A program made the position numbers and the translations under genes. The notes under the pieces were generated by a model that saw nothing but the letters and a program-made list of their open reading frames with translations, was not told the DNA's origin and did no database searches. A DNA stretch of 64,000 nucleotides from Acidobacteriota bacterium (lineage in GTDB: Bacteria > Acidobacteriota > Terriglobia > Terriglobales > SCQP01), in contig SCQP01000016.1 of the NCBI GenBank assembly GCA_004299485.1, positions 124,001 through 188,000 of the forward strand, read 5' to 3'. Below, one piece after another: positions 1 through 64,000 of this stretch. How positions within the stretch are numbered: position 1 is the first letter of the stretch; every line of letters starts with the position of its first letter.

Positions 1-1808
1 AGCTGCCACTGATCCTGCGCGAACGCCCCCCAGCGCTTTTGCCGCATGTAGCGCTGCCCGTTGCCGCGCGCAATCGCGGTCGCCCCCGGCGCCGGCAGCC
101 CCGCCAGCAGATCCACCAGCGAGGCAGTGCCAAAATTCTGCGAGAGCGTATCCCCGAGCTGCGACCCGTTGAACACCAGTAGCCCGCGGAAGCCGTTGTC
201 CACGAACGCGTTCTCCTGAATCGCCGTGTATTCGCCCCCGAAGCTCCACTGCTGCCCGCCCGCCAGGTGCTGCGCGCTCGCCGCAAAGTCGTACACGTCG
301 CTCACCCGTCCGCGCGGCAGCCCCGTCGAAGCGCCCAGGTTCTCGTAAAATCCCGGCGCGATGTCGATCTCCGGCAGCCCGCTGTCGCGCCCCGAGGCGC
401 CGGTGTTCAGTCCAAGGCTCGCGGGGTTGAATCCCGCATCGCCCGGCGCCGTGGTCTCGAAAAAGCGCGAGTACCCCGCCCGCGCGTGTTCCGTCCAGGC
501 GCCGCCGTCGGCCCGCGTCGCCTCCAGGGACAGCAGTTGCACCCGCGTCGGCGACACCACGCTATACGCCGGCAGCCGCGATCCGCTCGTCTCGCCCAGG
601 TGCCCTTGCGGAAACGTCTGTCCGTTGTCGCCCAAAATATAGGTCGCCGCCAGCTTCGTATGCACACCCACCGCGTGGTCACCCTTGAGCACCATGGTGT
701 TGCCGTTGTTCAGCCCCAGCACGGAAAAACTCAGCGGTCCTGTCCCCAGCCCCGCCGGATACTGCTTCAGGATCGTCAGCGCCAGCGGATTCACGCTCCG
801 TCCCGACTGCTGCACCAGCGCGCTCGCCGTCGCGATCTCGCCCGCCGTCGGCAGCCGCGACGCGTACGTCACCCCCACTGCCTCCCGCTGCGCCTCCACC
901 GACGCAAACCCAAACCCGCCGATGCCCGGCAGCGGCCCGCCCACGGTAAATCCAAACTGGTTATTCCGGAACGCCTGCCGTGGCCGGCCGAAGAAGTTGT
1001 TATAGAAGTTATTGGCCGCCAGTTTGTCGTTGTCGAAGTACTCAAACAGTGACCCGTGCAGTTGCGCCGTACCCGACCGCAGCGTCGTGGTCAGCACCGC
1101 GCCCGAAGGCGTGTACACCGCCCCGGGGTTGGTGACCACGTGAATCTGATCCACCGCCCCCAGCGGAATCAGCACCGCCGGTGCCCCAAACGCCCCGCCC
1201 TGCCCGATCGCCTCCTGCTGCCGGAACGGATCCAGGTCATTGGTCCCGCTTACCAGGTAAGTGTTGTACTCCGACCGGTTCCCGTTCACCGAAAACGATC
1301 CCGCCGTCCCACCCGTCGCCCCCGTCCCCGGCACCAGCGTGTCCAGCTCGCTCGCCGCCTGCCCCCGCAGCGGCAGCGTATTTACTTGCTCGGTATGCCC
1401 GCTCGCCCCCGCCGCCGCCGCGACCGCATGTGCCACTTCCACCCGCTGTTGGTGCACGCCCCAGATGACGGTCAGCGTGTCCCCCGCCCGCAGCGTCAGC
1501 GCCGCCGACCCCAGCGGCTTCGCCCCCGCCCGCGCCGCCTCCAGCGTCCACACCCCCGCCGTCAACTCGACCTGAAACGCCCCATCGGCCGCGGTCACTG
1601 CACTCACCCGCTGCTCCCCCTGCCGCATCGCGACGGTCACCGCCCCGATCCCCTGTCCGCGCCCGTTCTCGACGTGTCCCCGCAGCGTAAACCCCTGCGC
1701 CGCCGCCGCGCCCGCCCCCAGCCCCAGCAGCAGCGCCAGCGCCAGCCCACGCCTCGCCCCCCGCCAGGCACACACCCCCGCCGACACACAGACCTCAGTT
1801 TTGTTCAT
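1..1808 (-). CDS. TonB-dependent receptor, Oar-like, with carboxypeptidase-regulatory N-terminus (partial)
   Basis: The reading frame is open from an ATG at 1808 to the left edge, giving about 602 residues with no stop. Residues 1-38 form a signal peptide ending in a run of alanines before QGF. Residues about 39-120 look like a carboxypeptidase-regulatory-like beta-sandwich, followed by a plug-like stretch with SVNGNRSEYNTYLVSG, then the AVLTTTLRSGTAQLHGSLFEY and FRNNQFGFTVGGPLPG segments typical of large acidobacterial TonB receptors. The family sits in the outer membrane and imports large ligands, often glycans or peptides, using TonB energy; the substrate cannot be told here. The C-terminal barrel lies outside the window. 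A sigma-70-like promoter is visible upstream at 1860-1889. Family assignment is firm; Oar-like is an inference from the overall pattern. Confidence 0.88.
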   Translation of the reverse strand, partial: MNKTEVCVSAGVCAWRGARRGLALALLLGLGAGAAAAQGFTLRGHVENGRGQGIGAVTVAMRQGEQRVSAVTAADGAFQVELTAGVWTLEAARAGAKPLGSAALTLRAGDTLTVIWGVHQQRVEVAHAVAAAAGASGHTEQVNTLPLRGQAASELDTLVPGTGATGGTAGSFSVNGNRSEYNTYLVSGTNDLDPFRQQEAIGQGGAFGAPAVLIPLGAVDQIHVVTNPGAVYTPSGAVLTTTLRSGTAQLHGSLFEYFDNDKLAANNFYNNFFGRPRQAFRNNQFGFTVGGPLPGIGGFGFASVEAQREAVGVTYASRLPTAGEIATASALVQQSGRSVNPLALTILKQYPAGLGTGPLSFSVLGLNNGNTMVLKGDHAVGVHTKLAATYILGDNGQTFPQGHLGETSGSRLPAYSVVSPTRVQLLSLEATRADGGAWTEHARAGYSRFFETTAPGDAGFNPASLGLNTGASGRDSGLPEIDIAPGFYENLGASTGLPRGRVSDVYDFAASAQHLAGGQQWSFGGEYTAIQENAFVDNGFRGLLVFNGSQLGDTLSQNFGTASLVDLLAGLPAPGATAIARGNGQRYMRQKRWGAFAQDQWQ

Positions 1809-1859
1809 TTGTTACTCGCAGTGAGCTCGCCAAAGAAAGTTGCAGTACCGAGTTCCCCC

Positions 1860-1889
1860 ATTATACGTTCGCGCTTCCGCGCAGAACAA
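1860..1889 (-). promoter_or_regulatory. Sigma-70-type promoter for the TonB receptor
   Basis: Read on the minus strand, TTGTTC (1889-1884) is followed 18 bases later by a perfect TATAAT (1865-1860). The predicted transcript would start near 1853 and carry a leader of about 45 bases before the ATG at 1808. The perfect -10 in such GC-rich DNA makes this a credible site. Confidence 0.6.
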
Positions 1890-1905
1890 TACGACGCGGC
1901 TGCAA

Positions 1906-1943
1906 CGGACGCAAAACTTGCGTCCGCCGCTAACGCGCGTTAG
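1906..1943. promoter_or_regulatory. Two adjacent perfect inverted repeats between the TonB receptor and vsr
   Basis: Bases 1906-1926 form CGGACGCAA-AAC-TTGCGTCCG, with 9-base arms and a 3-base centre. Bases 1930-1943 are the perfect 14-base palindrome CTAACGCGCGTTAG. They lie 12-49 bases upstream of the vsr start and upstream of the divergent receptor promoter. They could be operators for the modification genes or a short terminator-like hairpin; no regulator gene is beside them. Confidence 0.45.
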
Positions 1944-1954
1944 GATCAAGCGCA

Positions 1955-2392
1955 ATGGACACAATCTCGCGCACCGCCCGCAGCCGCAACATGGCGCGAA
2001 TCCGCAGCAAAGATACCCAGCCCGAACTCGCAGTCCGCAGCGCCGCCCACCGCCTCGGCTACCGCTTCCGCCTGCACCGCCACGACCTTCCCGGCACGCC
2101 CGACCTCGTCTTTCCAGGCTTGCGCAAGGCAATCTTCGTCCACGGTTGCTTCTGGCATTGTCACGCGCGCTGCGTTGACGGAAGATTCCCCAAGTCCCGC
2201 AAAAGCTACTGGACGCCAAAGCTCCTCGGCAATCAGCTCCGCGACCGCCGCAATGCACGGCGCCTCCGCGAACAAGGCTGGAGCGTCTCCGTCATCTGGG
2301 AATGTGAAACCGCACGATCACGGAGACTTGAGCACCGCCTCCAGGGCGTCCTCTCCCGCGCCGAGTCGCGCAGGCACCCCAAGGTCCGCTAG
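1955..2392 (+). CDS. vsr: Very short patch repair endonuclease
   Basis: Vsr nicks DNA 5' of the T in T:G mismatches that arise when 5-methylcytosine deaminates at a methyltransferase target. The 145-residue product has the family's usual length and signature: MARIRSKDTQPE at residues 13-24, catalytic Asp50 in PDLVFP, and FVHGCFWHCHARC at 61-73. Cys65, His70, Cys73 and Cys117 match the structural zinc ligands in spacing. The gene stands directly before a C5-cytosine methyltransferase and a restriction enzyme, which is the usual setting. The 118 bases between this stop and the methyltransferase start hold no clear second gene. The ATG at 1955 is chosen because the family begins about a dozen residues before MARIRSKDT. 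Confidence 0.95.
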   Translation: MDTISRTARSRNMARIRSKDTQPELAVRSAAHRLGYRFRLHRHDLPGTPDLVFPGLRKAIFVHGCFWHCHARCVDGRFPKSRKSYWTPKLLGNQLRDRRNARRLREQGWSVSVIWECETARSRRLEHRLQGVLSRAESRRHPKVR

Positions 2393-2510
2393 CTCGGGCC
2401 CCGGCCGCGCCCGGTCCCCGAGCCAGCCACAGTCCCCCCGTACATCGCACCCCCGCACCCTACTTTTGGCTGGCCTATGGTGGGCCTTTCGTGTAATCCT
2501 GCGTTCAAGT

Positions 2511-3722
2511 ATGCTGGCCAGCTCCGAAAACGCAGCACCCACAACAATCGACTTGTTTTGCGGCGCAGGCGGGATAACCGAGGGGTTCCGTCAGGCCCGG
2601 TTCCGGTGCCTTTACGCGAACGACATCAATGAAGTAGCTATCTCGACATTCCGCGCAAACCACCCTGAGGTCTGGGCCGAGAGCAGACCCGTTGAGGCGG
2701 TTGATCCGGCCGCGGTTAGGCGCGCCCTGCGCTTGATGCGCGGCGAGCTCTCCGTGCTTGTGGGTGGTCCACCCTGCCAAGGGTTCTCGATCAATGCGCC
2801 TGAGCGGTTCCTCGGCGACCCACGAAACGCCCTGTTTGCACACTTCATCCGCTTCATCGACGAGTTCTCCCCGCAGACTTTCGTCTTCGAAAACGTGCCG
2901 GGGATGCTCTCGCTTGCGCAGGGCAAGATCTTCGAGAGGATCATCGCCGAGTTCCAACAGCGGCATTACGCGGTATCGACCCAAATCCTCTTCGCTGCAC
3001 ACTACGGAGTGCCACAGCAGCGCTGGCGCCTGATCATCTTAGGTGCGCGCCCCGGCCCTGCCCCCGCCCCTCCAATGCCAACTCATTTCGCAGTTGCACG
3101 CGCTAATTTCAAAGGCGGTCGCACCATGACCCTAAGGCCGCTCCCATTGGAGGAACAGACCCTCCCCCCTGCCGTCACCGTGCGTGATGCAATCTCGGAC
3201 CTTCCACGGTTGCGGATGGGCCAGGGCGCTGAAGTGGTCCAGTATGACCAACCTGCTCAGAGCGAGTACGCAATATCTCTACGCAACGGTGGGGGAGGGA
3301 CGTTTAATCACTTCGCAGCACGCCTGTCATCGCAGAACGCGCGCCGTCTGCGCTACGTCAAACCGGGCGGCTCCTGGCGGGACATCCCCTTCGAGCTGCT
3401 GCCCAAGGGAATGCAGAAGGCGCGGAAGTCCGATCACACGCGGCGGTACGGCCGCTTGCGTCACGACGGCTTGGCTGGGACCATCATGACTAAATGCGAC
3501 CCGCACTGGGGCGCTGTCTTCCTTCCCGACCAGGACCGGGCACTCACCGTGAGGGAGGCAGCACGCCTGCAATCCTTCCCCGACACGTACCGGTTCCTCG
3601 GCTCCCGTGTGGCTCAATACGAGCAGGTCGGCAATGCGGTGCCCCCGTTGTTGGCACGCGCAATTGCCGGGGCCCTCGCCGACCGCTTTGCCAAAGCCCG
3701 GCGTCGCGCGAAGGCGAGCTGA
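2511..3722 (+). CDS. DNA (cytosine-5-)-methyltransferase of a NotI-type restriction-modification system
   Basis: C5-cytosine methyltransferase of 403 residues that transfers a methyl group from S-adenosylmethionine. Motifs appear in canonical order: I (DLFCGAGG, residues 14-21), IV with catalytic Cys89 in GGPPCQGFS, VI (ENVPG, 127-131), VIII (QQRWRLIILG, 169-178), a target-recognition stretch around 190-310, and the C-terminal IX/X block ending EQVGNAVPPLLARAIAG. The reading frame is open from 2175, but the upstream part is low-complexity Ser/Pro/Arg and overlaps vsr, so I choose ATG 2511, which lies 12 codons before motif I. The stop shares its final A with the next gene's ATG. The presence of Vsr supports a 5-methylcytosine product. 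Specificity cannot be read from sequence. Confidence 0.94.
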   Translation: MLASSENAAPTTIDLFCGAGGITEGFRQARFRCLYANDINEVAISTFRANHPEVWAESRPVEAVDPAAVRRALRLMRGELSVLVGGPPCQGFSINAPERFLGDPRNALFAHFIRFIDEFSPQTFVFENVPGMLSLAQGKIFERIIAEFQQRHYAVSTQILFAAHYGVPQQRWRLIILGARPGPAPAPPMPTHFAVARANFKGGRTMTLRPLPLEEQTLPPAVTVRDAISDLPRLRMGQGAEVVQYDQPAQSEYAISLRNGGGGTFNHFAARLSSQNARRLRYVKPGGSWRDIPFELLPKGMQKARKSDHTRRYGRLRHDGLAGTIMTKCDPHWGAVFLPDQDRALTVREAARLQSFPDTYRFLGSRVAQYEQVGNAVPPLLARAIAGALADRFAKARRRAKAS

Positions 3723-4615
3723 TGGCACTGAAGATAGTCGAATTCTTCGGCTACGACCCAGCGGACCGATCCCCGGCCGCACTCTCGGGGAGATCCAGGC
3801 TTTGGTGCCCCTTTCTGGATGGAAGATGCGAGAAGACGCTCAGCGACGGCGCCCCCAGCGGTGCATGCACCGTCCGCCAGACCCGTCCAGACCCGGTGAT
3901 TTGCTGCCCGTTCCGGCTGTACGGCAGCTCCTACCGAGTCCTACGAGATATTGTGGAAGGTGCCTTCGGCCCCGGACTCGACCTCCTCCCGGCTGGCGCT
4001 GCCGCAACCGTTCCCCGTCGCGTGGTCGCGGTCTTCGGCAAGCATTGGGGCAAGGAGTTGAGACTGCCCCAGCGTCGGGGCGGCGGAAATTACTTTGTCG
4101 ACTGGATCCTTGCCCTATTGTCGCCCGGCGGAGTTCTGGAAGAGTTCGTCGCAGTCGAGGTCCAAGCAATCGACACAACCGGTAATTATCGCGACCAGCG
4201 GTCCGCGCTTCTTAAGGAAGAGGAGTTCCCTGGAATGAGTAAAGCCGGCTTGAACTGGGAGAATGTCGCAAAGCGAATTCTCCCCCAGCTAATCTATAAG
4301 GGACACGTCCTCAGGCGCGAACCGTTATGCCAAAAGGGGCTTTTCTTCGTCTGCCCCACCCCGGTTTACCAGCGCATTCGCGAGCGGCTCGGCGGCAATC
4401 TGTTGGAGTACGCTCCCCAACCTGGCGCACTGACCTTCCGCTGGTATGACCTCGGCTGCACCGAACCGCCCGGCACGTTGCGAGTGATCATCCCAGCCGG
4501 GCAGATCACCACGACTGTCGATCAGGTCGCTCTGGCGTTCACATCCCCCTCCAATCTCCCGCCATCGCGCGTCTACGAACAAGCCATCATGACCGAAATC
4601 GGCAAAAATGGCTAG
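3722..4615 (+). CDS. NotI-family type II restriction endonuclease
   Basis: The product (297 residues) resembles the NotI restriction endonuclease family, whose enzymes have a PD-(D/E)XK-type core and a Cys4 iron-binding motif near the N-terminus. Visible here: Cys29 (in WCPF), Cys36, Cys49 and Cys61/62 as the metal-site candidates, then Asp127 in NYFVDWI and Glu146-Val-Gln148 in FVAVEVQAID, matching the D...E-x-Q active-site layout known for NotI. It is shorter than NotI (about 380 residues). The ATG at 3722 overlaps the methyltransferase TGA by one base, so the two are co-translated, as expected for a cognate pair. Base composition and codon use look less GC-biased than the flanking genes, consistent with transfer. 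The recognition sequence is unknown; relatives cut GCGGCCGC or CGGCCG. Confidence 0.82.
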   Translation: MALKIVEFFGYDPADRSPAALSGRSRLWCPFLDGRCEKTLSDGAPSGACTVRQTRPDPVICCPFRLYGSSYRVLRDIVEGAFGPGLDLLPAGAAATVPRRVVAVFGKHWGKELRLPQRRGGGNYFVDWILALLSPGGVLEEFVAVEVQAIDTTGNYRDQRSALLKEEEFPGMSKAGLNWENVAKRILPQLIYKGHVLRREPLCQKGLFFVCPTPVYQRIRERLGGNLLEYAPQPGALTFRWYDLGCTEPPGTLRVIIPAGQITTTVDQVALAFTSPSNLPPSRVYEQAIMTEIGKNG

Positions 4616-4660
4616 CTAGGCACCGACACCGGCTCCGCGAGCGGGGCGTTAAAATGTTTC

Positions 4661-4879
4661 ATGGCGGAAAAGCGCCGCAAGACGCTCCGGCTCGACCCCG
4701 ATCTCCTCAAAACCGTCCGCAAAATGTACGGGGCACGAACCGACGGAGACGCCGTCACGAAGGTCCTGGAGGAGTTTCTGGCAAGCCGCAAGCTCGAGGC
4801 TGCGCTCAAGAAGCAGCGGCCAAATCCGCAAACACAAACCCCGCGCGCTCGACCACCTCGCCCGCGCGCACCGCGATAG
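4661..4879 (+). CDS. Small ribbon-helix-helix-like protein
   Basis: A 72-residue product whose first 50 residues (KRRKTLRLDPDLLKTVRKMY, then an EEFLASRKLEAALKK helix) fit a ribbon-helix-helix fold of the kind seen in small DNA-binding antitoxins and copy-number regulators. The last 22 residues are Pro/Arg-rich and overlap the 3' end of the convergent ATP-PPase gene, so the true C-terminus may be functionally unimportant. No toxin follows. An ATG seven bases upstream (4654) lies in another frame. It follows the restriction gene by 45 bases and could belong to the same acquired segment. Not recognised as a named family. Confidence 0.5.
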   Translation: MAEKRRKTLRLDPDLLKTVRKMYGARTDGDAVTKVLEEFLASRKLEAALKKQRPNPQTQTPRARPPRPRAPR

Positions 4880-5486
4880 GCGCCGCGAACATCGGCCCCG
4901 CGGTCACGCAGGTGTGAAACTCGCCGTTTTCCCCGCACGGATCCACCTCCACCGGTAGCTCGGCCAGCAGCGCTCGATCCCAGCGCCGCCCGACAAAGCG
5001 CGCGTCCAGCTTGCGCGGATCGACGCACACAATCCAGCTCTCGATCCCCGCCGCCAGCATCTCCTCCGCCAGCGCCCGCGTCGGCCGCTCCCACAGCGGA
5101 AAAATCCCTTTCATCCCCGCCCGTGCCAAATTCGCTTCGCGATAGGCGCGAATATCTTCCAGAAACAAATCCCCGAAAATTACGTGCCGGATGCCCTGCG
5201 CCTTCAGCCCCTCGCACGCCGCCGCCATCCGCTCCTCGTAAATCTCATTGCTGCACGGACTCGGCAGCGGAATCTCCAGCGCCGGCAGTCCCAGCGCAGC
5301 AATCTGCCGCCGCAGCAGCGCGTGCCGCACCCCGTGCATCGCCACGCGGTCGTAGACTTCGTTGAGCGTAGTCAGCACACCGACAATATCGGCCAGCCCC
5401 AGCCGCCGCGCCTCGCACAGCGCAAACGCGCAGTCCTTGCCCGAACTCCAGGAAACGTAAGCCTTAGGCAGCTTCTCGTGCGGCAT
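4806..5486 (-). CDS. ATP-PPase of the diphthine-ammonia ligase (Dph6-like) family
   Basis: A 226-residue adenine nucleotide alpha-hydrolase-fold protein. The PP-loop SWSSGKD spans residues 12-18 and is followed by the family's ITTLNEVYDRVAMHGVR-like stretch, then HVIFGDLFLEDIRAYRE and a GENGEFHTCV motif near the C-terminus. In eukaryotes and archaea this fold amidates diphthine on EF2; bacteria lack diphthamide, so the bacterial relatives are annotated only as ATP-binding or nucleotide hydrolases and the real substrate is not known. It is a stand-alone gene transcribed away from the restriction island, with its start 161 bases from the end of the ATP synthase operon. Confidence 0.82.
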   Translation of the reverse strand: MPHEKLPKAYVSWSSGKDCAFALCEARRLGLADIVGVLTTLNEVYDRVAMHGVRHALLRRQIAALGLPALEIPLPSPCSNEIYEERMAAACEGLKAQGIRHVIFGDLFLEDIRAYREANLARAGMKGIFPLWERPTRALAEEMLAAGIESWIVCVDPRKLDARFVGRRWDRALLAELPVEVDPCGENGEFHTCVTAGPMFAAPIAVRAGEVVERAGFVFADLAAAS

Positions 5487-5571
5487 AATTCAAATCTCCG
5501 GGAGGGGTGAGGTGCAAGCGCCGCAAGGACACAAGGAGCGAGGGCGAGGGAGCGTACACGGAAGTACGGCA

Positions 5572-5592
5572 ACAGGCGCCAGTGGCGCCTGT
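5572..5592 (-). terminator. Hairpin downstream of atpC
   Basis: ACAGGCGCC-AGT-GGCGCCTGT is a perfect 9-base-pair stem with a 3-base loop, 56 bases beyond the atpC stop on the minus strand. No U-run follows, so it may act as a 3' stabilising hairpin or as an inefficient terminator before the next gene. The rest of 5487-5647 holds no recognisable gene. Confidence 0.5.
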
Positions 5593-5647
5593 GCGAGCCT
5601 GAGCGCCTGAGGACGCCGCGCCGCGCCGCATATCGCCCCGACCCTCC

Positions 5648-5905
5648 TTACGCAGTGGCATCGGCCAGCAGCGTCACCTTATCGCCCAGCACCTCAAAAA
5701 ACCCGCCGGTCACCTCGACGCTTTGCTCGCCACCGGCGACGGCCTCATACCGCACCGTCCCCTTGCCCAGCTCCCCCAGCGTGGGCGCATGCTCCGGCAG
5801 CGCGCGCATCTCGCCGCTCGTCGCCGGAATCTCCACCCAGCGCGCCTCGGCAGAAAACACCAGCTTCTGCGGCGTCACCAGCACCAGCTTGAGCGTCTCG
5901 GCCAT
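5648..5905 (-). CDS. atpC: ATP synthase epsilon subunit, short form
   Basis: Central-stalk subunit of F1. The 85 residues cover only the N-terminal beta-sandwich: LKLVLVTPQKLVFSAEA at the start, SGEMRALPEHAPTLGEL in the middle, and GGFFEVLGDKVTLLADATA at the end. The usual epsilon is 130-140 residues, with a C-terminal two-helix hairpin that can extend into F1 and inhibit ATP hydrolysis; that half is absent. A stop is present immediately after the sandwich and the downstream sequence shows no continuing frame. It follows atpD by three bases and closes the operon. Short epsilons of this type occur in some other phyla, so this is probably natural and not damage. Confidence 0.9.
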   Translation of the reverse strand: MAETLKLVLVTPQKLVFSAEARWVEIPATSGEMRALPEHAPTLGELGKGTVRYEAVAGGEQSVEVTGGFFEVLGDKVTLLADATA

Positions 5906-5908
5906 CGC

Positions 5909-7387
<1,479 letters not shown>

Positions 7388-8287
7388 TTATCCCAGCGCG
7401 CTCGCCCCGCTCACCACCTCGATGATTTCCTTGGTGATGGCGGCCTGGCGCACGCGGTTCATATGCAAAGTCAAAGAGTCGATCAAATCCCCGGCGTTGC
7501 TCGTCGCCGCTTCCATGGCGTTCATGCGCGCCGCATGCTCACTCGCCAGCGACTCCAGCAAGGAGCGGTAAATTTGCGTTTCAATCGCGCGCGGCAGCAG
7601 CGCACCGATAAGCTGCGCCGGCGCCGTCTCAAAAATGTAGTCCCGCATCTCCCCCGCCGCTTTCGCTTCCGGCAGCGCGAAGGGCAGCAACCGCCGCGTC
7701 ACCACGACCTGCTGCAACACCGACTTGAATTCATTCCCGATCACCAGCACTTCGTCCACTGTGCCGGTCGCAAACGCGCGCATCGCCTCGGCGGCAATCT
7801 GCCGCGCCGCCTCGTGCTGAATCGCATGCGCGAACAGGCCCACATGCTCGGCCAGCATCGGTGCATGGTGCCGTTTGAAGGCGTCCCGCCCCTTGCGCCC
7901 CACGCACAAATAACGGTTCTCGACGCCCGCCCCCTCCGCCTGTGCTGCCGCCACCGCCTTCAGCACGTTGGCGTTGAAGCCGCCCACCATGCCGCTGTCG
8001 GTGGTCACGACCACCAGCAGCCGCCGCCGCACGGCGCGCTGGTCGAGCAACTGCCCCAGGTTCCACTCCTCGTCCTCGAGCCGCATATCCGCCAGCTCTT
8101 GCGCATCCAGAAAACCCGCCAGCCCCGCCATCAGGCCGTGCAACTGCTCGGCGTAGGGCCGCGCCGCCAGCGCCTGCTCCTGCGCCCGCCGCAGCTTCGC
8201 CGCCGACACCATCTTCAGCGCCTGCGTGATCTGCTGCGTGTTGCGCACCGAGCGGATGCGCCGCCGGATGTCGAGAAGGTTCGGCAT
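7388..8287 (-). CDS. atpG: ATP synthase gamma subunit
   Basis: Rotary shaft subunit of F1, 299 residues. The N-terminal helix reads MPNLLDIRRRIRSVRNTQQI followed by TQALKMVSAAKLRRAQ, and the C-terminal helix has SEHAARMNAMEAATSNAGDL followed by LHMNRVRQAAITKEIIEVV. Both are strongly conserved because they form the coiled coil inside the alpha3beta3 ring. The middle part carries the Rossmann-like domain with VTTDSGMVGGFNANV, where some homologues have GLCGGFN, a modest variation. The gene starts two bases after the alpha stop and is followed by beta after 15 bases. Confidence 0.97.
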   Translation of the reverse strand: MPNLLDIRRRIRSVRNTQQITQALKMVSAAKLRRAQEQALAARPYAEQLHGLMAGLAGFLDAQELADMRLEDEEWNLGQLLDQRAVRRRLLVVVTTDSGMVGGFNANVLKAVAAAQAEGAGVENRYLCVGRKGRDAFKRHHAPMLAEHVGLFAHAIQHEAARQIAAEAMRAFATGTVDEVLVIGNEFKSVLQQVVVTRRLLPFALPEAKAAGEMRDYIFETAPAQLIGALLPRAIETQIYRSLLESLASEHAARMNAMEAATSNAGDLIDSLTLHMNRVRQAAITKEIIEVVSGASALG

Positions 8288-8289
8288 CC

Positions 8290-9819
8290 TTACGCTCTCG
8301 CCTGCTCCTCGGCCGCAAACCGCTGCTTGGCTTCATCGAGCGCGGCCCGGATCTTCGCCTTCAGCTCGTCGTCCAGCGTCTTCTTCTGTCCCAGCTCGGT
8401 CACCAGCCCCGGCTTGGCGTTGTCCAAAAACTCGTACAGCGCCGCCTCGAACGGCCGCACCTGTTCCACCTTCAGGTCGTCCAAGTACCCGTTCGTCGCC
8501 GCAAAAATCGCGATCACCTGCTTCTCCACCGGCAGCGGCGAGTACTGATCCTGCTTCAGCAGCTCCACCATCCGCTGCCCGCGCGCCAACTGCGCCGCCG
8601 TCGTCTTGTCCAGGTCGCTGCCAAACTGCGCAAACGCCGCCAGCGACCGGTACTGCGCCATCGCCAGCCGCAGCGTGCCCGCCACCTGCTTCATCGCCTT
8701 GATCTGCGCGTTGCCGCCCACGCGGCTCACCGATATACCCACGTTGATGGCTGGTCGCACGCCGCTGTTGAACAGATCGCTGTCCAGAAAGATCTGCCCG
8801 TCGGTAATCGAAATCACGTTGGTCGGAATGTAGGCGCTCACGTCGCCCGCCTGCGTCTCAATCACCGGCAGCGAGGTCAGCGAGCCGCCGCCCTTTTCCT
8901 GGCTCAGCTTGCTGGCGCGCTCCAGCAGCCGCGAGTGCAGGTAAAACACATCGCCCGGATACGCCTCGCGTCCCGGCGGCCGCCGCAGCAGCAGCGAAAT
9001 CTCGCGGTATGCCGCCGCGTGCTTCGACAAGTCGTCGTAAATCGTCAGCGCATGCCGCTTCGAGTCGCGAAAGTACTCGCCCATCGCGCAGCCCGCGTAC
9101 GGCGCCAGGTACAGCATCGGCGCCGGATCGCTCGCCGTCGCCGCCACCACGATGGTGTAGTCCATCGCTCCGTAGCGTTCCAGCGTCGCCACCACCTGCG
9201 CCACCGTCGAGCGCTTCTGCCCGATGGCAACGTAAATGCAAATCAGGTCCTTGCCCTTCGAGTTCAGAATCGTGTCCAGCGCTACCGCCGTCTTGCCCGT
9301 CTGCCGGTCGCCGATGATCAGTTCGCGCTGCCCGCGCCCGATGGGCACCATGGCGTCAATCGCCTTCAGTCCCGTCTGCATCGGCTCTTTCACCGGTGAG
9401 CGGTCGAGCACGCCCGGCGCAATGCGCTCGATGGGGTTGAACTGCTCGGTGGCGATGGCGCCTTTGCCGTCAATCGGCTGTCCCAGCGCATTCACCACCC
9501 GCCCAATCAGCGCCTCGCCCACCGGCACCGACATGATGCGGTGCGTCCGCTTCACCTGGTCGCCCTCTTTGATCTCGGTGTAGTCGCCCAGCATCACCGC
9601 GCCCACCTGGTCTTCTTCCAGGTTCATGGCAATGCCCGCCACCCCGTGCGGAAACTCCACCAGCTCGCCTGCCATGACCTTTTCCAGGCCGTAAATGCGC
9701 GCAATGCCATCGCCCACCGACACCACCGAGCCCACCTCGTCCACCGCCATCACGGTGTCGTAGTTCTCGATCTGCGTCCGCAGGATTTCAGAAATTTCGT
9801 CAGTGCGAAGGGAAGCCAT
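8290..9819 (-). CDS. atpA: ATP synthase alpha subunit
   Basis: Non-catalytic nucleotide-binding subunit of F1, 509 residues. The N-terminal helix ([18 protein letters not shown]) anchors delta, the P-loop GDRQTGKT is at residues 170-177, and [20 protein letters not shown] is the conserved crown/arginine-finger region. Its ATG at 9819 has no convincing ribosome-binding site; the bases just upstream are a run of heptamer repeats that fill the space to atpH. Translation may rely on coupling or a weak site. Otherwise it is an ordinary member of the b'-b-delta-alpha-gamma-beta-epsilon operon. Confidence 0.98.
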
Positions 9820-9823
9820 AATG

Positions 9824-9851
9824 AGTGGTCAGTGGTCAGTGGTTAGTGGTT
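9824..9851. repeat. Heptamer tandem array between atpH and atpA
   Basis: Four 7-base units: AGTGGTC, AGTGGTC, AGTGGTT, AGTGGTT (plus strand). On the coding strand they read as ACTGACC-type units and end four bases before the atpA ATG. Similar 7- or 8-base arrays occur at other gene borders in the window (13182, 15753, 24371). Confidence 0.8.
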
Positions 9852-9881
9852 AGTTCGTTCGTACCATCGCCGGGCGCCTCG

Positions 9882-10421
9882 CTAGGCGCTCAGCAGCGCC
9901 TGCCGCAGCCGCGCCAGCCGCCCCCGGATGCTGCCGTCGTACACCTGATCCCCCACCTGCGCGCGGAAGCCGCCCACCAGCTCGGGATCGGTGCGATAGC
10001 GGGCCCGCAGCTTGCGGCCCAGATGTTTTTCCAGTTCCTTTTCCAGCGCCGCCCGCTCCGCCTCCGACAGCGAGCGCGCGCTCGTTACATCGGCGGTCAC
10101 AATGCCTTGCTGATCGAGCAGCAGTTGCTCAAACGCCTTCTCAATCCCGGGCACATAGCTGATGCGGTCGCGCTGCGCCGTCACCAGCAGAAAGTTCCGC
10201 GTCAGCCGCGCCAGCTTCAGCTTCTGCGCCAGCACATCCAGCAGCTTCTTCTTGCGCTCCCACGGCACCGCCGGACTGGCCAGCACCGCCCGCAGCGGCT
10301 GGCTCGCGCTCACCAGCGCCGCCAGCTTCGCCAAATCCGCGCGCATCGGCTCGGCTTCCATATCGCCCTTGGCCACCAGATCGGCCAGCGCGCGCGCGTA
10401 ACGTTGTTCCACGGCTGCCAT
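9882..10421 (-). CDS. atpH: ATP synthase delta subunit
   Basis: Peripheral-stalk subunit that links the top of the alpha3beta3 ring to the b subunits, 179 residues. The N-terminal helical domain starts MAAVEQRYARALADLVAKGD, and the C-terminal part contains the family motif around DPELVGGFRAQVGDQVYDGS followed by IRGRLARLRQALL. The stop lies 62 bases before atpA, the widest gap in the operon, and that gap is filled by heptamer repeats. The gene begins six bases after the end of atpF. Confidence 0.95.
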   Translation of the reverse strand: MAAVEQRYARALADLVAKGDMEAEPMRADLAKLAALVSASQPLRAVLASPAVPWERKKKLLDVLAQKLKLARLTRNFLLVTAQRDRISYVPGIEKAFEQLLLDQQGIVTADVTSARSLSEAERAALEKELEKHLGRKLRARYRTDPELVGGFRAQVGDQVYDGSIRGRLARLRQALLSA

Positions 10422-10427
10422 AGCGCC

Positions 10428-11015
10428 TTAGTTGGGCCGCCCGCTGTCGAAGCTCATGCTCGCCAGCGCCGCCCGCACCACCGCCTCGTCTTCTTCCGGC
10501 GTCAGCCGCTCGCGGATCTGCTGTCCCGCCAAATCCACCGCCAGCGCCGCCGCCAGTCCCTTCAGTTCTTTTTGCGCCAGCTTCGACGCTGCCTCAATTT
10601 CCTGTTTGCCCAGCAGCAGGATACGCTCGGCCTCCCGCCGGCTTTCCTCCACCACACGCGCGTACTCGAGCGCCGCTTCCGCCGCCGCCTCTTTTTCCAG
10701 CGCGGCAATCTCGGCCGGCAAATTGGTGATCCGCGTTTCAATCTCCGCCAGCCGCGCTTCCGCCTGCTGGTGCGCCTTCTCCGCGCCCTCAATTTCCTGC
10801 CGGATCATCTCCCCGCGCCCGCGCAGCATCATGGGAATATTCCACTTCTTCCCGCCGTACAGCATCTTCCAGAGCAACCACAGCAGCACCAGCAGGTTCA
10901 GGCTGAACACCGCCCACCACACGATATCCCGCGCCGCGCCGCTCGGCAGCCACCAGCTCATGCTGCGCATATCCGGCATCGCCTGCACCCACGCCGCCAG
11001 CATCATCAAATTCAT
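10428..11015 (-). CDS. atpF: ATP synthase F0 subunit b
   Basis: Peripheral-stalk b subunit, 195 residues. A hydrophobic segment of about 25 residues (DIVWWAVFSLNLLVLLWLLW, around residues 29-48) is followed by a long charged coiled coil rich in Glu/Ala/Arg (RQEIEGAEKAHQQAEARLAE onward). The ATG at 11015 overlaps the preceding stop by four bases (ATGA). A second b-type gene precedes it, so the stalk is probably a b/b' heterodimer, as in photosynthetic and several deep-branching bacteria. The N-terminal 20 residues before the membrane segment are longer than usual. Confidence 0.9.
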   Translation of the reverse strand: MNLMMLAAWVQAMPDMRSMSWWLPSGAARDIVWWAVFSLNLLVLLWLLWKMLYGGKKWNIPMMLRGRGEMIRQEIEGAEKAHQQAEARLAEIETRITNLPAEIAALEKEAAAEAALEYARVVEESRREAERILLLGKQEIEAASKLAQKELKGLAAALAVDLAGQQIRERLTPEEDEAVVRAALASMSFDSGRPN

Positions 11016-11494
11016 GCCCCCACCCCCGGCGCCTGATCCAGTTTCGCCGCGGAGTTGCCGCGCAGAACCTTGGCCACAATCTGTTGCGCCAGTCCTTCGG
11101 CCGTGGTGCGCAGTTGCGCATGCACTTCGCTCGACTGCTCCGCCAGCCGCTGCCGCGCCTCTACGGTCGCCTGCGCCGCCTGCTGCCGCGCCGTCGCAAT
11201 CTGCGTCTGCCCTTGCTGCAGGCCCTCCTGCCGCTTGCCCTCGATCAGTTTGTAGTTTTCCAGATGCCGCTGCCGTAGCGAGGCTTCATAGCCGGCCAGC
11301 TTCTGCTCCGCCGCTGCCAGAATCCCCTCCGCCGCCGCCTTGCGCCCTTCAATCCGCCCGCTCCGGGCGTCGAGCGTCCGCTGCAAGGGCCGGTACAGCA
11401 CCCATTTCAGGTAGTATTGCAGCGCCACGAACAGCAGAATCGTCGGAATGCTGCCGAGCAGTAAATTGCCTAACTCCTGAAGAATCTTATCCAT
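11012..11494 (-). CDS. atpF': ATP synthase F0 subunit b' (second b-type subunit)
   Basis: A 160-residue peripheral-stalk subunit starting MDKILQELGNLLLGSIPTIL, with one membrane segment at about residues 10-32 and then a coiled coil with RTLDARSGRIEGRKAAAEGI, the usual start of the b/b' dimerisation helix. The frame is open upstream to 11656, but the extra N-terminus has no family features, so ATG 11494 is chosen. It opens the operon. No atpB (a) or atpE (c) gene is present on either side, so the proton channel must be encoded elsewhere. The 73 bases to fmt contain a GGATCCGGATCC repeat but no obvious strong promoter. Confidence 0.88.
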   Translation of the reverse strand: MDKILQELGNLLLGSIPTILLFVALQYYLKWVLYRPLQRTLDARSGRIEGRKAAAEGILAAAEQKLAGYEASLRQRHLENYKLIEGKRQEGLQQGQTQIATARQQAAQATVEARQRLAEQSSEVHAQLRTTAEGLAQQIVAKVLRGNSAAKLDQAPGVGA

Positions 11495-11567
11495 GCTTGT
11501 ACAGTTGTTCTGGATTCGGACAGGGACCCGGGATCCGGATCCAAAAAGGGCATTGGAATCACCTATT

Positions 11568-12491
11568 TTACTGAAGCCTCGCCGACCGGTCAAGCCGCGC
11601 GCCCCGGGCAAAATCCGCCCCGCGCATCGCCTGCCGGCCTTCCGGCCGCACCTCATCCAGCGCCAGGGCGCCCGCGCCGCAGGCCACCATCAGCGCGCCC
11701 GCGCGCTCCAAGAGGCAGCCCGGATCCGCCTCGATTCCCGCCACTGGCCGGCAGCGCAGAATCGCAAGCTGCCGGTCGCGAAAGCGCGCATGAATCCCCG
11801 GCCAGGGCCGAAACCCCCGCCAGCGGTTGTAGATCGCCTGCGCCGTCCAGCTCCAGTCAATGCGCCCATCCTCGCGCCGCAAGATCGGCGCCAGCGTCGC
11901 CCCCTCCGGTTGCGGCCGCGCCTGCACGCTGCCCATCTCCAGACCCGTCAACGTCTCCACCATCAGCTCCGCCCCCAGCGCCGCCAGCCGCAAGCTCAAC
12001 TCCGGCGCCGTCTCCTCTGGCCCGATCGCCAGCGCCCGTTGCAGCAAAATGTCGCCCGTGTCCAGTCCTGCGTCGATGCGCATCGTTGTCACGCCCGTTT
12101 CCGTTTCGCCCTGCGCCAGCGCCCACTGGATCGGCGCCGCCCCGCGAAAGCGCGGCAGCAGCGACGCATGGGCATTGATCGCGCCCCAGCGCGGCAGCCC
12201 AAACATCGTCTTCGGCAGCAGTTGCCCAAACGCCACCACCGCCAGCGCATCCGGCCGCTGCGCTTCGAGCCACGCCTGCGCCTCCCCGCCCCGCATCCGC
12301 TCCGGCTGATACACCTCGATGCACAGCTTCTCCGCCGCCCGCTTCACCGCCGGCGCCTGCAATTCCCCTTTCCGCCCTGCGGGCCGGTCCGGCTGGCACA
12401 CCACCGCCGTCACCTTCATGCCTGGTGCCCGCACCAGCGCCTCCAGAGTGGGCACGGCGAAGGCAGGAGTTCCGAGAAATACGATCCGCAC
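11568..12491 (-). CDS. fmt: Methionyl-tRNA formyltransferase
   Basis: Formylates initiator Met-tRNA using 10-formyltetrahydrofolate. The product of 307 residues begins at a GTG (12491) giving MRIVFLGTPAFAVPTLEAL, the conserved N-terminus; the longer open frame to 12569 adds only unrelated residues and overlaps yggX. Catalytic residues are visible in INAHASLLPRFRGAAPIQWA (Asn and His) and GLDTGDIL (Asp). The C-terminal OB-like domain is present (DGRIDWSWTAQAIYNRWRGF). The gene lies just upstream of the ATP synthase operon on the same strand, 73 bases away. Its usual partner def (peptide deformylase) is not adjacent. Confidence 0.95.
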   Translation of the reverse strand: MRIVFLGTPAFAVPTLEALVRAPGMKVTAVVCQPDRPAGRKGELQAPAVKRAAEKLCIEVYQPERMRGGEAQAWLEAQRPDALAVVAFGQLLPKTMFGLPRWGAINAHASLLPRFRGAAPIQWALAQGETETGVTTMRIDAGLDTGDILLQRALAIGPEETAPELSLRLAALGAELMVETLTGLEMGSVQARPQPEGATLAPILRREDGRIDWSWTAQAIYNRWRGFRPWPGIHARFRDRQLAILRCRPVAGIEADPGCLLERAGALMVACGAGALALDEVRPEGRQAMRGADFARGARLDRSARLQ

Positions 12492-12508
12492 GGGTCTATG
12501 ATAAGAGC

Positions 12509-12790
12509 ATGGCTCGAATCGTTCACTGTGTGAAGCTGGGCCGCGACTTGCCCGGCCTCGAAGAACCACCTTGGCCCGGCGATTTAGGCCAGCGCATTTT
12601 CGAAAACGTCTCCGCCGAAGCCTGGGTCCTCTGGAAAGAACACGCCAAGATGGTCATGAACGAATACCGCCTCGCTCCCTGGACCCCCGAGGCCCAAAAA
12701 CTCATTCAGGAACAACTCGAGCAGTTCTTTTTCGGCGAAGGCGCCGCCCTTCCGCCCGGCTTCGTTCCCGTCCCCACCAAAGCCAAGTAG
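12509..12790 (+). CDS. yggX: Fe(2+)-trafficking protein YggX
   Basis: Small cytoplasmic protein (93 residues) linked to iron trafficking and protection of iron-sulphur clusters from oxidation. It starts MARIVHCVKLGRDLPGLEEP, with the conserved Cys7, and has FENVSAEAWVLWKEHAKMVM followed by NEYRL and a C-terminal QEQLEQFFFGEG. The ATG at 12509 is 17 bases from the divergent fmt start. The last 69 bases of the gene, including the stop, are duplicated twice downstream in a 168-base tandem array, so the C-terminus (PPGFVPVPTKAK) sits inside a repeat. Confidence 0.93.
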   Translation: MARIVHCVKLGRDLPGLEEPPWPGDLGQRIFENVSAEAWVLWKEHAKMVMNEYRLAPWTPEAQKLIQEQLEQFFFGEGAALPPGFVPVPTKAK

Positions 12791-13126
12791 CGGAGCTGGG
12801 GCGTGGGGCCCCCGGCGCAGCGGATCTGCGGCCTTGAGGAGCGGGCCGCGCGGCGCAGCCGCGCTGGGCGCCCGCGATCTATCAAAGCCCAGTTCTTCTT
12901 CGGCGAAGGCACCGCCCTTCCGCCCGGCTTCGTCCCCGTCCCCACCAAAGCCAAGTAGCGGAGCTGGGGCGTGGGGCCCCCGGCGCAGCGGATCCGCGGC
13001 CTTGAGGAGCGGGCCGCGCGGCGCAGCCGCGCTGGGCGCCCGCGATCTATCAAAGCCCAGTTTTTCTTCGGCGAAGGCGCCGCCCTCCCCCCCGGCTTCG
13101 TCCCCGTCCCCACCAAAGCCAAATAG
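12722..13126 (+). repeat. 168-base tandem array: three copies of the yggX 3' end
   Basis: The 69-base stretch encoding QFFFGEG-ALPPGFVPVPTKAK plus stop occurs at 12722-12790, 12890-12958 and 13058-13126, a period of exactly 168 bases. Copies are separated by two near-identical 99-base GC-rich spacers (12791-12889 and 12959-13057) holding hairpins such as GCGCGGC-GCA-GCCGCGC. Only the first copy is joined to a full gene; the others lack an N-terminus. Copies differ at a few positions, so the event is not brand new. This array and the 13127-13214 remainder fill the 424-base gap to the next gene. Confidence 0.95.
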
Positions 13127-13181
13127 CTTTCAGCAGTCAGCCATCAGCGTTGCCGAGCCGCACCCGCAGGCGCCCCGTCCG

Positions 13182-13209
13182 ACTGATCACTGAAAACTGA
13201 TTACTGACA
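13182..13209. repeat. Heptamer tandem array downstream of the ATP-grasp gene
   Basis: Four 7-base units: ACTGATC, ACTGAAA, ACTGATT, ACTGACA, ending six bases before the ATP-grasp stop codon. A second degenerate heptamer run (CAGCAGT, CAGCCAT, CAGCGTT) lies at about 13133-13153. Same family as the arrays at 9824 and 24371. Confidence 0.75.
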
Positions 13210-13214
13210 ACTCT

Positions 13215-14492
13215 CTACAGTACTGGCAGCGCTTCCCGCATATACACCCCCAACTCCGCGTGCGCATCGCGTAACGCCTTCTCCGCCCCCTTCGCCGTCA
13301 CCGACCGCACAAAAATGAATCCCAGGTAGCTGCATGCCTCCGGCAGTGCCAGCAGCGGTTCGCCCAGCTTCGCGGTAATTTCGATCGCCTCCACGCCCGG
13401 CACCTGGCGTGCTTTCTCGATCCCGTCAATGTGGTCGAGCACGCCCGAGCGCGGAATCGGAATCATCATCACCCCCACCGCCCGCTCTTCCCGCTGCCAC
13501 GATCCCACCGGCTCGCCCAGCGCGCCCCGGATCAGCAGTTCCTCCAGCGAGATCAGCCGCCCATCCGGCCCCATCCCTGCTTCGCGCCGGAAGCGCAGCG
13601 CCCGCCCGCACAGTCCGCCGATCGAGCGCGGCGCCACCTCCAGCACATACGCAGTGTCGCCGTCCAGCCGGATTTCCGCATGAATTGGCCCCGGTCCCAG
13701 CCCTGCCGCCCGCGCCGCCGCTTCCACCATGTCCCAGATCAGCGCCCGCTGCTCCAGCGCGAGCTGCGACGGCGTGACGTACACCGTCTCCTCGAAAAAC
13801 GGTCCCTCCAGCCGGTCCGGCTTGTCGAACAGCGCAAAGCGCCGCAGCTCGCCCGTCGCCATCCAGCCATCCAGCGCGTACTCGGTCCCGGGAATATAGC
13901 CTTCCGCCAGAATCCAGTCCCCGCCCGGATCGCGCCACTGCCGGATGCTGGGGTCGATCAATATCTGCCGGATGCGCTCAAATGCCGCCGCAAACTCTTC
14001 CGCGTTATTCGCCCGGATCACCCCCCGGCTGCCCGACAAAATCGCCGGCTTCAGCACGCACGGATACTTCACCGCCGCCGCGGCAACTGCCGGTACGGTA
14101 TCCAGCTTGAATTTCTGTACCCACGGCGTCGGCAGGTCTGCCGCCTTCATCGCCTCCCGGAACGCCAGCTTGTCGTGGCACAACACCGCCGCTGCCGCAG
14201 GATGAAACGGCAGCTTCAGCCCTTCCGCCACCTTCGCCGCCATCACCGCCGCCCGGTCCCCCGAGGCCACAATCCCGGCGAACGGCCCTCGCGCCCGCAG
14301 CGCCTCCAGCGCCCCTTTCACATCATTGAACTTGATCGCTACCGCGTGATCGCCCCACGGATCCAGCAGCTTGTCGCAGCGGTCCGTGCCTAGCGCCAAC
14401 TCCACCCCCAGCGCCTCGGCCGCCTTGCGAAAGCTTTCCGTCTGATAGCCCGTCGTCGTCGCGACCAGCAGCACCCGCCGCCCAGAAGCCAT
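13215..14492 (-). CDS. ATP-grasp domain carboxylate-amine ligase
   Basis: A 425-residue ATP-grasp enzyme. The N-terminal pre-ATP-grasp domain is followed by LCHDKLAFREAMKAADLPTP, the classic entry to the ATP-grasp fold, then PCVLKPAILSGSRGVIRANN (the glycine-rich nucleotide loop), GDWILAEGYIPGTEYALDGW, and HAEIRLDGDTAYVLEVAPRS with the magnesium-binding Glu and the arginine. The C-terminal 90 residues (RAVGVMMIPIPRSGVL onward) resemble the extra domain of L-amino-acid ligase-like ATP-grasp proteins. The family joins a carboxylate to an amine via an acyl phosphate; substrates are not deducible. It is a single gene with no biosynthetic neighbours. Confidence 0.8.
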   Translation of the reverse strand: MASGRRVLLVATTTGYQTESFRKAAEALGVELALGTDRCDKLLDPWGDHAVAIKFNDVKGALEALRARGPFAGIVASGDRAAVMAAKVAEGLKLPFHPAAAAVLCHDKLAFREAMKAADLPTPWVQKFKLDTVPAVAAAAVKYPCVLKPAILSGSRGVIRANNAEEFAAAFERIRQILIDPSIRQWRDPGGDWILAEGYIPGTEYALDGWMATGELRRFALFDKPDRLEGPFFEETVYVTPSQLALEQRALIWDMVEAAARAAGLGPGPIHAEIRLDGDTAYVLEVAPRSIGGLCGRALRFRREAGMGPDGRLISLEELLIRGALGEPVGSWQREERAVGVMMIPIPRSGVLDHIDGIEKARQVPGVEAIEITAKLGEPLLALPEACSYLGFIFVRSVTAKGAEKALRDAHAELGVYMREALPVL

Positions 14493-14657
14493 AAGACCAC
14501 GCTATCACTTTTCCCCTGACTCGCTTTTTGCGTACCCCAAGCGTCGCCTCCGTTTCTAGCAGCCCCACTCCACCTGGCGCCGCGCGCATCCCGCGGACAC
14601 AACCCGCTCTCGGCGCACGCACCGTGCGTCTGCCACGCGCCCAGGTGAACGCGCGCT

Positions 14658-15086
14658 CTAGCTTGCCGGAGCCGCCGTCGCCGGCCCCACCGGCTGCGCG
14701 CAGTGCGCGCACCGCCGCGCCTCCACCGGAATGTCGCTCAGGCACTCCGGGCACTTCTTGGTCGTCGGTGGCGTGTCCGCCGCCGGCCCGTGCAGCCGCC
14801 GCAGCATGGAGTTCATCGGTGCGACCACAAAGAAATACACCGCCGCCCCGATCAGGATGAAGGCAATGAGAGCGTTGATGAACAGCCCGTACGTGATGTT
14901 GCTGTTGTTCAGCACCAGGTGAAACCGGGAGAAATCCGGCTTCCCCACGATCGCTGCAATCAGCGGCGTCAGGATGTCCTTCGTCAGCGAGGTGATGACA
15001 GCGCCAAACGCGGCGCCGATCACCACCGCCACCGCCAGATCAACCACATTGCCTTTGAAGATAAAAGCGCGAAATTCTTTCCACAT
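14658..15086 (-). CDS. mscL: Large-conductance mechanosensitive channel with C-terminal zinc-ribbon tail
   Basis: Pressure-relief channel of the inner membrane, forming a homopentamer that opens under osmotic downshock. The N-terminus MWKEFRAFIFKGNVVDLAVA and pore helix VVIGAAFGAVITSLTKDILT are canonical, with a second membrane helix at LFINALIAFILIGAAVYFFV. Length is 142. After PMNSMLRRL the usual short cytoplasmic helix is replaced or extended by TKKCPECLSDIPVEARRCAHC, a CxxC...CxxC zinc-ribbon-like module, then an Ala/Pro tail. MscL proteins with such tails occur in several phyla; what the ribbon senses or binds is not established. Confidence 0.95.
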   Translation of the reverse strand: MWKEFRAFIFKGNVVDLAVAVVIGAAFGAVITSLTKDILTPLIAAIVGKPDFSRFHLVLNNSNITYGLFINALIAFILIGAAVYFFVVAPMNSMLRRLHGPAADTPPTTKKCPECLSDIPVEARRCAHCAQPVGPATAAPAS

Positions 15087-15111
15087 GCGCTCTATCTTGC
15101 CGCAAGTTGGA

Positions 15112-15687
15112 TTACGCCGGTGCGGATGGGTTGCGCCGGCGCGGTCTGGATGCCGGCGGCGCTGGCGCGCTCGCCTCCCGTTGGTCCGTTTCTGGCACTA
15201 CGAACGTATCACCCCTTGGCTCGCGCCATGGCTGCACCCGCAGTTCCGCCGCGCTCACCTCTTCCACCCCGTCCACCCCACAAATCGCCGCCATCAGCCG
15301 TTCCCGCTGCTCGGCCTCGCGCACGTACCCATGCAGATAAATCGTGTGTCCGACGGCGTTTAGATTGATATGCGGCAGCAGCTCGGCGAACTCGCGCCCG
15401 ATGGCGGTATGCACCTGGTCGGTCAGCGTATTCGCGTCCACGTAATGCTCGCGCCCGCTCCAGACCTCCCGTAATTCGGCCACCCCCCCTTGCACCCGGT
15501 TCTCAAGATCGCGTCCGCGCTTGCGCATCCGCCGGACACTGGCGCGATACCAATGGCCCATTTTTTGTCGCGCCTGGTTCCGCGTCCAGCCCCCGCGGTG
15601 CGGCGCCGTCATCCAGCCGATCGCCGTCCCCGCTGCCACTCCTCCCGCTAGCCACAGAAAACCACTCCCGCCTCGCCGCCTCTTCAT
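15112..15687 (-). CDS. BON-domain protein with N-terminal membrane anchor
   Basis: A 191-residue product, counting from ATG 15687 (MKRRRGGSGFLWLAGGVAAG). A short hydrophobic segment at residues about 8-25 resembles YtxH-type anchors, followed by a basic stretch. The region from DANTLTDQVHTAIGREFAEL to YVREAEQRERLMAAICGVDG fits a BON domain, a small alpha/beta fold found in periplasmic or membrane-associated proteins and thought to bind phospholipid or other surfaces. The C-terminal 35 residues are Pro/Arg-rich. Its stop lies 25 bases before mscL, so the two could share an mRNA and an envelope-stress role, which is inference only. Confidence 0.7.
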   Translation of the reverse strand: MKRRRGGSGFLWLAGGVAAGTAIGWMTAPHRGGWTRNQARQKMGHWYRASVRRMRKRGRDLENRVQGGVAELREVWSGREHYVDANTLTDQVHTAIGREFAELLPHINLNAVGHTIYLHGYVREAEQRERLMAAICGVDGVEEVSAAELRVQPWREPRGDTFVVPETDQREASAPAPPASRPRRRNPSAPA

Positions 15688-15752
15688 GACGCATTTAGAT
15701 GCGCCTATCGCGGACATCGGCGGCATCGCCCCGCGCTTCCGGGCAATTCTGC

Positions 15753-15792
15753 CTAGCTGACTAGCTGACTAGCTGACCCGCTGACTAGCTTA
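15753..15792. repeat. Octamer tandem array downstream of the BNR-repeat gene
   Basis: CTAGCTGA occurs three times in a row (15753-15776), then CCCGCTGA and CTAGCTTA. The last unit supplies the stop codon of the large BNR-repeat gene on the minus strand. This is an 8-base relative of the 7-base arrays seen at other gene borders. Confidence 0.8.
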
Positions 15793-18700
15793 TTCCCGGC
15801 TGCTGACGCTCACCGTCCCCAGGTTCGCCTTCTGCAGTTGCTCGTTCAGCGCCACCAGGTCATGCGTCTTGAGCTGGTTCCACTTCGCCAGCTCCGCCTC
15901 CGCCATCACGTTGGCCTTGGCGAAGCCCTGCCGCACGGTTTCGTAGGGAGCGTCGTAGCCGTTGTGCGCCGCGCCGGCAAGCTGCCGCAGGATGCCCTCC
16001 AGCCCCGTCAGGCTGGTCGGCGCCGGCACCGCATCGCCTTCTCCCGATGCATCCGGATTCGGCGACGCCGCTGCAAACCCCTCGATCGCATGGGCCTTCT
16101 CACTCAGCGCCGCGATCGACGCCGCCAGCGTGCTGTTGTCGCCCGCCTGCGCCGCAAGCCGGGTCAGCTTGGCATACACCGCGCCCGCTTCACGCCGCGC
16201 CGCCGAAACCTTGCTCTGCACCGCCTGAATCTGGTCCGCAAGCTGCGCCTGCGCCGCCATCGCCGCCGCCGAGTAGTGAACCCCGGGCCCGGCCGTCACC
16301 ACCAGCGGCTGCGTGTATTGATGTCCGTTCGCCGTCAGCCGCACGGTGTACGCGCCCGGCGCCGCCGGCGTGCCGCCGCTGCCAAAGAAGCGCGCGAAGA
16401 ATCCGCCCCGCCCGCCGCCTGGGCCGGCGCCCGGCTTCACCTCACGCAAATCCCAGCTCCACTCGTGCGACCCCGCCGCTGCGCTCAGCACCGGCAGCGC
16501 CGCCGCAAACTCCGGCGCCACCGTCAACGTGTTCGGGTCTACATGGAACACCGGCTCCGCGCTGCTGTAATGCCGCACCACGGTGCCGGCGCGATTCAGG
16601 ATATCGAGCGTTACCGGCCCGCTGTCCGACTGCAAATAGTAATGAATCACCGCGCCGGAGGGCGGCGCCGCCGCCGACACCACCAGCATCGGATCCAGGT
16701 TCGCGGTCTCCTGCGGCGTATTCGCCCCGCCGTAAGAGCGGTGGCTCCCGGCCGCCAGCTCCGCCGGCTCCGGCTTGTACAGCACCGCTGCCGCGTCGTT
16801 CATCGACGCCCGCGCCTGTCGCAGCGGACTGATGTCGTCCAGCGTCCAGTACGAGCGCCCGAACGTGGCGATCACCAGCGATTTGCCGTGGAACGCAAAC
16901 CCGCGAATCTCCACCGGCGGCATGTTCAGCCGCAGGGACTGCCACTGCGTGCCGTCGTCGAACGACACATACACGCCCAGGTTGGTGCCGCAGAACAGCA
17001 TCCCCTTGCGCGCCGGATCGGCCGTGAGCGACTGCAGATACTGACCCTCCGGAATCCCGTTCACGATCTTCGTCCACGTCTTTCCGCCGTCCCGTGTGCG
17101 GTAAATATAAGGGCGGTTGTCATTCAGCCGGTGCCGGTCGACCGCCGCAAACGCTTCTTCCGGATTCGAATACGACGCCGTCATCTGGATGACCTTGCTC
17201 CAGGGCGTCAGCTCCGGCGGCGTCACGTTATGCCACGTCGCGCCGTCGTTCCGCGTCACCTGGATGTAGCCATCGTCGGTTCCCACCCAGATCTCATGCG
17301 CCAGCAGCGGCGAAGGCGCAATTGTATAAATCACGCCCCAGCGCGGCCCGTACGCCCGTTCCGCGTAGGTTGTATCTTTGGCCGTCGCCGCATCCAGATT
17401 CGCCGGAATCCCCGGATCCTCGCGTGTCAGGTCCGGGCTGATCTTCCGCCATGAATTCCCCCCGTCCACGGTCTGGAATAAGAACTGGTTGGCGAAGAAA
17501 AGCTCATGTTTGTCCGCCATCGAGAACGCCACCGGCAGTGTCCACGTCTTCCGGAAGTTCTGCCCCGGATACGCCAGCAGCGGCGATACGTCGTGCCGCT
17601 CCCCCGAAGCCGGAGTGCACTTGGCCACCGTCCCGCCGAAAATCTGATCCTTGGCCAGCGGATTCGCCGCGATCCCGCCGCTCTCGCCGGCCGCGCATTC
17701 CCCTGCCCATCCCGTGCCGAAAGTCGCGCGCGTGCCGCCCGGCCCCGCGCTCGCCGCCGCGCCGCCGTTGTTGTTGCTGTCCTGCTGCGCCCCGTAGATC
17801 CAATAAGGCGAGCGGTTATCGGTGGTGATGTCGTAGATCTCCGCCGTCGGCTGGTTGTTCCACGAACTCCAACTCTTGCCGCCATTCACGGTCACAATCG
17901 TGCCCTGATCGCTCGCCAACGCCATATGGCTGGGGTCGCTGGGGTTGATCCAAAGCTGGTGATAATCATCTCCGCCCGGCGCGCCCCGGAACACGGTGAA
18001 ATTCGCCCCGCCATCGGTCGTCCGGTACACCGACGTGTTGATTGCGAACACCGTGTTTTCATCTTTCGGATCGACGGTGATCGACTCGAAATACCACCCC
18101 CGGTTCCAGACCCGTTTGTCGGTGTCCATCAGCTTCCAGGTCGCACCCGCATCATCCGACCGGTAAAATCCGCCCTCTTTCGCGCCCGCATCCACCATCG
18201 CGTACACCCGGTTCGAATCCGTCGGCGCCACCGCCACCCCGATCCGTCCCGGATCGGCCGGCAATCCGTCGCTCAAATGCGTCCAGGTGCTGCCGCCATC
18301 GGTCGACTTATACAGCCCGCTGCCCGGTTCGTGCGACGACGGATACACCGTCCAGGGCGGACGCCGCGTCGCCCACAGCGCCGCATAAAGCACCTGCGGG
18401 TTTTCCGGATCCATCGATAGGTCAATCGCGCCCGTGTTGTCGTCCGTGAACAGCACCTTCGTCCACGTCTGCCCGCCGTCGCTCGAGCGGTACACGCCCC
18501 GCTGCGGCGTCGCCGCGTACACGTTCCCCAACGCCGCCACCAGCACCCTGTTCGGATCATGCGGATCCACCACGATCCGCCCAATCTGCTTGGTCTTTTC
18601 CAGTCCAATCCGCGTCCACGTCTGGCCGCCATCGCTGGACTTGAACATCCCGGCGCCCTCGGAGAACTGCGACCGCGGATCCGCCTCGCCCGTACCCACG

Positions 18701-18999
18701 TAGATGATGTTCGGGTCGGACGGTGCCACCGCAATCGCCCCGATCGACGCCACCGGCTCGTGGTCGAAAATCGGCTCCCACGTCGTGCCGTCGTTGTTCG
18801 ACTTCCACACTCCGCCATCGACCGCGCCCATATAGTAGGTGTCCAGTTGCCCCGCATTCCCTGACACCGCCACCGTGCGCCCGGCGCGGAACGTCCCCGC
18901 CATCCGCCATTTCATCCCCGAATACAGCGCCGGGTTCACTGTTTGCGCCGCCGCGGCTACCGCAAAGGCAGCCAGTATCAACAACATCCGTCGCACCAT
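15790..18999 (-). CDS. Large exported BNR/VPS10-repeat protein (sortilin-like beta-propeller)
   Basis: A 1069-residue exported protein. An N-terminal signal peptide (MVRRMLLILAAFAVAAAAQ) is followed by repeated Asp-box segments such as SSDGGQTWTRIG, SSDGGQTWTKVL, STDGGSTWTHLS and RTRDGGKTWTKI, which build one or two large beta-propellers as in VPS10/sortilin and glycosidase-like proteins. The last 350 residues (from about VLYKPEPAELAAGS) hold a beta-sandwich and an Ala-rich helical tail. ATG 18999 is chosen because AGGAG lies just upstream; the open frame extends nine codons further. Proteins of this type are abundant in acidobacteria and bacteroidetes and are often called glycosyl hydrolases, though hydrolase activity is generally unproven. 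Confidence 0.88.
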   Translation of the reverse strand: MVRRMLLILAAFAVAAAAQTVNPALYSGMKWRMAGTFRAGRTVAVSGNAGQLDTYYMGAVDGGVWKSNNDGTTWEPIFDHEPVASIGAIAVAPSDPNIIYVGTGEADPRSQFSEGAGMFKSSDGGQTWTRIGLEKTKQIGRIVVDPHDPNRVLVAALGNVYAATPQRGVYRSSDGGQTWTKVLFTDDNTGAIDLSMDPENPQVLYAALWATRRPPWTVYPSSHEPGSGLYKSTDGGSTWTHLSDGLPADPGRIGVAVAPTDSNRVYAMVDAGAKEGGFYRSDDAGATWKLMDTDKRVWNRGWYFESITVDPKDENTVFAINTSVYRTTDGGANFTVFRGAPGGDDYHQLWINPSDPSHMALASDQGTIVTVNGGKSWSSWNNQPTAEIYDITTDNRSPYWIYGAQQDSNNNGGAAASAGPGGTRATFGTGWAGECAAGESGGIAANPLAKDQIFGGTVAKCTPASGERHDVSPLLAYPGQNFRKTWTLPVAFSMADKHELFFANQFLFQTVDGGNSWRKISPDLTREDPGIPANLDAATAKDTTYAERAYGPRWGVIYTIAPSPLLAHEIWVGTDDGYIQVTRNDGATWHNVTPPELTPWSKVIQMTASYSNPEEAFAAVDRHRLNDNRPYIYRTRDGGKTWTKIVNGIPEGQYLQSLTADPARKGMLFCGTNLGVYVSFDDGTQWQSLRLNMPPVEIRGFAFHGKSLVIATFGRSYWTLDDISPLRQARASMNDAAAVLYKPEPAELAAGSHRSYGGANTPQETANLDPMLVVSAAAPPSGAVIHYYLQSDSGPVTLDILNRAGTVVRHYSSAEPVFHVDPNTLTVAPEFAAALPVLSAAAGSHEWSWDLREVKPGAGPGGGRGGFFARFFGSGGTPAAPGAYTVRLTANGHQYTQPLVVTAGPGVHYSAAAMAAQAQLADQIQAVQSKVSAARREAGAVYAKLTRLAAQAGDNSTLAASIAALSEKAHAIEGFAAASPNPDASGEGDAVPAPTSLTGLEGILRQLAGAAHNGYDAPYETVRQGFAKANVMAEAELAKWNQLKTHDLVALNEQLQKANLGTVSVSSRE

Positions 19000-19087
19000 G
19001 GTTTGCTCTCCTGGAAAAGCCGACACCCGAGCATAGCCCAGCCCTGCCCCTTTTTCAGCCCCGAAAAAGTGCTAGCATGATGCTGTC

Positions 19088-19315
19088 ATGGCCACCATCA
19101 CCATCCGCAACCTGCCTGACGAAACCGTCAAGGAAATGAAGGAAGCCGCCCGTCGCAATGGCACCTCCATGGAGCAGGAAGCTCGCGCATGTCTCCAGGA
19201 GCGATATCGTGACCGCGACGCCCTCCTCCGCGCCATCGCCGAATCTCGCCGTCATCAGGTGCGCGCACCTACAGCCGAGGAAATTGACGCTTGGAAGCGA
19301 GTGGGCCGTCCGTAA
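19088..19315 (+). CDS. FitA/VapB-like ribbon-helix-helix antitoxin
   Basis: A 75-residue antitoxin. MATITIRNLPDETVKEMKEA followed by ARRNGTSMEQEARACLQ is the standard FitA-type ribbon-helix-helix DNA-binding motif; residues 50-75 (HQVRAPTAEEIDAWKRVGRP) would wrap around the toxin. The gene's TAA shares its last A with the ATG of the PIN toxin, so translation is coupled. The 88 bases between it and the divergent BNR-repeat gene contain a TGCTAGCA palindrome next to AGCATGATGCT just before the start, a plausible autoregulatory operator. Confidence 0.85.
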   Translation: MATITIRNLPDETVKEMKEAARRNGTSMEQEARACLQERYRDRDALLRAIAESRRHQVRAPTAEEIDAWKRVGRP

Positions 19316-19728
19316 TGCTGACCCAGGTGGTGGCGGACACCAATGTTATTGCCTATCTCCTGCTCGGCACTGAACCCTTTCTCTACGAAGTGGAGCCCAT
19401 GTGGCGATCGGTGAAACGCGTTCTGGCGCCGGCGCACTGGCAGGCGGAGCTGGCCAATGTCTTCTGGACGAACCTGCGCGCAGGACTGATCAGTTTCGAG
19501 CGTGCGCAGGAGCGGCTCACTCTGGCAAAAGCATTGCCCATCACCACCACCGTGATTTCCAGCCTTTGGATCAGGGCTCTAGCTCGCGCCGCCGATTCCG
19601 GCGTTGCCGTTTACGATACCTTGTTCGTCGAACTCGCCGAACGGCGCGGCTGCCCGTTAGTAACGTTTGATCAAGCGATACTCCGCGCCTTCCCCGACAT
19701 CGCCGCTCGTCCCCGCGATTTGCTATAG
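19315..19728 (+). CDS. vapC: PIN-domain ribonuclease toxin, VapC type
   Basis: A 137-residue PIN-domain RNase. The first acidic residue is Asp8 in VVADTNVIAYLLLG, Glu in HWQAELANVFW provides the second, and the C-terminal SGVAVYDTLFVELAERRGCP and TFDQAIL segments supply the remaining acidic residues that bind magnesium. VapC toxins cleave specific tRNAs or rRNA when the antitoxin is lost. ATG 19315 is preferred over the in-frame 19291 because it overlaps the antitoxin stop by one base. The 3' end overlaps the convergent chlorite-dismutase-family gene by six bases. Confidence 0.88.
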   Translation: MLTQVVADTNVIAYLLLGTEPFLYEVEPMWRSVKRVLAPAHWQAELANVFWTNLRAGLISFERAQERLTLAKALPITTTVISSLWIRALARAADSGVAVYDTLFVELAERRGCPLVTFDQAILRAFPDIAARPRDLL

Positions 19729-20427
19729 CTTTCCCGTCTTCATCGCCCGCCACACCGCCCGCCCCACAAAAAACGGCCCCATCTGCGAAATGAAGTTGGC
19801 CGTCTGCCGCGTCTTCCGCATCGCCTGCACGCATGCCGCCAGCGGATGCAGCTTCTCCCCCACCAGCCCAATCACGAAGTCGTTATCGTTCCGGTCCAGT
19901 CCCGTGCACGCCAGCCGGATATCCTGTGCGTACCCCGCCGTCCCAAACGCGTGCCCGATCGCCCCGTGCTCACTCAGGATCGCGCCCCGATCCTTGGGAT
20001 CGAGCGCCGCAAACGCTCCTGCCCGCCGCAGTGGATACCACACCGCCCAGGGATGCGCCGCCTCCGTCACCGACCGCCGCGGCTTGTCCAGCAAAACGTC
20101 CTTCAGATCGGGCTCGAATCCGATCCCGTAGGTGTGCCCCAGCATCGTGTACTCCGGCTTGAACGTCAGCTCGTTGAACGGCGGCGCCTGCAAAAACTCC
20201 CGCAACGTGGTCACGAAAAACGCCGGATCTTCGCTCCACGTCAGCAGCCCCACCCCATTCGGGTCGTTCACATCCTCGTACAGCACGCCTTCCATTTCGC
20301 TCGCCAGCAGCGCCCGCCGCAGTCCCGGCACAATGGTGCAGTTCCCGAACGCCAGCAGTTGCATGAACAACCGCCGCTCCGAGTACTGCTGATTCCCACC
20401 CTTCTCGCGTAAATCCAGTTTTTCCAT
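19723..20427 (-). CDS. Chlorite dismutase / coproheme decarboxylase family protein
   Basis: A 234-residue member of the Cld superfamily, haem-binding proteins that include chlorite dismutase, coproheme decarboxylase (ChdC/HemQ) and DyP relatives. Recognisable blocks are HPWAVWYPLRRAGAFAALDP (residues 125-144), LSEHGAIGHAFG (151-162), and RLACTGLDRNDNDFVIGLVG followed near the end by QMGPFFVGRAVW. The YPLRR block resembles the substrate-binding motif of the HemQ branch. The haem genes hemA-C-D lie some 20 kb away. Which activity it has cannot be decided without structural comparison. It ends one base before gpmI's stop-side neighbour begins and shares the gpmI-eno strand. Confidence 0.8.
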   Translation of the reverse strand: MEKLDLREKGGNQQYSERRLFMQLLAFGNCTIVPGLRRALLASEMEGVLYEDVNDPNGVGLLTWSEDPAFFVTTLREFLQAPPFNELTFKPEYTMLGHTYGIGFEPDLKDVLLDKPRRSVTEAAHPWAVWYPLRRAGAFAALDPKDRGAILSEHGAIGHAFGTAGYAQDIRLACTGLDRNDNDFVIGLVGEKLHPLAACVQAMRKTRQTANFISQMGPFFVGRAVWRAMKTGKL

Positions 20428-23297
<2,870 letters not shown>

Positions 23298-23326
23298 CTA
23301 CTAGCTTTGGCTTCTGGTCATCGCCC

Positions 23327-24280
23327 ATGTACGCCACCGCCCACGCCTACGCCAAGATCAATTTGGGACTGAAGATCCTCGCCCGCCGTTCCGACGGCTT
23401 TCACGAGCTCCGCACCGTCTTCCAGACCATCTCCCTCGCCGACCGCCTCGAGCTAACCCTCCACCGTGGCCGCGGCGTCACCCTCACCACCACGGGCCTG
23501 CCCATCCCCACCGGCCGCGCCAATCTCGCCGTCCGCGCCGCTGAGTTGGCAGCCCATCGCTTCGCCATCCCTGGCGCCATCGCCATTACGCTCCACAAGC
23601 TAATCCCTCTCGGCGCCGGCCTCGGCGGTGGTTCCAGCGATGCCGCCGCCGTTTTGCGAATGCTCGCCCGCGCCGCGCGCCGCCCTCCGGCCCTCGGCGA
23701 CCTGCTCGCCCTCGCCCGCGAGCTCGGCTCCGACGTGCCCCTGTTCCTCCTCGGCGGCACCGTTCTCGGCCTCGGCCGTGGCGATGAAGTCTACGCCCTG
23801 CCCGATCTCGCCCCCTGGCACTGCATCCTGGCCATGCCCCGCTCCGCCAGCACCTCGGGTCTGGCTACCCCTGCCGCTTTTGCCGACTGGGACCGCCGCC
23901 ACCGCGCCCAATTGACGGAAAAGGTCCGTTCCAGTACACTAATGGAGTTCTGCAGCCTGGTTGACCAGGTGCTGCCGGCGTTCCGCACGTTACGGAACCG
24001 CGGCTCGCAAGAGCCGAAAGTCCATGCCGGAATCGAGAACGACTTCCTCGCTGGAGTCCTCTCTCTTTCCCCAGACTTTCCGCGCATTCACCGCCAGCTT
24101 TGCCGCACCTCCGCCGCCTGGGTCGGGTTGACCGGCAGCGGAGCCGCTCAGTTCGGCTTGTTCAGCCGTGCCGAGCCGGCCAAAGCCGTGGCCACAGCCT
24201 TGGCGCGCCGCCATTGTACTTGGCGTGCGCGCTTCGTGCCCCGCCGCGTGGTTCAGCACGGTGTGCAGTTCGAGAGTTGA
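23327..24280 (+). CDS. ispE: 4-diphosphocytidyl-2-C-methyl-D-erythritol kinase
   Basis: GHMP-family kinase of the non-mevalonate isoprenoid pathway, 317 residues. The start at 23327 gives MYATAHAYAKINLGLKILAR, with the expected AKINL motif; the frame is open further upstream into the eno promoter, without family features. The ATP loop PLGAGLGGGSSDAAAVLRML is intact and WVGLTGSGAAQFGLF is the C-terminal GHMP motif. Between them an in-gene hairpin, CGGCTC-GCAA-GAGCCG, adds a short RGSQEP loop. The stop codon abuts the tRNA-Gln gene with zero spacer, and prs follows, an arrangement that recalls the common ispE-prs-rplY-pth order. Confidence 0.94.
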   Translation: MYATAHAYAKINLGLKILARRSDGFHELRTVFQTISLADRLELTLHRGRGVTLTTTGLPIPTGRANLAVRAAELAAHRFAIPGAIAITLHKLIPLGAGLGGGSSDAAAVLRMLARAARRPPALGDLLALARELGSDVPLFLLGGTVLGLGRGDEVYALPDLAPWHCILAMPRSASTSGLATPAAFADWDRRHRAQLTEKVRSSTLMEFCSLVDQVLPAFRTLRNRGSQEPKVHAGIENDFLAGVLSLSPDFPRIHRQLCRTSAAWVGLTGSGAAQFGLFSRAEPAKAVATALARRHCTWRARFVPRRVVQHGVQFES

Positions 24281-24351
24281 TGGGGCGTCGTCCAATGGCA
24301 GGACACATGCCTTTGGAGCATGGCATTTAGGTTCGAATCCTAACGCCCCAG
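24281..24351 (+). tRNA. tRNA-Gln (anticodon TTG)
   Basis: A 71-base cloverleaf can be drawn: acceptor TGGGGCG/CGCCCCA, D-arm GTCC-AATGGCA-GGAC, anticodon stem CATGC/GCATG with loop CTTTGGA (anticodon TTG at loop positions 3-5), and T-arm TTAGG-TTCGAAT-CCTAA. The discriminator base is G, as in known tRNA-Gln. The next bases are GCC, so CCA is not encoded. The gene starts on the base after the ispE TGA, so it must be cut out of the ispE-prs transcript. Confidence 0.95.
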
Positions 24352-24370
24352 CCAAGAGCGTTCGTCAGTA

Positions 24371-24407
24371 ACTGAAATACTGATGTACTGAGACACTGAA
24401 ATACTGT
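24371..24407. repeat. Octamer tandem array between tRNA-Gln and prs
   Basis: ACTGAAAT, ACTGATGT, ACTGAGAC, ACTGAAAT and a partial ACTGT run directly into the prs ATG at 24408. This is an 8-base relative of the ACTGANN heptamers. It occupies the position where a ribosome-binding site for prs would be expected. Confidence 0.8.
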
Positions 24408-25433
24408 ATGGCTACCAGTCCTATGAAAGTGGCGCAATCGGCAGACAAGGCGGACAAGACGCAGCCCTCCCGCGGCCCGCGCAAGGCGCACCCGGACGAC
24501 AAGCTGAAGATCTTCAGCGGCACCTCCAATCCCGCGCTCACCGCCGAGATCTGCAACCACCTCGGCATCGAGCCCGGCCAATGCCGCCTCACCCGCTTCA
24601 GCGACGGCGAAAACTACGTTCAGATCCTCGAAAACGTCCGCGGCGCCGATGTCTTCGTCGTCCAGCCCACCTGCGATCCCGTGGATATCCACCTGATGGA
24701 GCTGTTGCTGATGATTGACGCGCTCAAGCGCGCCTCCGCCCGCCGCATCACCGCCGTCATCCCTTATTTCGGCTATGCCCGCCAGGATCGTAAAGACAAG
24801 CCCCGCGTGCCTATCTCCTCCAAGCTGGTCGCCGATCTGCTCACCACCGCTGGCGCCCACCGCGCCCTGTTGATGGACCTGCACGCCCCCCAGATTCAGG
24901 GCTTTTTCAACATCCCCGTCGATCACCTCTTCGCCTCGCCCGTGCTGGTCGACTGCTTCCGCCGCATGGACCTGCCCGATCTCACCATCGTCTCCCCCGA
25001 TGCCGGCGGCGTCGAGCGCGCCCGCTTCTTCGCCAAGAAGCTCGATGCCGCCCTCGCCATCGTGGACAAGCGCCGCGTCGCTATGGACGTGAGTGAAGTC
25101 ATGAACGTCATCGGCGACGTGCAGGATCGCACCGTCGTCATTCTCGACGACATCATCGACACCGCCGGCACGCTGGTGAAAACCGCCGACGCCATGATCC
25201 GCAACGGCGCCAAGCGCGTGCTCGCCTGCGCCTCCCACGCCGTTCTCAGTGGTCCCGCCGTCGAGCGCCTCGAAAAATCGCCCATCGAGCGCGTCGTCGT
25301 CACCAATTCCATTCCCTTGCCCGAGACTTCGCAGGCGCGGGCGCGCATCCAGGTGTTGAGCATCGCCGGTCTGATGGCCGCCGCCATCCGCTCTATTCAC
25401 GACGAGACCTCGGTCAGTTTGCTGTTTGTTTAG
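24408..25433 (+). CDS. prs: Ribose-phosphate pyrophosphokinase
   Basis: Makes PRPP from ribose-5-phosphate and ATP for nucleotide, histidine and tryptophan synthesis. Length 341 includes an N-terminal extension of about 30 polar residues before LKIFSGTSNPALTAEICNHL, the usual start of the enzyme. Core motifs: FSDGENYVQI, IPYFGYARQDRKDKPR (ATP/flexible loop), and the PRPP-binding VVILDDIIDTAGTLVKTA. The ATG at 24408 follows directly after an octamer repeat with no clear Shine-Dalgarno. A second in-frame Met six codons later (MKVAQ) is the alternative start. Confidence 0.96.
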   Translation: MATSPMKVAQSADKADKTQPSRGPRKAHPDDKLKIFSGTSNPALTAEICNHLGIEPGQCRLTRFSDGENYVQILENVRGADVFVVQPTCDPVDIHLMELLLMIDALKRASARRITAVIPYFGYARQDRKDKPRVPISSKLVADLLTTAGAHRALLMDLHAPQIQGFFNIPVDHLFASPVLVDCFRRMDLPDLTIVSPDAGGVERARFFAKKLDAALAIVDKRRVAMDVSEVMNVIGDVQDRTVVILDDIIDTAGTLVKTADAMIRNGAKRVLACASHAVLSGPAVERLEKSPIERVVVTNSIPLPETSQARARIQVLSIAGLMAAAIRSIHDETSVSLLFV

Positions 25434-25445
25434 GAGTCATTCGTT

Positions 25446-26162
25446 ATGCCGATTTCTGTAACTCTCGAAGCCGAAACCCGCGCCACGCGTGGTAAAGGTC
25501 CGGCGCGCCAGATGCGCCTCGCCGGCCGCATCCCGGCGACCCTCTACGGCGCCCGCCAGGAGGCGATCAGCCTCAGCGTCGACCCCAAAGCCGTCGGCCG
25601 CATCCTCCATTCCGAGTCCGGACACAACACCATTTTCAATTTGGCCGTCGCCGGCGGCGAAACCACCGCCGTCATGGTGGTCGACTGGCAGCGCGAGCCG
25701 CTGAAGGGCCACCTCTTGCACGTCGATCTCAAGCGCATCGCCATGGATCAGGCCATCCGCGTGCGCATTCCCGTGCATCCCCAGGGCGAGGCTGTGGGCG
25801 TCAAGACCCAGGGCGGCATTCTCGAACTGGTCACCCGCGAAATCGAAATCGAGTGCTTGCCCAGCGACATCCCCGAGCAGGTGCTGGTGGATGTCTCCAA
25901 TCTTTCCATCGGTCAGACCCTGCGGGTCTCCGATCTGCAGGTCGGCGCCAACCGCCGCGTGCTGACGGAAGCCGATCGCGTCGTCGTCCACGTCATCGCC
26001 ATCAAGGAAGTGGTTGAGCCCACGCCGGCGGAAGCTGCCGCCACTACGGCTGAACCGGAAGTCATCAAGAAGGGGAAGGCTGAGGAAGAGCCCGGCGCCG
26101 AAAAGGCCGCCGAAAAGGGTTCCGAGAAGGGAGCCGAGGAGAAGAAGGAGAAGAAGAAGTAG
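25446..26162 (+). CDS. rplY: Ribosomal protein bL25 (Ctc/TL5 form)
   Basis: 5S-rRNA-binding protein of the large subunit in its long two-domain form, 238 residues. The N-terminal domain has TLEAETRATRGKGPARQMRL followed by AGRIPATLYG, and the second domain contains PVHPQGEAVGVKTQGGILEL followed by VTREIEIECLPSDIPEQ, as in TL5/Ctc proteins. The last 40 residues are a low-complexity Lys/Glu tail (KAAEKGSEKGAEEKKEKKK), longer than usual. It starts 12 bases after prs and ends six bases before pth, in the conserved prs-rplY-pth order. Confidence 0.95.
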   Translation: MPISVTLEAETRATRGKGPARQMRLAGRIPATLYGARQEAISLSVDPKAVGRILHSESGHNTIFNLAVAGGETTAVMVVDWQREPLKGHLLHVDLKRIAMDQAIRVRIPVHPQGEAVGVKTQGGILELVTREIEIECLPSDIPEQVLVDVSNLSIGQTLRVSDLQVGANRRVLTEADRVVVHVIAIKEVVEPTPAEAAATTAEPEVIKKGKAEEEPGAEKAAEKGSEKGAEEKKEKKK

Positions 26163-26168
26163 CCACCC

Positions 26169-26768
26169 ATGCCGGCGAGCCCTGATCCCGATGCGCCGTA
26201 TCTGGTGGTGGGACTCGGCAATCCGGGAGCCGAGTATGAGGCGACGCCTCACAACTTCGGTTTCATGGTGGTAGACGAATTGGCGCGCCGCGCCGGCGTC
26301 CGGCTTCGCACCCGCGAATGCCAGGCGTTGACAGCACGCGGGCAGTTACAGGGCAAGCCCGTATGGCTCGCCCAGCCGCTGACCTATATGAATCTCAGCG
26401 GCGACGCCATCGCCCAGTTGATCGGCAAGGAAGCGGTGGCGGATTTGTTGGTGGTTTGTGATGAGCTGGATCTGCCTTTTGGCACCCTCCGGCTCCGGGA
26501 GCGCGGCTCGGCCGGCAGCCACAACGGCCTGCGGTCGGTGGTCGCGCGTTTGGGAACGACGGAGTTTGCGCGGTTGCGCCTGGGCATCGACCCCGGCCAT
26601 CCGATTGCGGACCGGGTGGAGTTTGTGCTGCACCGCTGGAGCAAGGCGCAGACGCAGGAAGCCTTGCAGACCGCGGCCACCGCGGCCGATGTGGTGGAGT
26701 TGGTTTTGAAAGATGGCATCGCCGCGGCGATGACACGGTACAACGTGAAGCAGAGAGAAACAGAATGA
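26169..26768 (+). CDS. pth: Peptidyl-tRNA hydrolase
   Basis: Releases tRNA from peptidyl-tRNAs that drop off the ribosome; 199 residues, normal length. YLVVGLGNPGAEYEATPHNF contains the catalytic His28; the usual TRHN is TPHN here, an uncommon change next to the active site. The second conserved block CDELDLPFGTLRLRERGSAG and then SHNGLRSV holds the catalytic Asp and substrate-binding residues. The stop overlaps the rpsF ATG by four bases (ATGA). The first nine residues (MPASPDPDA) are a non-conserved lead. Confidence 0.95.
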   Translation: MPASPDPDAPYLVVGLGNPGAEYEATPHNFGFMVVDELARRAGVRLRTRECQALTARGQLQGKPVWLAQPLTYMNLSGDAIAQLIGKEAVADLLVVCDELDLPFGTLRLRERGSAGSHNGLRSVVARLGTTEFARLRLGIDPGHPIADRVEFVLHRWSKAQTQEALQTAATAADVVELVLKDGIAAAMTRYNVKQRETE

Positions 26769-27211
26769 ATCGAACCTACGAAGTGATCTTTATCGTGCGC
26801 CCCGACCTGGTGGACGAAGAAGCCGACCAACTGGTCGCCGGCTTCGAATCCGCCGCCAACGCCAGTGGCGCCACCGTCCGTAAAGTCGACAAGCTCGGCC
26901 GCCGCCGGCTCGCCTACCGCGTGCGCGGCTTCCGCGAGGGCAACTATGTCCTGTTCGAGCTGGAATCCGCCGGCTCGGAACCCATTGGGGAGCTGCAGCG
27001 CCGCCTCCGCATCGCCGAGCCGGTGATCAAGTATCTCGCGGTGCGCACCGACGAGCTGGAAAAGCGGCTCGAAAAGCGCCGCCGTCATCGCGCCGCCCGC
27101 CTCGAGCGCCGCCCCGCGCGTCCCGAGAGCGCCGGCCACGCCGATGACGATCCCGCCGCCGCCATGGAAGGTCGCGGCGAAGGCGAAGGCGATGGAGCCC
27201 TCGCCAGCTAA
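26765..27211 (+). CDS. rpsF: Ribosomal protein bS6
   Basis: Small-subunit protein that pairs with bS18 on the platform of the 30S subunit. The first 100 residues are standard: [53 protein letters not shown], and [21 protein letters not shown] 40-residue extension rich in Arg, Ala, Asp and Gly follows, giving 148 residues compared with about 100-135 in most bacteria. Translationally coupled to pth by a four-base overlap; rpsR follows after 26 bases with an RBS-like GAGGATC. Confidence 0.96.
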
Positions 27212-27237
27212 CCCATTTCAGAATCGAGGATCATGCC

Positions 27238-27522
27238 ATGACTGATGGAAAACGCCCTACCTCCGGTCCCGCGGGCCGCAGCAGCTCCGGAGGCCCCAAA
27301 AAGCAATTCACCCGCCGCCGCAAAGTTTGCAAGTTCTGCGTCGATCGCATCGACAAGATCGACTACAAAGATTACCGCTTGCTGCAGCAGTTTGTCGCCG
27401 AGCGCGGCAAAATCGTTCCCCGCCGCATTACCGGCACCTGCACCCAGCACCAGCGTCATCTCACCCGCGCCATCAAGCAGGCGCGCCAGATCGCCCTGCT
27501 GCCCTTCGCCGCGGAGATATAG
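27238..27522 (+). CDS. rpsR: Ribosomal protein bS18
   Basis: Partner of bS6 on the 30S platform, 94 residues. After a 20-residue Gly/Ser/Pro lead, [20 protein letters not shown] with a CxxC pair is followed by [20 protein letters not shown] and [20 protein letters not shown], the canonical bS18 core. The CxxC marks a potentially zinc-binding version. It ends two bases before rplI. The rpsF-rpsR-rplI order is the common ribosomal operon. Confidence 0.97.
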
Positions 27523-27524
27523 CC

Positions 27525-28016
27525 ATGGAAATCATTCTCAAAGAAGATGTCTTAAAGCTCGGCCGCAAAGGCGACGTGGTCAAGGTCGCCGACGGTTACG
27601 GCCGCAACTTCCTCCTGCCCCAGCGCCTGGCCATCGCCGCCAACCCCGCCAACCTGCGCAACATCGAGCAGATGCGCGCCTCCGCCGCCCGCCGCGAAGC
27701 CCGCGACCGCGACGCCGCCTTGGCCCTCGCCGCTCAGCTCGCCCAGGTCAAACTGGTCTTCGAGCGCCGCGCCGGCGAAAAAGACGCCCTCTTCGGCTCC
27801 GTCACCTCGATGGACATCATGCACTCCCTCGCCGAACGCGGCTTCGACCTCGAACGCCGCAAGATCGACCTTCCCGACCCGCTCAAATCCTTGGGCGACC
27901 ACAAAGTCACCCTCCACCTCTTCCGCGACGTCAAAGCCGAACTCGCCATCACCATCGCCCGCGAGTCCACCGGCGACGAATCCGCCGCCGACGCCGCCCC
28001 CACCCCCGAAGCCTAG
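27525..28016 (+). CDS. rplI: Ribosomal protein bL9
   Basis: Large-subunit protein that extends from the L1 region, 163 residues. The start at 27525 gives MEIILKEDVLKLGRKGDVVK followed by VADGYGRNFLLPQRLAIAA, the conserved N-terminal RNA-binding domain. The long connecting helix (RREARDRDAALALAAQLAQV) and C-terminal domain with LFGSVTSMDIMHSLAERGFD follow. The final 17 residues are acidic/proline-rich. The longer open frame upstream overlaps rpsR and is not used. A strong hairpin lies 17 bases after the stop. Confidence 0.96.
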   Translation: MEIILKEDVLKLGRKGDVVKVADGYGRNFLLPQRLAIAANPANLRNIEQMRASAARREARDRDAALALAAQLAQVKLVFERRAGEKDALFGSVTSMDIMHSLAERGFDLERRKIDLPDPLKSLGDHKVTLHLFRDVKAELAITIARESTGDESAADAAPTPEA

Positions 28017-28032
28017 CTGCACCCCCGCGCAC

Positions 28033-28054
28033 GACCGCCGCCCCCGCGGCGGTC
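28033..28054 (+). terminator. Hairpin terminating the ispE-rplI operon
   Basis: GACCGCCGC-CCCC-GCGGCGGTC is a perfect 9-base-pair stem 17 bases after the rplI stop. There is no U-run, so termination would be imperfect or Rho-assisted. The remaining bases to 28169 are C-rich with no gene. Confidence 0.55.
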
Positions 28055-28169
28055 GCCCGCCTCAACCGCCCGCCTCACTCTCCCCCACTCCTCCTCCAGC
28101 AACTCACCCGCGCTTCACCGCCGCAACCAATGGCGATGCGGTCTAGCCCCCAGACCCCGACCCCCGAAG

Positions 28170-28598
28170 CTAACCCAGCGGCTGCAGCCGGAACCCAAGC
28201 AACTCCCCCGACCGCCGCACCCGCGCGTCCAGGCTCAATAGCTCCAAGCCGCTCACGGCTGCGGCGGCTTCGAGCGCCGAAGCCAGGTGTAGCGCATCCA
28301 GCGTTCGCACCGGCTCGGAGGGGAACGCCCGCCGCGCTCGTGCCATGATCCCGTCAGTCACATGGAGTACCTGCCAGCGGCTGGCGGCCTCTTGCATTTG
28401 AGCGCGCCGCGCTGCGGTTGCTGCCTCGGTCGACTCGCCCAACGCTAGACTGCGTACCAGCACCCGGTCCACTTCCACCAACGTAAGTTCCGACGCGACA
28501 ACAATTTCGGCGCGCTGCAGTACCTCGCGTACCTGCGCAGTAAGCGCCTCACCGAGCAGCCACGCCAGCACAGCGCTCGACTCCGCGTAAACGTTCAA
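28170..28598 (-). CDS. PIN-domain ribonuclease toxin
   Basis: A 142-residue PIN-domain protein paired with a Phd-type antitoxin. The N-terminus MNVYAESSAVLAWLLGEALT has Glu where most PIN toxins have the first catalytic Asp, a feature of one subfamily. Later acidic positions are in ASELTLVEVDRVLVRSLALG, PVRTLDALHLASALEAAAAV and LLSLDARVRR. It probably cleaves RNA when free. The start overlaps the antitoxin stop by four bases (ATGA). It is a second, unrelated toxin-antitoxin pair from the one at 19088-19728. Confidence 0.85.
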   Translation of the reverse strand: MNVYAESSAVLAWLLGEALTAQVREVLQRAEIVVASELTLVEVDRVLVRSLALGESTEAATAARRAQMQEAASRWQVLHVTDGIMARARRAFPSEPVRTLDALHLASALEAAAAVSGLELLSLDARVRRSGELLGFRLQPLG

Positions 28599-28888
28599 CG
28601 CTCCCCGCGCTCCTCGTCAAGCAATTCCGCAGCTCGGCCCGGACGCAGCAGCGGGGGAAGCTCCGGGTAGACACTCGGGTCATTGGGCGCGCCCAGCGTC
28701 ACCTCTCCCCTCGCGGCGAGCGCCGCCAGCCCAGGGGTCGCGGCCGCACGGGCCACAACCCCTCCCGGCGGCACGATTTCCGCCACCACCACCCCGCGAT
28801 CGGTCACCACCACCGCCCCACCCGCTCTCACCTCGCGGATGTATTCAGCCAGCCGGTTCTTCAACTCTCGCAACCCCACCGTCGTCAT
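28595..28888 (-). CDS. Phd/YefM-type antitoxin
   Basis: A 97-residue antitoxin beginning MTTVGLRELKNRLAEYIREV and then RAGGAVVVTDRGVVVAEIVP, the standard prevent-host-death DNA-binding fold. The C-terminal half, ending PPLLRPGRAAELLDEERGER, would block the PIN toxin. Six bases upstream of the ATG lies a 24-base palindrome that is very likely the operator for autorepression. Translationally coupled to the toxin. Confidence 0.88.
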   Translation of the reverse strand: MTTVGLRELKNRLAEYIREVRAGGAVVVTDRGVVVAEIVPPGGVVARAAATPGLAALAARGEVTLGAPNDPSVYPELPPLLRPGRAAELLDEERGER

Positions 28889-28894
28889 ATGCCT

Positions 28895-28918
28895 ATTGTA
28901 GCTTCACGAAGCTACAAT
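28895..28918. promoter_or_regulatory. Perfect palindromic operator of the Phd/PIN pair
   Basis: ATTGTAGCTTC-AC-GAAGCTACAAT: 11-base perfect arms around two bases, ending six bases from the antitoxin ATG. Phd-family antitoxins repress their own promoters by binding such palindromes. The AT-rich arms stand out strongly from the surrounding DNA. Confidence 0.8.
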
Positions 28919-29001
28919 GACCAGCGCTGTCAGAACGCGGCTCAGGGCACGACAATAAAAAATCGTCCATACGTTCCGAAACGGCTGTCACTGCTGCCCC
29001 A

Positions 29002-29280
29002 TCAGGCGACGCCAGCAGTCCGCGTCCGACCCCGCCAATCCTCAGCTGCCAAAATAGCACCCCACAATCGCCGCCTCTGCGCGGGCAATTGCGGCATCCG
29101 CTGCGCGATCCCAGCCACATCGGCAGCCCCAAGCTCCCGGCGTTCCACTTCGGTTTGGGCCTGTGGTCCGGGTGGGAAATCGACCGCCTCGGCATTACCC
29201 ATGGCGGTACTCAGGGCTCGGAGCACCACCCCCTCTTCGGCTTGCCGCTTTTTCATCGCCGACCGGAGATCCGTCTGCAA
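29002..29280 (-). pseudogene. GatB/YqeY-like small protein, probably decayed
   Basis: The frame just downstream of rarA encodes LQTDLRSAMKKRQAEEGVVL, RALSTAMGNAEAVDF and TEVERRELGAADVAGI, which resemble the small YqeY-like proteins (ALRSALAAIDNAEAV, then EVxRRELxxADV). No ATG lies in a suitable place; a TTG at 29280 is the best start. After about residue 65 the expected charged helix is not found in this frame, but the neighbouring frame reads DAAIARAEAAIVGCYFGS, which looks more like the family, so a frameshift around 29100 is likely. The 28919-29001 stretch holds nothing recognisable. Alternative: a fortuitous open frame. Confidence 0.4.
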
Positions 29281-29314
29281 CTCGCGACGACCTGCCGGGG
29301 CGGCATGATCGGCT

Positions 29315-30661
29315 TCACCGGTCGGTATCGGGCCGCCTCGTTTTCTCCAATTCCTCCAGTCGCTCACGGATGCGCTTTTCCCAGCCCTGCTCGCCGGGTT
29401 CATAATAGCGCCGCCCGCGCAGGTTGTCCGGTAGGCATTCCATCGCCGCGACTTTCGCCTCCAGGTCGTGCGCGTACTGGTAGCCGCGGCCGTAGCCCAG
29501 GCCCTTCATCAGCCCCGTCGGCGCGTTGCGCAGATGCAGCGGCACCGGCTCGGCGCGCGTCGCATGCACATCCTCCAGCACCTTGCCGTAGGCGGTGTAG
29601 AGCGCATTCGATTTGGGCGCCAGCGCCAGGTACACGCACGCCTGCGCCAGCGCCATGGCCGCTTCCGGCATCCCCAGCGCCTCGACCGCCGCCCGCGCCG
29701 CCAGCGTCTGCTCCAGTGCGCGCGGATCGGCGAGCCCGATGTCTTCTGACGCCATGCGCACCATCCGCCGCGCCACGTACATCGGGTCCTCGCCGCTCTC
29801 CAGCATCCGCGCCAGCCAGTACAGACTGGCATCGGGATCGCTGTTGCGCACCGACTTGTGCAGCGCCGAAATCAGGTTGAAGTGCTGCTCGCCCGCGGCG
29901 TCGTAGAGCAGCGCCTTGTGCTGCAGCGTCGCATCGAGCAGCTCGGCCGTAATTTCGATCCGCCCCTCGGCATCCGGCGTCGCTCCGCTGGCCGCGACTT
30001 CCAGCAGGTTCAGCGCCACGCGGGCGTCCCCGTTGGCAAACGCCGCCATCCGCCGCAGCTCCGGCTCGCCCACGAGCAACTCGCGCACTTCGCTCCGTTC
30101 CGCCAGCACGCCCCGCTCGCGGTCGCCGATGGCGCGCCGCAGCAGCGCCTCCAGATCGGCATCACCCAGCGCCTCCAGCACATACACCCGCGCCCGCGAC
30201 AGCAGCGCCGAGTTGACCTCAAAGCTCGGATTCTCCGTCGTTGCCCCGATCAGCGTAATCGCCCCGCTCTCGACGTAGGGCAAAAACGCATCCTGCTGCG
30301 CGCGGTTGAAGCGGTGGATTTCATCCACGAACAGAATCGTCCGCTGCCCCGCCGCCTGCGCCCGCTCCGCCGCCGCCATCACCTCCCGGATCTCTTTGAT
30401 CCCGCTGGTCACGGCGCTGAAGGGCACGAACCGCCGCCGCGTCTGCACCGCAATGATTCGCGCCAGCGTCGTCTTGCCCACCCCCGGCGGACCCCAGAGC
30501 AGAATCGATCCCAACTGATCCCGCTCGATCTGCACCCGCAGCGGCTTGCCCGGCCCCAGCAGATGCTGCTGCCCCACCAGTTCCTCCAGCCGCTGCGGCC
30601 GCATCCGGTCCGCCAGCGGCGGCGGGGCCGCCGGTCCGCCTTGTGATTCAAACAACGACAT
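29315..30661 (-). CDS. rarA: Replication-associated recombination protein A (AAA+ ATPase)
   Basis: RarA/MgsA acts at stalled forks with SSB; 448 residues. Walker A is GPPGVGKT (57-64), Walker [11 protein letters not shown] (109-118, Asp113/Glu114), sensor 1 [20 protein letters not shown], and the C-terminal MgsA domain shows [20 protein letters not shown] and [20 protein letters not shown] followed by GYQYAHDLE. The N-terminus [20 protein letters not shown] is standard. Its 3' end runs into the YqeY-like remnant, and its start is 27 bases from the divergent hydrolase gene. Confidence 0.96.
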
Positions 30662-31281
30662 ACATGAGTTCTGCTATGCTGCCCGCTATGAAGCGCATAC
30701 TTTGCCTGGCCGGCCTGCTCGCCGCCCTCGCCTTCACCCTCAGCGCCCAGCAACGCCTCCCGCGCGTCAACTGGCCCACCACCGAGGGCGACTACGTCAT
30801 CCACAATTTCCGCTTCGCCGATAGCGAGGTCCTGCCCTCGCTCCGCCTTCATTACACCACGCTCGGCCATCTCCAGAAGAATGCCGCAGGCGTTGCCACC
30901 AACGCCGTCCTCATCATCCACGGCACCGGCGGCACCGGCCATCAGTTCCTCAGCCCCATCTTCGCCGACCCGCTCTACGGCCCTGGCGAACCGTTGGACA
31001 TCCGCAATCACTACATCATCCTGCCCGACCTCATCGGTCACGGAGAATCCAGCAAGCCCAGCGACGGCCTACGCGCCAAGTTCCCGCATTACGGCTACCA
31101 CGACATGATCCGCGCCACCCATGCCCTGCTCACCCAGCACCTCGGCGTCAACCATTTGCGCCTGGTAATGGGCACCTCCATGGGCGGCATGCAGAGCTGG
31201 ATGTGGCCGGAAATGTACCCCACTTTCATGGATGCCTCCATGCCCTTGGCCAGCGAACCCGCCCAGATCGCCGGCCGCAAT

Positions 31282-31314
31282 CCCCTCCCTGCGTAGCCGC
31301 AGCAGGGAGGGAAG
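31282..31314 (+). repeat. 33-base palindromic insert carrying TAG
   Basis: Exactly 11 codons are inserted in the hydrolase gene. Arms CCCTCCCTG (31283-31291) and CAGGGAGGG (31303-31311) pair perfectly around an 11-base loop; an alternative inner stem CTGCG/CGCAG also exists. The TAG (31294-31296) is in the loop. The same frame continues on both sides. I did not find another copy in the window. Confidence 0.8.
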
Positions 31315-31799
31315 CGCTGGTATCGCCGTATGGTCATGGACTCGATCACGCAGGCCCCCGGCTACGACGGCGGCAACTACGCCGTCGAGCCGCACTTCGA
31401 CGGCGCCTTCTACGCCCTCATGATCATGGTCTCCAGCCCCAAGGACATGCGCCGCCGCATGCCCACCGAGGAGCTCGCCGATCGGGGCTTTACTGCCGCC
31501 ATCGAGCGCTACCGCAAGCGCGAAGACGCCAACAACATGCTGTATCAGTTTGCCGCTTCGAGCGACTACAACCCCGCGCCCGAGCTCGGCAAGATCCAGT
31601 GCTCATTGATCGCGGTCAACTCCGCCGACGATCAGGTCAACCCGCCCGACATCGACACCTTGGTAATGGAGTCGGCCATCAAGCAGGTCAGGCACGGCCA
31701 GTTCATCCTCATCCCCGATGGCCCCGACACCCACGGCCACGGTACCCACACCTACGCCAACGTCTGGAAGAAATTCCTGGTCGAACTATTGCTGGAGAG

Positions 31800-31893
31800 C
31801 GCGGGTCGGGTTGGGGCTCCAGGGGCCCCCAGCCCGGCCGCGCGTCAAGCGGGTCGCGCGGCGCAGCCACGCGGGGCCCCGCGCCAATCAATG
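31800..31893 (+). repeat. Composite GC-rich palindromic element at the hydrolase 3' end
   Basis: Hairpin 1 is of the type GTTGGGG...CCCCAGC (31810-31835); hairpin 2 is GCGCGGC-GCA-GCCACGC (31856-31872), followed by CGCGGGGCCCCGCG (31870-31883) and CCAATCAATGG. The same architecture is seen in the two yggX spacers; single halves occur at 35976-36063 and 63581-63620. Confidence 0.7.
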
Positions 31894-32739
31894 GCCCCGC
31901 ACCCGGCCCGCCTCAAAAAGTAAGATCGCCCCCGCCATCGCCGCGTTGAGCGACTCCACACGGCTGGCGATGGGAATGCTCACCGTCGCATCCGCCGCGC
32001 GCAGCAGCGCCCGCGGCACGCCCGCCGCTTCCTGCCCGATCATCAGGCACACCGGACCCTCGAGGCCGGCTTCGGCAGGCGCCACGCCGCCGCGCGCCCC
32101 GGTTGCCACCAGCCGCACGCCCCGGCTGCGGCACGCCGCGATCAGATCTTCCGCCGTCACCCTCGCCGCAACCGGCAAATGAAACAGCGATCCCGCGCTC
32201 GCCCGCACCGCCTTGGCATTGAACGGACTCACCGTATCCGCCAGTGCCACCACCCCGCTCGCTCCAAACGCGTCCGCCGCCCGGATCAGCGTTCCCAGAT
32301 TGCCGGGATCCTGCAACCCCGCCGCCGCCACGATTAACGCCCGCTCGCCGAATACCGCCTCCAGCTTCGCCGCCGCCCATGCCGCGAGCGCCGCCACGCC
32401 CTGCGGATGCTCCGCATCCATCGCCCCGGCGAATACCGCGTCTTCAGCCACGGCAACCTCGGTGTGTTTGGAAAGTTGCGGCAGCAGCTTCGCGCCCTGC
32501 TGCTCCAGGCCGCGCCGGCTGAACAGCACCTTCTCCAGTTGCACGCCGCTGCGCAGCGCTTCGCCGACCAGTCGCGGCCCCTCCATCGCCAGCGGCGTCT
32601 CCGGCGGTCCCTCGCGAAACGCCCGGCGGAATTCGGTCAGTAGCCCATGATGGCGCCCAATAGGAGTCGGTTCTTGCGGCACCTTCCAATTGTCACAAAA
32701 TCTTGCCACCTCCGCGCGCTGTTCCGTTTGCTGTTCCAT
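31888..32739 (-). CDS. TrmH/SpoU-family RNA 2'-O-methyltransferase
   Basis: SPOUT-class methyltransferase of about 283 residues that methylates a ribose in rRNA or tRNA. An N-terminal substrate-binding part (ETPLAMEGPRLVGEALRSGV, KVLFSRRGLEQQG) is followed by the SPOUT motifs: LQDPGNLGTLIRAADAFGAS (motif 1), GPVCLMIGQEAAGVP (motif 2) and ATVSIPIASRVESLNAAMAG (motif 3). ATG 32739 is chosen tentatively; the frame opens at 32766 and no Shine-Dalgarno decides. The stop overlaps the end of the convergent hydrolase gene. The target nucleotide is unknown. Confidence 0.9.
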   Translation of the reverse strand: MEQQTEQRAEVARFCDNWKVPQEPTPIGRHHGLLTEFRRAFREGPPETPLAMEGPRLVGEALRSGVQLEKVLFSRRGLEQQGAKLLPQLSKHTEVAVAEDAVFAGAMDAEHPQGVAALAAWAAAKLEAVFGERALIVAAAGLQDPGNLGTLIRAADAFGASGVVALADTVSPFNAKAVRASAGSLFHLPVAARVTAEDLIAACRSRGVRLVATGARGGVAPAEAGLEGPVCLMIGQEAAGVPRALLRAADATVSIPIASRVESLNAAMAGAILLFEAGRVRGH

Positions 32740-32843
32740 TCCGTTGCCGCAGTGTCCGCGGCCCACTCAGTCCTGGCGCGGCTTTTCGCGTGCAAATGGC
32801 ACAGTTTGGAAGTTGGATGGAACAGCGCCTGGAACACCGAAAT

Positions 32844-33875
32844 TTACAGCATCAGCATGCAGTCGCCGTAGCTCAGGAAGCGGTAGCCGCCGGCGAGGGC
32901 GTGCTGGTAGGCGGCCCGCACGGGCTCCATTCCGGCGAACGCCGCGATCATCATCAGCAGCGTTGTCCTGGGCGCGTGGAAATTGGTCAGCAGCGCATCT
33001 ACGGCCCGGAACGGCCGACCGCCGGGATAAATGTAAATACCCGTCGCCCCGCTCTGCGCCCGGAATGCGGCGCCCGGCTCCGGCGCGATCGTCTCCAGCA
33101 CCCGCGCCGCGGTCGTGCCAATCGCCACGATCCGCTTGCTCTCCGCCCGCGCCCGGTTCAGCGCCGCCGCCGCGCTCTCGCTTACCGAGAAGCGTTCGGT
33201 GTGCATCGGGTGCTGCTCGATCTCCTCGCTTACCACCGGCTGAAACGTCCCCAGCCCCACGTGCAGACTCACCGCCGTCCACCGGATGCCCCGCTCCAGC
33301 AGCACCGCCTGCACCCGCGGCGTAAAATGCAAACCCGCCGTCGGCGCCGCGGCCGAACCCGCTTCGTGCGCGTAAATGGTCTGATAGCGCTCGCGGTCCA
33401 TCGCCTCGTCCGGCCGCCGGATATACGGCGGCAGCGGCACGTGCCCGTGCGTTTCCAGCCACGCGCTCAGGTGTTCAACGCCGGAAAACCGTAGCCTCCG
33501 CTCGCCCCGTGTTCCACGTGCAACAATCTCGGCCTCTAATCCTTCGTCAAAAGACAACCGCGCGCCCACGTCCAGCCGCGCCCCCGGATGCACCAGCGCC
33601 GTCCACTCAACACCGCCCTGGGGCTCCAGCAGCAGCACTTCCACCTTTCCGCCGCTCGCCCGCTGCCCCAGCAACCGCGCCGGAAATACGCGCGAGTCGT
33701 TCGCCACCAGCAAGTCCCCCGGCGCCAGCAGCTCGGGCAGCTCGCGAAACCGCCGGTCTTCTAGGCGTCCATCGGCGCGGTGCAACACCAGCATCCGCGC
33801 CGCATCGCGCTCCTCCGGCGGCTGCTGCGCGATCCGTTCCGGCGGCAACTCGTAATCAAATTCGCTCAGACGCAT
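32844..33875 (-). CDS. queA: S-adenosylmethionine:tRNA ribosyltransferase-isomerase
   Basis: Adds the epoxycyclopentanediol ribosyl group of SAM to 7-deazaguanine in tRNA, the penultimate step to queuosine. Length 343. MRLSEFDYELPPERIAQQPP, RELPELLAPGDLLVANDSRV, AAPTAGLHFTP, VSLHVGLGTFQPV and DALLTNFHAPRTTLLMMIAA are all canonical. A stand-alone gene here; tgt and queG/queF are not in the window. It begins 30 bases from the divergent class II aldolase gene. Confidence 0.97.
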   Translation of the reverse strand: MRLSEFDYELPPERIAQQPPEERDAARMLVLHRADGRLEDRRFRELPELLAPGDLLVANDSRVFPARLLGQRASGGKVEVLLLEPQGGVEWTALVHPGARLDVGARLSFDEGLEAEIVARGTRGERRLRFSGVEHLSAWLETHGHVPLPPYIRRPDEAMDRERYQTIYAHEAGSAAAPTAGLHFTPRVQAVLLERGIRWTAVSLHVGLGTFQPVVSEEIEQHPMHTERFSVSESAAAALNRARAESKRIVAIGTTAARVLETIAPEPGAAFRAQSGATGIYIYPGGRPFRAVDALLTNFHAPRTTLLMMIAAFAGMEPVRAAYQHALAGGYRFLSYGDCMLML

Positions 33876-33904
33876 TCTTTTTCAGCATAGGGGATAATGG
33901 CCGC

Positions 33905-34687
33905 ATGGCAGACGAGCACGCCCAAGCCCCCGAAGCGATCGAGGCCGCCGCACGCGCCGACATCCTGCGCATCGGCCAGTTTTTGCACCAGAAAAGCCTC
34001 GTCGCCGCAAGCGACGGCAACATCTCCGTCCGCCTGCCCGGCGGCCGCATTCTCGCCACGCCCACCTCGATGAGTAAGGGCCTGATGACCGACGCCGACC
34101 TGGTCGTCACCGATCTCGAAGGCCGCAAGCTTGAAGGCACTCGCAATCCTTCCAGCGAAATGGCCATGCATCTGCTCATTTACCAGCTCCGCCCCGAAAT
34201 CAACGGCGTCGTTCATGCCCATCCGCCCGCCGCCACCGGCTTTGCCGCCGCCGGCATTCCGCTCAACCAGGCGCTGCTCGCCGAAGTCGTGCTCGCTCTC
34301 GGCTGCATTCCCCTCGCCGCCTACGGCACCACCGGCACGCCCGAGCTCTCCGCCACCCTTCGCCCGCTCATCCCGCACTACGACGCCATCCTCATGGCCA
34401 ATCACGGCGTGGTCTGCTACGGCGAAGACGTCTGGAAAGCCTACTTCAAGATGGAGACGGTCGAGCACTTTGCCCGTATCGCGCTGGTCACCCATCTGCT
34501 CGGCCGCCAGAACCTGCTCGGCCGGGAAGAAGTCGACAAGCTCCTGATCGCCCGCCAGCGTTACGAAGGCGTTACCAGCGCCGCCGCCCTCTCGCCCACT
34601 TGCCCGGTCGTGGCCGAAGCCCCCCAGCTCCCTGCGGCGGCCTCTCCGCCCGCCCTGAACTTTGCCAATGGCAAGCGCCGCTGGTAA
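33905..34687 (+). CDS. Class II aldolase (fuculose-phosphate aldolase-like), microcompartment-associated
   Basis: A 260-residue zinc-dependent aldolase of the AraD/FucA family, which cleaves sugar-phosphates such as L-fuculose-1-phosphate to DHAP and lactaldehyde. Visible: LVAASDGNISVRLP, catalytic Glu85 in PSSEMAMH, zinc ligands His104 and His106 in VVHAHPPAATGF, and His167 in MANHGVVCYG. The ATG at 33905 begins in a frame open far upstream. After residue 215 a Pro/Ala-rich linker leads to a short terminal ALNFANGKRRW, which could be an encapsulation peptide. Four shell-protein genes follow after 109 bases. Known aldolase-type microcompartments degrade fucose or rhamnose, so this is the presumed substrate class. 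Confidence 0.85.
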   Translation: MADEHAQAPEAIEAAARADILRIGQFLHQKSLVAASDGNISVRLPGGRILATPTSMSKGLMTDADLVVTDLEGRKLEGTRNPSSEMAMHLLIYQLRPEINGVVHAHPPAATGFAAAGIPLNQALLAEVVLALGCIPLAAYGTTGTPELSATLRPLIPHYDAILMANHGVVCYGEDVWKAYFKMETVEHFARIALVTHLLGRQNLLGREEVDKLLIARQRYEGVTSAAALSPTCPVVAEAPQLPAAASPPALNFANGKRRW

Positions 34688-34723
34688 GCGGCTCGCGCCG
34701 CTTTTATCGGGGGCTTCGCCCCC
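34688..34723 (+). terminator. Tandem hairpins after the aldolase gene
   Basis: GCGGC-TCGC-GCCGC followed by TTTTAT (34688-34707) starts directly at the aldolase stop, and GGGGGC-TTC-GCCCCC (34709-34723) follows. The first has the form of a short Rho-independent terminator, so shell genes may need their own promoter. Confidence 0.5.
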
Positions 34724-34748
34724 GCGCCTTCCGTTGGTCGGCTTCCCC

Positions 34749-34777
34749 TTCGTGCACCTGGTAAGGTAAGCTACAAT
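34749..34777 (+). promoter_or_regulatory. Possible promoter for the shell-protein genes
   Basis: TACAAT (34772-34777) is a good -10 with a weak TTCGTG (34749-34754) 17 bases upstream. A strong AGGAG (34784-34788) precedes the BMC-H ATG. Weak -35, so tentative. Confidence 0.3.
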
Positions 34778-34796
34778 CCTCCGAGGAGATGCAGCT

Positions 34797-35102
34797 ATGG
34801 CAGAACTCAGCGGCGAAGCGTGGGGCATGATCGAAACCAAGGGCTTGGTGGCGATGATCGAAGCGGCTGACGCCATGGTCAAAGCCGCGAACGTCACCCT
34901 GGTCGGCTGGGAAAAAAAAATCGGCGCCGGCTACGTCACCGCCATCGTGCAGGGCGACGTCGCCGCCGTCAAAGCCGCCACCGATGCCGGCGCCGCTGCC
35001 GCCCGCCGCATCGGCGAGGTGATCTCGGTCCACGTCATTCCGCGTCCCGCTGCCGGCCTTTCGCGCGCTGTGCCACTGCCCGGCCTGCCTGCCAACGCCT
35101 GA
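34797..35102 (+). CDS. Bacterial microcompartment shell protein, BMC-H hexamer
   Basis: A 101-residue single BMC domain that forms hexagonal tiles of a protein shell. [20 protein letters not shown] followed by [16 protein letters not shown] gives the edge lysine (Lys29), which locks hexamers edge to edge, and the pore loop KIGAG (41-45), similar to the KIGSG pores of CcmK and EutM types. A short Ala/Pro tail follows the domain ([19 protein letters not shown]). AGGAG is 8 bases before the ATG. It is the only hexamer gene in the locus, and no tandem-BMC trimer is present. Confidence 0.95.
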
Positions 35103-35119
35103 ACGCGGATTCACTTCTC

Positions 35120-35389
35120 ATGCAACTGGCCCGCGTCATCGGCACCGTCGTCGCCACCCGCAAAGATCCCCGCCTTGAAGGATTCAAGCTGTTGGTTGCC
35201 CGCCTGCAGAACGCTGAAGGCAAGGATGAAGCCGGCTATGTCGTGGCCGTCGATACGGTCGGCGCTGGGGCGGGAGAGCGTGTACTCATCGTCCAGGGCA
35301 GCTCCGCCCGCATGGCCCGCGACGGCCAGGAAAAACCCATTGACGCCGCCATCGTCGGCATCGTTGACACCGTCGAACCGGTGCGCTAA
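35120..35389 (+). CDS. Microcompartment vertex protein, BMC-P (EutN/CcmL family) 1
   Basis: An 89-residue pentameric vertex protein. MQLARVIGTVVATRKDPRLE followed by GFKLLVARLQNAEGK is the standard OB-like start; AVDTVGAGAGERVLIVQGSS carries the conserved GAGxGE turn, and PIDAAIVGIVDTVEPV ends the fold. It lies 17 bases after BMC-H and three bases before the next BMC-P. Pentamers cap the twelve vertices of the shell. Having three different pentamers in a row is a hallmark of some aldolase-type loci. Confidence 0.94.
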   Translation: MQLARVIGTVVATRKDPRLEGFKLLVARLQNAEGKDEAGYVVAVDTVGAGAGERVLIVQGSSARMARDGQEKPIDAAIVGIVDTVEPVR

Positions 35390-35392
35390 CCA

Positions 35393-35680
35393 GTGTTTCT
35401 CGCCCGCATTTCCGGCACGGTCGTTTCCACCGCCAAAGACGATGCCCTGCGCGGTTATAAATTGCTGCTGATCCAGCCGCTCAACGCTCAAGGGGCCGCC
35501 GTCGGCCACACCCAGGTCGCCCTCGACGCCGTCGGCGCAGGCGTGGGCGAAATCGTCTACATCTGCCGCGGCAAAGAAGCCAGCTTTGCCTGGCAGGGCG
35601 ACACGCCCACCGAAGCGACTATCGTCGGCATCGTCGATCCCGCCGCCAACCGCGCTTGGCTGCCGGAGGCCGCTCGATGA
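35393..35680 (+). CDS. Microcompartment vertex protein, BMC-P (EutN/CcmL family) 2
   Basis: A 95-residue BMC-P. The start is GTG at 35393, giving MFLARISGTVVSTAKDDALR with GYKLLLIQPLNAQG after it. ALDAVGAGVGEIVYICRGKE is the conserved turn, and ATIVGIVDPAANRAWLPEAA closes the protein. It is about 40 percent identical by eye to the first and third copies, so the three are diverged paralogues, not recent duplicates. The stop overlaps the start of the third copy (ATGA). Confidence 0.93.
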   Translation: MFLARISGTVVSTAKDDALRGYKLLLIQPLNAQGAAVGHTQVALDAVGAGVGEIVYICRGKEASFAWQGDTPTEATIVGIVDPAANRAWLPEAAR

Positions 35681-35970
35681 TCGTCGGCCGCGTCATCGGC
35701 GAAGTCGTCGCCACCCAGAAGCATCCCAGCCACGAAGGCCGCAAGCTGCTTCTCATCGAACCGGAGGCGCTCGCCGATGGCCAGCTTCCGGCGCGCGGCA
35801 CGCCCGCCGGAGGAGCAGCCCTGATTGCCCTGGATGCGGTTGACGCTGGCGTCGGCGAACGCGTCCTGGTCGTGCTCGACGGCTATGCCGCCATGACCGC
35901 CGTCGACCGCCCCCACGCCCCCATCGACGCTGCGGTCATCGGCATCCTCGACCACCTCGATTTAGCCTAA
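35677..35970 (+). CDS. Microcompartment vertex protein, BMC-P (EutN/CcmL family) 3
   Basis: A 97-residue BMC-P starting MIVGRVIGEVVATQKHPSHE and then GRKLLLIEPEALADG. A longer loop (GQLPARGTPAGGAALIAL) precedes the conserved DAVDAGVGERVLVVLDGYAA, and PIDAAVIGILDHLDLA is the end. The ATG at 35677 is chosen over an earlier in-frame start because it overlaps the preceding stop. A large palindromic region follows directly. Confidence 0.93.
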   Translation: MIVGRVIGEVVATQKHPSHEGRKLLLIEPEALADGQLPARGTPAGGAALIALDAVDAGVGERVLVVLDGYAAMTAVDRPHAPIDAAVIGILDHLDLA

Positions 35971-35975
35971 TCCGC

Positions 35976-36063
35976 GCACCCGGGAGGGGCTGGGGCGACG
36001 GGGCCCCAGCCCCGTTCTTGCGGACGCGGAGCGCAGGCGGCGGAGCGCAGCGAAGCCGGGTGC
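35976..36063 (+). terminator. Nested palindromes ending the shell-protein operon
   Basis: GGGGCTGGGG (35986-35995) and CCCCAGCCCC (36004-36013) form a perfect 10-base stem; outside it GCACCCGG (35976-35983) pairs with CCGGGTGC (36056-36063). The inner hairpin matches hairpin 1 of the composite element seen at 12791 and 31810. It separates two convergent genes and can terminate both ways. No U-run. Confidence 0.6.
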
Positions 36064-36082
36064 CCGCGCTTGAGCGAAGAAG

Positions 36083-36562
36083 CTACGCCGAGGCTTTGGC
36101 GGTGTTGACGTTGCCCGGCTTGCGGATGTCGATGCCGCCCTTGAAAAAAGCGCCGTCTTCAATGCTGATGCGCGCCGCGCTCACATCGCCGGTGAGCGCG
36201 CCCTGGGCCTTGATCTCCACCCGGTCGGCGGCAATGACGTTGCCGTTCAGCTTGCCGAGAATAATCACTTCGCGGGCATTGACGTTGGCCTGCACCTGGC
36301 CATTGGCGCCGATGGTGAGGACGTTTTTCGGCAGCTCGACGGAGCCCTCCAGTTTGCCGTCCACAAAGAGGTCTTCGTTGCCGCTGACCGTGCCCTTGAG
36401 CTGAATGGTCTTGCTCAGGTGCGTGGCGCGCTCGGATCCTCCGCTGCTCACACGCTGCGGCGCCGGGGCCGAACTGACCGGCATAGGAGCCGCCGGCGGG
36501 TTGACACTTTGCGGTTTGGCGGGCGGTGCGGGAGTCTCCCGCTCATTCTGGCTCTTCCACAT
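36083..36562 (-). CDS. Bactofilin-family cytoskeletal protein
   Basis: A polymer-forming beta-helix protein of about 159 residues from ATG 36562 (MWKSQNERETPAPPAKPQSV). A 45-residue Pro/Ala/Ser-rich N-terminus leads to SKTIQLKGTVSGNEDLFVDG, then repeated beta-helix rungs such as KLEGSVELP, GQVQANVNA, GKLNGNVIA and GALTGDVSA. Bactofilins form filaments on membranes, often guiding cell-wall synthesis or organelle placement. A GTG four codons upstream is the other possible start. The upstream bases (36575-36605) are unusually AT-rich and contain TACAAT on the coding strand. Convergent with the shell operon. Confidence 0.88.
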   Translation of the reverse strand: MWKSQNERETPAPPAKPQSVNPPAAPMPVSSAPAPQRVSSGGSERATHLSKTIQLKGTVSGNEDLFVDGKLEGSVELPKNVLTIGANGQVQANVNAREVIILGKLNGNVIAADRVEIKAQGALTGDVSAARISIEDGAFFKGGIDIRKPGNVNTAKASA

Positions 36563-36670
36563 GGGCAAGGGCACACCTCGTAATTAAAGTCTTAAGTTTA
36601 TTGTACGGTCGCACGTAGCGCACGGCAACCGGGGAATCCCTTAGCGCCATCGCGCTACTCTCAATACAAG

Positions 36671-37609
36671 ATGCTGCCCGAGCGCACATGGCTGCAATGG
36701 GTTCGCCGTCAGGCGCTGGCTTTCGCCCCCACCCGGCGCTCCGAGCTGCGCCTGGGCATCGGCGATGATGCCGCTCTCGTGCGGCCGCGCCGGGGGCGGG
36801 AGCTGGTGCTCACTACCGATTTGCTGGTCGAAGATGTCCATTTTCTGCGCGCCCGTGACCCCGCGCCCGCGTGCGGCCGTCGCCTCGCTACCCGCGCCCT
36901 GAGCGATCTGGCGGCCATGGGCGCCGAGCCGCTCGCCCTGCTGGTTTCCGCCGCGCTACCGCCCGATTTACCCACGGCTTGGGCACGCGGCTTCTATCGG
37001 GGATTCCTGGCCGCCTGCCGCGAGGCCGGCGCCACCTTGATCGGCGGCGACAGTAGTGCCTCGCTCCACGGCATTGTTCTCGATGCCGTCGGCGTCGGCC
37101 AGGTGCCTGCCGGCAAGGCGTTTCGCCGAACTGGCGCGCGGCCCGGCGACCGGATTTTTGTTTCTGGCCCCCTCGGCGAAGCCGCTTGGGGCCGCGAGCT
37201 GGTGCACGATCAGCAGCCGATGGCGAGCGCCGCCGCCCGCCATGCCCGCGCGCGGCATCTGCGCCCCCGCGCGCGATGGGAGTTGGGAGCGGCGCTGCGC
37301 GGCCGCGCCAGCGCAGCCATGGATTTGAGCGATGGCTTGGCCGTTGACTTGGACCATCTTTGCCGCGAAAGCGGCGTGGGCGCAGAAATCCTCGCCGACT
37401 CGCTCCCGGCGCCCGCCGGCCTGCAACGCGCGCTTTATGGCGGCGAAGATTACGAGCTGCTGTTTACGCTGCCACCCCACCGCCGCTTGCCTCGCGCATC
37501 CGGCCACCGCGAAATCGGTCGCATCATCGCCGGCTCCGGCTGCTGGCTGCGCGATACCTCCGGACGGCGACGGCGTTTGTCCCCGCGCGGCTGGCAACAC
37601 TGGGCCTGA
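36671..37609 (+). CDS. thiL: Thiamine-monophosphate kinase
   Basis: Phosphorylates thiamine phosphate to the coenzyme thiamine diphosphate; 312 residues. LRLGIGDDAALVRP, LTTDLLVEDVHFLRA (metal-binding Asp), GATLIGGDSSAS, and SAAMDLSDGLAVDLDHLCRE are the family motifs, with YGGEDYELLFTLPP near the end. No thiamine riboswitch is seen in the 70-odd bases upstream. The first gene of a short plus-strand unit; the next plus-strand gene is lptD. Confidence 0.95.
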   Translation: MLPERTWLQWVRRQALAFAPTRRSELRLGIGDDAALVRPRRGRELVLTTDLLVEDVHFLRARDPAPACGRRLATRALSDLAAMGAEPLALLVSAALPPDLPTAWARGFYRGFLAACREAGATLIGGDSSASLHGIVLDAVGVGQVPAGKAFRRTGARPGDRIFVSGPLGEAAWGRELVHDQQPMASAAARHARARHLRPRARWELGAALRGRASAAMDLSDGLAVDLDHLCRESGVGAEILADSLPAPAGLQRALYGGEDYELLFTLPPHRRLPRASGHREIGRIIAGSGCWLRDTSGRRRRLSPRGWQHWA

Positions 37610-37624
37610 AGTGGCGAGCCACTG

Positions 37625-38461
37625 CTACTCCTCCGGCGGCGCCAGCACCACGCAGGTGCGCGACATGGCGTCATGCCAGCTCAAATGCTGCCGGTCGCAC
37701 AGGATCCAGAAAAAGCCCAGACCCAGCGCCACCAGCGAAACTACGCTCGCCCAGCCCCGCCGCCGCCGTGCTTCCGGCGTCAGCGGTCCATCCCACCCGC
37801 GCACCGCCAGACCGTGGCGGCGCATGCCGACCGTTGCTCCTCCGGCATAGGCACACAGCAGCAGGTACACCGCCGCCAAACCGGCGGGCACGGCCACCAG
37901 CGCGGGCAATAGCCGCCGCAGTTCTCCGCTGGAAAGCGCCGGGAAATTCTGGCTCGCCCATCCGGCCAAGGCGAACAAAACGGCGGCCACGATCACCACC
38001 AGCGCGTCGGTAAGGCCGGCCTGCAGGCGCAGTCCCGGCGGCGCGACGTCGACCGGCAAGTGCCCCGCCGCCACCGCGGCGGTCGCGCCCATCGGCAGCG
38101 GAAGCTGCAAGTATTCGCTCTGGTTGCTCCAGACCGGTTCGGTGGCACTCTCCCGTTTCTCGGCAACTGGCTCGGGCTTGCGAATCGGCACCGGTTCCGC
38201 CAGAGGAACCGGATCCGCAATCGGTTCAACCGAGCCCGTTCCCGTCCGCACCAGCAGCGCCGGCTGTAGCTGGAAGGGCAGCACGCGCTCGTCCGCGCCG
38301 GCGTCGGGCGTCAGCCCGGCCTCGCTGACTCGCGCGGGTCTGCCGCGCGGTGGCTGCGGGTGACTGGCGCGGTAAGCCTCTACGCGCTCGCGCACCTCGC
38401 GCCGCCACGCGGGCAGCGGCGGCAACAAGCCGGGAGGATCATCGTTACGCAGATTCGCCAT
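37625..38461 (-). CDS. RDD-family integral membrane protein
   Basis: A 278-residue protein. The first 130 residues are soluble and rich in Pro, Arg and Val/Pro repeats (EPIADPVPLAEPVPIRKPEP). Three or four hydrophobic segments then follow: DALVVIVAAVLFALAGW, LVAVPAGLAAVYLLLCAYAG and ASVVSLVALGLGFFWILCD. GGATVGMRRHGLAVRGWDG and LSWHDAMSRTCVV are the characteristic RDD-domain blocks. RDD proteins are of varied or unknown function; some act in transport or ion homeostasis. Divergent from lptD, whose start is 26 bases away. Confidence 0.85.
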   Translation of the reverse strand: MANLRNDDPPGLLPPLPAWRREVRERVEAYRASHPQPPRGRPARVSEAGLTPDAGADERVLPFQLQPALLVRTGTGSVEPIADPVPLAEPVPIRKPEPVAEKRESATEPVWSNQSEYLQLPLPMGATAAVAAGHLPVDVAPPGLRLQAGLTDALVVIVAAVLFALAGWASQNFPALSSGELRRLLPALVAVPAGLAAVYLLLCAYAGGATVGMRRHGLAVRGWDGPLTPEARRRRGWASVVSLVALGLGFFWILCDRQHLSWHDAMSRTCVVLAPPEE

Positions 38462-38487
38462 CGGAATTCGCTAAGCTACAAAGAACA

Positions 38488-40857
38488 ATGTGGGCACGTG
38501 TGCGTCTGCCATCTTTGATTATCCTCGGCGTAGCCACCGTTTTTGGCCTCACCCAGCCCGCCCGGCCCCAGGCGGGGAATCAAAGCAGTAACCCTCCCCA
38601 AACGCGGCCGAAGCGTACATTCCCCTTGCAAGGCGCCCTGCAGCGCGGCGCCATCGTGACCCTGGCTGCCGACCGCATCTCCGCCAGTCTCGTACCCGGT
38701 CACACGGTATATCGTGCCACAGGTAACGTGGATCTCACTCTGGGCGCTTCGCGGCTCAGTGCCGACCAGATGACCTACAACGCTCAGACCGGCGAAGCCG
38801 TGGCCATCGGCCATGTCGCCTTTGACAGCGTGGCCGAGCAGACGCACATCGAGGGCACGCGCGCCACCTACAACTTCCTGCGCTCGACCGGGGAATTCGA
38901 CGATTTCCATGGCGTGAGCGGCATCCGCTTGCGCGGGCGCCAGCCCACCGCGCTCGCCTCCAATCCCCTGGTCTTCTCCGGGCGCAAACTGGAGCGCCTC
39001 GGCCCCGACGTCTACCGGCTGGAAGACGGCACCTTGACTTCCTGCACTCTGTCCAGCCCCAAATGGATCTTCAGCGCGCAACAGGTCACCGTCGAGTTGG
39101 GCAAGAACGCCAAACTCCGCCACGTCGTCTTCCGTCTTTTTGACGTGCCCATTTTCTACGCGCCCTTTCTGACCTATTCGACCACCCGCACCGGCCGCCA
39201 CAGCGGCATTCTCGTGCCCGTCGTAAGCAAGAGCAACGTCAAGGGCTATGTGCTCGGCGACTCTTATTTTTGGGCGGCGGCTCCCAACGTAAACGTGACC
39301 GCCGGCGGCGAATGGTACAGCGCCCGCGGCTGGGCCGACCACGTCCACATTGCCAGCCGTCCCACCCTAAACTCCGATCTCGACCTGCAACTGGACGGCG
39401 TTTTCGATCACGGCCTGGCGCTGAGCCGTGGCGGCCGCCTGCACCAAGGAGGTCAGGAACTGCACGTCACCGGCGACCACACGGCCGCCAATGGCTTCCG
39501 GACCGTGCTCGACGTGGACTATCTCTCGTCTTACCTGTACCGCCTCGTTTTCAAGAACACCTTTGCCGAAGCCATCAACTCCGAAGCCATTTCCACCGGG
39601 TTTTCCGAAAAGCAATGGAACGGCGAGGACCTCACCGTCGCCGGCCATCGCTATCAGGACTTCCTTGGAACCACTCCTAATGCCAGCTTGAACCTGACCG
39701 CACTGCCCAGCTTCGACTGGAACGCCTATGCCCAGCCGCTGACGCGCCATTGGCCGCTGTATTTTTCCTGGGATGCCAACGCCGGGCTGCTCGACCGCAA
39801 CGAGCCGGATTTCGTCACCGGCATCATGCCGCGGCTGAATTTCACACCGCATCTGCGCCTCCCGATCGCGACCTCCGTCGGTACGTTTACCGGCGACGTT
39901 TCGGTCAACTCAACCTTCTACTCCGAACGCCAGGCCGCATCTCCGTCCCCCACGGCCGCGCCGCTGCTGCTCTCCGGCGATTTGTGGCGCAACGCTTATG
40001 GTGCCGATATCGAATGGCGCCCGCCCGCGCTCGCCAAAGTTTATTCCGGTCCCGGCGGTCTGCTCGGCGACCGCCTGGAGCACGTCTTTGAACCCGAAAT
40101 CGGCTATCACGTTACCGGTGGCGTGCAGGATGCCAACGACGTGATCCGTTTCGATGCCCTCGACATTCTCTCCAACACGCGCGAGCTCGACTATGGCTTT
40201 ACCAACCGCCTATTGACGGCCACCGGTCCCAAAGGCCGCTCCCGTGAGCTGCTCTCCTGGACGCTGTTGCAGAAGTACTACTTCGATCCCACCTTTGGCG
40301 GCGCGCTGCAGCCGGGCCAACGCAATGTATTTCTGGCGACCGCTTTGCTGTCACCCTTTGCCGCTGAGGCGCTGCCGTTGCACTATTCGCCCCTGAGTTC
40401 GATTTTGCGCGTCTCTCCGTTCGCCCGCTTCGACGGCGTATGGCGCCTGGATTATGACAGCCATAATCACCAGATCAGCGCCAGCGCTTTCACCGGAAAT
40501 TTTCACTTCGGCAACGCCTTCATCTCCGGCAGCGATTATCTGCTGCGCCCGCTGCCGGGCGCTGCTTCCGGCCTGACCCTTCCACGTTACAACCAACTGC
40601 GTCTGGGCATGGGCTACGGCGACATCACCCAGCCGGGCACCAGCGTTGGCGGCAACGTCGCCTACGACGCCCATGGCGGCCAGTTGCTGTACACCACCTT
40701 TCAGCTCAGTCATAACTGGGACTGTTGCGGCTTTTCGGTGGAATACCGCCGCTTCGCACTGGCGTCGGTGCGCCGTGAGAACCAGATTCTGTTCAGCTTC
40801 ACGCTGGCGAATATCGCCACCTTCGGCAATCTCAAGCGCCAAAACCAAGTGTTCTAG
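38488..40857 (+). CDS. lptD: LPS-assembly protein LptD (OstA)
   Basis: Outer-membrane beta-barrel that inserts lipopolysaccharide, 789 residues from ATG 38488. Residues 1-30 are a signal peptide (LPSLIILGVATVFGLTQPAR), about 60-200 the periplasmic OstA-type jellyroll (VTLAADRISASLVPGH, GASRLSADQMTYNAQTGEAV), and the rest the barrel with DVPIFYAPFLTYSTTRTGRH, a segment typical of LptD. Pairs of cysteines (CTLSS near residue 185 and DCCGF near 755) could form the inter-domain disulphide. It implies an LPS-bearing outer membrane. The frame upstream of 38488 overlaps the RDD gene and is not used. Confidence 0.92.
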   Translation: MWARVRLPSLIILGVATVFGLTQPARPQAGNQSSNPPQTRPKRTFPLQGALQRGAIVTLAADRISASLVPGHTVYRATGNVDLTLGASRLSADQMTYNAQTGEAVAIGHVAFDSVAEQTHIEGTRATYNFLRSTGEFDDFHGVSGIRLRGRQPTALASNPLVFSGRKLERLGPDVYRLEDGTLTSCTLSSPKWIFSAQQVTVELGKNAKLRHVVFRLFDVPIFYAPFLTYSTTRTGRHSGILVPVVSKSNVKGYVLGDSYFWAAAPNVNVTAGGEWYSARGWADHVHIASRPTLNSDLDLQLDGVFDHGLALSRGGRLHQGGQELHVTGDHTAANGFRTVLDVDYLSSYLYRLVFKNTFAEAINSEAISTGFSEKQWNGEDLTVAGHRYQDFLGTTPNASLNLTALPSFDWNAYAQPLTRHWPLYFSWDANAGLLDRNEPDFVTGIMPRLNFTPHLRLPIATSVGTFTGDVSVNSTFYSERQAASPSPTAAPLLLSGDLWRNAYGADIEWRPPALAKVYSGPGGLLGDRLEHVFEPEIGYHVTGGVQDANDVIRFDALDILSNTRELDYGFTNRLLTATGPKGRSRELLSWTLLQKYYFDPTFGGALQPGQRNVFLATALLSPFAAEALPLHYSPLSSILRVSPFARFDGVWRLDYDSHNHQISASAFTGNFHFGNAFISGSDYLLRPLPGAASGLTLPRYNQLRLGMGYGDITQPGTSVGGNVAYDAHGGQLLYTTFQLSHNWDCCGFSVEYRRFALASVRRENQILFSFTLANIATFGNLKRQNQVF

Positions 40858-40904
40858 CACTTCGCGCACATGCGCTCGCCATGCCAGATAGCTCCCTGCA
40901 ACGC

Positions 40905-40910
40905 TATAAT
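40905..40910 (+). promoter_or_regulatory. Perfect TATAAT -10 box upstream of the haem operon
   Basis: TATAAT occurs 18 bases before the GTG at 40928. A clear -35 is not visible (TGCCAG at the expected place). The predicted leader would be only about 11 bases. Confidence 0.5.
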
Positions 40911-40927
40911 TGAGGTTCGGTGCTGGC

Positions 40928-41791
40928 GTGCATTCTCTACTAGCGTTTAGCTTTTTGTGGGCCCGGGTCGCGCTTGGCTTCTATGTCGCCGGCTTGGCCG
41001 CCGCCATCACCGCAGCGCTGCTGAAAGAGCCGCAGCAGCAGAACGCCATCTTCGGCCTGGCGCGCGCCGCGGTCGCCGCCGGCTTCCTGTTCCAGTTCGT
41101 CAGCCTGGTCGAGACTACCGCCATCTTCACAGCGCACTCGGCGGATTTCTACCGCATCATCACCGGTCTGCTGGCCTTCGTCATCGCCGCCTTTTTCCTT
41201 TTGGTCTACCGGGTGTACTCGCCGCGGGCCCTCAGTCTGGTGGTAGTCCCGCTGATCTGCCTGCTGGCGGCCGCGGCGACGATCGTTCCCGCCGGCGTGC
41301 GCGGCGGGCCGCCGCCGCTGGACCACGGCCTGCTGTTCAACGGCTGGATATACGTACACATTGTGCTGATCTTCATCGGTTATGCCGGCCTGGTGGTCGC
41401 CATGGGCAGCGGCATTCTGTACCTCATGGCCGAGCGCAACCTCAAGGCCAAGGGCATTCCCCGCGCCGTCAAGATCGGTTTACCCTCGCTGCAGACCCTG
41501 GATCTGGCTGGCTATCGTTCGTTGCTGATCGGCTTTCCACTGCTGACCGCCGGCCTGGTCATCGGCGCCTACTGGGCCGATGCGCTGCTGGGTGGCGTGG
41601 CGCTGAACGATCCCACAGTGCTGCTGGCGCTGCTGGCGTGGGTGATGTATCTGGTGCTCTTATTCGCGCGCTGGTCGGCGGGATGGCGCGGCCGCCGGTC
41701 GGCGTATCTGACGCTGGCGTGCTTCGCCATCGCCCTGGCCGGCTGGTTTGCCAATGGCATGAGCCAGGTGCATTCCCTTTTTCTGCAATGA
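40928..41791 (+). CDS. CcsA/HemX-like integral membrane protein
   Basis: A 287-residue polytopic protein of the cytochrome c assembly (CcsA) superfamily with about eight membrane helices: SLLAFSFLWARVALGFYVAG, AAVAAGFLFQFVSLVETTAI, GLLAFVIAAFFLLVYRVYSP, VHIVLIFIGYAGLVVAMGSG and others. Genes of this type next to hemA are usually named hemX and are thought to influence glutamyl-tRNA reductase levels or haem handling. The tryptophan-rich WWD motif of true CcsA is not evident. GTG 40928 is chosen; a TTG at 40910 falls inside the -10 box. The stop overlaps the hemA ATG (ATGA). Confidence 0.8.
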   Translation: MHSLLAFSFLWARVALGFYVAGLAAAITAALLKEPQQQNAIFGLARAAVAAGFLFQFVSLVETTAIFTAHSADFYRIITGLLAFVIAAFFLLVYRVYSPRALSLVVVPLICLLAAAATIVPAGVRGGPPPLDHGLLFNGWIYVHIVLIFIGYAGLVVAMGSGILYLMAERNLKAKGIPRAVKIGLPSLQTLDLAGYRSLLIGFPLLTAGLVIGAYWADALLGGVALNDPTVLLALLAWVMYLVLLFARWSAGWRGRRSAYLTLACFAIALAGWFANGMSQVHSLFLQ

Positions 41792-43110
41792 GCCTGCATC
41801 TCCTCGGCATCAGTCACCACACCGCGCCGCTCGAACAGCGTGAGCCGCTGGCGCTGCCCGCCTCGGCGCTGCCGGCGGCGCTGGAATTGCTGGCGGCGCA
41901 GCCGGAGGTCTGCGAGGGCATGCTGCTGTCGACCTGCAACCGGGTAGAGGTACTGGTGGCCGCCGAAGAGGGCGTGGCGCCCGATTTGTTCGCCTTTCTC
42001 GCGGCGGCCACCGGCCAGCCCCGTCTGCCGCAAGTCCAGCACTTCTATCAGCTTCAGAACGCCGCCGCCATCCGCCACGTGTTTCGCGTCGCCGCCAGCC
42101 TGGATTCGCTGGTGGTGGGCGAGCCGCAAATCCTGGGCCAGTTCAAGCAGGCCTTTGCGGCCGCGCAGGCCGCCGGCCTGGCGGGTTCCGAGATCGAAGC
42201 CGTCGCCGCGCGCGCCTTTCATGCGGCCAAGCGGGTGCGCACCGAGACCGCCATCGCCGCGCAGCCGGTAAGCGTGAGCCAGGCCGCCGTCGACCTGGCC
42301 CGGCAGATCTTTGGCGATCTCAGCCATAAGACCGTCCTGCTGCTGGGGGCAGGCCTGATCGGCACCGCCGCCGCCCGCTACCTGCTGGCGCAAGGCGCCA
42401 CCCGCCTGCTGGTCCTGAACCGCACCTTCGCGCATGCGCGGGAGCTGGCGGAAAAATGCAGTGGGGAGGCTCACCCTCTGGAGCGCCTCGCGGAGTTGGG
42501 CGAGCTGGCCGATGTCGTTATTTCCTGCACCGGTGCGCCGCAACCCCTGGTCACGCGCGCCGACGCCGCACGCTTTCTGGCCCGCCGGCACGGCCGCCCC
42601 ATGCTGTTTCTCGATCTCGCCGTGCCGCGCGATATCGAGCCCAGCGTGCATCAGCTTGAAAACGCCTTCGTCTATAACGTCGATGATCTCGATCAGGTCG
42701 TCAGCACCCATCTCCACGAACGGCGGCAGGAAGCCGCCCTGGGCGAAGCCATCATCGAAGAAGAAGTGCAAACCTATCTCCAGCGCCGGCAGGCGCAGGA
42801 CGTGACCCCGCTGCTGCGCGCGCTGCAGGACCGCGCCGAGGCCCTGCGCGCCGCCGAATGGGAACGCTCGCGCAAGCGCCTCGGCTTGCTCAGCCCGGAA
42901 CAAGCCGATGCCATAGAAGCCCTGACGCGCAGCCTCATGAACAAGTGGCTGCACGAACCGCTGGTGCAGGTAAAAGAAGCGGCGCAGGCGCCCGCCGCCG
43001 AGCGTCCGCTGCTGCTCGCCTGGGCCGCGCGGCTGTTCGGCCTGCGCCAGCCGGCCGCCCGCGAAGACGCGCGCAGCGCCAAAGCCGGTCAGCCGGTGGG
43101 GCGGGAATGA
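41788..43110 (+). CDS. hemA: Glutamyl-tRNA reductase
   Basis: First enzyme of the C5 pathway to tetrapyrroles, 440 residues: reduces Glu-tRNA to glutamate-1-semialdehyde with NADPH. MSLHLLGISHHTAPLEQREP is the standard N-terminus; the catalytic Cys50 lies in LLSTCNRVEV, VVGEPQILGQFKQAF is the substrate region, and VLLLGAGLIGTAAARYLL is the NADPH-binding loop. The C-terminal dimerisation domain (RRQAQDVTPLLRALQDRAEA) is complete. The long frame upstream belongs to the wrong frame of the preceding gene. Overlaps its neighbours by four bases on both sides. Confidence 0.97.
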   Translation: MSLHLLGISHHTAPLEQREPLALPASALPAALELLAAQPEVCEGMLLSTCNRVEVLVAAEEGVAPDLFAFLAAATGQPRLPQVQHFYQLQNAAAIRHVFRVAASLDSLVVGEPQILGQFKQAFAAAQAAGLAGSEIEAVAARAFHAAKRVRTETAIAAQPVSVSQAAVDLARQIFGDLSHKTVLLLGAGLIGTAAARYLLAQGATRLLVLNRTFAHARELAEKCSGEAHPLERLAELGELADVVISCTGAPQPLVTRADAARFLARRHGRPMLFLDLAVPRDIEPSVHQLENAFVYNVDDLDQVVSTHLHERRQEAALGEAIIEEEVQTYLQRRQAQDVTPLLRALQDRAEALRAAEWERSRKRLGLLSPEQADAIEALTRSLMNKWLHEPLVQVKEAAQAPAAERPLLLAWAARLFGLRQPAAREDARSAKAGQPVGRE

Positions 43111-44012
43111 GCGCGCCGCTGCGCCTGGGCACGCGCGCCTCGGCCCTGGCGCGCTGGCAGGCCGCGCACGTGCAAGCGCTGCTGCACGCTCACGGCCGCG
43201 ACTGCATCGTCGACTATGTCACTACCGCCGGCGACCGCCGCACCGACGTGCCCTTGGCGGCGATCGGCGGCAAAGGCCTGTTCACGCAGGATATCGAAGC
43301 GCATCTGCTGGCGGGCGAGTTGGATGTTGCGGTTCATAGCCTCAAGGATGTGCCCGCGCAATTGCCGGCCGGTCTGGTGCTGGGTGCGGCCCTCAAGCGC
43401 GCCGATCCCCGCGATGCTTTGATTGCCGCTCCCGGCATGACGCTGACCACTCTTCCTGCGCGCGCCCGCCTGGGCACCAGTAGCCTGCGCCGCCAGGCGC
43501 AGGCGCTGGCGCTGCGTCCCGACCTGCAGATCGTCGCGTTGCGCGGCAATGTCGATACCCGCCTGCGCCGCTGGCGCGAAGGCGCTTATGATGCGCTGCT
43601 GCTGGCGGTCGCCGGCCTGGAGCGGCTCGAACTCGCGGACGCCATCGCCGAGCGTCTCGACCCCACCCAGTTTGTTCCGGCCGCGGGTCAGGGCGTGCTG
43701 GTGCTGGAGTGCCGCGCCGGCGATACCGCGGTTCTGGACGCCATCGCCCCTCTGCACCACCCGCCCACGGCTGCCGCCATCGCCGCCGAACGCGCCTTCC
43801 TTCGCCGGCTCAACTGCGGCTGCCAGTCACCGGTGGCCGCCTATGCCCAGCAGGGTGAGGGCAAACTGTATCTCGACGCTCTGGTTGCCAAAGCCGACGG
43901 CACGCAGGTCTTACGTCAAGCTGCCTCGGCCGCTCCCGAACAGGCCGAGGCTCTGGGCATACACCTCGCCGAGACTCTGTTGGCGCAGGGCGCCGCCTCC
44001 TTTCTCGGCTAA
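43107..44012 (+). CDS. hemC: Porphobilinogen deaminase (hydroxymethylbilane synthase)
   Basis: Assembles four porphobilinogens into hydroxymethylbilane; 301 residues. LRLGTRASALARWQAAHVQA, IGGKGLFTQDIE, DVAVHSLKDVPAQLP, RLGTSSLRRQAQ and LRGNVDTRL are canonical active-site blocks. The dipyrromethane cofactor would attach to Cys239 in LNCGCQSPVAAYA (E. coli has GGCQ). ATG 43107 overlaps the hemA stop; the longer upstream frame is inside hemA. Confidence 0.97.
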   Translation: MSAPLRLGTRASALARWQAAHVQALLHAHGRDCIVDYVTTAGDRRTDVPLAAIGGKGLFTQDIEAHLLAGELDVAVHSLKDVPAQLPAGLVLGAALKRADPRDALIAAPGMTLTTLPARARLGTSSLRRQAQALALRPDLQIVALRGNVDTRLRRWREGAYDALLLAVAGLERLELADAIAERLDPTQFVPAAGQGVLVLECRAGDTAVLDAIAPLHHPPTAAAIAAERAFLRRLNCGCQSPVAAYAQQGEGKLYLDALVAKADGTQVLRQAASAAPEQAEALGIHLAETLLAQGAASFLG

Positions 44013-44024
44013 GAGAATTTTCCC

Positions 44025-44789
44025 ATGCCCCCGCCTCTCACTGGCCGCCGCATCGTAGTCACGCGCGCGGCCGAGCAAGCCGGCGAACTGCTCGAGCGGC
44101 TGCGCGCCGAGGGCGCCGAGGCGGTGGCACTGCCCACCATTGCAATCGCGCCGCCACTCAATGCCGCGCCGCTCGAGGCCGCACTCGAAGAACTCGCTAC
44201 TTTTGACGGTTGCATCTTCACTAGCGCCAATGCGGCGCGCGCCGTGTTGGCGCGAGCACAAGTGCGGTCACTGGCGCCGCCGCGCGGCTGGATCTGCGCC
44301 GTGGGCACGGCAACGGCAGCGGCGCTGACACATCGCGCCGGTTGGGCCGCAACCCTGCTGCCGCAGGCCGCGCAAGCCGCCGGCATTGCGGCGGCGCTGG
44401 CCGCGCAGCCCCTGGCCGGTAAGCGCATCTTCTTCCCACGCGCCGAGGCTGCTGGGGAACTGATTCCGCGCGTGCTGAGCGAGCGGGGAGCGACGGTTGT
44501 CAGTCCGGTGGCCTATCGAACCGTGCTGGCCGAATCCTCGCGCGCGGCAGCGCCGGCGCTGTTCCCGGGCGCCGATGCGGCAGTGTTCACCAGTCCCTCG
44601 ACCGCCCGCAATCTGGCCGCGCTGCTCGGCGAGGATCACAGCCGCCGCATGCGGGATGTCCGTATCACCGTGATCGGACCGGTCACCGCGACGGCAGTCG
44701 CGCAGCTCGGCTGGCAAGTGACCGCCACCGCACAACAGCCGGACGTGGAGAGCATCATCGCCGCGCTGCGGAGTTGCTGGCGTGCCTGA
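44025..44789 (+). CDS. hemD: Uroporphyrinogen-III synthase
   Basis: Cyclises hydroxymethylbilane with inversion of ring D; 254 residues. Sequence conservation in HemD is low, but PPLTGRRIVVTRAAEQAGEL, TFDGCIFTSANAARAVLARA, AAVFTSPSTARNLAALLG and VTVIGPVTATAVAQLGWQV-like ends match the two-domain fold (here VRITVIGPVTATAVAQLGWQ). Its place after hemC supports it. The end overlaps the mutM GTG by eight bases. hemB and hemL are not in the window. Confidence 0.92.
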   Translation: MPPPLTGRRIVVTRAAEQAGELLERLRAEGAEAVALPTIAIAPPLNAAPLEAALEELATFDGCIFTSANAARAVLARAQVRSLAPPRGWICAVGTATAAALTHRAGWAATLLPQAAQAAGIAAALAAQPLAGKRIFFPRAEAAGELIPRVLSERGATVVSPVAYRTVLAESSRAAAPALFPGADAAVFTSPSTARNLAALLGEDHSRRMRDVRITVIGPVTATAVAQLGWQVTATAQQPDVESIIAALRSCWRA

Positions 44790-45606
44790 GCTGCCGGAAG
44801 TGGAAACCGTCGCGCGCGGCCTGCGCAGTCAGATCCTGGGCCAGCGGATCGAGGATGTGCGGCTGCGCCGCGCCTCAGTGCTGCGCGGTAACCCGGAAGC
44901 ATTCGCGGGCCTCGCGGGCTCGCGTATCGCTGCCATCGAGCGTGCGGGCAAGTATTTGGTGTTCTCGCTGGAAGGTGCGAAGCTACGCTGGCAGTTGCTG
45001 TTTCATCTCGGCATGACCGGCCAGCTTGTGCTCGCGGCGCCGGAAGCGCCGCTGGCGGCGCACACCCATGCGCACCTGCGGCTCTCGGGCGGCCGCGAAC
45101 TGCGCTTTCGCGATCCCCGCCGCTTCGGCAAAATCGCGCTGGCGCCGGCGCCGGCAGGAGGCGGCTTCGCGCTGGAACTGGGCATCGCGCCCGGCGCCGA
45201 GCCGCTGGAGATTGCCGCCCCCGCCTTCGTCGCGCTCTTCCGCGGCCGTGCGGCGCCGATCAAGTCCGCGCTGATGAACCAGAAGCTGCTGCGCGGTCTG
45301 GGCAACATTTACGCCGATGAAAGCCTGTTTCGCGCCGGCATTCATCCCCGCGCCCGCCGGGTTTCCGCGCCCCGCCTGCGCCGCCTGCGTTTGGCCATCC
45401 GGGAGGTACTGCACGAGGCCATTGCCGCCGGGGGCTCGTCCATCTCCGATTACGTCGATAGCCGCGGCGAACCCGGCTGGTTCCACCTCCAGCACCGCGT
45501 TTATGGCCGCACCGGTGAACCCTGCCCCGGCTGCGGCCGCCCCATCCGGCGCACCGTGCTCGCCGGGCGCAGTGCCCACTTTTGCGCGCATTGCCAAAAG
45601 CCCTGA
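44782..45606 (+). CDS. mutM: Formamidopyrimidine-DNA glycosylase
   Basis: Base-excision repair glycosylase/AP lyase for 8-oxoguanine and formamidopyrimidines; 274 residues. The initiator is GTG, giving MPELPEVETVARGL: after Met removal Pro is the N-terminal nucleophile and Glu the next catalytic residue. Later blocks are LLFHLGMTGQL, KSALMNQKLLRGLGNIYADE (the helix-two-turn-helix) and the C-terminal zinc finger CPGCGRPIRR...FCAHC. Part of the haem operon by overlap, which links an oxidative-damage repair gene to haem synthesis. Confidence 0.97.
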   Translation: MPELPEVETVARGLRSQILGQRIEDVRLRRASVLRGNPEAFAGLAGSRIAAIERAGKYLVFSLEGAKLRWQLLFHLGMTGQLVLAAPEAPLAAHTHAHLRLSGGRELRFRDPRRFGKIALAPAPAGGGFALELGIAPGAEPLEIAAPAFVALFRGRAAPIKSALMNQKLLRGLGNIYADESLFRAGIHPRARRVSAPRLRRLRLAIREVLHEAIAAGGSSISDYVDSRGEPGWFHLQHRVYGRTGEPCPGCGRPIRRTVLAGRSAHFCAHCQKP

Positions 45607-45627
45607 TTCGCCTCCATACTGCTGGGG

Positions 45628-46620
45628 ATGAGTACCAACTCCCGCTACACCATTGGCGTCGATCTCGGCGGCACTAACCTGCGCGTCGCTGCCGTCGATC
45701 CGGAGGGCGCCATCTGCGAGCGCATCAACCTCGACACCGAAGTCAAGGAGGGCCGCCTGCGCGTGGTCGCCGACATGTGCGACGCGGTGAAGGAAATCGA
45801 GCAGCGTCTGCCCGAGGCGCAGTTGGGCGGCATCGGCATCGGCGTGCCCGGCATCATCAACCTGGCCGATGGCACCGTGCGCCAGTCGCCCAATCTGCCC
45901 GGCTGGAGCGATTTTCCCGTGCGCGACGATATTGAGCAGCTTCTCGGCACCCAGGTCGTGCTGGAGAATGACGCCAACGCCGCCGCGCTGGGCGAGAGCT
46001 GGGTGGGGGCGGGCCGCAACGTGAATAGCCTCTGCATGATGACGCTGGGGACGGGCATCGGCGGAGGTCTGATTCTCGACGGCCGCATCTGGCACGGCCG
46101 CGAAGGCATGGCCGGCGAACTCGGCCACATGACCATCGACCCCAACGGCGCGCTCTGCGGCTGCGGCAATCTCGGCTGCGTCGAAGCCTACGCCTCCGCC
46201 AGCGCCATCAGCCGCATGGCTATGGCCGCGGTGCGCGTCGGCCGCTCGCCGGAACTGGCGCGCGACGCCGACGAACTGGGTGACTTGACCGCCGAAATCG
46301 TCTATATCAAGGCCAAGCAGGGCGATACCGTCGCCCGCGAAGTGTTCGAGATGGTCGGCCGCTCGCTGGGCGTGGCCATTGCCAACCTCATCAATATTTT
46401 CAATCTGCCGCTGTATGTCGTTGGCGGCGGCGTCGCCAACGGCTGGGACGCGTTCGCCCCCAGCCTCATGGCCGAAGTCCACAAACGCTCGCTGGTGGCG
46501 CGCTCCACCAATCCCACCATCGTGCCTAGCGCGCTGGGCGCCGATGCCGGCCTGGTCGGCGCCGCCCACCTGCCCCAGATCGCCGAGGAGGACGCGCATG
46601 CCCGCAAACGGCGGATTTGA
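45628..46620 (+). CDS. ROK-family glucokinase
   Basis: A 330-residue sugar kinase, most likely glucokinase. The ATP-binding DLGGTN is at residues 12-17; ENDANAAALGESWVGAGRNV carries catalytic Asp, MTLGTGIGGGLILDGRIWHG the second phosphate loop, and GELGHMTIDPNGALCGCGNL followed by GCVEAYAS the His/Cys zinc site. Repressor-type ROK proteins have an N-terminal HTH; it is absent here. The 3' end overlaps xseB by 23 bases. Confidence 0.92.
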   Translation: MSTNSRYTIGVDLGGTNLRVAAVDPEGAICERINLDTEVKEGRLRVVADMCDAVKEIEQRLPEAQLGGIGIGVPGIINLADGTVRQSPNLPGWSDFPVRDDIEQLLGTQVVLENDANAAALGESWVGAGRNVNSLCMMTLGTGIGGGLILDGRIWHGREGMAGELGHMTIDPNGALCGCGNLGCVEAYASASAISRMAMAAVRVGRSPELARDADELGDLTAEIVYIKAKQGDTVAREVFEMVGRSLGVAIANLINIFNLPLYVVGGGVANGWDAFAPSLMAEVHKRSLVARSTNPTIVPSALGADAGLVGAAHLPQIAEEDAHARKRRI

Positions 46621-46846
46621 ACACAGCCTGGGACGGCTGGAGGCCATCGTCAAGGAACTGGAGAGCGCCGAGCTGCCGCTGGAGCGCTCGGTGCAGCTCT
46701 TTGAGGAGGGCATGAAACTGGTCGAAGAGTGCCGCCAGCAGCTTGATGCAGCCGAAGGCAAGGTGGAAATGCTGGTGAAGCGCGCCGGCGAAGCCACCGC
46801 CGCGCCTTTTTCGCTGCACGACAATGGCAGCGCCGAGGAGAGCTAG
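46598..46846 (+). CDS. xseB: Exodeoxyribonuclease VII small subunit
   Basis: An 82-residue helical subunit that assembles on XseA, the nuclease for single-stranded DNA. FEHSLGRLEAIVKELESAEL, PLERSVQLFEEGMKLVEECR and QQLDAAEGKVEML are the family's defining helices. The ATG at 46598 is inside the ROK kinase 3' end. xseA itself is not in the window. The stop is five bases from the convergent diguanylate cyclase stop. Confidence 0.94.
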   Translation: MPANGGFEHSLGRLEAIVKELESAELPLERSVQLFEEGMKLVEECRQQLDAAEGKVEMLVKRAGEATAAPFSLHDNGSAEES

Positions 46847-46851
46847 CCCAC

Positions 46852-47928
46852 TCAGCTTGCGTGCCGCACGCCATGCCAGAGTGGCTGCTTGTGCCGTTTG
46901 GCCTCGTAGAGCGAGGCGTCGGCCGCACGCAGGACCTGTTCGGCGCTGCGTCCCTGATCGGGACAAACCGCCTGTCCCAGGCTGAGGTGCAGGTGCAGAT
47001 CCTGCTCGCATTCCGGAAGCCGGAAGCGGAACTGTTCGACGCTCTCACTCACCCGCTCAGCGACCAGGCGCAAGCCTTCCGCACCGGTATCGGGCAGAAT
47101 GAGCGCGAATTCATCACCGCCGAAGCGTGCGACCGTGTCCACTTCCCGCAGCCCCAGCGGTAAGAGCCGCGCGAACTGACGCAGCACGTCGTCCCCGGCC
47201 TGGTGTCCCCAGCGGTCATTGACGGCTTTGAAGTCATCCAGATCGAGCAGCAGCAAGCCGCTCGGGCTGGAGCGGCGCAGGCAGCGATGAACCTCCTGCT
47301 CCAGCGCGCGCTCGAAATATCCACGCGCGCGCAGCCCGGTCAGGTAATCGGTCGAAGCCAACTGCGTCAACTGCCGCATGGATTCAATCGCCGCCATCTG
47401 ATTTTCCGCCAGCAAGCTCAGGATCCATGTCAGCCGCGCTTCGGTCTCGTTGAAGTGCCGTTCGGCGATGCGAAACAATTGGAGTGATCCCGCCCAGCCA
47501 TGCTGCAAAAACAGGGGCACCGCGGCGGCTACCTTCGCCTGGAGCCGGTCCAGATACGCGTCCACTTCAACATTTCGGCCGCGTGTGACCAGAACCGGCT
47601 TGCCTACATGCCCGACCCAGGCGTTGAGCACGTTTTCCTCCGGCACCGTCCCCAGTTCAATGCCATGCCCCAGCCGCTCCCAAGCCTGGGGAGCCTGGGC
47701 CGGCGCAAAACAGATCAGTTGACGATCGGAATTCACGAGCGTCTGGGCGGTATCCAGCACCAGTTGCAGGGCCGTTGGCAACGTCAACTCCGTGCCCGAC
47801 AACAAAGCCAAACGCAATAGACTGGTCAGGGCGGCGCCATGCTGCGCAAACAGTTCTGGGCTGGGCTCGTTTTCGACCTCGACAATGGCATCAGCGGGGA
47901 TGGTCAGCTTGCCTGGTTGTACACGCAT
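46852..47928 (-). CDS. GAF-GGDEF diguanylate cyclase
   Basis: A cytoplasmic 358-residue signalling enzyme that makes cyclic di-GMP. ATG 47928 is chosen since an AAAGGCGAG lies just upstream and the frame further up is basic low-complexity. Residues about 35-175 fit a GAF-type sensor domain; ASTDYLTGLRARGYFERALE starts the catalytic domain, the active-site motif is FGGDEF (269-274), and REVD (261-264) is an intact product-inhibition I-site five residues before it. No membrane segment is present. It lies between a biosynthetic operon and the flagellar regulators, where cyclic di-GMP control of motility is plausible. Confidence 0.92.
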   Translation of the reverse strand: MRVQPGKLTIPADAIVEVENEPSPELFAQHGAALTSLLRLALLSGTELTLPTALQLVLDTAQTLVNSDRQLICFAPAQAPQAWERLGHGIELGTVPEENVLNAWVGHVGKPVLVTRGRNVEVDAYLDRLQAKVAAAVPLFLQHGWAGSLQLFRIAERHFNETEARLTWILSLLAENQMAAIESMRQLTQLASTDYLTGLRARGYFERALEQEVHRCLRRSSPSGLLLLDLDDFKAVNDRWGHQAGDDVLRQFARLLPLGLREVDTVARFGGDEFALILPDTGAEGLRLVAERVSESVEQFRFRLPECEQDLHLHLSLGQAVCPDQGRSAEQVLRAADASLYEAKRHKQPLWHGVRHAS

Positions 47929-48096
47929 CCACTCGCCTTTCACCCGGCTCTCACAGGGATGAGATGAGCAAGAACGCCGCCTTGTCGCCTCTTGCGCTTG
48001 GCGGCGATCCCCGCGCCGCGCCATCTTGAGCCTCAATCCGGCAGCACCCATCAAGGGGGATGTTTGCGTCCTGTTTTTGCGCTACGGTGAGCCATT

Positions 48097-49122
48097 ATGG
48101 TCATGCGTTCGCTCGCCCTCGCGCCTGCCCTGGCAACTCCGCTGCCGCTGCTGGGAGAAAGCCCAACCATTCTCGCCATTCGTCGCACGCTGGATCAGAT
48201 TGCGAGTACGAATCTGACTGTGCTGCTCCAGGGCGAGAGTGGGACGGGCAAGGAGGTCGTCGCCCGCCTGCTGGGATCCCATCCCGAACGGACCGCCTCG
48301 TTCGTCAAAATCAACTGCGCCGCGATCCCGGACGAACTGTGGGAGAGTGAGCTGTTTGGCTACGAGCCCGGAGCGTTCACCGGCGCCACGCGCCAGAAAT
48401 CGGGCAAATTCGAACTGGCCGAGGATGGCACGATCTTCCTCGATGAGATCGGCGAAATGCCGCTGCAATTGCAGGCCAAGCTGTTGCAGGTATTGCAGGA
48501 TGGTGAGTTCAGCCGGCTGGGCGGGCGGCGCTCGCTGAGCGTGAATGTGCGTGTGGTGGCGGCCACCAACGCGGATTTACACACGGCGGTCGCCGCAGGC
48601 GCATTCCGGCGCGATCTTTTTTACCGTCTCAACGTGATCGCCCTGGAGTTGCCGCCCTTGCGGCAACGGCTCGAGGATATTCCGCGGCTGACCGACCACT
48701 TCCTGGAAAAATACAGTGCCCAATATCAACGCGCCGTGCCGGTCATTCCGGCCACGTTGCGGAAGCGCTTGCTGCAATATTCCTGGCCGGGCAATGTGCG
48801 CGAGCTGGAAAACCTCATCAAGCGCTACGTCGTGCTCACCGATACGGATGCCCTTCTGGCCAGCCTCCTCGAACCGGCGCCGCCGCAGGCGGTTGCAACT
48901 CCGGCGCTCACTTCGTCGCTACCATCGCTGAGCCCGGCCCAACCCGTTTCCCTGCTCGCTATCGGCCGGCAAGCGGCGTGGCAAGCAGAGCGGGTCGCTA
49001 TCCTCAAAGCCCTCGCCGACACGCACTGGAACCGCCGCCTCGCCGCACGGCAACTGCAAATCAGCTACAAGAGCCTGCAGAACAAACTCCGGACGCTGCT
49101 GGCCGAAACTCCGGCTGCCTGA
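48097..49122 (+). CDS. Sigma-54-dependent activator without receiver domain
   Basis: An enhancer-binding AAA+ protein of 341 residues. Only 20 residues precede the central domain, so no receiver or sensory domain exists. Walker A GESGTGKE (46-53), the sigma-54-contacting GAFTGA (92-97), Walker B GTIFLDEIGE (111-120) and YSWPGNVRELENLIKRYV are all intact. After a Pro/Ser/Ala linker, residues about 300-340 form a Fis-type HTH (ILKALADTHWNRRLAARQLQ, then ISYKSLQNKL). It should bind DNA and activate constitutively unless restrained in trans. It resembles NtrC-like flagellar regulators; a second activator lacking HTH is 3.7 kb downstream. Confidence 0.9.
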   Translation: MVMRSLALAPALATPLPLLGESPTILAIRRTLDQIASTNLTVLLQGESGTGKEVVARLLGSHPERTASFVKINCAAIPDELWESELFGYEPGAFTGATRQKSGKFELAEDGTIFLDEIGEMPLQLQAKLLQVLQDGEFSRLGGRRSLSVNVRVVAATNADLHTAVAAGAFRRDLFYRLNVIALELPPLRQRLEDIPRLTDHFLEKYSAQYQRAVPVIPATLRKRLLQYSWPGNVRELENLIKRYVVLTDTDALLASLLEPAPPQAVATPALTSSLPSLSPAQPVSLLAIGRQAAWQAERVAILKALADTHWNRRLAARQLQISYKSLQNKLRTLLAETPAA

Positions 49123-49128
49123 CCCGGA

Positions 49129-49605
49129 CTAAGTCAGCACCCGCGCCACGATCTGATCGGGCGGCAGCGCCGCGTCTACGATGACCGCGTTCGCCGCACT
49201 GGGCGGCTCCAAATCGGCAAGCTGGCTGGCCAGCATCTTGGCCTTCATGTAATGTCCCTGCCGCTGCTCCAACCGCTGGTGCAAAAGCGCCGGGTCGCTC
49301 TGGAGATAAATCCAGCGCACGGGCAGGCCGTGATCGAGCGTGTCGCGATAGCGCTGCTTCAGCGCCGAGCAGGCGACCACGAGATCGGAGCCTGTTGCGG
49401 CGGCCTCTTCCAGCTTTTTGCGGATCGCGGTGAGCCAGGGCGCGCGATCGGCATCGTTGAGGGGAATACCGTGCGCCATTTTCTCGATGTTGGCGGGCGG
49501 ATGCAGCGTGTCGCCTTCCAGGAACGCACATCCCAGCGCCTGGGCCAGCGCGCGGCCCACCGTGGTTTTGCCTGCTCCCGCCACACCCATGACCAAGTAC
49601 AACAC
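49129..49605 (-). CDS. gntK: Gluconokinase
   Basis: A 158-residue thermoresistant-type gluconokinase that makes 6-phosphogluconate for the pentose phosphate or Entner-Doudoroff route. The P-loop VMGVAGAGKTTVGRALA is at residues 5-21; FLEGDTLHPPANIEKMAHGI followed by PLNDADRAPWL and CSALKQRYRDTL are diagnostic, with HYMKAKMLASQLADLEPP near the end. Convergent with the activator gene (six-base gap) and 18 bases from the FkbM stop. No gluconate transporter is adjacent. Confidence 0.94.
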   Translation of the reverse strand: MLYLVMGVAGAGKTTVGRALAQALGCAFLEGDTLHPPANIEKMAHGIPLNDADRAPWLTAIRKKLEEAAATGSDLVVACSALKQRYRDTLDHGLPVRWIYLQSDPALLHQRLEQRQGHYMKAKMLASQLADLEPPSAANAVIVDAALPPDQIVARVLT

Positions 49606-49623
49606 CGTACCCAGAATAACGTT

Positions 49624-50424
49624 TTAGTGGGCGGGCCGGATCCTCTGGCACAGCGGATCGGCGGCATGCACCGCGACCAGGTTCGGCCCCATGGCAAACA
49701 CGCTGTAGCCGGCGGCTTCCAGCCAGGGCTGCAGCTTTTCTTTTTCGCCTTTCAGCGCCTCCACCACCAGCGCCGGACGGCAGCGCGCAATCGTCGCCCG
49801 GGCGCCCTCGAGCACCTCCATCTCCATGGCTTCGACATCGATCTTGAGCAGATCCACGCGCCCCAGCCCCAGCGAGTCGACACTGACGCATTCCACTTCA
49901 GCGGTCGCGCCGGAAGAGTAATCGATCGGCTGGCCGATATTCTCGTTGTCCGCCGCGCACCGCATTTCCAGGCTGCCGAAGCTGCCCGGCTGGTTGTAGT
50001 CGGGCACGGGCACGCGCAGGCTGCCGCAGGCGCTGCCCACCGCAGCATGCCGCGCCCAGGCGTTGGCGCAGTTGTTCAGGGCAATATTGCCGGCCAGTGC
50101 GTAGAACAGCCGCTCCTGCGGCTCAAAGGCGACCACCGTGCCCCAGCCCGTCATCGCCCGCGCCCACTCCACCGTATGCACGCCAATGTTGGCGCCGCAG
50201 TCGAGCGCGACCACCCCGGCGCCGCGAAGCTGCTGGCTCATCTCCAGTAGCCCCACTTCGGCGTTCACTTCCGTCGGATCGCAGGCGCAACTATCCATGA
50301 GATGGAACCCGATGCCGATGGTGGTATCGGGCGCCAGCCGGTGGTAGTCGAAGCGGTTGAGGATGAAGGTGCCCTGATCAGTGGCGCCCAAGACGAAAGC
50401 AGCCTTACGCGGTGCGGTTTTCAT
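49624..50424 (-). CDS. FkbM-family methyltransferase
   Basis: A 266-residue SAM-dependent methyltransferase of the FkbM type, which O-methylates sugars or polyketides. GVVALDCGANIGVHTVEWAR is SAM motif I, VVAFEPQERLFYALAGNIAL motif II, and VDLLKIDVEAMEMEVLEGAR the conserved Asp block. A 70-residue N-terminal extension precedes the fold. ATG 50424 overlaps the glycosyltransferase stop (ATGA), so it is likely that the two modify the same glycan. They flank the flagellar cluster; flagellin glycosylation is one attractive use, unproved. Confidence 0.88.
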   Translation of the reverse strand: MKTAPRKAAFVLGATDQGTFILNRFDYHRLAPDTTIGIGFHLMDSCACDPTEVNAEVGLLEMSQQLRGAGVVALDCGANIGVHTVEWARAMTGWGTVVAFEPQERLFYALAGNIALNNCANAWARHAAVGSACGSLRVPVPDYNQPGSFGSLEMRCAADNENIGQPIDYSSGATAEVECVSVDSLGLGRVDLLKIDVEAMEMEVLEGARATIARCRPALVVEALKGEKEKLQPWLEAAGYSVFAMGPNLVAVHAADPLCQRIRPAH

Positions 50425-52574
50425 AACAAGGCTTCCAGGCTTTGCCGGTACTGCGCGGTAATGTGTTCCCAGCCGTAGCGGGCGTGCAGGTGCGCGGAGC
50501 CAATGCCGCCGCGCCGGGCGCGCTCGGCGGCGCTGGCGCTGGCGGCGGCTTGCAGGGCCGCGGCAAGGCTGTCCACGTCCGGCTCGAACCAGGTGAACGG
50601 GCCGGTCATGGCCTGCGGCGGCTGCAGCGCGCGCGGAACCTCCTGCTCGCGGGCGGTCACCCACCAGCCGGCCTCCCGCGGACAAAACTCGGGCGCCGGC
50701 CCGGCGGCGGTCGCAATCACCGGCTTGCCGCAGGCCAGTGCTTCCGCCAGCGGCATGCCGAAGCCTTCGCCACGATACGGCAGCACGGTCACATCGCAAC
50801 CGCGATAGAGCGCCGCCAGCTCGGCCTCGCTGCACGTGTCCTCGCGATAGAGGATCGGCGCCGCCTTGGCATCGCGGCTGGCTACGGCAATCTCCTCCGC
50901 GAGACTGAGATGGCGGTAAAACGTCTGCGCGCCCATGGCTTTAATGACGAGCGTGACCTCATCGCGGGCGGAGAAGGCCTGGCGCCAGGCCGCCAGCAGC
51001 ACATCCATCCCTTTGCGTGCAATCGCTCCGCCAACAAATAGAAAACTCATGCCACGGACTTCTGCAGGCCGTGCGGTTGCGCCTTCCGGGCGAAACAGCT
51101 CCCGGTGGATGCCGTTGGCGATGACCTCAACCCGGCTGGCCTCGACGCCCGCCCGCGCCAACACCTCACCTACGAATTGCGACGGCACCCAAATGCGGTC
51201 CATGCGGTTCATCGGCTCGACCCAGCTCCGCGGAATGGCGCCGAACTCCCAGGGCAGAATCACCGCCAGCTTGCCGCGCCCGGGCGGCGTGAACTCGGGC
51301 GGCCAGCCATGGCGGATGGTAACGTCCAGCCGCCGCGGCAGCCGCCGCAACCCCTGCGCCCAACCCGCGGGCGCCGGGAAGGCGCCTTGCCGCTCCTCGG
51401 CCGGGAGTGTGGGCTCGAGCGCCACGTCCAAGGCAGCATCGGCGAGCAGAGCCCCTCCCAAATAGCGATTGATGCGGGCCGAGCTCGCCACCATGAGGAA
51501 TGGCCCTTGCAGCACCACACCGGCACGCTCGCCGGCACGGCGTGCGCATTGCACCGGCGGATGTACCGCGGCCAAACGTTCCTCGGCCGCGCGGCGCTGC
51601 TCCTCCGGCATCGTCCATATGCGCAGCGCGCGGGCCGCCGTCTCCCAGCGCTGATGCAGCAGCCACCAGGTGAATACCGCGGTTTGATAGCGGGGTTCCG
51701 CGCGCCCCAGATGCAGCAGCAGCATATCCAGACCGGGCAAGGACGACCGCGGCGCCCGCTGCCCCAGCAGCCCAATCACGGAGGGCTCATACGCGGGCCG
51801 CGCCAGCACCCCGGTCAGATAATGACGGATAGCGACCGCCTGGTTGCCGCTGCGCTCGGCGATTTGTGCCATCACGTGGTGTGCGCGATAGCCTGCCTCG
51901 CCGCCGCTGCCCACGTACACCGCCCCGGGGTTCGCGACCTCCCGGGTCGCCCGTCGCAGCGCGGCCAGCGCCCCGAGGGGATCGCCTTCCGCCAGCAATA
52001 ATTTCGCCGCCAGATAGTCCAGTTCGCGATACTCCGGATGGGCCTGCCGCGCCTGCTCGACCAGCTTCAGGGCTTCCGCCCGCGCACCTTGTCGCGCGAG
52101 CATGGCCACCAGATTCCGCAAACCAAGGGCTGGCCATATTGCGTGCAGCCCCGGCGCTTGTGTGAGCTGCGCCATGGCCGCGACGCCGCTGCCGGTCTGC
52201 GCCATCTCCTGCCACAGCGCCGTCCGCAGCCGCTGCCAGGGCTGGCTGCCGCCCTCGCTTGCCGGCTCGGGCGCGGCGGTAGTGGCGGCAATGCGGATGC
52301 GCAGATCGATCCGCTCGTCACCGGCTTCGCCGGGCGGCAGCGGAGGTCCTAAGCCCCGCGGCTCCAGCGCAAGCAGCTCCCACTCCCCGCCGGCGGCATA
52401 GTGCACCGGAACAAAGGTGGTGCGCCCGGGCGTCGCCGCCGCGGCGTGCAGTTGCGCCGGCGTTCCCGCGAGCAGCCGCTCGCCGGGGTGCAGAACGGAC
52501 GCCGCGGCGGGCACGCTGGCGCCATGGCGGGTGCGGACGCCGTAACCGGCGAGCGCGATGCTGGTCAGGGACAC
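50421..52574 (-). CDS. Large glycosyltransferase (GT4-like C-terminus) with helical-repeat N-terminus
   Basis: A 717-residue protein. Residues 1-120 have no clear match; about 140-330 are helical and TPR-like (ARQGARAEALKLVEQARQAH, YLAAKLLLAEGDPLGALAAL); and from about 370 onward lies a glycosyltransferase of the GT4 type, with MDRIWVPSQFVGEVLARAGV, VIANGIHRELFRPEG, FVGGAIARKGMDVLLAAW and the E-x7-E nucleotide-sugar motif in GEGFGMPLAEALACGKPVIA. Fusions of TPR-like repeats and glycosyltransferases are known for protein-glycosylating enzymes. It is coupled to the FkbM methyltransferase and divergent from the flagellar operon. Confidence 0.85.
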   Translation of the reverse strand: MSLTSIALAGYGVRTRHGASVPAAASVLHPGERLLAGTPAQLHAAAATPGRTTFVPVHYAAGGEWELLALEPRGLGPPLPPGEAGDERIDLRIRIAATTAAPEPASEGGSQPWQRLRTALWQEMAQTGSGVAAMAQLTQAPGLHAIWPALGLRNLVAMLARQGARAEALKLVEQARQAHPEYRELDYLAAKLLLAEGDPLGALAALRRATREVANPGAVYVGSGGEAGYRAHHVMAQIAERSGNQAVAIRHYLTGVLARPAYEPSVIGLLGQRAPRSSLPGLDMLLLHLGRAEPRYQTAVFTWWLLHQRWETAARALRIWTMPEEQRRAAEERLAAVHPPVQCARRAGERAGVVLQGPFLMVASSARINRYLGGALLADAALDVALEPTLPAEERQGAFPAPAGWAQGLRRLPRRLDVTIRHGWPPEFTPPGRGKLAVILPWEFGAIPRSWVEPMNRMDRIWVPSQFVGEVLARAGVEASRVEVIANGIHRELFRPEGATARPAEVRGMSFLFVGGAIARKGMDVLLAAWRQAFSARDEVTLVIKAMGAQTFYRHLSLAEEIAVASRDAKAAPILYREDTCSEAELAALYRGCDVTVLPYRGEGFGMPLAEALACGKPVIATAAGPAPEFCPREAGWWVTAREQEVPRALQPPQAMTGPFTWFEPDVDSLAAALQAAASASAAERARRGGIGSAHLHARYGWEHITAQYRQSLEALL

Positions 52575-52789
52575 GTCAATTGACTCCTCAATGACTCACA
52601 TCACAATCAGCACGCCGAGGGCCAGCCCGCGGCCCCGGCGGGCGCGGCCCCCGGCGTGCAGCGGGTGAAGCGGAGCGCCCGGAAATCACTGAAAACGGTG
52701 GCCGGACCAAGAAAAAATTAATGTTGGCCTAATCAAATTCTAAGAATCCCTCCGTAGTATCTGGATACTGCTACTCAGGAGAAGCCACT
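52575..52789. promoter_or_regulatory. Divergent control region of the flagellar operon
   Basis: The first half (about 52614-52692) is GC-rich with nested palindromic stretches like those of the composite repeat. The second half is strikingly AT-rich: ATTCT-A-AGAAT at 52737-52747 and AGTATC-TG-GATACT at 52756-52769 are inverted repeats, and AGGAG (52777-52781) precedes the TTG start at 52790. A clear sigma-54 (-24/-12) or sigma-28 box was not found here; TTGGCC at 52725 lacks the matching GC. Confidence 0.5.
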
Positions 52790-54133
52790 TTGACTCACAC
52801 GCCACAATCCGTCTCCGCTGTCCCGCCGCCCGTCGTGCTGGTGGCCAGCGGCGATGCCGCCTTCCGCAAACAGGTCCTCGATGCCTTGCTGGCGGCCCGC
52901 CAGCCGGGCCTGGAAGCCCTGGGCGGCGCCGATGCCCTGTTGAAACTGGAGGCCACGCCCTGCGCCGGCCTGGTCCTGGACCGGCAACTGCCCGATCTCG
53001 ACGCCGGTGAGCTACGGGACATGGTCACGGCGCAGTATCCGCAAATGCCGGTCGAGGTCGTGGATTCGGCGACGTTTCCGGCCGAGGGCGTGCCCGCCTG
53101 CCTGGACAAGCTCCAGGCCGGAGCGGTTCCGCAACGGTCCGCTGCTCCGGCGCGGCTGACCGCGGTGGCCGCGGCGCCGCGCAGCCTTCCGCTGGAGCCA
53201 CGGCTGGGCGCAGCCGTCGAGCTGCTGCCGCAAATGATCGGCCGCAGCCTCCATCTGCGCGATGTCAGCGCGCTGGTGCGCATGGTGGCGCCGCGCCGCA
53301 CGCCGGTACTGTTGCTGGGGGAGACCGGTACCGGTAAGGAGATGATCGCCGAAGCGGTGCATGCCGCCAGTCCGCGCGCGCAGCGGCCGTTCGTGGTCGT
53401 CAATTGCGCCGCGATTCCCGAGGCTCTGCTGGAATCCGAGCTGTTCGGCTTCGTGCGCGGCGCCTTTACCGGGGCGGTGCAATCCCGCGCCGGCCGCATC
53501 CTGAACGCCCACACCGGCACGCTCTTTCTCGATGAAATCGGTGACCTGCCGCTGGCGCTGCAAGCCAAGCTGCTGCGCTTCCTGCAGCAGGGCGAGCTGC
53601 AGCGGCTGGGCTGCAACGACCCCCAGCACGTGGATGTGCGCGTGCTGGCCGCCACCAATGCCGATCTGGCCGCCAAGGTGGCGGCGGGTGAGTTCCGCCG
53701 CGATCTCTATTACCGCCTGGCGGTGTTCCCCATCGAACTGCAGCCGCTGCGCGAGCGTCCGGAAGACATCGTGCCGCTGGCGCGGCATTTTCTGCGGCAA
53801 TGGCAGACGGAAACGGGCGAGACCGGTCTCTGCTTCGCCGCCGAGACGCTCGATCTGCTGGAACAATATCCCTGGCCGGGCAACGTGCGCGAACTGCAGC
53901 ACGCGCTCGAACGGGCCTCGATTCTGGCCTCGGGTCAGGAAGAGCTGCTGCCGCGTCATTTTCCCGCCGCCCAAGCCTGGCAGACCGCCCCTCGTCCGCG
54001 CACCGGCGACGTGAGGGGAGCCGACCAGCGGGAGGCGTGGGGCGCAGCCCCGGGCGAAGGCGGCGTGAGCCGCATTGGTCCTCGCCGTGCTGAGGCGTGG
54101 ACGGAGGCAACCGGAACTCATGCTTTCGTTTGA
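52790..54133 (+). CDS. Sigma-54-dependent flagellar response regulator lacking a DNA-binding domain
   Basis: A 447-residue regulator. Residues 15-90 form a divergent receiver with phosphoacceptor Asp64 (LVLDRQLPDLD); the AAA+ domain has GETGTGKE (177-184), GAFTGA (224-229), Walker B LFLDEIGDLP and YPWPGNVRELQHALERASIL. After about residue 400 the sequence is low-complexity (DVRGADQREAWGAAPGEGGV), partly read from a GC-rich hairpin repeat, and shows no Fis-type HTH. FlgR of Helicobacter/Campylobacter likewise lacks an HTH. The start is TTG with AGGAG 8 bases before it; the next ATG is far inside. The 3' end overlaps flgB by 14 bases. Confidence 0.9.
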   Translation: MTHTPQSVSAVPPPVVLVASGDAAFRKQVLDALLAARQPGLEALGGADALLKLEATPCAGLVLDRQLPDLDAGELRDMVTAQYPQMPVEVVDSATFPAEGVPACLDKLQAGAVPQRSAAPARLTAVAAAPRSLPLEPRLGAAVELLPQMIGRSLHLRDVSALVRMVAPRRTPVLLLGETGTGKEMIAEAVHAASPRAQRPFVVVNCAAIPEALLESELFGFVRGAFTGAVQSRAGRILNAHTGTLFLDEIGDLPLALQAKLLRFLQQGELQRLGCNDPQHVDVRVLAATNADLAAKVAAGEFRRDLYYRLAVFPIELQPLRERPEDIVPLARHFLRQWQTETGETGLCFAAETLDLLEQYPWPGNVRELQHALERASILASGQEELLPRHFPAAQAWQTAPRPRTGDVRGADQREAWGAAPGEGGVSRIGPRRAEAWTEATGTHAFV

Positions 54134-54476
54134 TCCCGCCATCATTCACGGTCTCGAGAGCTATCTCGATGTGGCCACCACGCGGCAGACGCTCATCGCC
54201 TCCAACATGGCCAACATCGATACGCCCGGCTACCAGACGCGCGATCTGAATTTTCAGCAGGCGCTCGCCGCCGCCGAAGGCGGCCTGGATCCGGCCAGCG
54301 CCGAACACAACGTCCGCGGCCTGCTGGAGCGCCCCGACGGCAACAACGTGAACCTCGACCGGGAATCATTTCTGATGGCGCAAACCCAGCTCCAGTACGC
54401 CACCGGCGTGGCGCTACTGCGCGACGAATTCCATCGCCTGAGCCTGGCCATTAACGGAGGGAGTCAGTTGCCATGA
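54120..54476 (+). CDS. flgB: Flagellar basal-body rod protein FlgB
   Basis: Proximal rod protein, 118 residues, exported by the flagellar type III system. ESYLDVATTRQTLIASNMAN followed by IDTPGYQTRDLNFQQAL is the conserved N-terminal helix and rod signature; the C-terminal helix reads FLMAQTQLQYATGVALLRDE. ATG 54120 is inside the end of the regulator gene and GGAGG lies a dozen bases upstream. The stop overlaps flgC (ATGA). Confidence 0.95.
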   Translation: MLSFDPAIIHGLESYLDVATTRQTLIASNMANIDTPGYQTRDLNFQQALAAAEGGLDPASAEHNVRGLLERPDGNNVNLDRESFLMAQTQLQYATGVALLRDEFHRLSLAINGGSQLP

Positions 54477-54925
54477 ATCTGTTTGGCGTGCTCGATATCA
54501 GCGCTTCGGCGCTGCTGGCGGAGCGCCAGCGCGCCGAGGTGGTCACCAGCAACCTCGCCAATGCCGAAAGCGCGGGCGCCAATCCCGGGCAGGTGTATCG
54601 CCGCAAGGAGGTGGTGTTCGGTTCGCAGCCGCTGGCGTTTGCCAACGCGCTGGATACCGCCGAGGCCTCCCCCCCGTCCGGCACGGGCACGGCCGGCGAA
54701 GGCGTGGCCGTCCAGGCCGTCGTCACCGACCAGTCCCCGCTGATCCGCCGCTATGAACCCGGCAGCGCCAACGCCAACGCCCAGGGCTACGTCACCTATC
54801 CCAACATCAATCCCGCGCAGGAGATGACCGACCTGATGGAGGCCGTCCGCTCCTATCAGCTCAATATCTCCGCCACCCAGGCCACCAAGGGCATGATCCA
54901 ACAAACGCTCACCCTGTTGAGCTAA
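54473..54925 (+). CDS. flgC: Flagellar basal-body rod protein FlgC
   Basis: Proximal rod protein, 150 residues, normal length. MNLFGVLDISASALLAERQR and VVTSNLANAESAG match the rod/hook N-terminal motif, YEPGSANANAQGYVTYPNIN the variable domain border, and EMTDLMEAVRSYQLNISATQ followed by ATKGMIQQTL the C-terminal helix that pairs with the N-terminal one in the rod. Overlaps flgB by four bases and is followed by fliE after ten. Confidence 0.97.
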   Translation: MNLFGVLDISASALLAERQRAEVVTSNLANAESAGANPGQVYRRKEVVFGSQPLAFANALDTAEASPPSGTGTAGEGVAVQAVVTDQSPLIRRYEPGSANANAQGYVTYPNINPAQEMTDLMEAVRSYQLNISATQATKGMIQQTLTLLS

Positions 54926-54935
54926 ACGGCTTACG

Positions 54936-55250
54936 ATGATTCCGCTAATCTCCGCCAACCTGCCACTACTCACGCCCCCGACACCGGCCACCGCGCCTAC
55001 GCCGCCCGCCGGAGCGGATGGCGCCGCCGGCGGCAGCTTTGCCGGGCAGCTCGATGGCGCCATCCAGAACATGCAGGACATGCAGTCGCAGGCGGCACAG
55101 CAGGTGGGCGCCTTGCTGCAGGGCAAAAGCCAGGACCTGCACGCCAGTTTGATCGCCGTCGAAAAGGCGGATTTGGCCTTCGGCATGATGTTGCAGTTGC
55201 GCAACAAGGCGGTCGCGGCCTATCAGCAGATCGCCAACATGCAGTTCTAA
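54936..55250 (+). CDS. fliE: Flagellar hook-basal body protein FliE
   Basis: Junction protein between the MS ring and the rod, 104 residues. A 35-residue Pro/Thr/Ala lead is followed by GGSFAGQLDGAIQNMQDMQS, then ASLIAVEKADLAFGMMLQLR and NKAVAAYQQIANMQF, the diagnostic C-terminus. Classical order flgB-flgC-fliE-fliF is kept. Confidence 0.96.
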   Translation: MIPLISANLPLLTPPTPATAPTPPAGADGAAGGSFAGQLDGAIQNMQDMQSQAAQQVGALLQGKSQDLHASLIAVEKADLAFGMMLQLRNKAVAAYQQIANMQF

Positions 55251-55268
55251 CCGGTGCTGAACTAAGCC

Positions 55269-56963
55269 ATGTCGCAAACCGCCACTCCCGGACAATCGCT
55301 GCTTTCGCTGCGCCAGGCCGGCGCCCAGATGGGATCGATGATGGGCAGCATGAACCCGCGCCAGCGGCTGATCGTGGCCGGCGGCGTCATCGGCGTGCTG
55401 GTGCTGCTGGCCATGTTGATTCTGCGCGCCAACCAGCCCAACTACACGGTGCTGTACGCCAATCTGCAGCCCAACGACGCCCAGCAGGTGACGGCCAGGC
55501 TCGACATGCTGGCCATTCCCTATCAGACCGGCACCAACGGCGCCAGCATCAGCGTGCCCGAGGCGCAACTCAGCCGCGCGCGCCTGGCGCTGGCGGCAGC
55601 GGGTCTGCCGCACAGCAACCAGCAGGGCTTTGAGCTGTTCGATAAGACCAACTGGAGCGGCAGCGATTTCGCCGAGCAGGTCAACTACCAGCGCGCTCTC
55701 GAGGGGCAACTGGAGCGCACCATCGAGTCCATGGACGACGTGCGCACCGCCCGGGTGCAGATCACCCAGGCGCACGATTCCCTGTTCACCTCCGAAGAGC
55801 GGCCGGCCAAGGCCGCCGTCGTCGTCAACTTGCGCGATGGTGAGTTACGGACAAGTCTGGTCTCCGCCATCCGCCATCTGGTGGCGGGCGCCGTCGATCA
55901 CCTCGCAGCGCAGGATGTTTCTGTGATGGACGCCAGCGGCCAGGTGGCGCTGAGCAGCGGCCAGCAGACGCAGAGCAAGCTCGAGAGCGACCTGCAGGCG
56001 AAGATCATCGCCACCCTGGCGCCCATCGTCGGCGCGGCGCATGTGCATGCCAGCGTGGCAGTCGCCTATGATCCCACGACCAGCGACCAAACCCAGGAAA
56101 CCTACAATCCCAACGCCAGCGCCGTAGTCAGTTCGAATGTCAGCCGCACCGGTCCGGCCGCCGTCGCCCCCGCCAGCGGCGTGCCCGGCACCACCAGCAA
56201 TTTACCCACGTCGCAGGCGCCGGGCACGAACTTCAAGGCCCAACTCGGCCTTAGCGGTCCCCAGGGTCAGGAGACCCAGAGCCAGACCTTTGCGGTCAGC
56301 CGCGACGTGACCCACACGACCCGCGCCGCCGGCTCCGTTCAGCGCATCACGGCCGCCGTGGTCGTGGATGACGCCATCACGACGCAGCCGCAGGGCAAAA
56401 AAACCATCACGGTCGACGTGCCGCGCTCGCCCGCCGAAATGCAGCAACTGCAGGCACTGGCCTCGGCCGCGATTGGCCTCAATCCCGCACGCGGCGATGT
56501 GCTGACCGTTTCCAACCTTCCGTTCTATAATCCGCCGGCGCCCCCGGCCGCGGCCGGAAAACCGGCGGCGCCGGTGCCCTGGAGCGACCGCCTGCCCGTA
56601 CCGCTGTCCTGGATCGCGGCGGCCCTGGGCGCCCTGCTGCTGGTGGTGCTGGCGCTGGCGATGACCTTGCGCGGCCATAAGCCCGCTGCGGGTGCGCATG
56701 CGCCCAATCCGCAGCTCGGCGTCGGTGAAGCTATGGCGCCGGCAGCACCGCAGGAGAACGAAACCCCGGCCATGCCGCCGGAAGTAGAGCACGAGATCTT
56801 GAACATGACCGAGCTGCTCGAAGCCGATCCCGACGCCACCCCGCCCGAGGTCGCCCACGTACTGCAGCTCAAGGAACGTTTGTCGGAACGCGTCAGGCGC
56901 GAACCCGCTGTCGCCGGCCGATTGGTCCAAGGGTGGATGAACAAGCACCAGGAGGTCCGCTAA
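55269..56963 (+). CDS. fliF: Flagellar MS-ring protein FliF
   Basis: Builds the inner-membrane MS ring, 564 residues. Membrane segments lie at about 33-52 (IVAGGVIGVLVLLAMLILRA) and about 440-463 (LSWIAAALGALLLVVLALAM). Between them is the ring-building motif region (YTVLYANLQPNDAQQVTARL, TNWSGSDFAEQVNYQRALEG, RTIESMDDVRTARVQIT) and a Gly/Ser/Pro-rich linker near residue 300. The C-terminal tail (EVAHVLQLKERLSERVRREP, LVQGWMNK) is the FliG-binding part. Ends one base before the fliG ATG. Confidence 0.97.
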   Translation: MSQTATPGQSLLSLRQAGAQMGSMMGSMNPRQRLIVAGGVIGVLVLLAMLILRANQPNYTVLYANLQPNDAQQVTARLDMLAIPYQTGTNGASISVPEAQLSRARLALAAAGLPHSNQQGFELFDKTNWSGSDFAEQVNYQRALEGQLERTIESMDDVRTARVQITQAHDSLFTSEERPAKAAVVVNLRDGELRTSLVSAIRHLVAGAVDHLAAQDVSVMDASGQVALSSGQQTQSKLESDLQAKIIATLAPIVGAAHVHASVAVAYDPTTSDQTQETYNPNASAVVSSNVSRTGPAAVAPASGVPGTTSNLPTSQAPGTNFKAQLGLSGPQGQETQSQTFAVSRDVTHTTRAAGSVQRITAAVVVDDAITTQPQGKKTITVDVPRSPAEMQQLQALASAAIGLNPARGDVLTVSNLPFYNPPAPPAAAGKPAAPVPWSDRLPVPLSWIAAALGALLLVVLALAMTLRGHKPAAGAHAPNPQLGVGEAMAPAAPQENETPAMPPEVEHEILNMTELLEADPDATPPEVAHVLQLKERLSERVRREPAVAGRLVQGWMNKHQEVR

Positions 56964-56964
56964 C

Positions 56965-57987
56965 ATGCATTTGGCTCCCATGCCTGCCCCCTCCGGCGTG
57001 CGCAAAGCGGCCGTGCTCATGGTCCTGCTGGGCAATGATGCCGCGGCTTCGGTCTACCGCTGCCTGCCCAAAAATGATGTGCAGCGCCTCACCGAGGAGA
57101 TCAGCGAGCTCTCCTTTGTTGCGCCCACCGAAGCCCACGACGTCCTGGAGGAATACAGCAACCTCCTGATGACGCACAGCTACCTTGCCCAGGGCGGCAC
57201 CGAGTACGCCACCAACCTGCTGGTCAAGGCCTTCGGCGACAAGGAAGCGCGCGAGCTGCTCAGCCAGGTGATGGAAGCACAGGAGGCCCGGGCCGGCAAT
57301 CTCGATTCGCTGCAGCAGGCCGATCCACCGCAACTCGCCAAATTCCTGCAGGACGAGCACCCGCAGACCATCGCCGTCATTCTGGCCCACCTGGGCGTGC
57401 GCGCCGCCAGCAGCCTGTTGACCCTGCTGCCCGAGCGCGCCAGCGCCGAAGCCGTGCGCCGCCTGGCGGAAATGCGCCAGTTCTCGCCGGAGATGGCCGA
57501 AAAGATCTCCATGGTGCTGCACCGCAAGTTTGAAGGTCTGGGGGAAAAGTCCCGCCGCGCCTACGCCGGCGTCAAAGCCGTCGCCGATATCCTCAACCGC
57601 ACGGAAATGGCCGCCAGCAAGCGCGTGCTGGAGGCCATCGAGCAATCCGATCCTGCCATGGCGCTCAGCATCCGCGACCTCATGTTCACCTTCGACGATA
57701 TGGTCTCGGTCCCCGAAGCCAGCCTGCGCGAGTGGCTGGGCGCCGTGGACAAGCGCACCCTCGCCCTGGCTCTCAAAGGCGCGCCCAATGACCTGCGCAC
57801 GCATGTGTTGCAGGCGATGTCGAGCCGTGCCGCCGATATGCTGAAGGAAGACATGGAAGCCCTGGGGCCAGTGCGCGCCCGCGATGTGCAGCACGCGCAA
57901 CAGGAAGCGGTCAACCTTGCCCGCCGTCTGGAACAGGAAGGCAAGATGATTCTCAAAGCGGACCACAACGAAGAGCTGATTGTCTGA
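56965..57987 (+). CDS. fliG: Flagellar motor switch protein FliG
   Basis: Rotor protein that takes torque from MotA and switches direction with FliM; 340 residues. SGVRKAAVLMVLLGNDAAAS starts the N-terminal domain that binds FliF; DEHPQTIAVILAHLGVRAAS is the EHPQ hinge motif of the middle domain; and MFTFDDMVSVPEASLREWLG, then AVDKRTLALALKGAP, is the C-terminal torque helix with its charged residues. Complete and ordinary. Confidence 0.97.
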   Translation: MHLAPMPAPSGVRKAAVLMVLLGNDAAASVYRCLPKNDVQRLTEEISELSFVAPTEAHDVLEEYSNLLMTHSYLAQGGTEYATNLLVKAFGDKEARELLSQVMEAQEARAGNLDSLQQADPPQLAKFLQDEHPQTIAVILAHLGVRAASSLLTLLPERASAEAVRRLAEMRQFSPEMAEKISMVLHRKFEGLGEKSRRAYAGVKAVADILNRTEMAASKRVLEAIEQSDPAMALSIRDLMFTFDDMVSVPEASLREWLGAVDKRTLALALKGAPNDLRTHVLQAMSSRAADMLKEDMEALGPVRARDVQHAQQEAVNLARRLEQEGKMILKADHNEELIV

Positions 57988-57998
57988 GCGCGAACGCT

Positions 57999-58670
57999 AT
58001 GAAAACGTCCTCGTCTGCACGCACGCTGGTTGTCGAAAAGTTCGTCTATCTGGATCACGCCGAACCCGGCGAGGACCAGCGCACCCAGTCGAAACCCGCG
58101 CCGCAGCCCGCCGGCGTCAGCGAAGCAGAAGTTTCCGCGCGTGAACAGCAAGCGCGGCAGCAGGGCCGCGCGGAAATGGAGGCCAGTCTCACCGCGGCGC
58201 TCGAACGCGGCATCGCCGGCGAACGCGAAACGGTGGCGCAGGTGCTGCTGGCGTTTGCGGAACAGCGGGAACGTTATTTTCTGCACCTGGAGCGGGAAGT
58301 CGTGGAGCTGGCGCTCAGCATCGCCCGCCGCATCCTGCACCGCGAGGCGCAGATGGATCCCCTCTTTCTGGCCGCCAGCGCCCGTCTGGCACTCGACCGT
58401 CTTTCGTCCGGCACCCGCGTCGAACTGTATGTACCGCCGTCGCAGATGCCGCACTGGGAGGCGCTGCTCGTGCGCGAGCCCCTGCTGGCGCCCGCACCCA
58501 CGCTGCATGCCGACCCAGCGCTCGAACCCAACGGCTGCCGCCTGGAAACCTCGACAGGTTCCACCGACCTCGGCCTCGATGCGCAACTGCAGGAGATTGA
58601 GCGGGGCTTTGCCGACTTGCTCGGCCGGCGCACGGCGCTGGTCCATGCCTCCAGACCCGCCCTGGACTAG
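57999..58670 (+). CDS. fliH: Flagellar assembly protein FliH
   Basis: Peripheral stalk and regulator of the FliI ATPase, 223 residues. A 40-residue polar lead is followed by a coiled coil (EAEVSAREQQARQQGRAEME) and the conserved VVELALSIARRILHREAQMD. SGTRVELYVPPSQMP and ALEPNGCRLETSTGSTDLGL match the V-ATPase-E-like C-terminal domain. It sits in the expected place between fliG and fliI, with fliI starting two bases after its stop. Confidence 0.92.
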   Translation: MKTSSSARTLVVEKFVYLDHAEPGEDQRTQSKPAPQPAGVSEAEVSAREQQARQQGRAEMEASLTAALERGIAGERETVAQVLLAFAEQRERYFLHLEREVVELALSIARRILHREAQMDPLFLAASARLALDRLSSGTRVELYVPPSQMPHWEALLVREPLLAPAPTLHADPALEPNGCRLETSTGSTDLGLDAQLQEIERGFADLLGRRTALVHASRPALD

Positions 58671-58672
58671 TC

Positions 58673-60058
58673 ATGCTGGAAACGGCACCTTCACCGCCAG
58701 CGGATCGCTCGCCGCAGCCGAGCGCAGCCCTGCGGGAATCCATGCAGCCGCTCAGTCCTTACTTCCACACGCTGGAGTCCCTGCCCACCTGGCGCTGGAG
58801 CGGCCGCGTGGTCAAAGCCGTCGGCCAGATCGTCGAAAGCGATGGCCCGCCCTGCTCGGTGGGTGAAGTCTGCGCCATTCTCGGCGCCGATGGCCGCGGC
58901 GTGGAGGGGCAAGTGGTTGGTTTCCGCAAATCTACCGTCCTGAGCATGCCGCTACGCGCATTGCAAGGCATTCGCTTCGGCGATCGCCTGGTGACCTGGG
59001 GCGCCAAGCCCGCCATGCCGGTGGGTGATGCCCTGCTCGGACGCGTCACCGACGGCAGCGGCCTTGCTTTCGATGAGCTCGGCGAAATTCTCACCGATGC
59101 GACGCGGCCGTATGATGCCGAGCCACCCTCGCCCATGGACCGCGTCCTCATCGAACAGCCGCTCGGTTCGGGCATCCGCGCCATCGACGGCCTGCTGACC
59201 TGCGGCCGCGGCCAGCGTCTGGGGATTTTTGGCGGCAGCGGCGTGGGCAAGAGCACTCTCATCGGCATGATGACGCGCAATACCATGGCCGACCTCACCG
59301 TGCTGGCGCTGGTGGGAGAACGCGGCCGCGAAGTCCGCGAATTTTTGCAGGACGCGCTCGGCGACGAAGGCCGCAAGCGCTCGGTGGTGGTGGTTTCAAC
59401 TTCCGATCAGTCGCCGCTGTTGCGCATCCGCGCCGCCCTCGCCGCCACGGCCATCGCCGAACATTTTGCCCACCGCGGCAGGCACGTGCTGCTGGTGGTC
59501 GATTCGCTCACCCGCTTCGCCATGGCGCAGCGTGAAATTGGCCTCGCCGCGGGCGAGCCGCCCACGGCCAAAGGCTACACGCCCTCGGTGTTTGCGCTGC
59601 TGGCGCGGTTGGTCGAACGTGCCGGCCAGTTCCGCGACGGCAGCATCACCGCCTTCTATACCGTGCTGATGGAGGGCGACGATCAGCAGGATCCGCTGGT
59701 CGATGCCGTGCGTTCGCTGCTCGATGGCCATATCATTCTTGACCGCCAGCTCGGCTCGCAGGGTCACTATCCCGCGATCCATCTGCTGGACAGCCTCAGC
59801 CGCCTCATGCCCGCCGTCACTTCACCCGAGCATCGCCGCCAGGCCGGCCGGCTGCGGCAGCTTCTGGCGGCCTACCGCCGCTCGGAAGACCTGGTGCGCA
59901 TCGGCGCCTATCAGGCTGGGGCCGATCCCTTGCTCGACCAGGCGCTGAAGGCGCTGCCGGTGATCCAGTCGTACCTGCGCCAGGGCTCGTCAGAGAAGCT
60001 CGATTTCGCCGCCTCGGTGCAACAATTGCTCGAGCTGCCGCTGGGAGAAAGCGCGTGA
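58673..60058 (+). CDS. fliI: Flagellum-specific ATPase FliI
   Basis: Hexameric ATPase that unloads substrates into the flagellar export gate; 461 residues. The P-loop GGSGVGKST is at residues 187-195, LVGERGREVREFL the conserved catalytic glutamate loop, VVDSLTRFAMAQREIGLAAG the Walker B and export ATPase signature, and MEGDDQQDPLVDAVRSLLDG the C-terminal lobe. The N-terminal 25 residues are Pro/Ser-rich. Overlaps fliJ by four bases (GTGA). Confidence 0.97.
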   Translation: MLETAPSPPADRSPQPSAALRESMQPLSPYFHTLESLPTWRWSGRVVKAVGQIVESDGPPCSVGEVCAILGADGRGVEGQVVGFRKSTVLSMPLRALQGIRFGDRLVTWGAKPAMPVGDALLGRVTDGSGLAFDELGEILTDATRPYDAEPPSPMDRVLIEQPLGSGIRAIDGLLTCGRGQRLGIFGGSGVGKSTLIGMMTRNTMADLTVLALVGERGREVREFLQDALGDEGRKRSVVVVSTSDQSPLLRIRAALAATAIAEHFAHRGRHVLLVVDSLTRFAMAQREIGLAAGEPPTAKGYTPSVFALLARLVERAGQFRDGSITAFYTVLMEGDDQQDPLVDAVRSLLDGHIILDRQLGSQGHYPAIHLLDSLSRLMPAVTSPEHRRQAGRLRQLLAAYRRSEDLVRIGAYQAGADPLLDQALKALPVIQSYLRQGSSEKLDFAASVQQLLELPLGESA

Positions 60059-60507
60059 AATTCACCGCTTCCTTGCAGCGCGTCCTGCAACTACGCCGCA
60101 GCCTCGAGCGGCAGGAAGAAATGAAGCTGTCGCGGCTGGCCGCCCGGCGCCAGGCGATTACCGCCGCCGAAGCCGGCAACCGCGCCGAGGCTCGCAGCGA
60201 GCAGTCGGCGCTGCTGCGCGACCTGAGCAGTGAGGTCAGCGGCGCCGAGTTGCAGCTTGCCGGCTTGCGCCATGAGATTGAAGCCGAGCGCGCGGTGCGC
60301 CTGCGGCTCGAGGCAGTCCAGGCCGAGCGCGCCCAGCTTCAGCAGCAGCTTGTGCTGCTGCACCGCACCCGCGAGCGCGAAACCCTCGACACCCTCGAGG
60401 CTCACTGCCGTGAGGCCGAGCGCCGTGAACGCCTCCGGCGTGACCAGGCCGCCTTGGATGAAGCCTTCCTGCTGCGCCGGCACGACCGCCAGCACGAGGA
60501 AGGTTAG
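60055..60507 (+). CDS. fliJ: Flagellar export protein FliJ
   Basis: Central-stalk-like coiled coil of the export ATPase, 150 residues. It starts at GTG 60055, giving MKFTASLQRVLQLRRSLERQ, the recognisable FliJ N-terminus; the rest is nearly continuous charged helix (ELQLAGLRHEIEAERAVRLR, LEAHCREAERRERLRRDQAA). FliJ sequences diverge widely, so the assignment rests on the coiled coil, its length and its position directly after fliI. The stop lies in a 14-base palindrome. Confidence 0.88.
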   Translation: MKFTASLQRVLQLRRSLERQEEMKLSRLAARRQAITAAEAGNRAEARSEQSALLRDLSSEVSGAELQLAGLRHEIEAERAVRLRLEAVQAERAQLQQQLVLLHRTRERETLDTLEAHCREAERRERLRRDQAALDEAFLLRRHDRQHEEG

Positions 60508-60517
60508 AAGCTTCTAA
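60504..60517. promoter_or_regulatory. Palindrome TTAGAAGCTTCTAA at the fliJ/fliK border
   Basis: A perfect 14-base AT-rich palindrome that includes the fliJ stop. Its half-site TTCTAA recurs at 52737-52747 and 63670-63685, all flagellar borders. A sigma-54-like TGGC-N7-GTGC follows at 60540-60554. Confidence 0.5.
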
Positions 60518-60569
60518 TCTTCCCTTGGGGACGGGACTTTGGCGGGCGGCGTGCAAGAAGGGGAGCGTG

Positions 60570-61943
60570 ATGGCAGTCGCTCCAACGTCCGCGCCCGCAC
60601 CGGCCCCGGCTAATGCCGCGGTTTCCGCATCGGCCACGCCGGCTTCGCCGAATTCCACAGGAGCGCCCCATGGCGCTGCGGCGCAGACAAACGGCTTTGG
60701 TAAGCACTTGCAGCAGGCATTGGCGGCGCCGGCCGCATCCGCAAAATCTGCGGGGCCGCAAGGCACGCCCGGCAAGGGTAAGCCGGATAAGAAGCCAGGC
60801 ACGCCCCCGTCCTCTGCTTCCGCACCGGCCGCATCGGCAGCGCCGGTAGCGGCCCTGATTGCCGTCCCAGGTACCCCGTCTCCTTCTGCGCCCGCCGCTT
60901 CTTTGCCGGCGGCAGCAGTTGCGGTTGCTGCGACACCACTGCCCATTCCGGCGCCGCCGGGCAGCGCCGCGGCAGTGACGGAGAGCGCGCCGCAATCTGA
61001 CGCCGCGGTGCCCACCGCCGCGCCCAAGCTTCCGGTAGTCACGGTGGCGGCGGCCAGTACGACGCTGCCGGCTCCCGCGATCGCGTCCGCAAAGTCCGCT
61101 GCCCCGGCGGCACCCGCCGCCGTGGCAACACCTGCACCCACGCACACCGACGCTGCACCGGCGCCGGTCAGCCAGGCACAGCCGGGTCAGCCGGGGGCAA
61201 GCAATGATTCCCATGCTGGCAGCGGCAACGCCGCCGGCAACTCCAACGGCAACGGAGCGCAAGCGTTTACACCCGCGACGCCGGGCGCGCCGGCTTCCGG
61301 CAGCGCGGCCAAGCCCGCGTTCAAGATCAATGGGAATGCGCCGGCTGCGCCGCCTGTAACGCCTGGGCCAGCGCCGTCTGGCCTCGCTGCGAACGCCGCG
61401 GGAACGGCCACGCCGGCCGCACCGCTCGCGGCCGCGTCCCATCCGGCGCCGGGCACAGCTTCGCCGGCCACGGCCGCCAATCCCGCTCCGCCGGCCGCCG
61501 CGCCCTCGCCGTCCCTGCAAGCCGGCTGGCAAGCTGCTTCCGCTCATGCGGCGCTCGGAGGACAGGCCAATCGCGAAATCAACCTTGCCGTCCGCACCGA
61601 GCAGCTCGGCACCGTGCAACTGCACGCCACCATGCAAAACAACGTGCTCGGGGCGACGCTGGCAATCGCCAGCGCCGATGCCCATCACTGGCTCACCGCG
61701 CAGTTGCCGGTGCTGGAGCAGACGCTCACCGCCCGCCAGGTGCAGGTCGGTAATTTGCAACTCATTCACTCCCAGACTGGCGGCAGCAGCAACGGCAGTG
61801 CGCAGAACCATTCGCAGCCGCAAGCCCCGCCGCGCCCTTTCGTCACGTCACACGCTCCCGCCGCGCCGCTACCCGCGCCTGCGGCCCCCACCGAATTGCT
61901 GCCCCCCACCCCCCAAGGATCGCGTCTGAATTTGCTCGCCTGA
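60570..61943 (+). CDS. fliK: Flagellar hook-length control protein FliK
   Basis: Secreted ruler that stops hook growth at the right length; 457 residues from ATG 60570, preceded by GGGGAGCG. The first 320 residues are Ala/Pro/Ser/Gly-rich low complexity, as in many FliK N-terminal rulers. The C-terminal substrate-switch domain is recognisable from ANREINLAVRTEQLGTVQLH through AIASADAHHWLTAQLPVLEQ and QVQVGNLQLIHSQTGG. An earlier TTG (60525) is possible but lacks an RBS. flgD follows after nine bases. Confidence 0.85.
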   Translation: MAVAPTSAPAPAPANAAVSASATPASPNSTGAPHGAAAQTNGFGKHLQQALAAPAASAKSAGPQGTPGKGKPDKKPGTPPSSASAPAASAAPVAALIAVPGTPSPSAPAASLPAAAVAVAATPLPIPAPPGSAAAVTESAPQSDAAVPTAAPKLPVVTVAAASTTLPAPAIASAKSAAPAAPAAVATPAPTHTDAAPAPVSQAQPGQPGASNDSHAGSGNAAGNSNGNGAQAFTPATPGAPASGSAAKPAFKINGNAPAAPPVTPGPAPSGLAANAAGTATPAAPLAAASHPAPGTASPATAANPAPPAAAPSPSLQAGWQAASAHAALGGQANREINLAVRTEQLGTVQLHATMQNNVLGATLAIASADAHHWLTAQLPVLEQTLTARQVQVGNLQLIHSQTGGSSNGSAQNHSQPQAPPRPFVTSHAPAAPLPAPAAPTELLPPTPQGSRLNLLA

Positions 61944-61952
61944 GGTAACCGT

Positions 61953-62264
61953 ATGCACAGCATCGCTTCACCCAACACCAGCAGCGTCGGCAGCGGCAAC
62001 CCGCCCAGTCCTGCGCCCACCAACGCCAATAGCCTGCTCAACGGCAACGACTTCATCAGTCTGCTCACCGCCGAGCTGAAGCATCAGGATCCGACCAAGC
62101 CCATGGATCCGACGCAGTTTGTCTCGCAACTGGTCCAGTTCAACAGCCTGGAGCAGTTGATTTCGATCAACCAGGATCTGAAGCCCGCCTCCGGTTCCGG
62201 CACTGGCTCGGGCTCCGGCACGGGTTCCGGCGCCAACGCTGGTCCCAAGCCCGCCCAGTCCTGA
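61953..62264 (+). CDS. flgD: Flagellar hook-capping protein FlgD, short form
   Basis: Scaffold that caps the growing hook. Only 103 residues, compared with over 200 in E. coli. ANSLLNGNDFISLLTAELKH followed by QDPTKPMDPTQFVSQLVQFN and SLEQLISINQDL is the conserved N-terminal domain; then a Gly/Ser repeat (GSGTGSGSGTGSGANAG) ends the protein. The Tudor and Fn3-like domains are missing; short FlgDs occur in other phyla. It lies between fliK and flgE, the standard order. Confidence 0.94.
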   Translation: MHSIASPNTSSVGSGNPPSPAPTNANSLLNGNDFISLLTAELKHQDPTKPMDPTQFVSQLVQFNSLEQLISINQDLKPASGSGTGSGSGTGSGANAGPKPAQS

Positions 62265-62307
62265 AACCTTCAACTGGCAATTTGCAACTTTCCGTACAGG
62301 AGCCCCT

Positions 62308-63555
62308 ATGCCTTCCTTTTCCGTCCCGCTATCCGGCCTCAACTCCAGCTCGCAGGAGATGACGCTGATCGCCAATAACCTGGCCAACCTGAACACGCCC
62401 GGCTACAAATCGTCGGTCGCTCAGTTCACCACCCTGTTCTATCAGTCATTGGGTGAATCCGGCGATGGCAACCCGATGCAGGTCGGCACCGGCACCGCCA
62501 TCGGCAACGTGACCATGAACCTGACCGACGGCGCCATCCAGTCCACTGGCATTAACTCGAACCTGGCCATTCAGGGTTCGGGCATGTTCGTGGTCAACAA
62601 CAACGGCCAGCAAGTGTACACCCGCGCCGGCGATTTCGTCCTCGGCAACACCGGCTATCTGGAAGCATCCGATGGCAGTCTGGTGCAGGGCTATCCAGCG
62701 GTGAATGGCGTGGTCAACCCCAACGCGCCGCTCGGCAATCTGCTGGTGGGCAGTGGCATTACCAGCCCTGCCCGGGCCACTGCCAATGTCACGATGGGAA
62801 TGAATCTCGATAGCCAGACCGCGGTGGGAGGCACGTTCTCGCAGCCGGTTCAGGTTTACGACTCCCTCGGTGGCACGCACACCCTGACCGCGACGTTTAC
62901 CAAGACCGGCACGAACGCCTGGAGCTATACCGTCACCCTGCCCGGCGCGGATACGGGCGGCGCCACGCCCACCACCATGGCCAGCGGCAATTTGACCTTC
63001 AATACCAGTGGCGACCTGACCGGCGGCACCGGCACGCCCCCGCAGATTACCGTCAACCTCACCTCGCCCGCACTCGCCGATGGCGCGGCGGCGTTCAACA
63101 TCAACTGGAAGCTGTTCGGTCCCCAGGGCAATTCGCTCATCACGCAGGCGGCGGCGGCCTCAGCCCCTCTGGCCTCGCATCAGGATGGTGTGCCCAGCGG
63201 CAGCTTGATCAACTTCAGTATCGGCCCCGACGGCTCCATCACCGGCGCCTTCAGCAACGGGCAATCCCAGACGCTGGGGCAGGTCGTACTCGCAACCTTC
63301 GCCAATGACCAGGGCATCCAGGCGGTTGGCAACAACAATTTCATCGCCACCGCTGCCTCCGGCATCGCCACCATCGGGACACCAGGGTCCGGCAATCGCG
63401 GCTCGGTGCAGGGCAGCTCGATTGAGCAGTCCAACGTGGATATTGCCGGTCAGTTCGCCGAACTGATTCAGGCGCAGCAGAGCTACGAAGCCAGCGCTAA
63501 AGCGGTGACCACCTTCAATCAAGTCACCCAGGCGACGCTCAACATGCAGCAATAA
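62308..63555 (+). CDS. flgE: Flagellar hook protein FlgE
   Basis: Structural protein of the hook, 415 residues. SVPLSGLNSSSQEMTLIANN and LANLNTPGYKSSVAQF are the conserved rod/hook N-terminus; NLAIQGSGMFVVNN followed by YTRAGDFVLGNTGYLEASDG is the first FlgE domain; and SNVDIAGQFAELIQAQQSYE with ASAKAVTTFNQVTQATL the C-terminal helix. AGGAG lies eight bases before the ATG. A Rho-independent terminator follows 77 bases later. Confidence 0.97.
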   Translation: MPSFSVPLSGLNSSSQEMTLIANNLANLNTPGYKSSVAQFTTLFYQSLGESGDGNPMQVGTGTAIGNVTMNLTDGAIQSTGINSNLAIQGSGMFVVNNNGQQVYTRAGDFVLGNTGYLEASDGSLVQGYPAVNGVVNPNAPLGNLLVGSGITSPARATANVTMGMNLDSQTAVGGTFSQPVQVYDSLGGTHTLTATFTKTGTNAWSYTVTLPGADTGGATPTTMASGNLTFNTSGDLTGGTGTPPQITVNLTSPALADGAAAFNINWKLFGPQGNSLITQAAAASAPLASHQDGVPSGSLINFSIGPDGSITGAFSNGQSQTLGQVVLATFANDQGIQAVGNNNFIATAASGIATIGTPGSGNRGSVQGSSIEQSNVDIAGQFAELIQAQQSYEASAKAVTTFNQVTQATLNMQQ

Positions 63556-63580
63556 TGGTCCGATACGCGGGGGAGCCGGT

Positions 63581-63620
63581 GGCGTGGCGCAGCCACGCCA
63601 GGCCCCGCGCCAGTCAATCG
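63581..63620 (+). repeat. GCA-loop hairpin repeat downstream of flgE
   Basis: GGCGTGGC-GCA-GCCACGCC is a perfect 8-base stem with GCA loop, followed by AGGCCCCGCGCCAGTCAATCG. This equals the second half of the composite element at 31800-31893 (GCGCGGC-GCA-GCCACGC ... CCCCGCGCCAATCAATGG). Confidence 0.75.
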
Positions 63621-63632
63621 TTCTTTCCGCCA

Positions 63633-63669
63633 GGGCTGGCCGTGCAGGCGCGCGGCCAGCCCCCTTTTT
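63633..63669 (+). terminator. Rho-independent terminator after flgE
   Basis: GGGCTGGCC (63633-63641) and GGCCAGCCC (63654-63662) form a perfect 9-base stem with a 12-base loop, followed by CC and TTTTTCTT. It is the clearest intrinsic terminator in the window and separates the flgB-flgE operon from fliL. Confidence 0.85.
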
Positions 63670-63707
63670 CTTAGAGACTTCTAAGCTGGCCATGGCGCTT
63701 CAATTGC
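63670..63707 (+). promoter_or_regulatory. Possible sigma-54 promoter and palindrome upstream of fliL
   Basis: TGGC-N7-TTGC (63693-63707) fits the -24/-12 sigma-54 consensus and lies between the flgE terminator and the fliL start. Just upstream, CTTAGA-GACT-TCTAAG (63670-63685) is an inverted repeat like those at the other flagellar borders. The predicted transcript start is only about two bases from the ATG at 63721, which weakens the case. Confidence 0.4.
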
Positions 63708-63720
63708 CTTAATGCAGGGC

Positions 63721-64000
63721 ATGAGGAAGCGTCTAAGAATTGCCGCCGCGCCGGTTGCCTTTTCCGTCATGCTCCTGACCGGCTGCGGGATGCTCCACGG
63801 GGGCGGCAAAAAAGTCAAAGCCGCGGCTGCAACACTGCCGCTGCGGGTGATTACCCTGCCCACCAGTGTCTACAACCTGGACGACCCCACACCGGCCTAT
63901 CTGCGGCTGGGCGTTTCTCTGGGACTGAATACTCCCACGGCGAAAGACGATGTCGCCGTGCAGACGGTCGCGCGCGACACCCTGGTGAATTTGGTGACGG
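63721..64000 (+). CDS. fliL: FliL-like flagellar basal-body protein, lipoprotein-like N-terminus (partial)
   Basis: The frame runs off the right edge after 93 residues. It starts MRKRLRIAAAPVAFSVMLLT with GCGML after it, so LLTGC resembles a lipobox rather than the usual FliL transmembrane anchor. The rest, TLPLRVITLPTSVYNLDDPT, AYLRLGVSLGLN and VARDTLVNLVT, matches the FliL pattern (a VNL-like strand, a YLRVxxxLE-like strand, and RDxLI). FliL sits round the stator and supports torque. An in-frame ATG at 63712 is an alternative start. Position after flgE fits. Confidence 0.72.
   Translation, partial: MRKRLRIAAAPVAFSVMLLTGCGMLHGGGKKVKAAAATLPLRVITLPTSVYNLDDPTPAYLRLGVSLGLNTPTAKDDVAVQTVARDTLVNLVT

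Follow-up and report, generated by a model that had tools for sequence, protein, structure and literature searches.

Gene ends duplicated around a small palindromic element in an Acidobacteriota genome: possible scars left by DNA exchange with relatives

The window, meaning the whole stretch of 64,000 nucleotides analysed here (Acidobacteriota bacterium, GCA_004299485.1, contig SCQP01000016.1, positions 124,001 to 188,000 of the forward strand), carries on its plus strand yggX (12509..12790), encoding a bacterial Fe(2+) trafficking protein of 93 aa identified by translation and by the Pfam family Iron_traffic (PF04362, E 8e-35). The gene was detected in 79 of 80 relatives. The closest named relative of yggX is from 'Terriglobia bacterium isolate Centralia_MAG_96', from which we take the host to be an uncultured Acidobacteriota. 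Its 3' end occurs three times on the same strand in the order F1-E1-F2-E2-F3. F1 (12722..12790) is the working end of yggX; E1 (12791..12889), delimited by genome-wide matches and a covariance model, follows it, and the 3' tail of E1 (12876-12889) adjoins F2 (12890..12958), an untranslated second copy of the end. After E2 (12959..13057, from genome-wide matches; 99% identity to E1) comes the third copy, F3 (13058..13126), which is joined to the downstream DNA. TAG is the terminal codon of F1, F2, and F3, all three located by repeat search. The convergent neighbour on the minus strand (13215..14492) is an ATP-grasp gene which, according to a family search, has an L-amino acid ligase-like C-terminal domain. 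Between F3 and this gene (13130-13212), CAGTCAGCCATCAGC / GATCACTGAAAACTGATTACTGACAACT-like words recur and may represent another small repeat family; further along, at 15749-15790, Tandem Repeats Finder reported a short tandem repeat, CTGACTAG, in 5.2 copies.

Both repeat searches agreed on the tandem triplication of the yggX 3' end with a period of 168 that the earlier note had described, and PF04362 confirmed the gene. Tandem Repeats Finder delimited the array at 12722-13127 (period 168, 2.4 copies, 96% matches, score 756), whereas the other search returned three 70-nt copies starting at 12722, 12890, and 13058, the latter two being 96 and 91% identical to the first, together with two 168-nt copies of 98% identity; the array is far above chance expectation. 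Seven variable sites distinguish F1, F2, and F3, so that they are not one copy drawn three times. All six codon differences between F3 and F1 are synonymous. F2 has a single private change, a replacement of A by T in the amino acid sequence, which is what a recent copy without coding function would be expected to show. F2 is no simple one-switch mosaic of the other two. The 20-nt tail before F2 is identical to the tail before F3. In G003, a genome of the same genus, a single yggX end is followed directly by the ATP-grasp gene with no spacer. The claim that the downstream copies are unable to make YggX was supported. Readthrough of YggX into F2 was considered and set aside: the frame stays open between one stop and the next, but the idea has no other support.

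The 99-base spacer had been read as a GC-rich palindromic element, and this held: E belongs to a dispersed family, with 51 BLAST matches in the 3.3 Mb of this genome and at least 100 matches to a covariance model (150 candidates scored) built on an alignment of 29 genomic copies from two subfamilies. The consensus, which starts with AGCGGAGC, comprises about 100 bases with two GC-rich hairpins and a conserved 3' tail. Across the 29 copies both sides had changed in 7 of 20 stem pairs while 99.5% of cells remained paired, and the observed covariation was reached by none of 500 shuffles on any of five measures. E was present in nine of 14 genomes of the same bacterial family and in none of 46 of the neighbouring sister family; in genus g3 it is about 205 bases long and polymorphic between close genomes (L118 and L128 in G006). 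No Rfam family matched E, the search of the window giving a tRNA only and that of ten loci no credible match at E. No match to E was found in plasmid and phage collections, on which ground an origin from either was rejected, nor was the stretch from yggX to the ATP-grasp gene matched in the phage collection. A third copy of E in the window (31804-31898; G000:C16:155804-155898, locus L162) lacks flank duplication. Nine contig ends of this genome (on C3, C4, C6, C7, C11, C12, C16, and C18) lie within 106 bases of an E, which indicates that the assembly breaks at E and that the array lengths given here may be underestimates.

The same arrangement was found at other genes. For each E we compared the sequence that starts at its 3' end with the sequence ahead of its 5' side and looked for a recurrence scoring at least 13. 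In this genome 92 of the 102 model matches were used (10 truncated or weak ones were left out), of which 85 had enough flank in a first census and 80 in the scored test; a duplicated flank was detected at 16 of these 80, representing 12 loci (two of them, L149 and L143, weak), in contrast with 0.0 expected from 960 mispaired controls. In relatives, where 49 of 55 matches were used (44 with enough flank in the first census, 42 in the scored test) and a further set gave 25 with enough flank from 29 of 30 loci used, duplicated flanks appeared at 1/42 and 0/25 testable copies; this difference (p = 0.0004) may be technical, as the assemblies of the relatives are more fragmented and could break at repeats. 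The duplicated flanks measure about 17-126 bp. At all of these loci no more than 6 bases separate the start of the right copy from the modelled 3' end of E, whereas the left copy (first pair per locus) stops at a variable distance ahead of E, between 0 and about 113 bases, and reaches to a few bases from the E 5' end at yggX and at nuoC/nuoD.

Arrays like that of yggX (period 168) were present at four loci, with periods of 154-228; the other three involve the end of a ferredoxin gene (period 154), the end of a GMC-oxidoreductase gene together with the start of a sugar-transporter gene (GMC/GRP; period 228), and another gene end (period 172). The designations GMC, GRP, ferredoxin, and nuoC/nuoD come from our own reading of the translations. 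At nuoC/nuoD and GMC/GRP, each a meeting point of two genes, the outer junctions are native on both sides, and nuoC/nuoD is without E in the seven relatives listed. In the ferredoxin F2 the left part resembles F3 and the right part F1, and F2 of GMC/GRP is largely likewise. As for the period being a multiple of three, on which the earlier note had based the continuity of open reverse-strand frames, this holds for 168 but is incidental, since of seven arrays measured those with periods of 168, 228, and 111 are multiples whereas 154, 172, 115, and 104 are not; the open reverse frame is probably a side effect of GC-rich sequence. Two further arrays, L021 (G000:C1:169k) and L037 (G000:C16:408k), have periods of 115 and 104. 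Their E units are truncated, either behind the first hairpin or in the loop of the second, and the L021 array closes with a complete copy of E. These features suggest that another duplication process, related to hairpins, was at work. At nuoC/nuoD (L138, G000:C1:348000-349100) the duplicated nuoD start continues in frame through E antisense into a decayed nuoC end; the stop of that end overlaps the true start of nuoD (TAATG), and the operon thereby contains a small additional open frame.

Divergence between the copies was examined by comparing F1 with F3 codon by codon in frame. Ten pairs were used, one of them identical; C16:327k (taken as non-coding) and L143 (17 bases) were left out, whereas L117, the nuoC end, and the GMC end were initially left out and added later. 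Synonymous changes accounted for 36 of the 45 differing codons, and for 34 of 42 after three GRP codons lying within the E tail had been trimmed by hand. Against the approximately 40% expected for an F3 drifting beside a constrained F1, 34/42 is a marked excess (p = 7e-8), and it persisted under a lenient 50:50 null (p = 0.008). With the three additional pairs the excess weakened to 42 of 60, which still rejects a drifting F3 (p = 2.5e-6) but not the 50:50 null (p = 0.14). Individual loci differed. The nuoD start in F3, separated from nuoD by E, shows only synonymous differences from the working start, whereas the nuoC end in F1, separated from nuoC, is decayed (one synonymous and three non-synonymous changes, with the same tally in a shifted frame and, by eye, in the right one). 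The coding part of C16:99k has, the stop apart, two nonsynonymous codons and no synonymous one. Double-hit synonymous changes were found for serine in nuoD (AGC/TCC) and for leucine at C7:226k (CTA/TTG). Since the right-hand copy differs mostly synonymously, it appears to have diverged while still coding; as far as codons can tell, the synonymous excess implies two coding histories. At C14:311k the copies share 88 identical bases and diverge after that inside aligned codons (GSQ* vs GSL*); the identity stops 34 nt before the modelled start of E, with unrelated sequence between. A search, allowing up to three mismatches, for a source elsewhere of the 28 nt that precede E at this locus matched only the site itself, and that candidate explanation was discarded.

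Ordinary insertions of E present another picture. Two elements of about 205 bases that are present in G006 are missing at the same sites in the related G011 and G013, where the empty sites showed a 3-base overlap in one case and a 5-base replacement in the other; neither of these polymorphic insertions carries a long duplication. At L128, G011 and G013 have about 6.5-7 kb where G006 has the element alone. Among 112 copies of E without F, words of at least 6 bases were shared between the two sides 21 times vs. 21.0 expected, and words of at least 9 bases twice vs. 0.3, so that there was no clear excess of short target duplication. These polymorphic sites, taken together with the lack of a short-word excess, indicated that E is mobile and does not normally leave a long duplication on insertion. 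No Y1 transposase (PF01797) was found in this genome, although the family was present in nine of the 14 genomes searched, and mobilisation of E by a RAYT of its own genome was therefore rejected. Nor did the assembly contain a reverse transcriptase (RVT_1, PF00078), a source of which might have been lost or might lie on unassembled DNA. Target-primed retroposition with long duplications was an early working idea, and the fixed 3' end at 16 of 80 copies is a SINE-like feature, yet variable-length target duplication was seen neither as a long one at the two polymorphic insertions nor as a clear short one at the 112 other copies. It was dropped as the main reading because no RVT_1 was found, ordinary insertions lack a long duplication, and the copies differ mainly synonymously.

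In our reading, to which we give a probability of roughly one half, the F-E-F structures are scars of recombination between an allele bearing E and a divergent allele without it, and the arrays arose from them by later unequal crossing-over; they look like traces of DNA exchange with relatives and not like a working control device. E would be a small, mobile, palindromic element whose usual insertion produces no long target duplication, and the F-E-F structures would be secondary: an allele with E after or inside a gene end would have been joined to a divergent E-less allele, the new joint lying at the E 3' end and within the gene end of the other allele. The end would thereby be doubled, with F1 on the left of E and F3 on its right, and neither the outer gene junctions nor the neighbouring genes would be disrupted. 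Two routes are conceivable, either a single crossover with a circle made of E and the donor gene end, or one-sided homologous recombination combined with an illegitimate join at the E 3' end. Subsequent unequal crossing-over between F1 and F3 would convert F-E-F into F-E-F-E-F, as at yggX; such an exchange would explain the tandem arrays, given the identical 20-base tails at yggX and the F2 mosaics at ferredoxin and GMC/GRP. Recombination between copies, which the earlier note had offered as a way to change copy number, fits the four arrays, the mosaic structure of F2 being clearest at the latter two loci. No parental alleles or genomes were found, so we infer the donor. The foreign origin of one copy, the step by circle or one-sided exchange, and a lack of function are inferred as well.

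The two-allele model leaves the constant joint at the 3' end of E without explanation. Homology-facilitated illegitimate recombination usually entails deletion together with 3-10 bp of microhomology (PMC3240628); F-E-F differs from that process proper in showing duplication instead of deletion, and no microhomology was evident by eye at the junctions listed. The model is also weakened by the rarity of the pattern in relatives (1/42 and 0/25), by the codons of C16:99k, by the 50:50 null at 42 of 60, and by the untidy mosaic of yggX F2. As a precedent in its favour, E. coli integrants are described in which target duplications of 109-950 bp arose via single crossover of recircularised DNA (PMC3240628).

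Among the alternatives, a less likely one is that insertion of E sometimes yields a long target-site duplication, of tens of bases, through widely staggered nicks, and that recombination with E-less strains later refreshed one flank with coding alleles. The native outer junctions, the right copy that always begins at the E 3' end, and the extension of F to a few bases from the E 5' end at yggX and nuoC/nuoD are all in favour of this explanation. However, no such duplication accompanies the two polymorphic insertions or most copies of E, the identity at C14:311k stops 34 nt short of the modelled element with unrelated sequence between, and this genome has neither RVT_1 reverse transcriptase nor Y1 transposase. 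A bolder version of the recombination model is, in our estimate, doubtful: the E 3' end itself would be a recombination end, E-bearing DNA that is taken up or exchanged being cut or processed exactly at the 3' tail and joined into the homologous gene of the recipient, so that these repeats would guide gene-end replacement between species and leave behind an intact gene and an orphan end.

We consider it unlikely that replication slippage or hairpin breakage at E duplicated flank and E locally in tandem, with precise loss of the last E afterwards. The arrays at C1:169k and C16:408k do repeat truncated E units plus flank, and REP clusters with flanking DNA in tandem are known, hairpin stalling and SbcCD cleavage being cited for them (PMC3733652). 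Nevertheless, arrays of the yggX type close in F and not in E, which calls for an additional precise deletion of E each time, and slippage predicts drift in the non-coding copies instead of mainly synonymous differences. The idea of repeated 3' UTR hairpins, also raised in the earlier note, would have the array under selection as a module for mRNA stability or for copy-number-tuned yggX output. Judged on sequence it seems very improbable, in spite of the conserved, covarying hairpins of E and its position downstream of yggX on the sense strand. Unrelated genes share this anatomy, which also occurs at gene starts and at operon junctions (nuoC/nuoD, GMC/GRP); this speaks against a yggX-specific device, and G003, of the same genus, has no E downstream of yggX. 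Moreover, a terminator scan of 12500-13300 found none vs. 0.8 expected, and the single-strand fold of neither spacer exceeded shuffles (z -0.57 and -0.96). An assembly artefact, with a true unit number different from that assembled or an array falsely joined from repeats, is hardly credible, for although nine contig ends lie at E and repeats confuse assembly, individual copies are distinguishable at variable sites, and twelve loci whose flanks differ show one and the same order.

If the recombination reading is true, gene exchange in uncultured Acidobacteriota leaves a legible record that small palindromic repeats mark and may even bring about: every F-E-F retains part of a second allele next to the functional gene, and allele replacement can thus be recognised from one genome. 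If an enzyme makes the junction at the 3' end, E would offer a tractable signal for recombination. The reading also cautions that tandem gene-end arrays are not necessarily regulatory. In the open-access literature we found no description of the E family or of a regular joining of the E 3' end to a divergent gene-end copy. Already known are the reiteration of REP clusters with flanking DNA (PMC3733652) and displaced gene ends in Rhs and T6SS systems (PMC5361080).

E resembles REP/REPIN sequences and BIMEs with their RAYTs in being short, GC-rich, palindromic, dispersed, and situated near gene 3' ends, and REP sequences have also been reported in tandem clusters with pieces of flanking DNA (PMC3733652). 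The same paper gives a terminal GTAG or CGTC tag as a feature of REP/RAYT systems (PMC3733652). E differs from these in its length of about 100 bases (about 205 in genus g3), its two hairpins and conserved 3' tail, and the absence of a Y1 (TnpA_REP) transposase from its own genome. With MITEs, the miniature non-autonomous transposable elements, it shares its non-coding and multi-copy nature, insertions that are polymorphic between close genomes, and a footprint that measures 3-5 bases. The orphan or displaced gene 3' ends of Rhs and T6SS effector-immunity arrays are similar in that an old end is pushed downstream behind an incoming one, for which homology-facilitated illegitimate recombination has been proposed (PMC5361080). 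In contrast, the ends described here belong to a housekeeping gene, with almost no protein change, always lie at a palindromic element, and show no sign of selection for the displaced end. Finally, single-crossover integrants from E. coli conjugation carry direct target duplications of 109-950 bp around the inserted DNA (PMC3240628), a likeness to F-E-F; theirs was a laboratory construct, whereas here the inserted unit is about 100 bases long and its 3' end is constant.

Follow-up and report, generated by a model that had tools for sequence, protein, structure and literature searches.

A MetX-like alpha/beta hydrolase gene of a soil bacterium of the Acidobacteriota carries a 33-nt hairpin-forming insertion that puts a UAG in frame after 202 codons. 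The insert arose in one event, is absent from orthologues and has a single copy in its genome. We read it as a private and recent insertion into a dispensable gene, most likely leaving a null allele, and put the probability of this reading at about two in three. Positions below refer to the window, that is, the whole stretch of 64,000 nt that was analyzed. Within it the hydrolase gene lies between a divergent rarA/mgsA gene, which serves as a syntenic marker, and a convergent spoU gene (Table 1).

Table 1. Features at the interrupted hydrolase locus, in window coordinates
Feature	Position	Strand	Remarks
rarA/mgsA AAA+ ATPase	29315..30661	-	divergent neighbor of hydrolase, syntenic marker
ORF1, signal peptide and N-terminal part of MetX-like alpha/beta hydrolase	30688..31296	+	Abhydrolase_1; PRK06489 positions 9-197 of 362
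Private 33-nt insert (11 codons)	31282..31314	+	between AGRN and RWYRR; in no orthologue examined
Left hairpin arm	31283..31292	+	CCCTCCCTGC
In-frame TAG	31294..31296	+	inside hairpin loop
Right hairpin arm	31302..31311	+	GCAGGGAGGG
Hydrolase second half	31315..31923	+	same frame as ORF1; PRK06489 positions 200-358 of 362
R1 copy (~98-nt two-hairpin dispersed repeat)	31799..31896	+	hydrolase 3' end
SpoU-family RNA methyltransferase	31888..32766	-	convergent neighbor of hydrolase

Read from the start of ORF1, the frame runs ...SEPAQIAGRN-PLPA*PQQGGK-RWYRRMVMDSI..., and its two halves match the MetX-like hydrolase family PRK06489 consecutively. ORF1, for which an alternative GTG start at 30643 is also open, ends at the TAG of the insert and contains the nucleophile Ser. 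The second half, with its first ATG at 31330, holds the catalytic Asp and His; its hydrolase core ends at ~31800, and the remainder belongs to a dispersed repeat that we call R1. In the orthologue alignment all three catalytic residues are retained: Ser in GTSMGG, Asp in NSADDQVNPP and His in GHGTH. These features bear out the original prediction in most respects: a 33-base in-frame palindrome with a stop codon, exactly 11 codons between AGRN and RWYRRM, does split a MetX-like hydrolase whose frame and catalytic residues are intact on both sides. The perfect hairpin with TAG in its loop is likewise present, with arms of 10 bp rather than the 9 first described. A predicted structure, tried for placing the insertion site in the hydrolase, was of low confidence (pLDDT 45) and was set aside.

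By codon, the insert reads CCC CTC CCT GCG TAG CCG CAG CAG GGA GGG AAG. Its arms pair perfectly around the loop GTAGCCGCA, with an energy of about -22.7 kcal/mol for the hairpin taken alone. Hairpins of this kind were found in 91 of 200,000 random genomic 33-mers and in 41 of 200,000 shuffles of the insert sequence. A hairpin in a 33-mer is thus beyond chance, at about 5 in 10,000, and this rarity in both controls indicates that the insertion and the palindrome are one event. Such hairpins occur at ~57 per Mb here, whereas a third-order Markov control yields ~33 per Mb, and meeting one somewhere within 64 kb is not rare. The frame-keeping length of the insert (1/3) and its stop codon (~0.18; an in-frame stop is expected in ~17-18% of such 33-mers) are unremarkable.

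The insert is missing from every full-length orthologue that we aligned: relatives from the same order, congener G002 and members from other phyla all join AGRN straight to the next conserved stretch. The insertion is therefore private. In G002 the hydrolase, at 66-70% identity and also adjoining rarA, reads AGRNRYFRRM at this place. The outcome named beforehand as telling against the prediction, orthologues with the same insert encoding unrelated residues and no stop, did not occur. The gene itself is dispensable in the genus, judging from the gene content of three other congeners: in G004 spoU and rarA lie ~60 nt apart with no hydrolase in between, in G001 the space between them is taken by unrelated genes, and the 95%-complete genome of G003 yields no hydrolase match.

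Both halves of the gene bear the marks of purifying selection, as had been predicted. Against G002, dN/dS is ~0.14 before the insert and ~0.28 after it, rough values given that dS is near 1 or above. When changes were assigned to lineages by the majority of eight outgroups, the window lineage and G002 had 14 and 7, respectively, before the insert and again 14 and 7 after it, so the half beyond the stop is not evolving faster; the small lineage-specific indels in that half are in frame. Relaxed constraint after the stop was hinted at by some single-outgroup tests, and the majority-outgroup test speaks against it. The lack of any sign of decay fits a recent event as well as continued function. 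Because the stop is in frame, recency is the simpler reading, and a recent insertion explains why the post-stop half has not evolved faster.

On this evidence, ribosomes would stop at the UAG in the loop, and the product would keep the nucleophile Ser and lack the acid and the His; a protein truncated in this way would make the allele null or nearly so. The second half would still be intact because the event is recent. It counts against a null allele that two open, in-frame and catalytically complete halves are also to be expected of a working gene, and that the small indels of the second half keep the frame. As to its origin, the hairpin may stem from an error in copying, for example a template switch, given that neither a donor nor a family was found. 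Template switching during replication can produce perfect hairpins in one step (PMC8794818), and the 33-mer resembles such mutations in being a new perfect stem that appeared in one lineage in one step. It differs from them in that no local or distant template for its first arm was found; in the search for a template-switch donor, the best partial matches in the genome (E 0.03) are at background level. The 33-mer has the look of an ordinary recent loss-of-function event, useful chiefly as a clean case of a hairpin newly made in one lineage.

Among the alternatives, the one that survives best, although we consider it unlikely, is a mobile palindromic family, REP- or RPE-like as R1 is, of which the 33-mer would be a decayed or low-copy member. 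Its length and palindrome fall within the 20-40 bp size range of REPs (PMC3733652), and short dispersed repeats of at least two kinds are abundant in the genome, one kind lying in frame inside genes. Searches of its own genome for exact, gapped and mismatched matches, however, returned the 33-mer as a single copy, and the repeated 17-mers in the 848 kb of genome examined for these do not include it. No further copy was found in relatives, nor in GTDB contigs or IMG/VR, two scans that may omit near-identical genomes. Around the insert junctions no match in the genome rose above background, and Rfam gave chance matches only. The R1 covariance model does not match the 33-mer, and its similarity to the two dispersed repeats (the 98-nt R1 and one of ~110 nt) is no better than that of shuffles. 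By the tag criterion that we took from PMC3733652, a terminal GTAG or CGTC beside the stem, the 33-mer carries no REP tag, its GTAG sitting in the loop rather than at a terminus; nor does the genome contain a REP-type Y1 transposase (Y1_Tnp). Of the earlier proposal that a small palindromic mobile element recently killed the gene, the evidence backs the outcome and the recency and lends no support to the mobile element.

We regard it as decidedly unlikely that the insert came from faulty assembly or belongs to a minority strain in a metagenome assembly. Hairpins are hard to sequence, and the nearest named relatives are themselves metagenome-assembled. Sequencing and assembly errors at hairpins, however, mostly delete or fold back existing sequence, which counts against such an error here: the insert keeps the frame, has two clean edges and brings in 33 nt of sequence that is novel, within a 408-kb contig.

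It is very improbable that the hydrolase still works, whether by low-level readthrough of the UAG or by re-initiation of the second half at ATG 31330 with the two fragments associating. A frame and catalytic residues that are intact before and after the insert would fit such a gene, as would the purine run AGGGAGGG upstream of this ATG. Yet the run lies within the stem, ~19 nt from the ATG and too far for a normal Shine-Dalgarno sequence, and the homologue search revealed no two-part orthologue. UAG, moreover, is an ordinary stop in this organism, ending 141 of 439 confidently called genes (32%). Such common use makes general suppression very unlikely, and a scan of 848 kb, a quarter of the genome, showed no UAG suppressor tRNA. 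The readthrough site suggested earlier therefore finds no support.

Programmed bypassing deserves next to no credence. Under this reading ribosomes would hop the 33-nt hairpin and its UAG, in the manner known from T4 gene 60 and from mitochondrial byps, and so make full-length hydrolase from a bacterial chromosomal gene. In its favor, the gap is of the right order of length, and the interruption is a hairpin that contains an in-frame stop, as in T4 gene 60 and the byps of Magnusiomyces (PMC5009743, PMC11194080). In T4 gene 60 the take-off and landing codons are identical, and the stop comes directly after take-off (PMC11194080). Here no pair of identical or synonymous codons would carry ribosomes across the insert and back into frame: AAT precedes the insert and AAG ends it, and the codon ahead of the UAG, GCG, is followed by no in-frame GCN before RWYRR. 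The peptide upstream is the ordinary conserved one of uninterrupted orthologues, with no KKYK-like motif, and the insert does not recur. A review from 2016 describes relaxed codon matching for mitochondria alone and knew of no natural in-frame bypass (PMC5009743); an in-frame bypass here, if true, would be of a kind for which that review had no natural case. The hop-over element of the original prediction is accordingly without support.

The same gene ends in a copy of R1, which the original prediction did not mention. Here R1 has replaced the normal C-terminus of the hydrolase, removing the normal stop (the G002 protein ends ...LLAESAH) and adding a tail of 37 codons; by itself, this tail is no sign of inactivation. 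At its 3' end (TCAATG), R1 provides the TGA stop (31888-31890) of the convergent spoU gene, as has been reported for REP termini elsewhere. When the second half of the hydrolase served as query in a protein search, 46 further sites in the genome matched, mostly to its last 40 residues only; these sites are R1 copies. The consensus structure of R1 has 25 pairs, of which 12 show compensated changes on both sides. With a covariance model, built partly from the window copy (whose BLAST matches are independent of the model), we counted 99 copies in the genome itself, 21-62 per genome in all four congeners, and, for two further genera in the family, 11-45 in some of their genomes; none was found in 17 genomes of the order's other family. 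R1 has no Rfam match and is a previously undescribed repeat. Further copies lie in the window at 63548-63622, 12784-12890 and 12952-13058, and in genome stretches L081, L083, L078, L096, L079, L087 and L140. A 168-bp direct tandem duplication at window positions 12767-13122 contains diverged R1 copies.

We surveyed 848 kb of genome stretches for R1 inside genes. In uvrA and in the phosphopentomutase gene R1 is in frame and adds ~33 residues, with flanks that align to the structures 2r6f (UvrA) and 3m8w, respectively; the UvrA proteins of congeners have a loop at that place, without R1. It is also in frame in a GT87 glycosyltransferase gene, where the domain match spans the repeat, and probably in genes for a GNAT acetyltransferase, a Fic protein and a DoxX-like protein. 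Several other overlaps of R1 with genes are N-terminal, and translation of these genes may in truth begin further downstream. A methylpurine-DNA glycosylase gene of congener G004 is interrupted by two R1 copies in tandem, again in frame. Four of the six reading frames are open in most R1 copies, making tolerance within genes easy.

A second dispersed repeat, of ~110 nt and mostly 93-97% identical among its copies (GTGGCTCGCCAC...CTTCGATTCCCGGCAGGGTCCGCC...GCTGCCGCC), occurs at L079:4301-4410, at L105:11740-11849 and in ~35 other places in the 848 kb. It often begins at or just past a stop codon, and part of it resembles the T arm of a tRNA; the one copy searched against Rfam gave no match. At L068:2091-2321 and L076:215-425, only a few bases separate R1 from this repeat.

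R1 has dispersed copies with conserved hairpins and is inserted in frame in conserved protein genes, and by this behavior it may be grouped with RPE-like in-gene palindromic repeats. In-frame palindromic repeats are known from Rickettsia (PMC10969869). R1 shares with them its palindromic nature, its many copies, its in-frame position in conserved genes in both orientations and the ~33 residues that it adds; it differs in phylum, the likeness being one of behavior. The 33-mer is unlike these elements because it is a single copy and bears a stop. REPs, in turn, are known from several bacteria to lie inside repair genes, uvrA among them (PMC3733652). R1 resembles the GTAG and CGTC REPs in its presence within uvrA and a congener's DNA glycosylase gene and in giving a neighbor its stop codon. 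It differs in being longer, with two unlike hairpins whose stems fall outside the published CGTC families, and no RAYT (Y1) transposase is present in the genome. We considered R1 as a CGTC REP, defined by a CGTC tag, a stem of 8-9 bp starting with A-T pairs and a loop of 4-5 nt (PMC3733652). A CGTC does precede the second hairpin of R1, but its stem is ~13 bp, its loop 3 nt and its basal pairs G-C, and we rejected the assignment. The REP survey describes GTAG and CGTC repeats from other phyla and mentions Acidobacteria for transposases only (PMC3733652).

Of the two elements found in this one gene, R1 matters more than the 33-mer. Palindromic repeats that invade genes in frame are best known from Rickettsia; R1 adds soil Acidobacteriota to their range, at about a hundred copies per genome. 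It does so in genes of repair and metabolism, and in the absence of the Y1 transposase to which REPs are linked. With R1, the spread of such repeats and their tolerance by proteins become open to testing.
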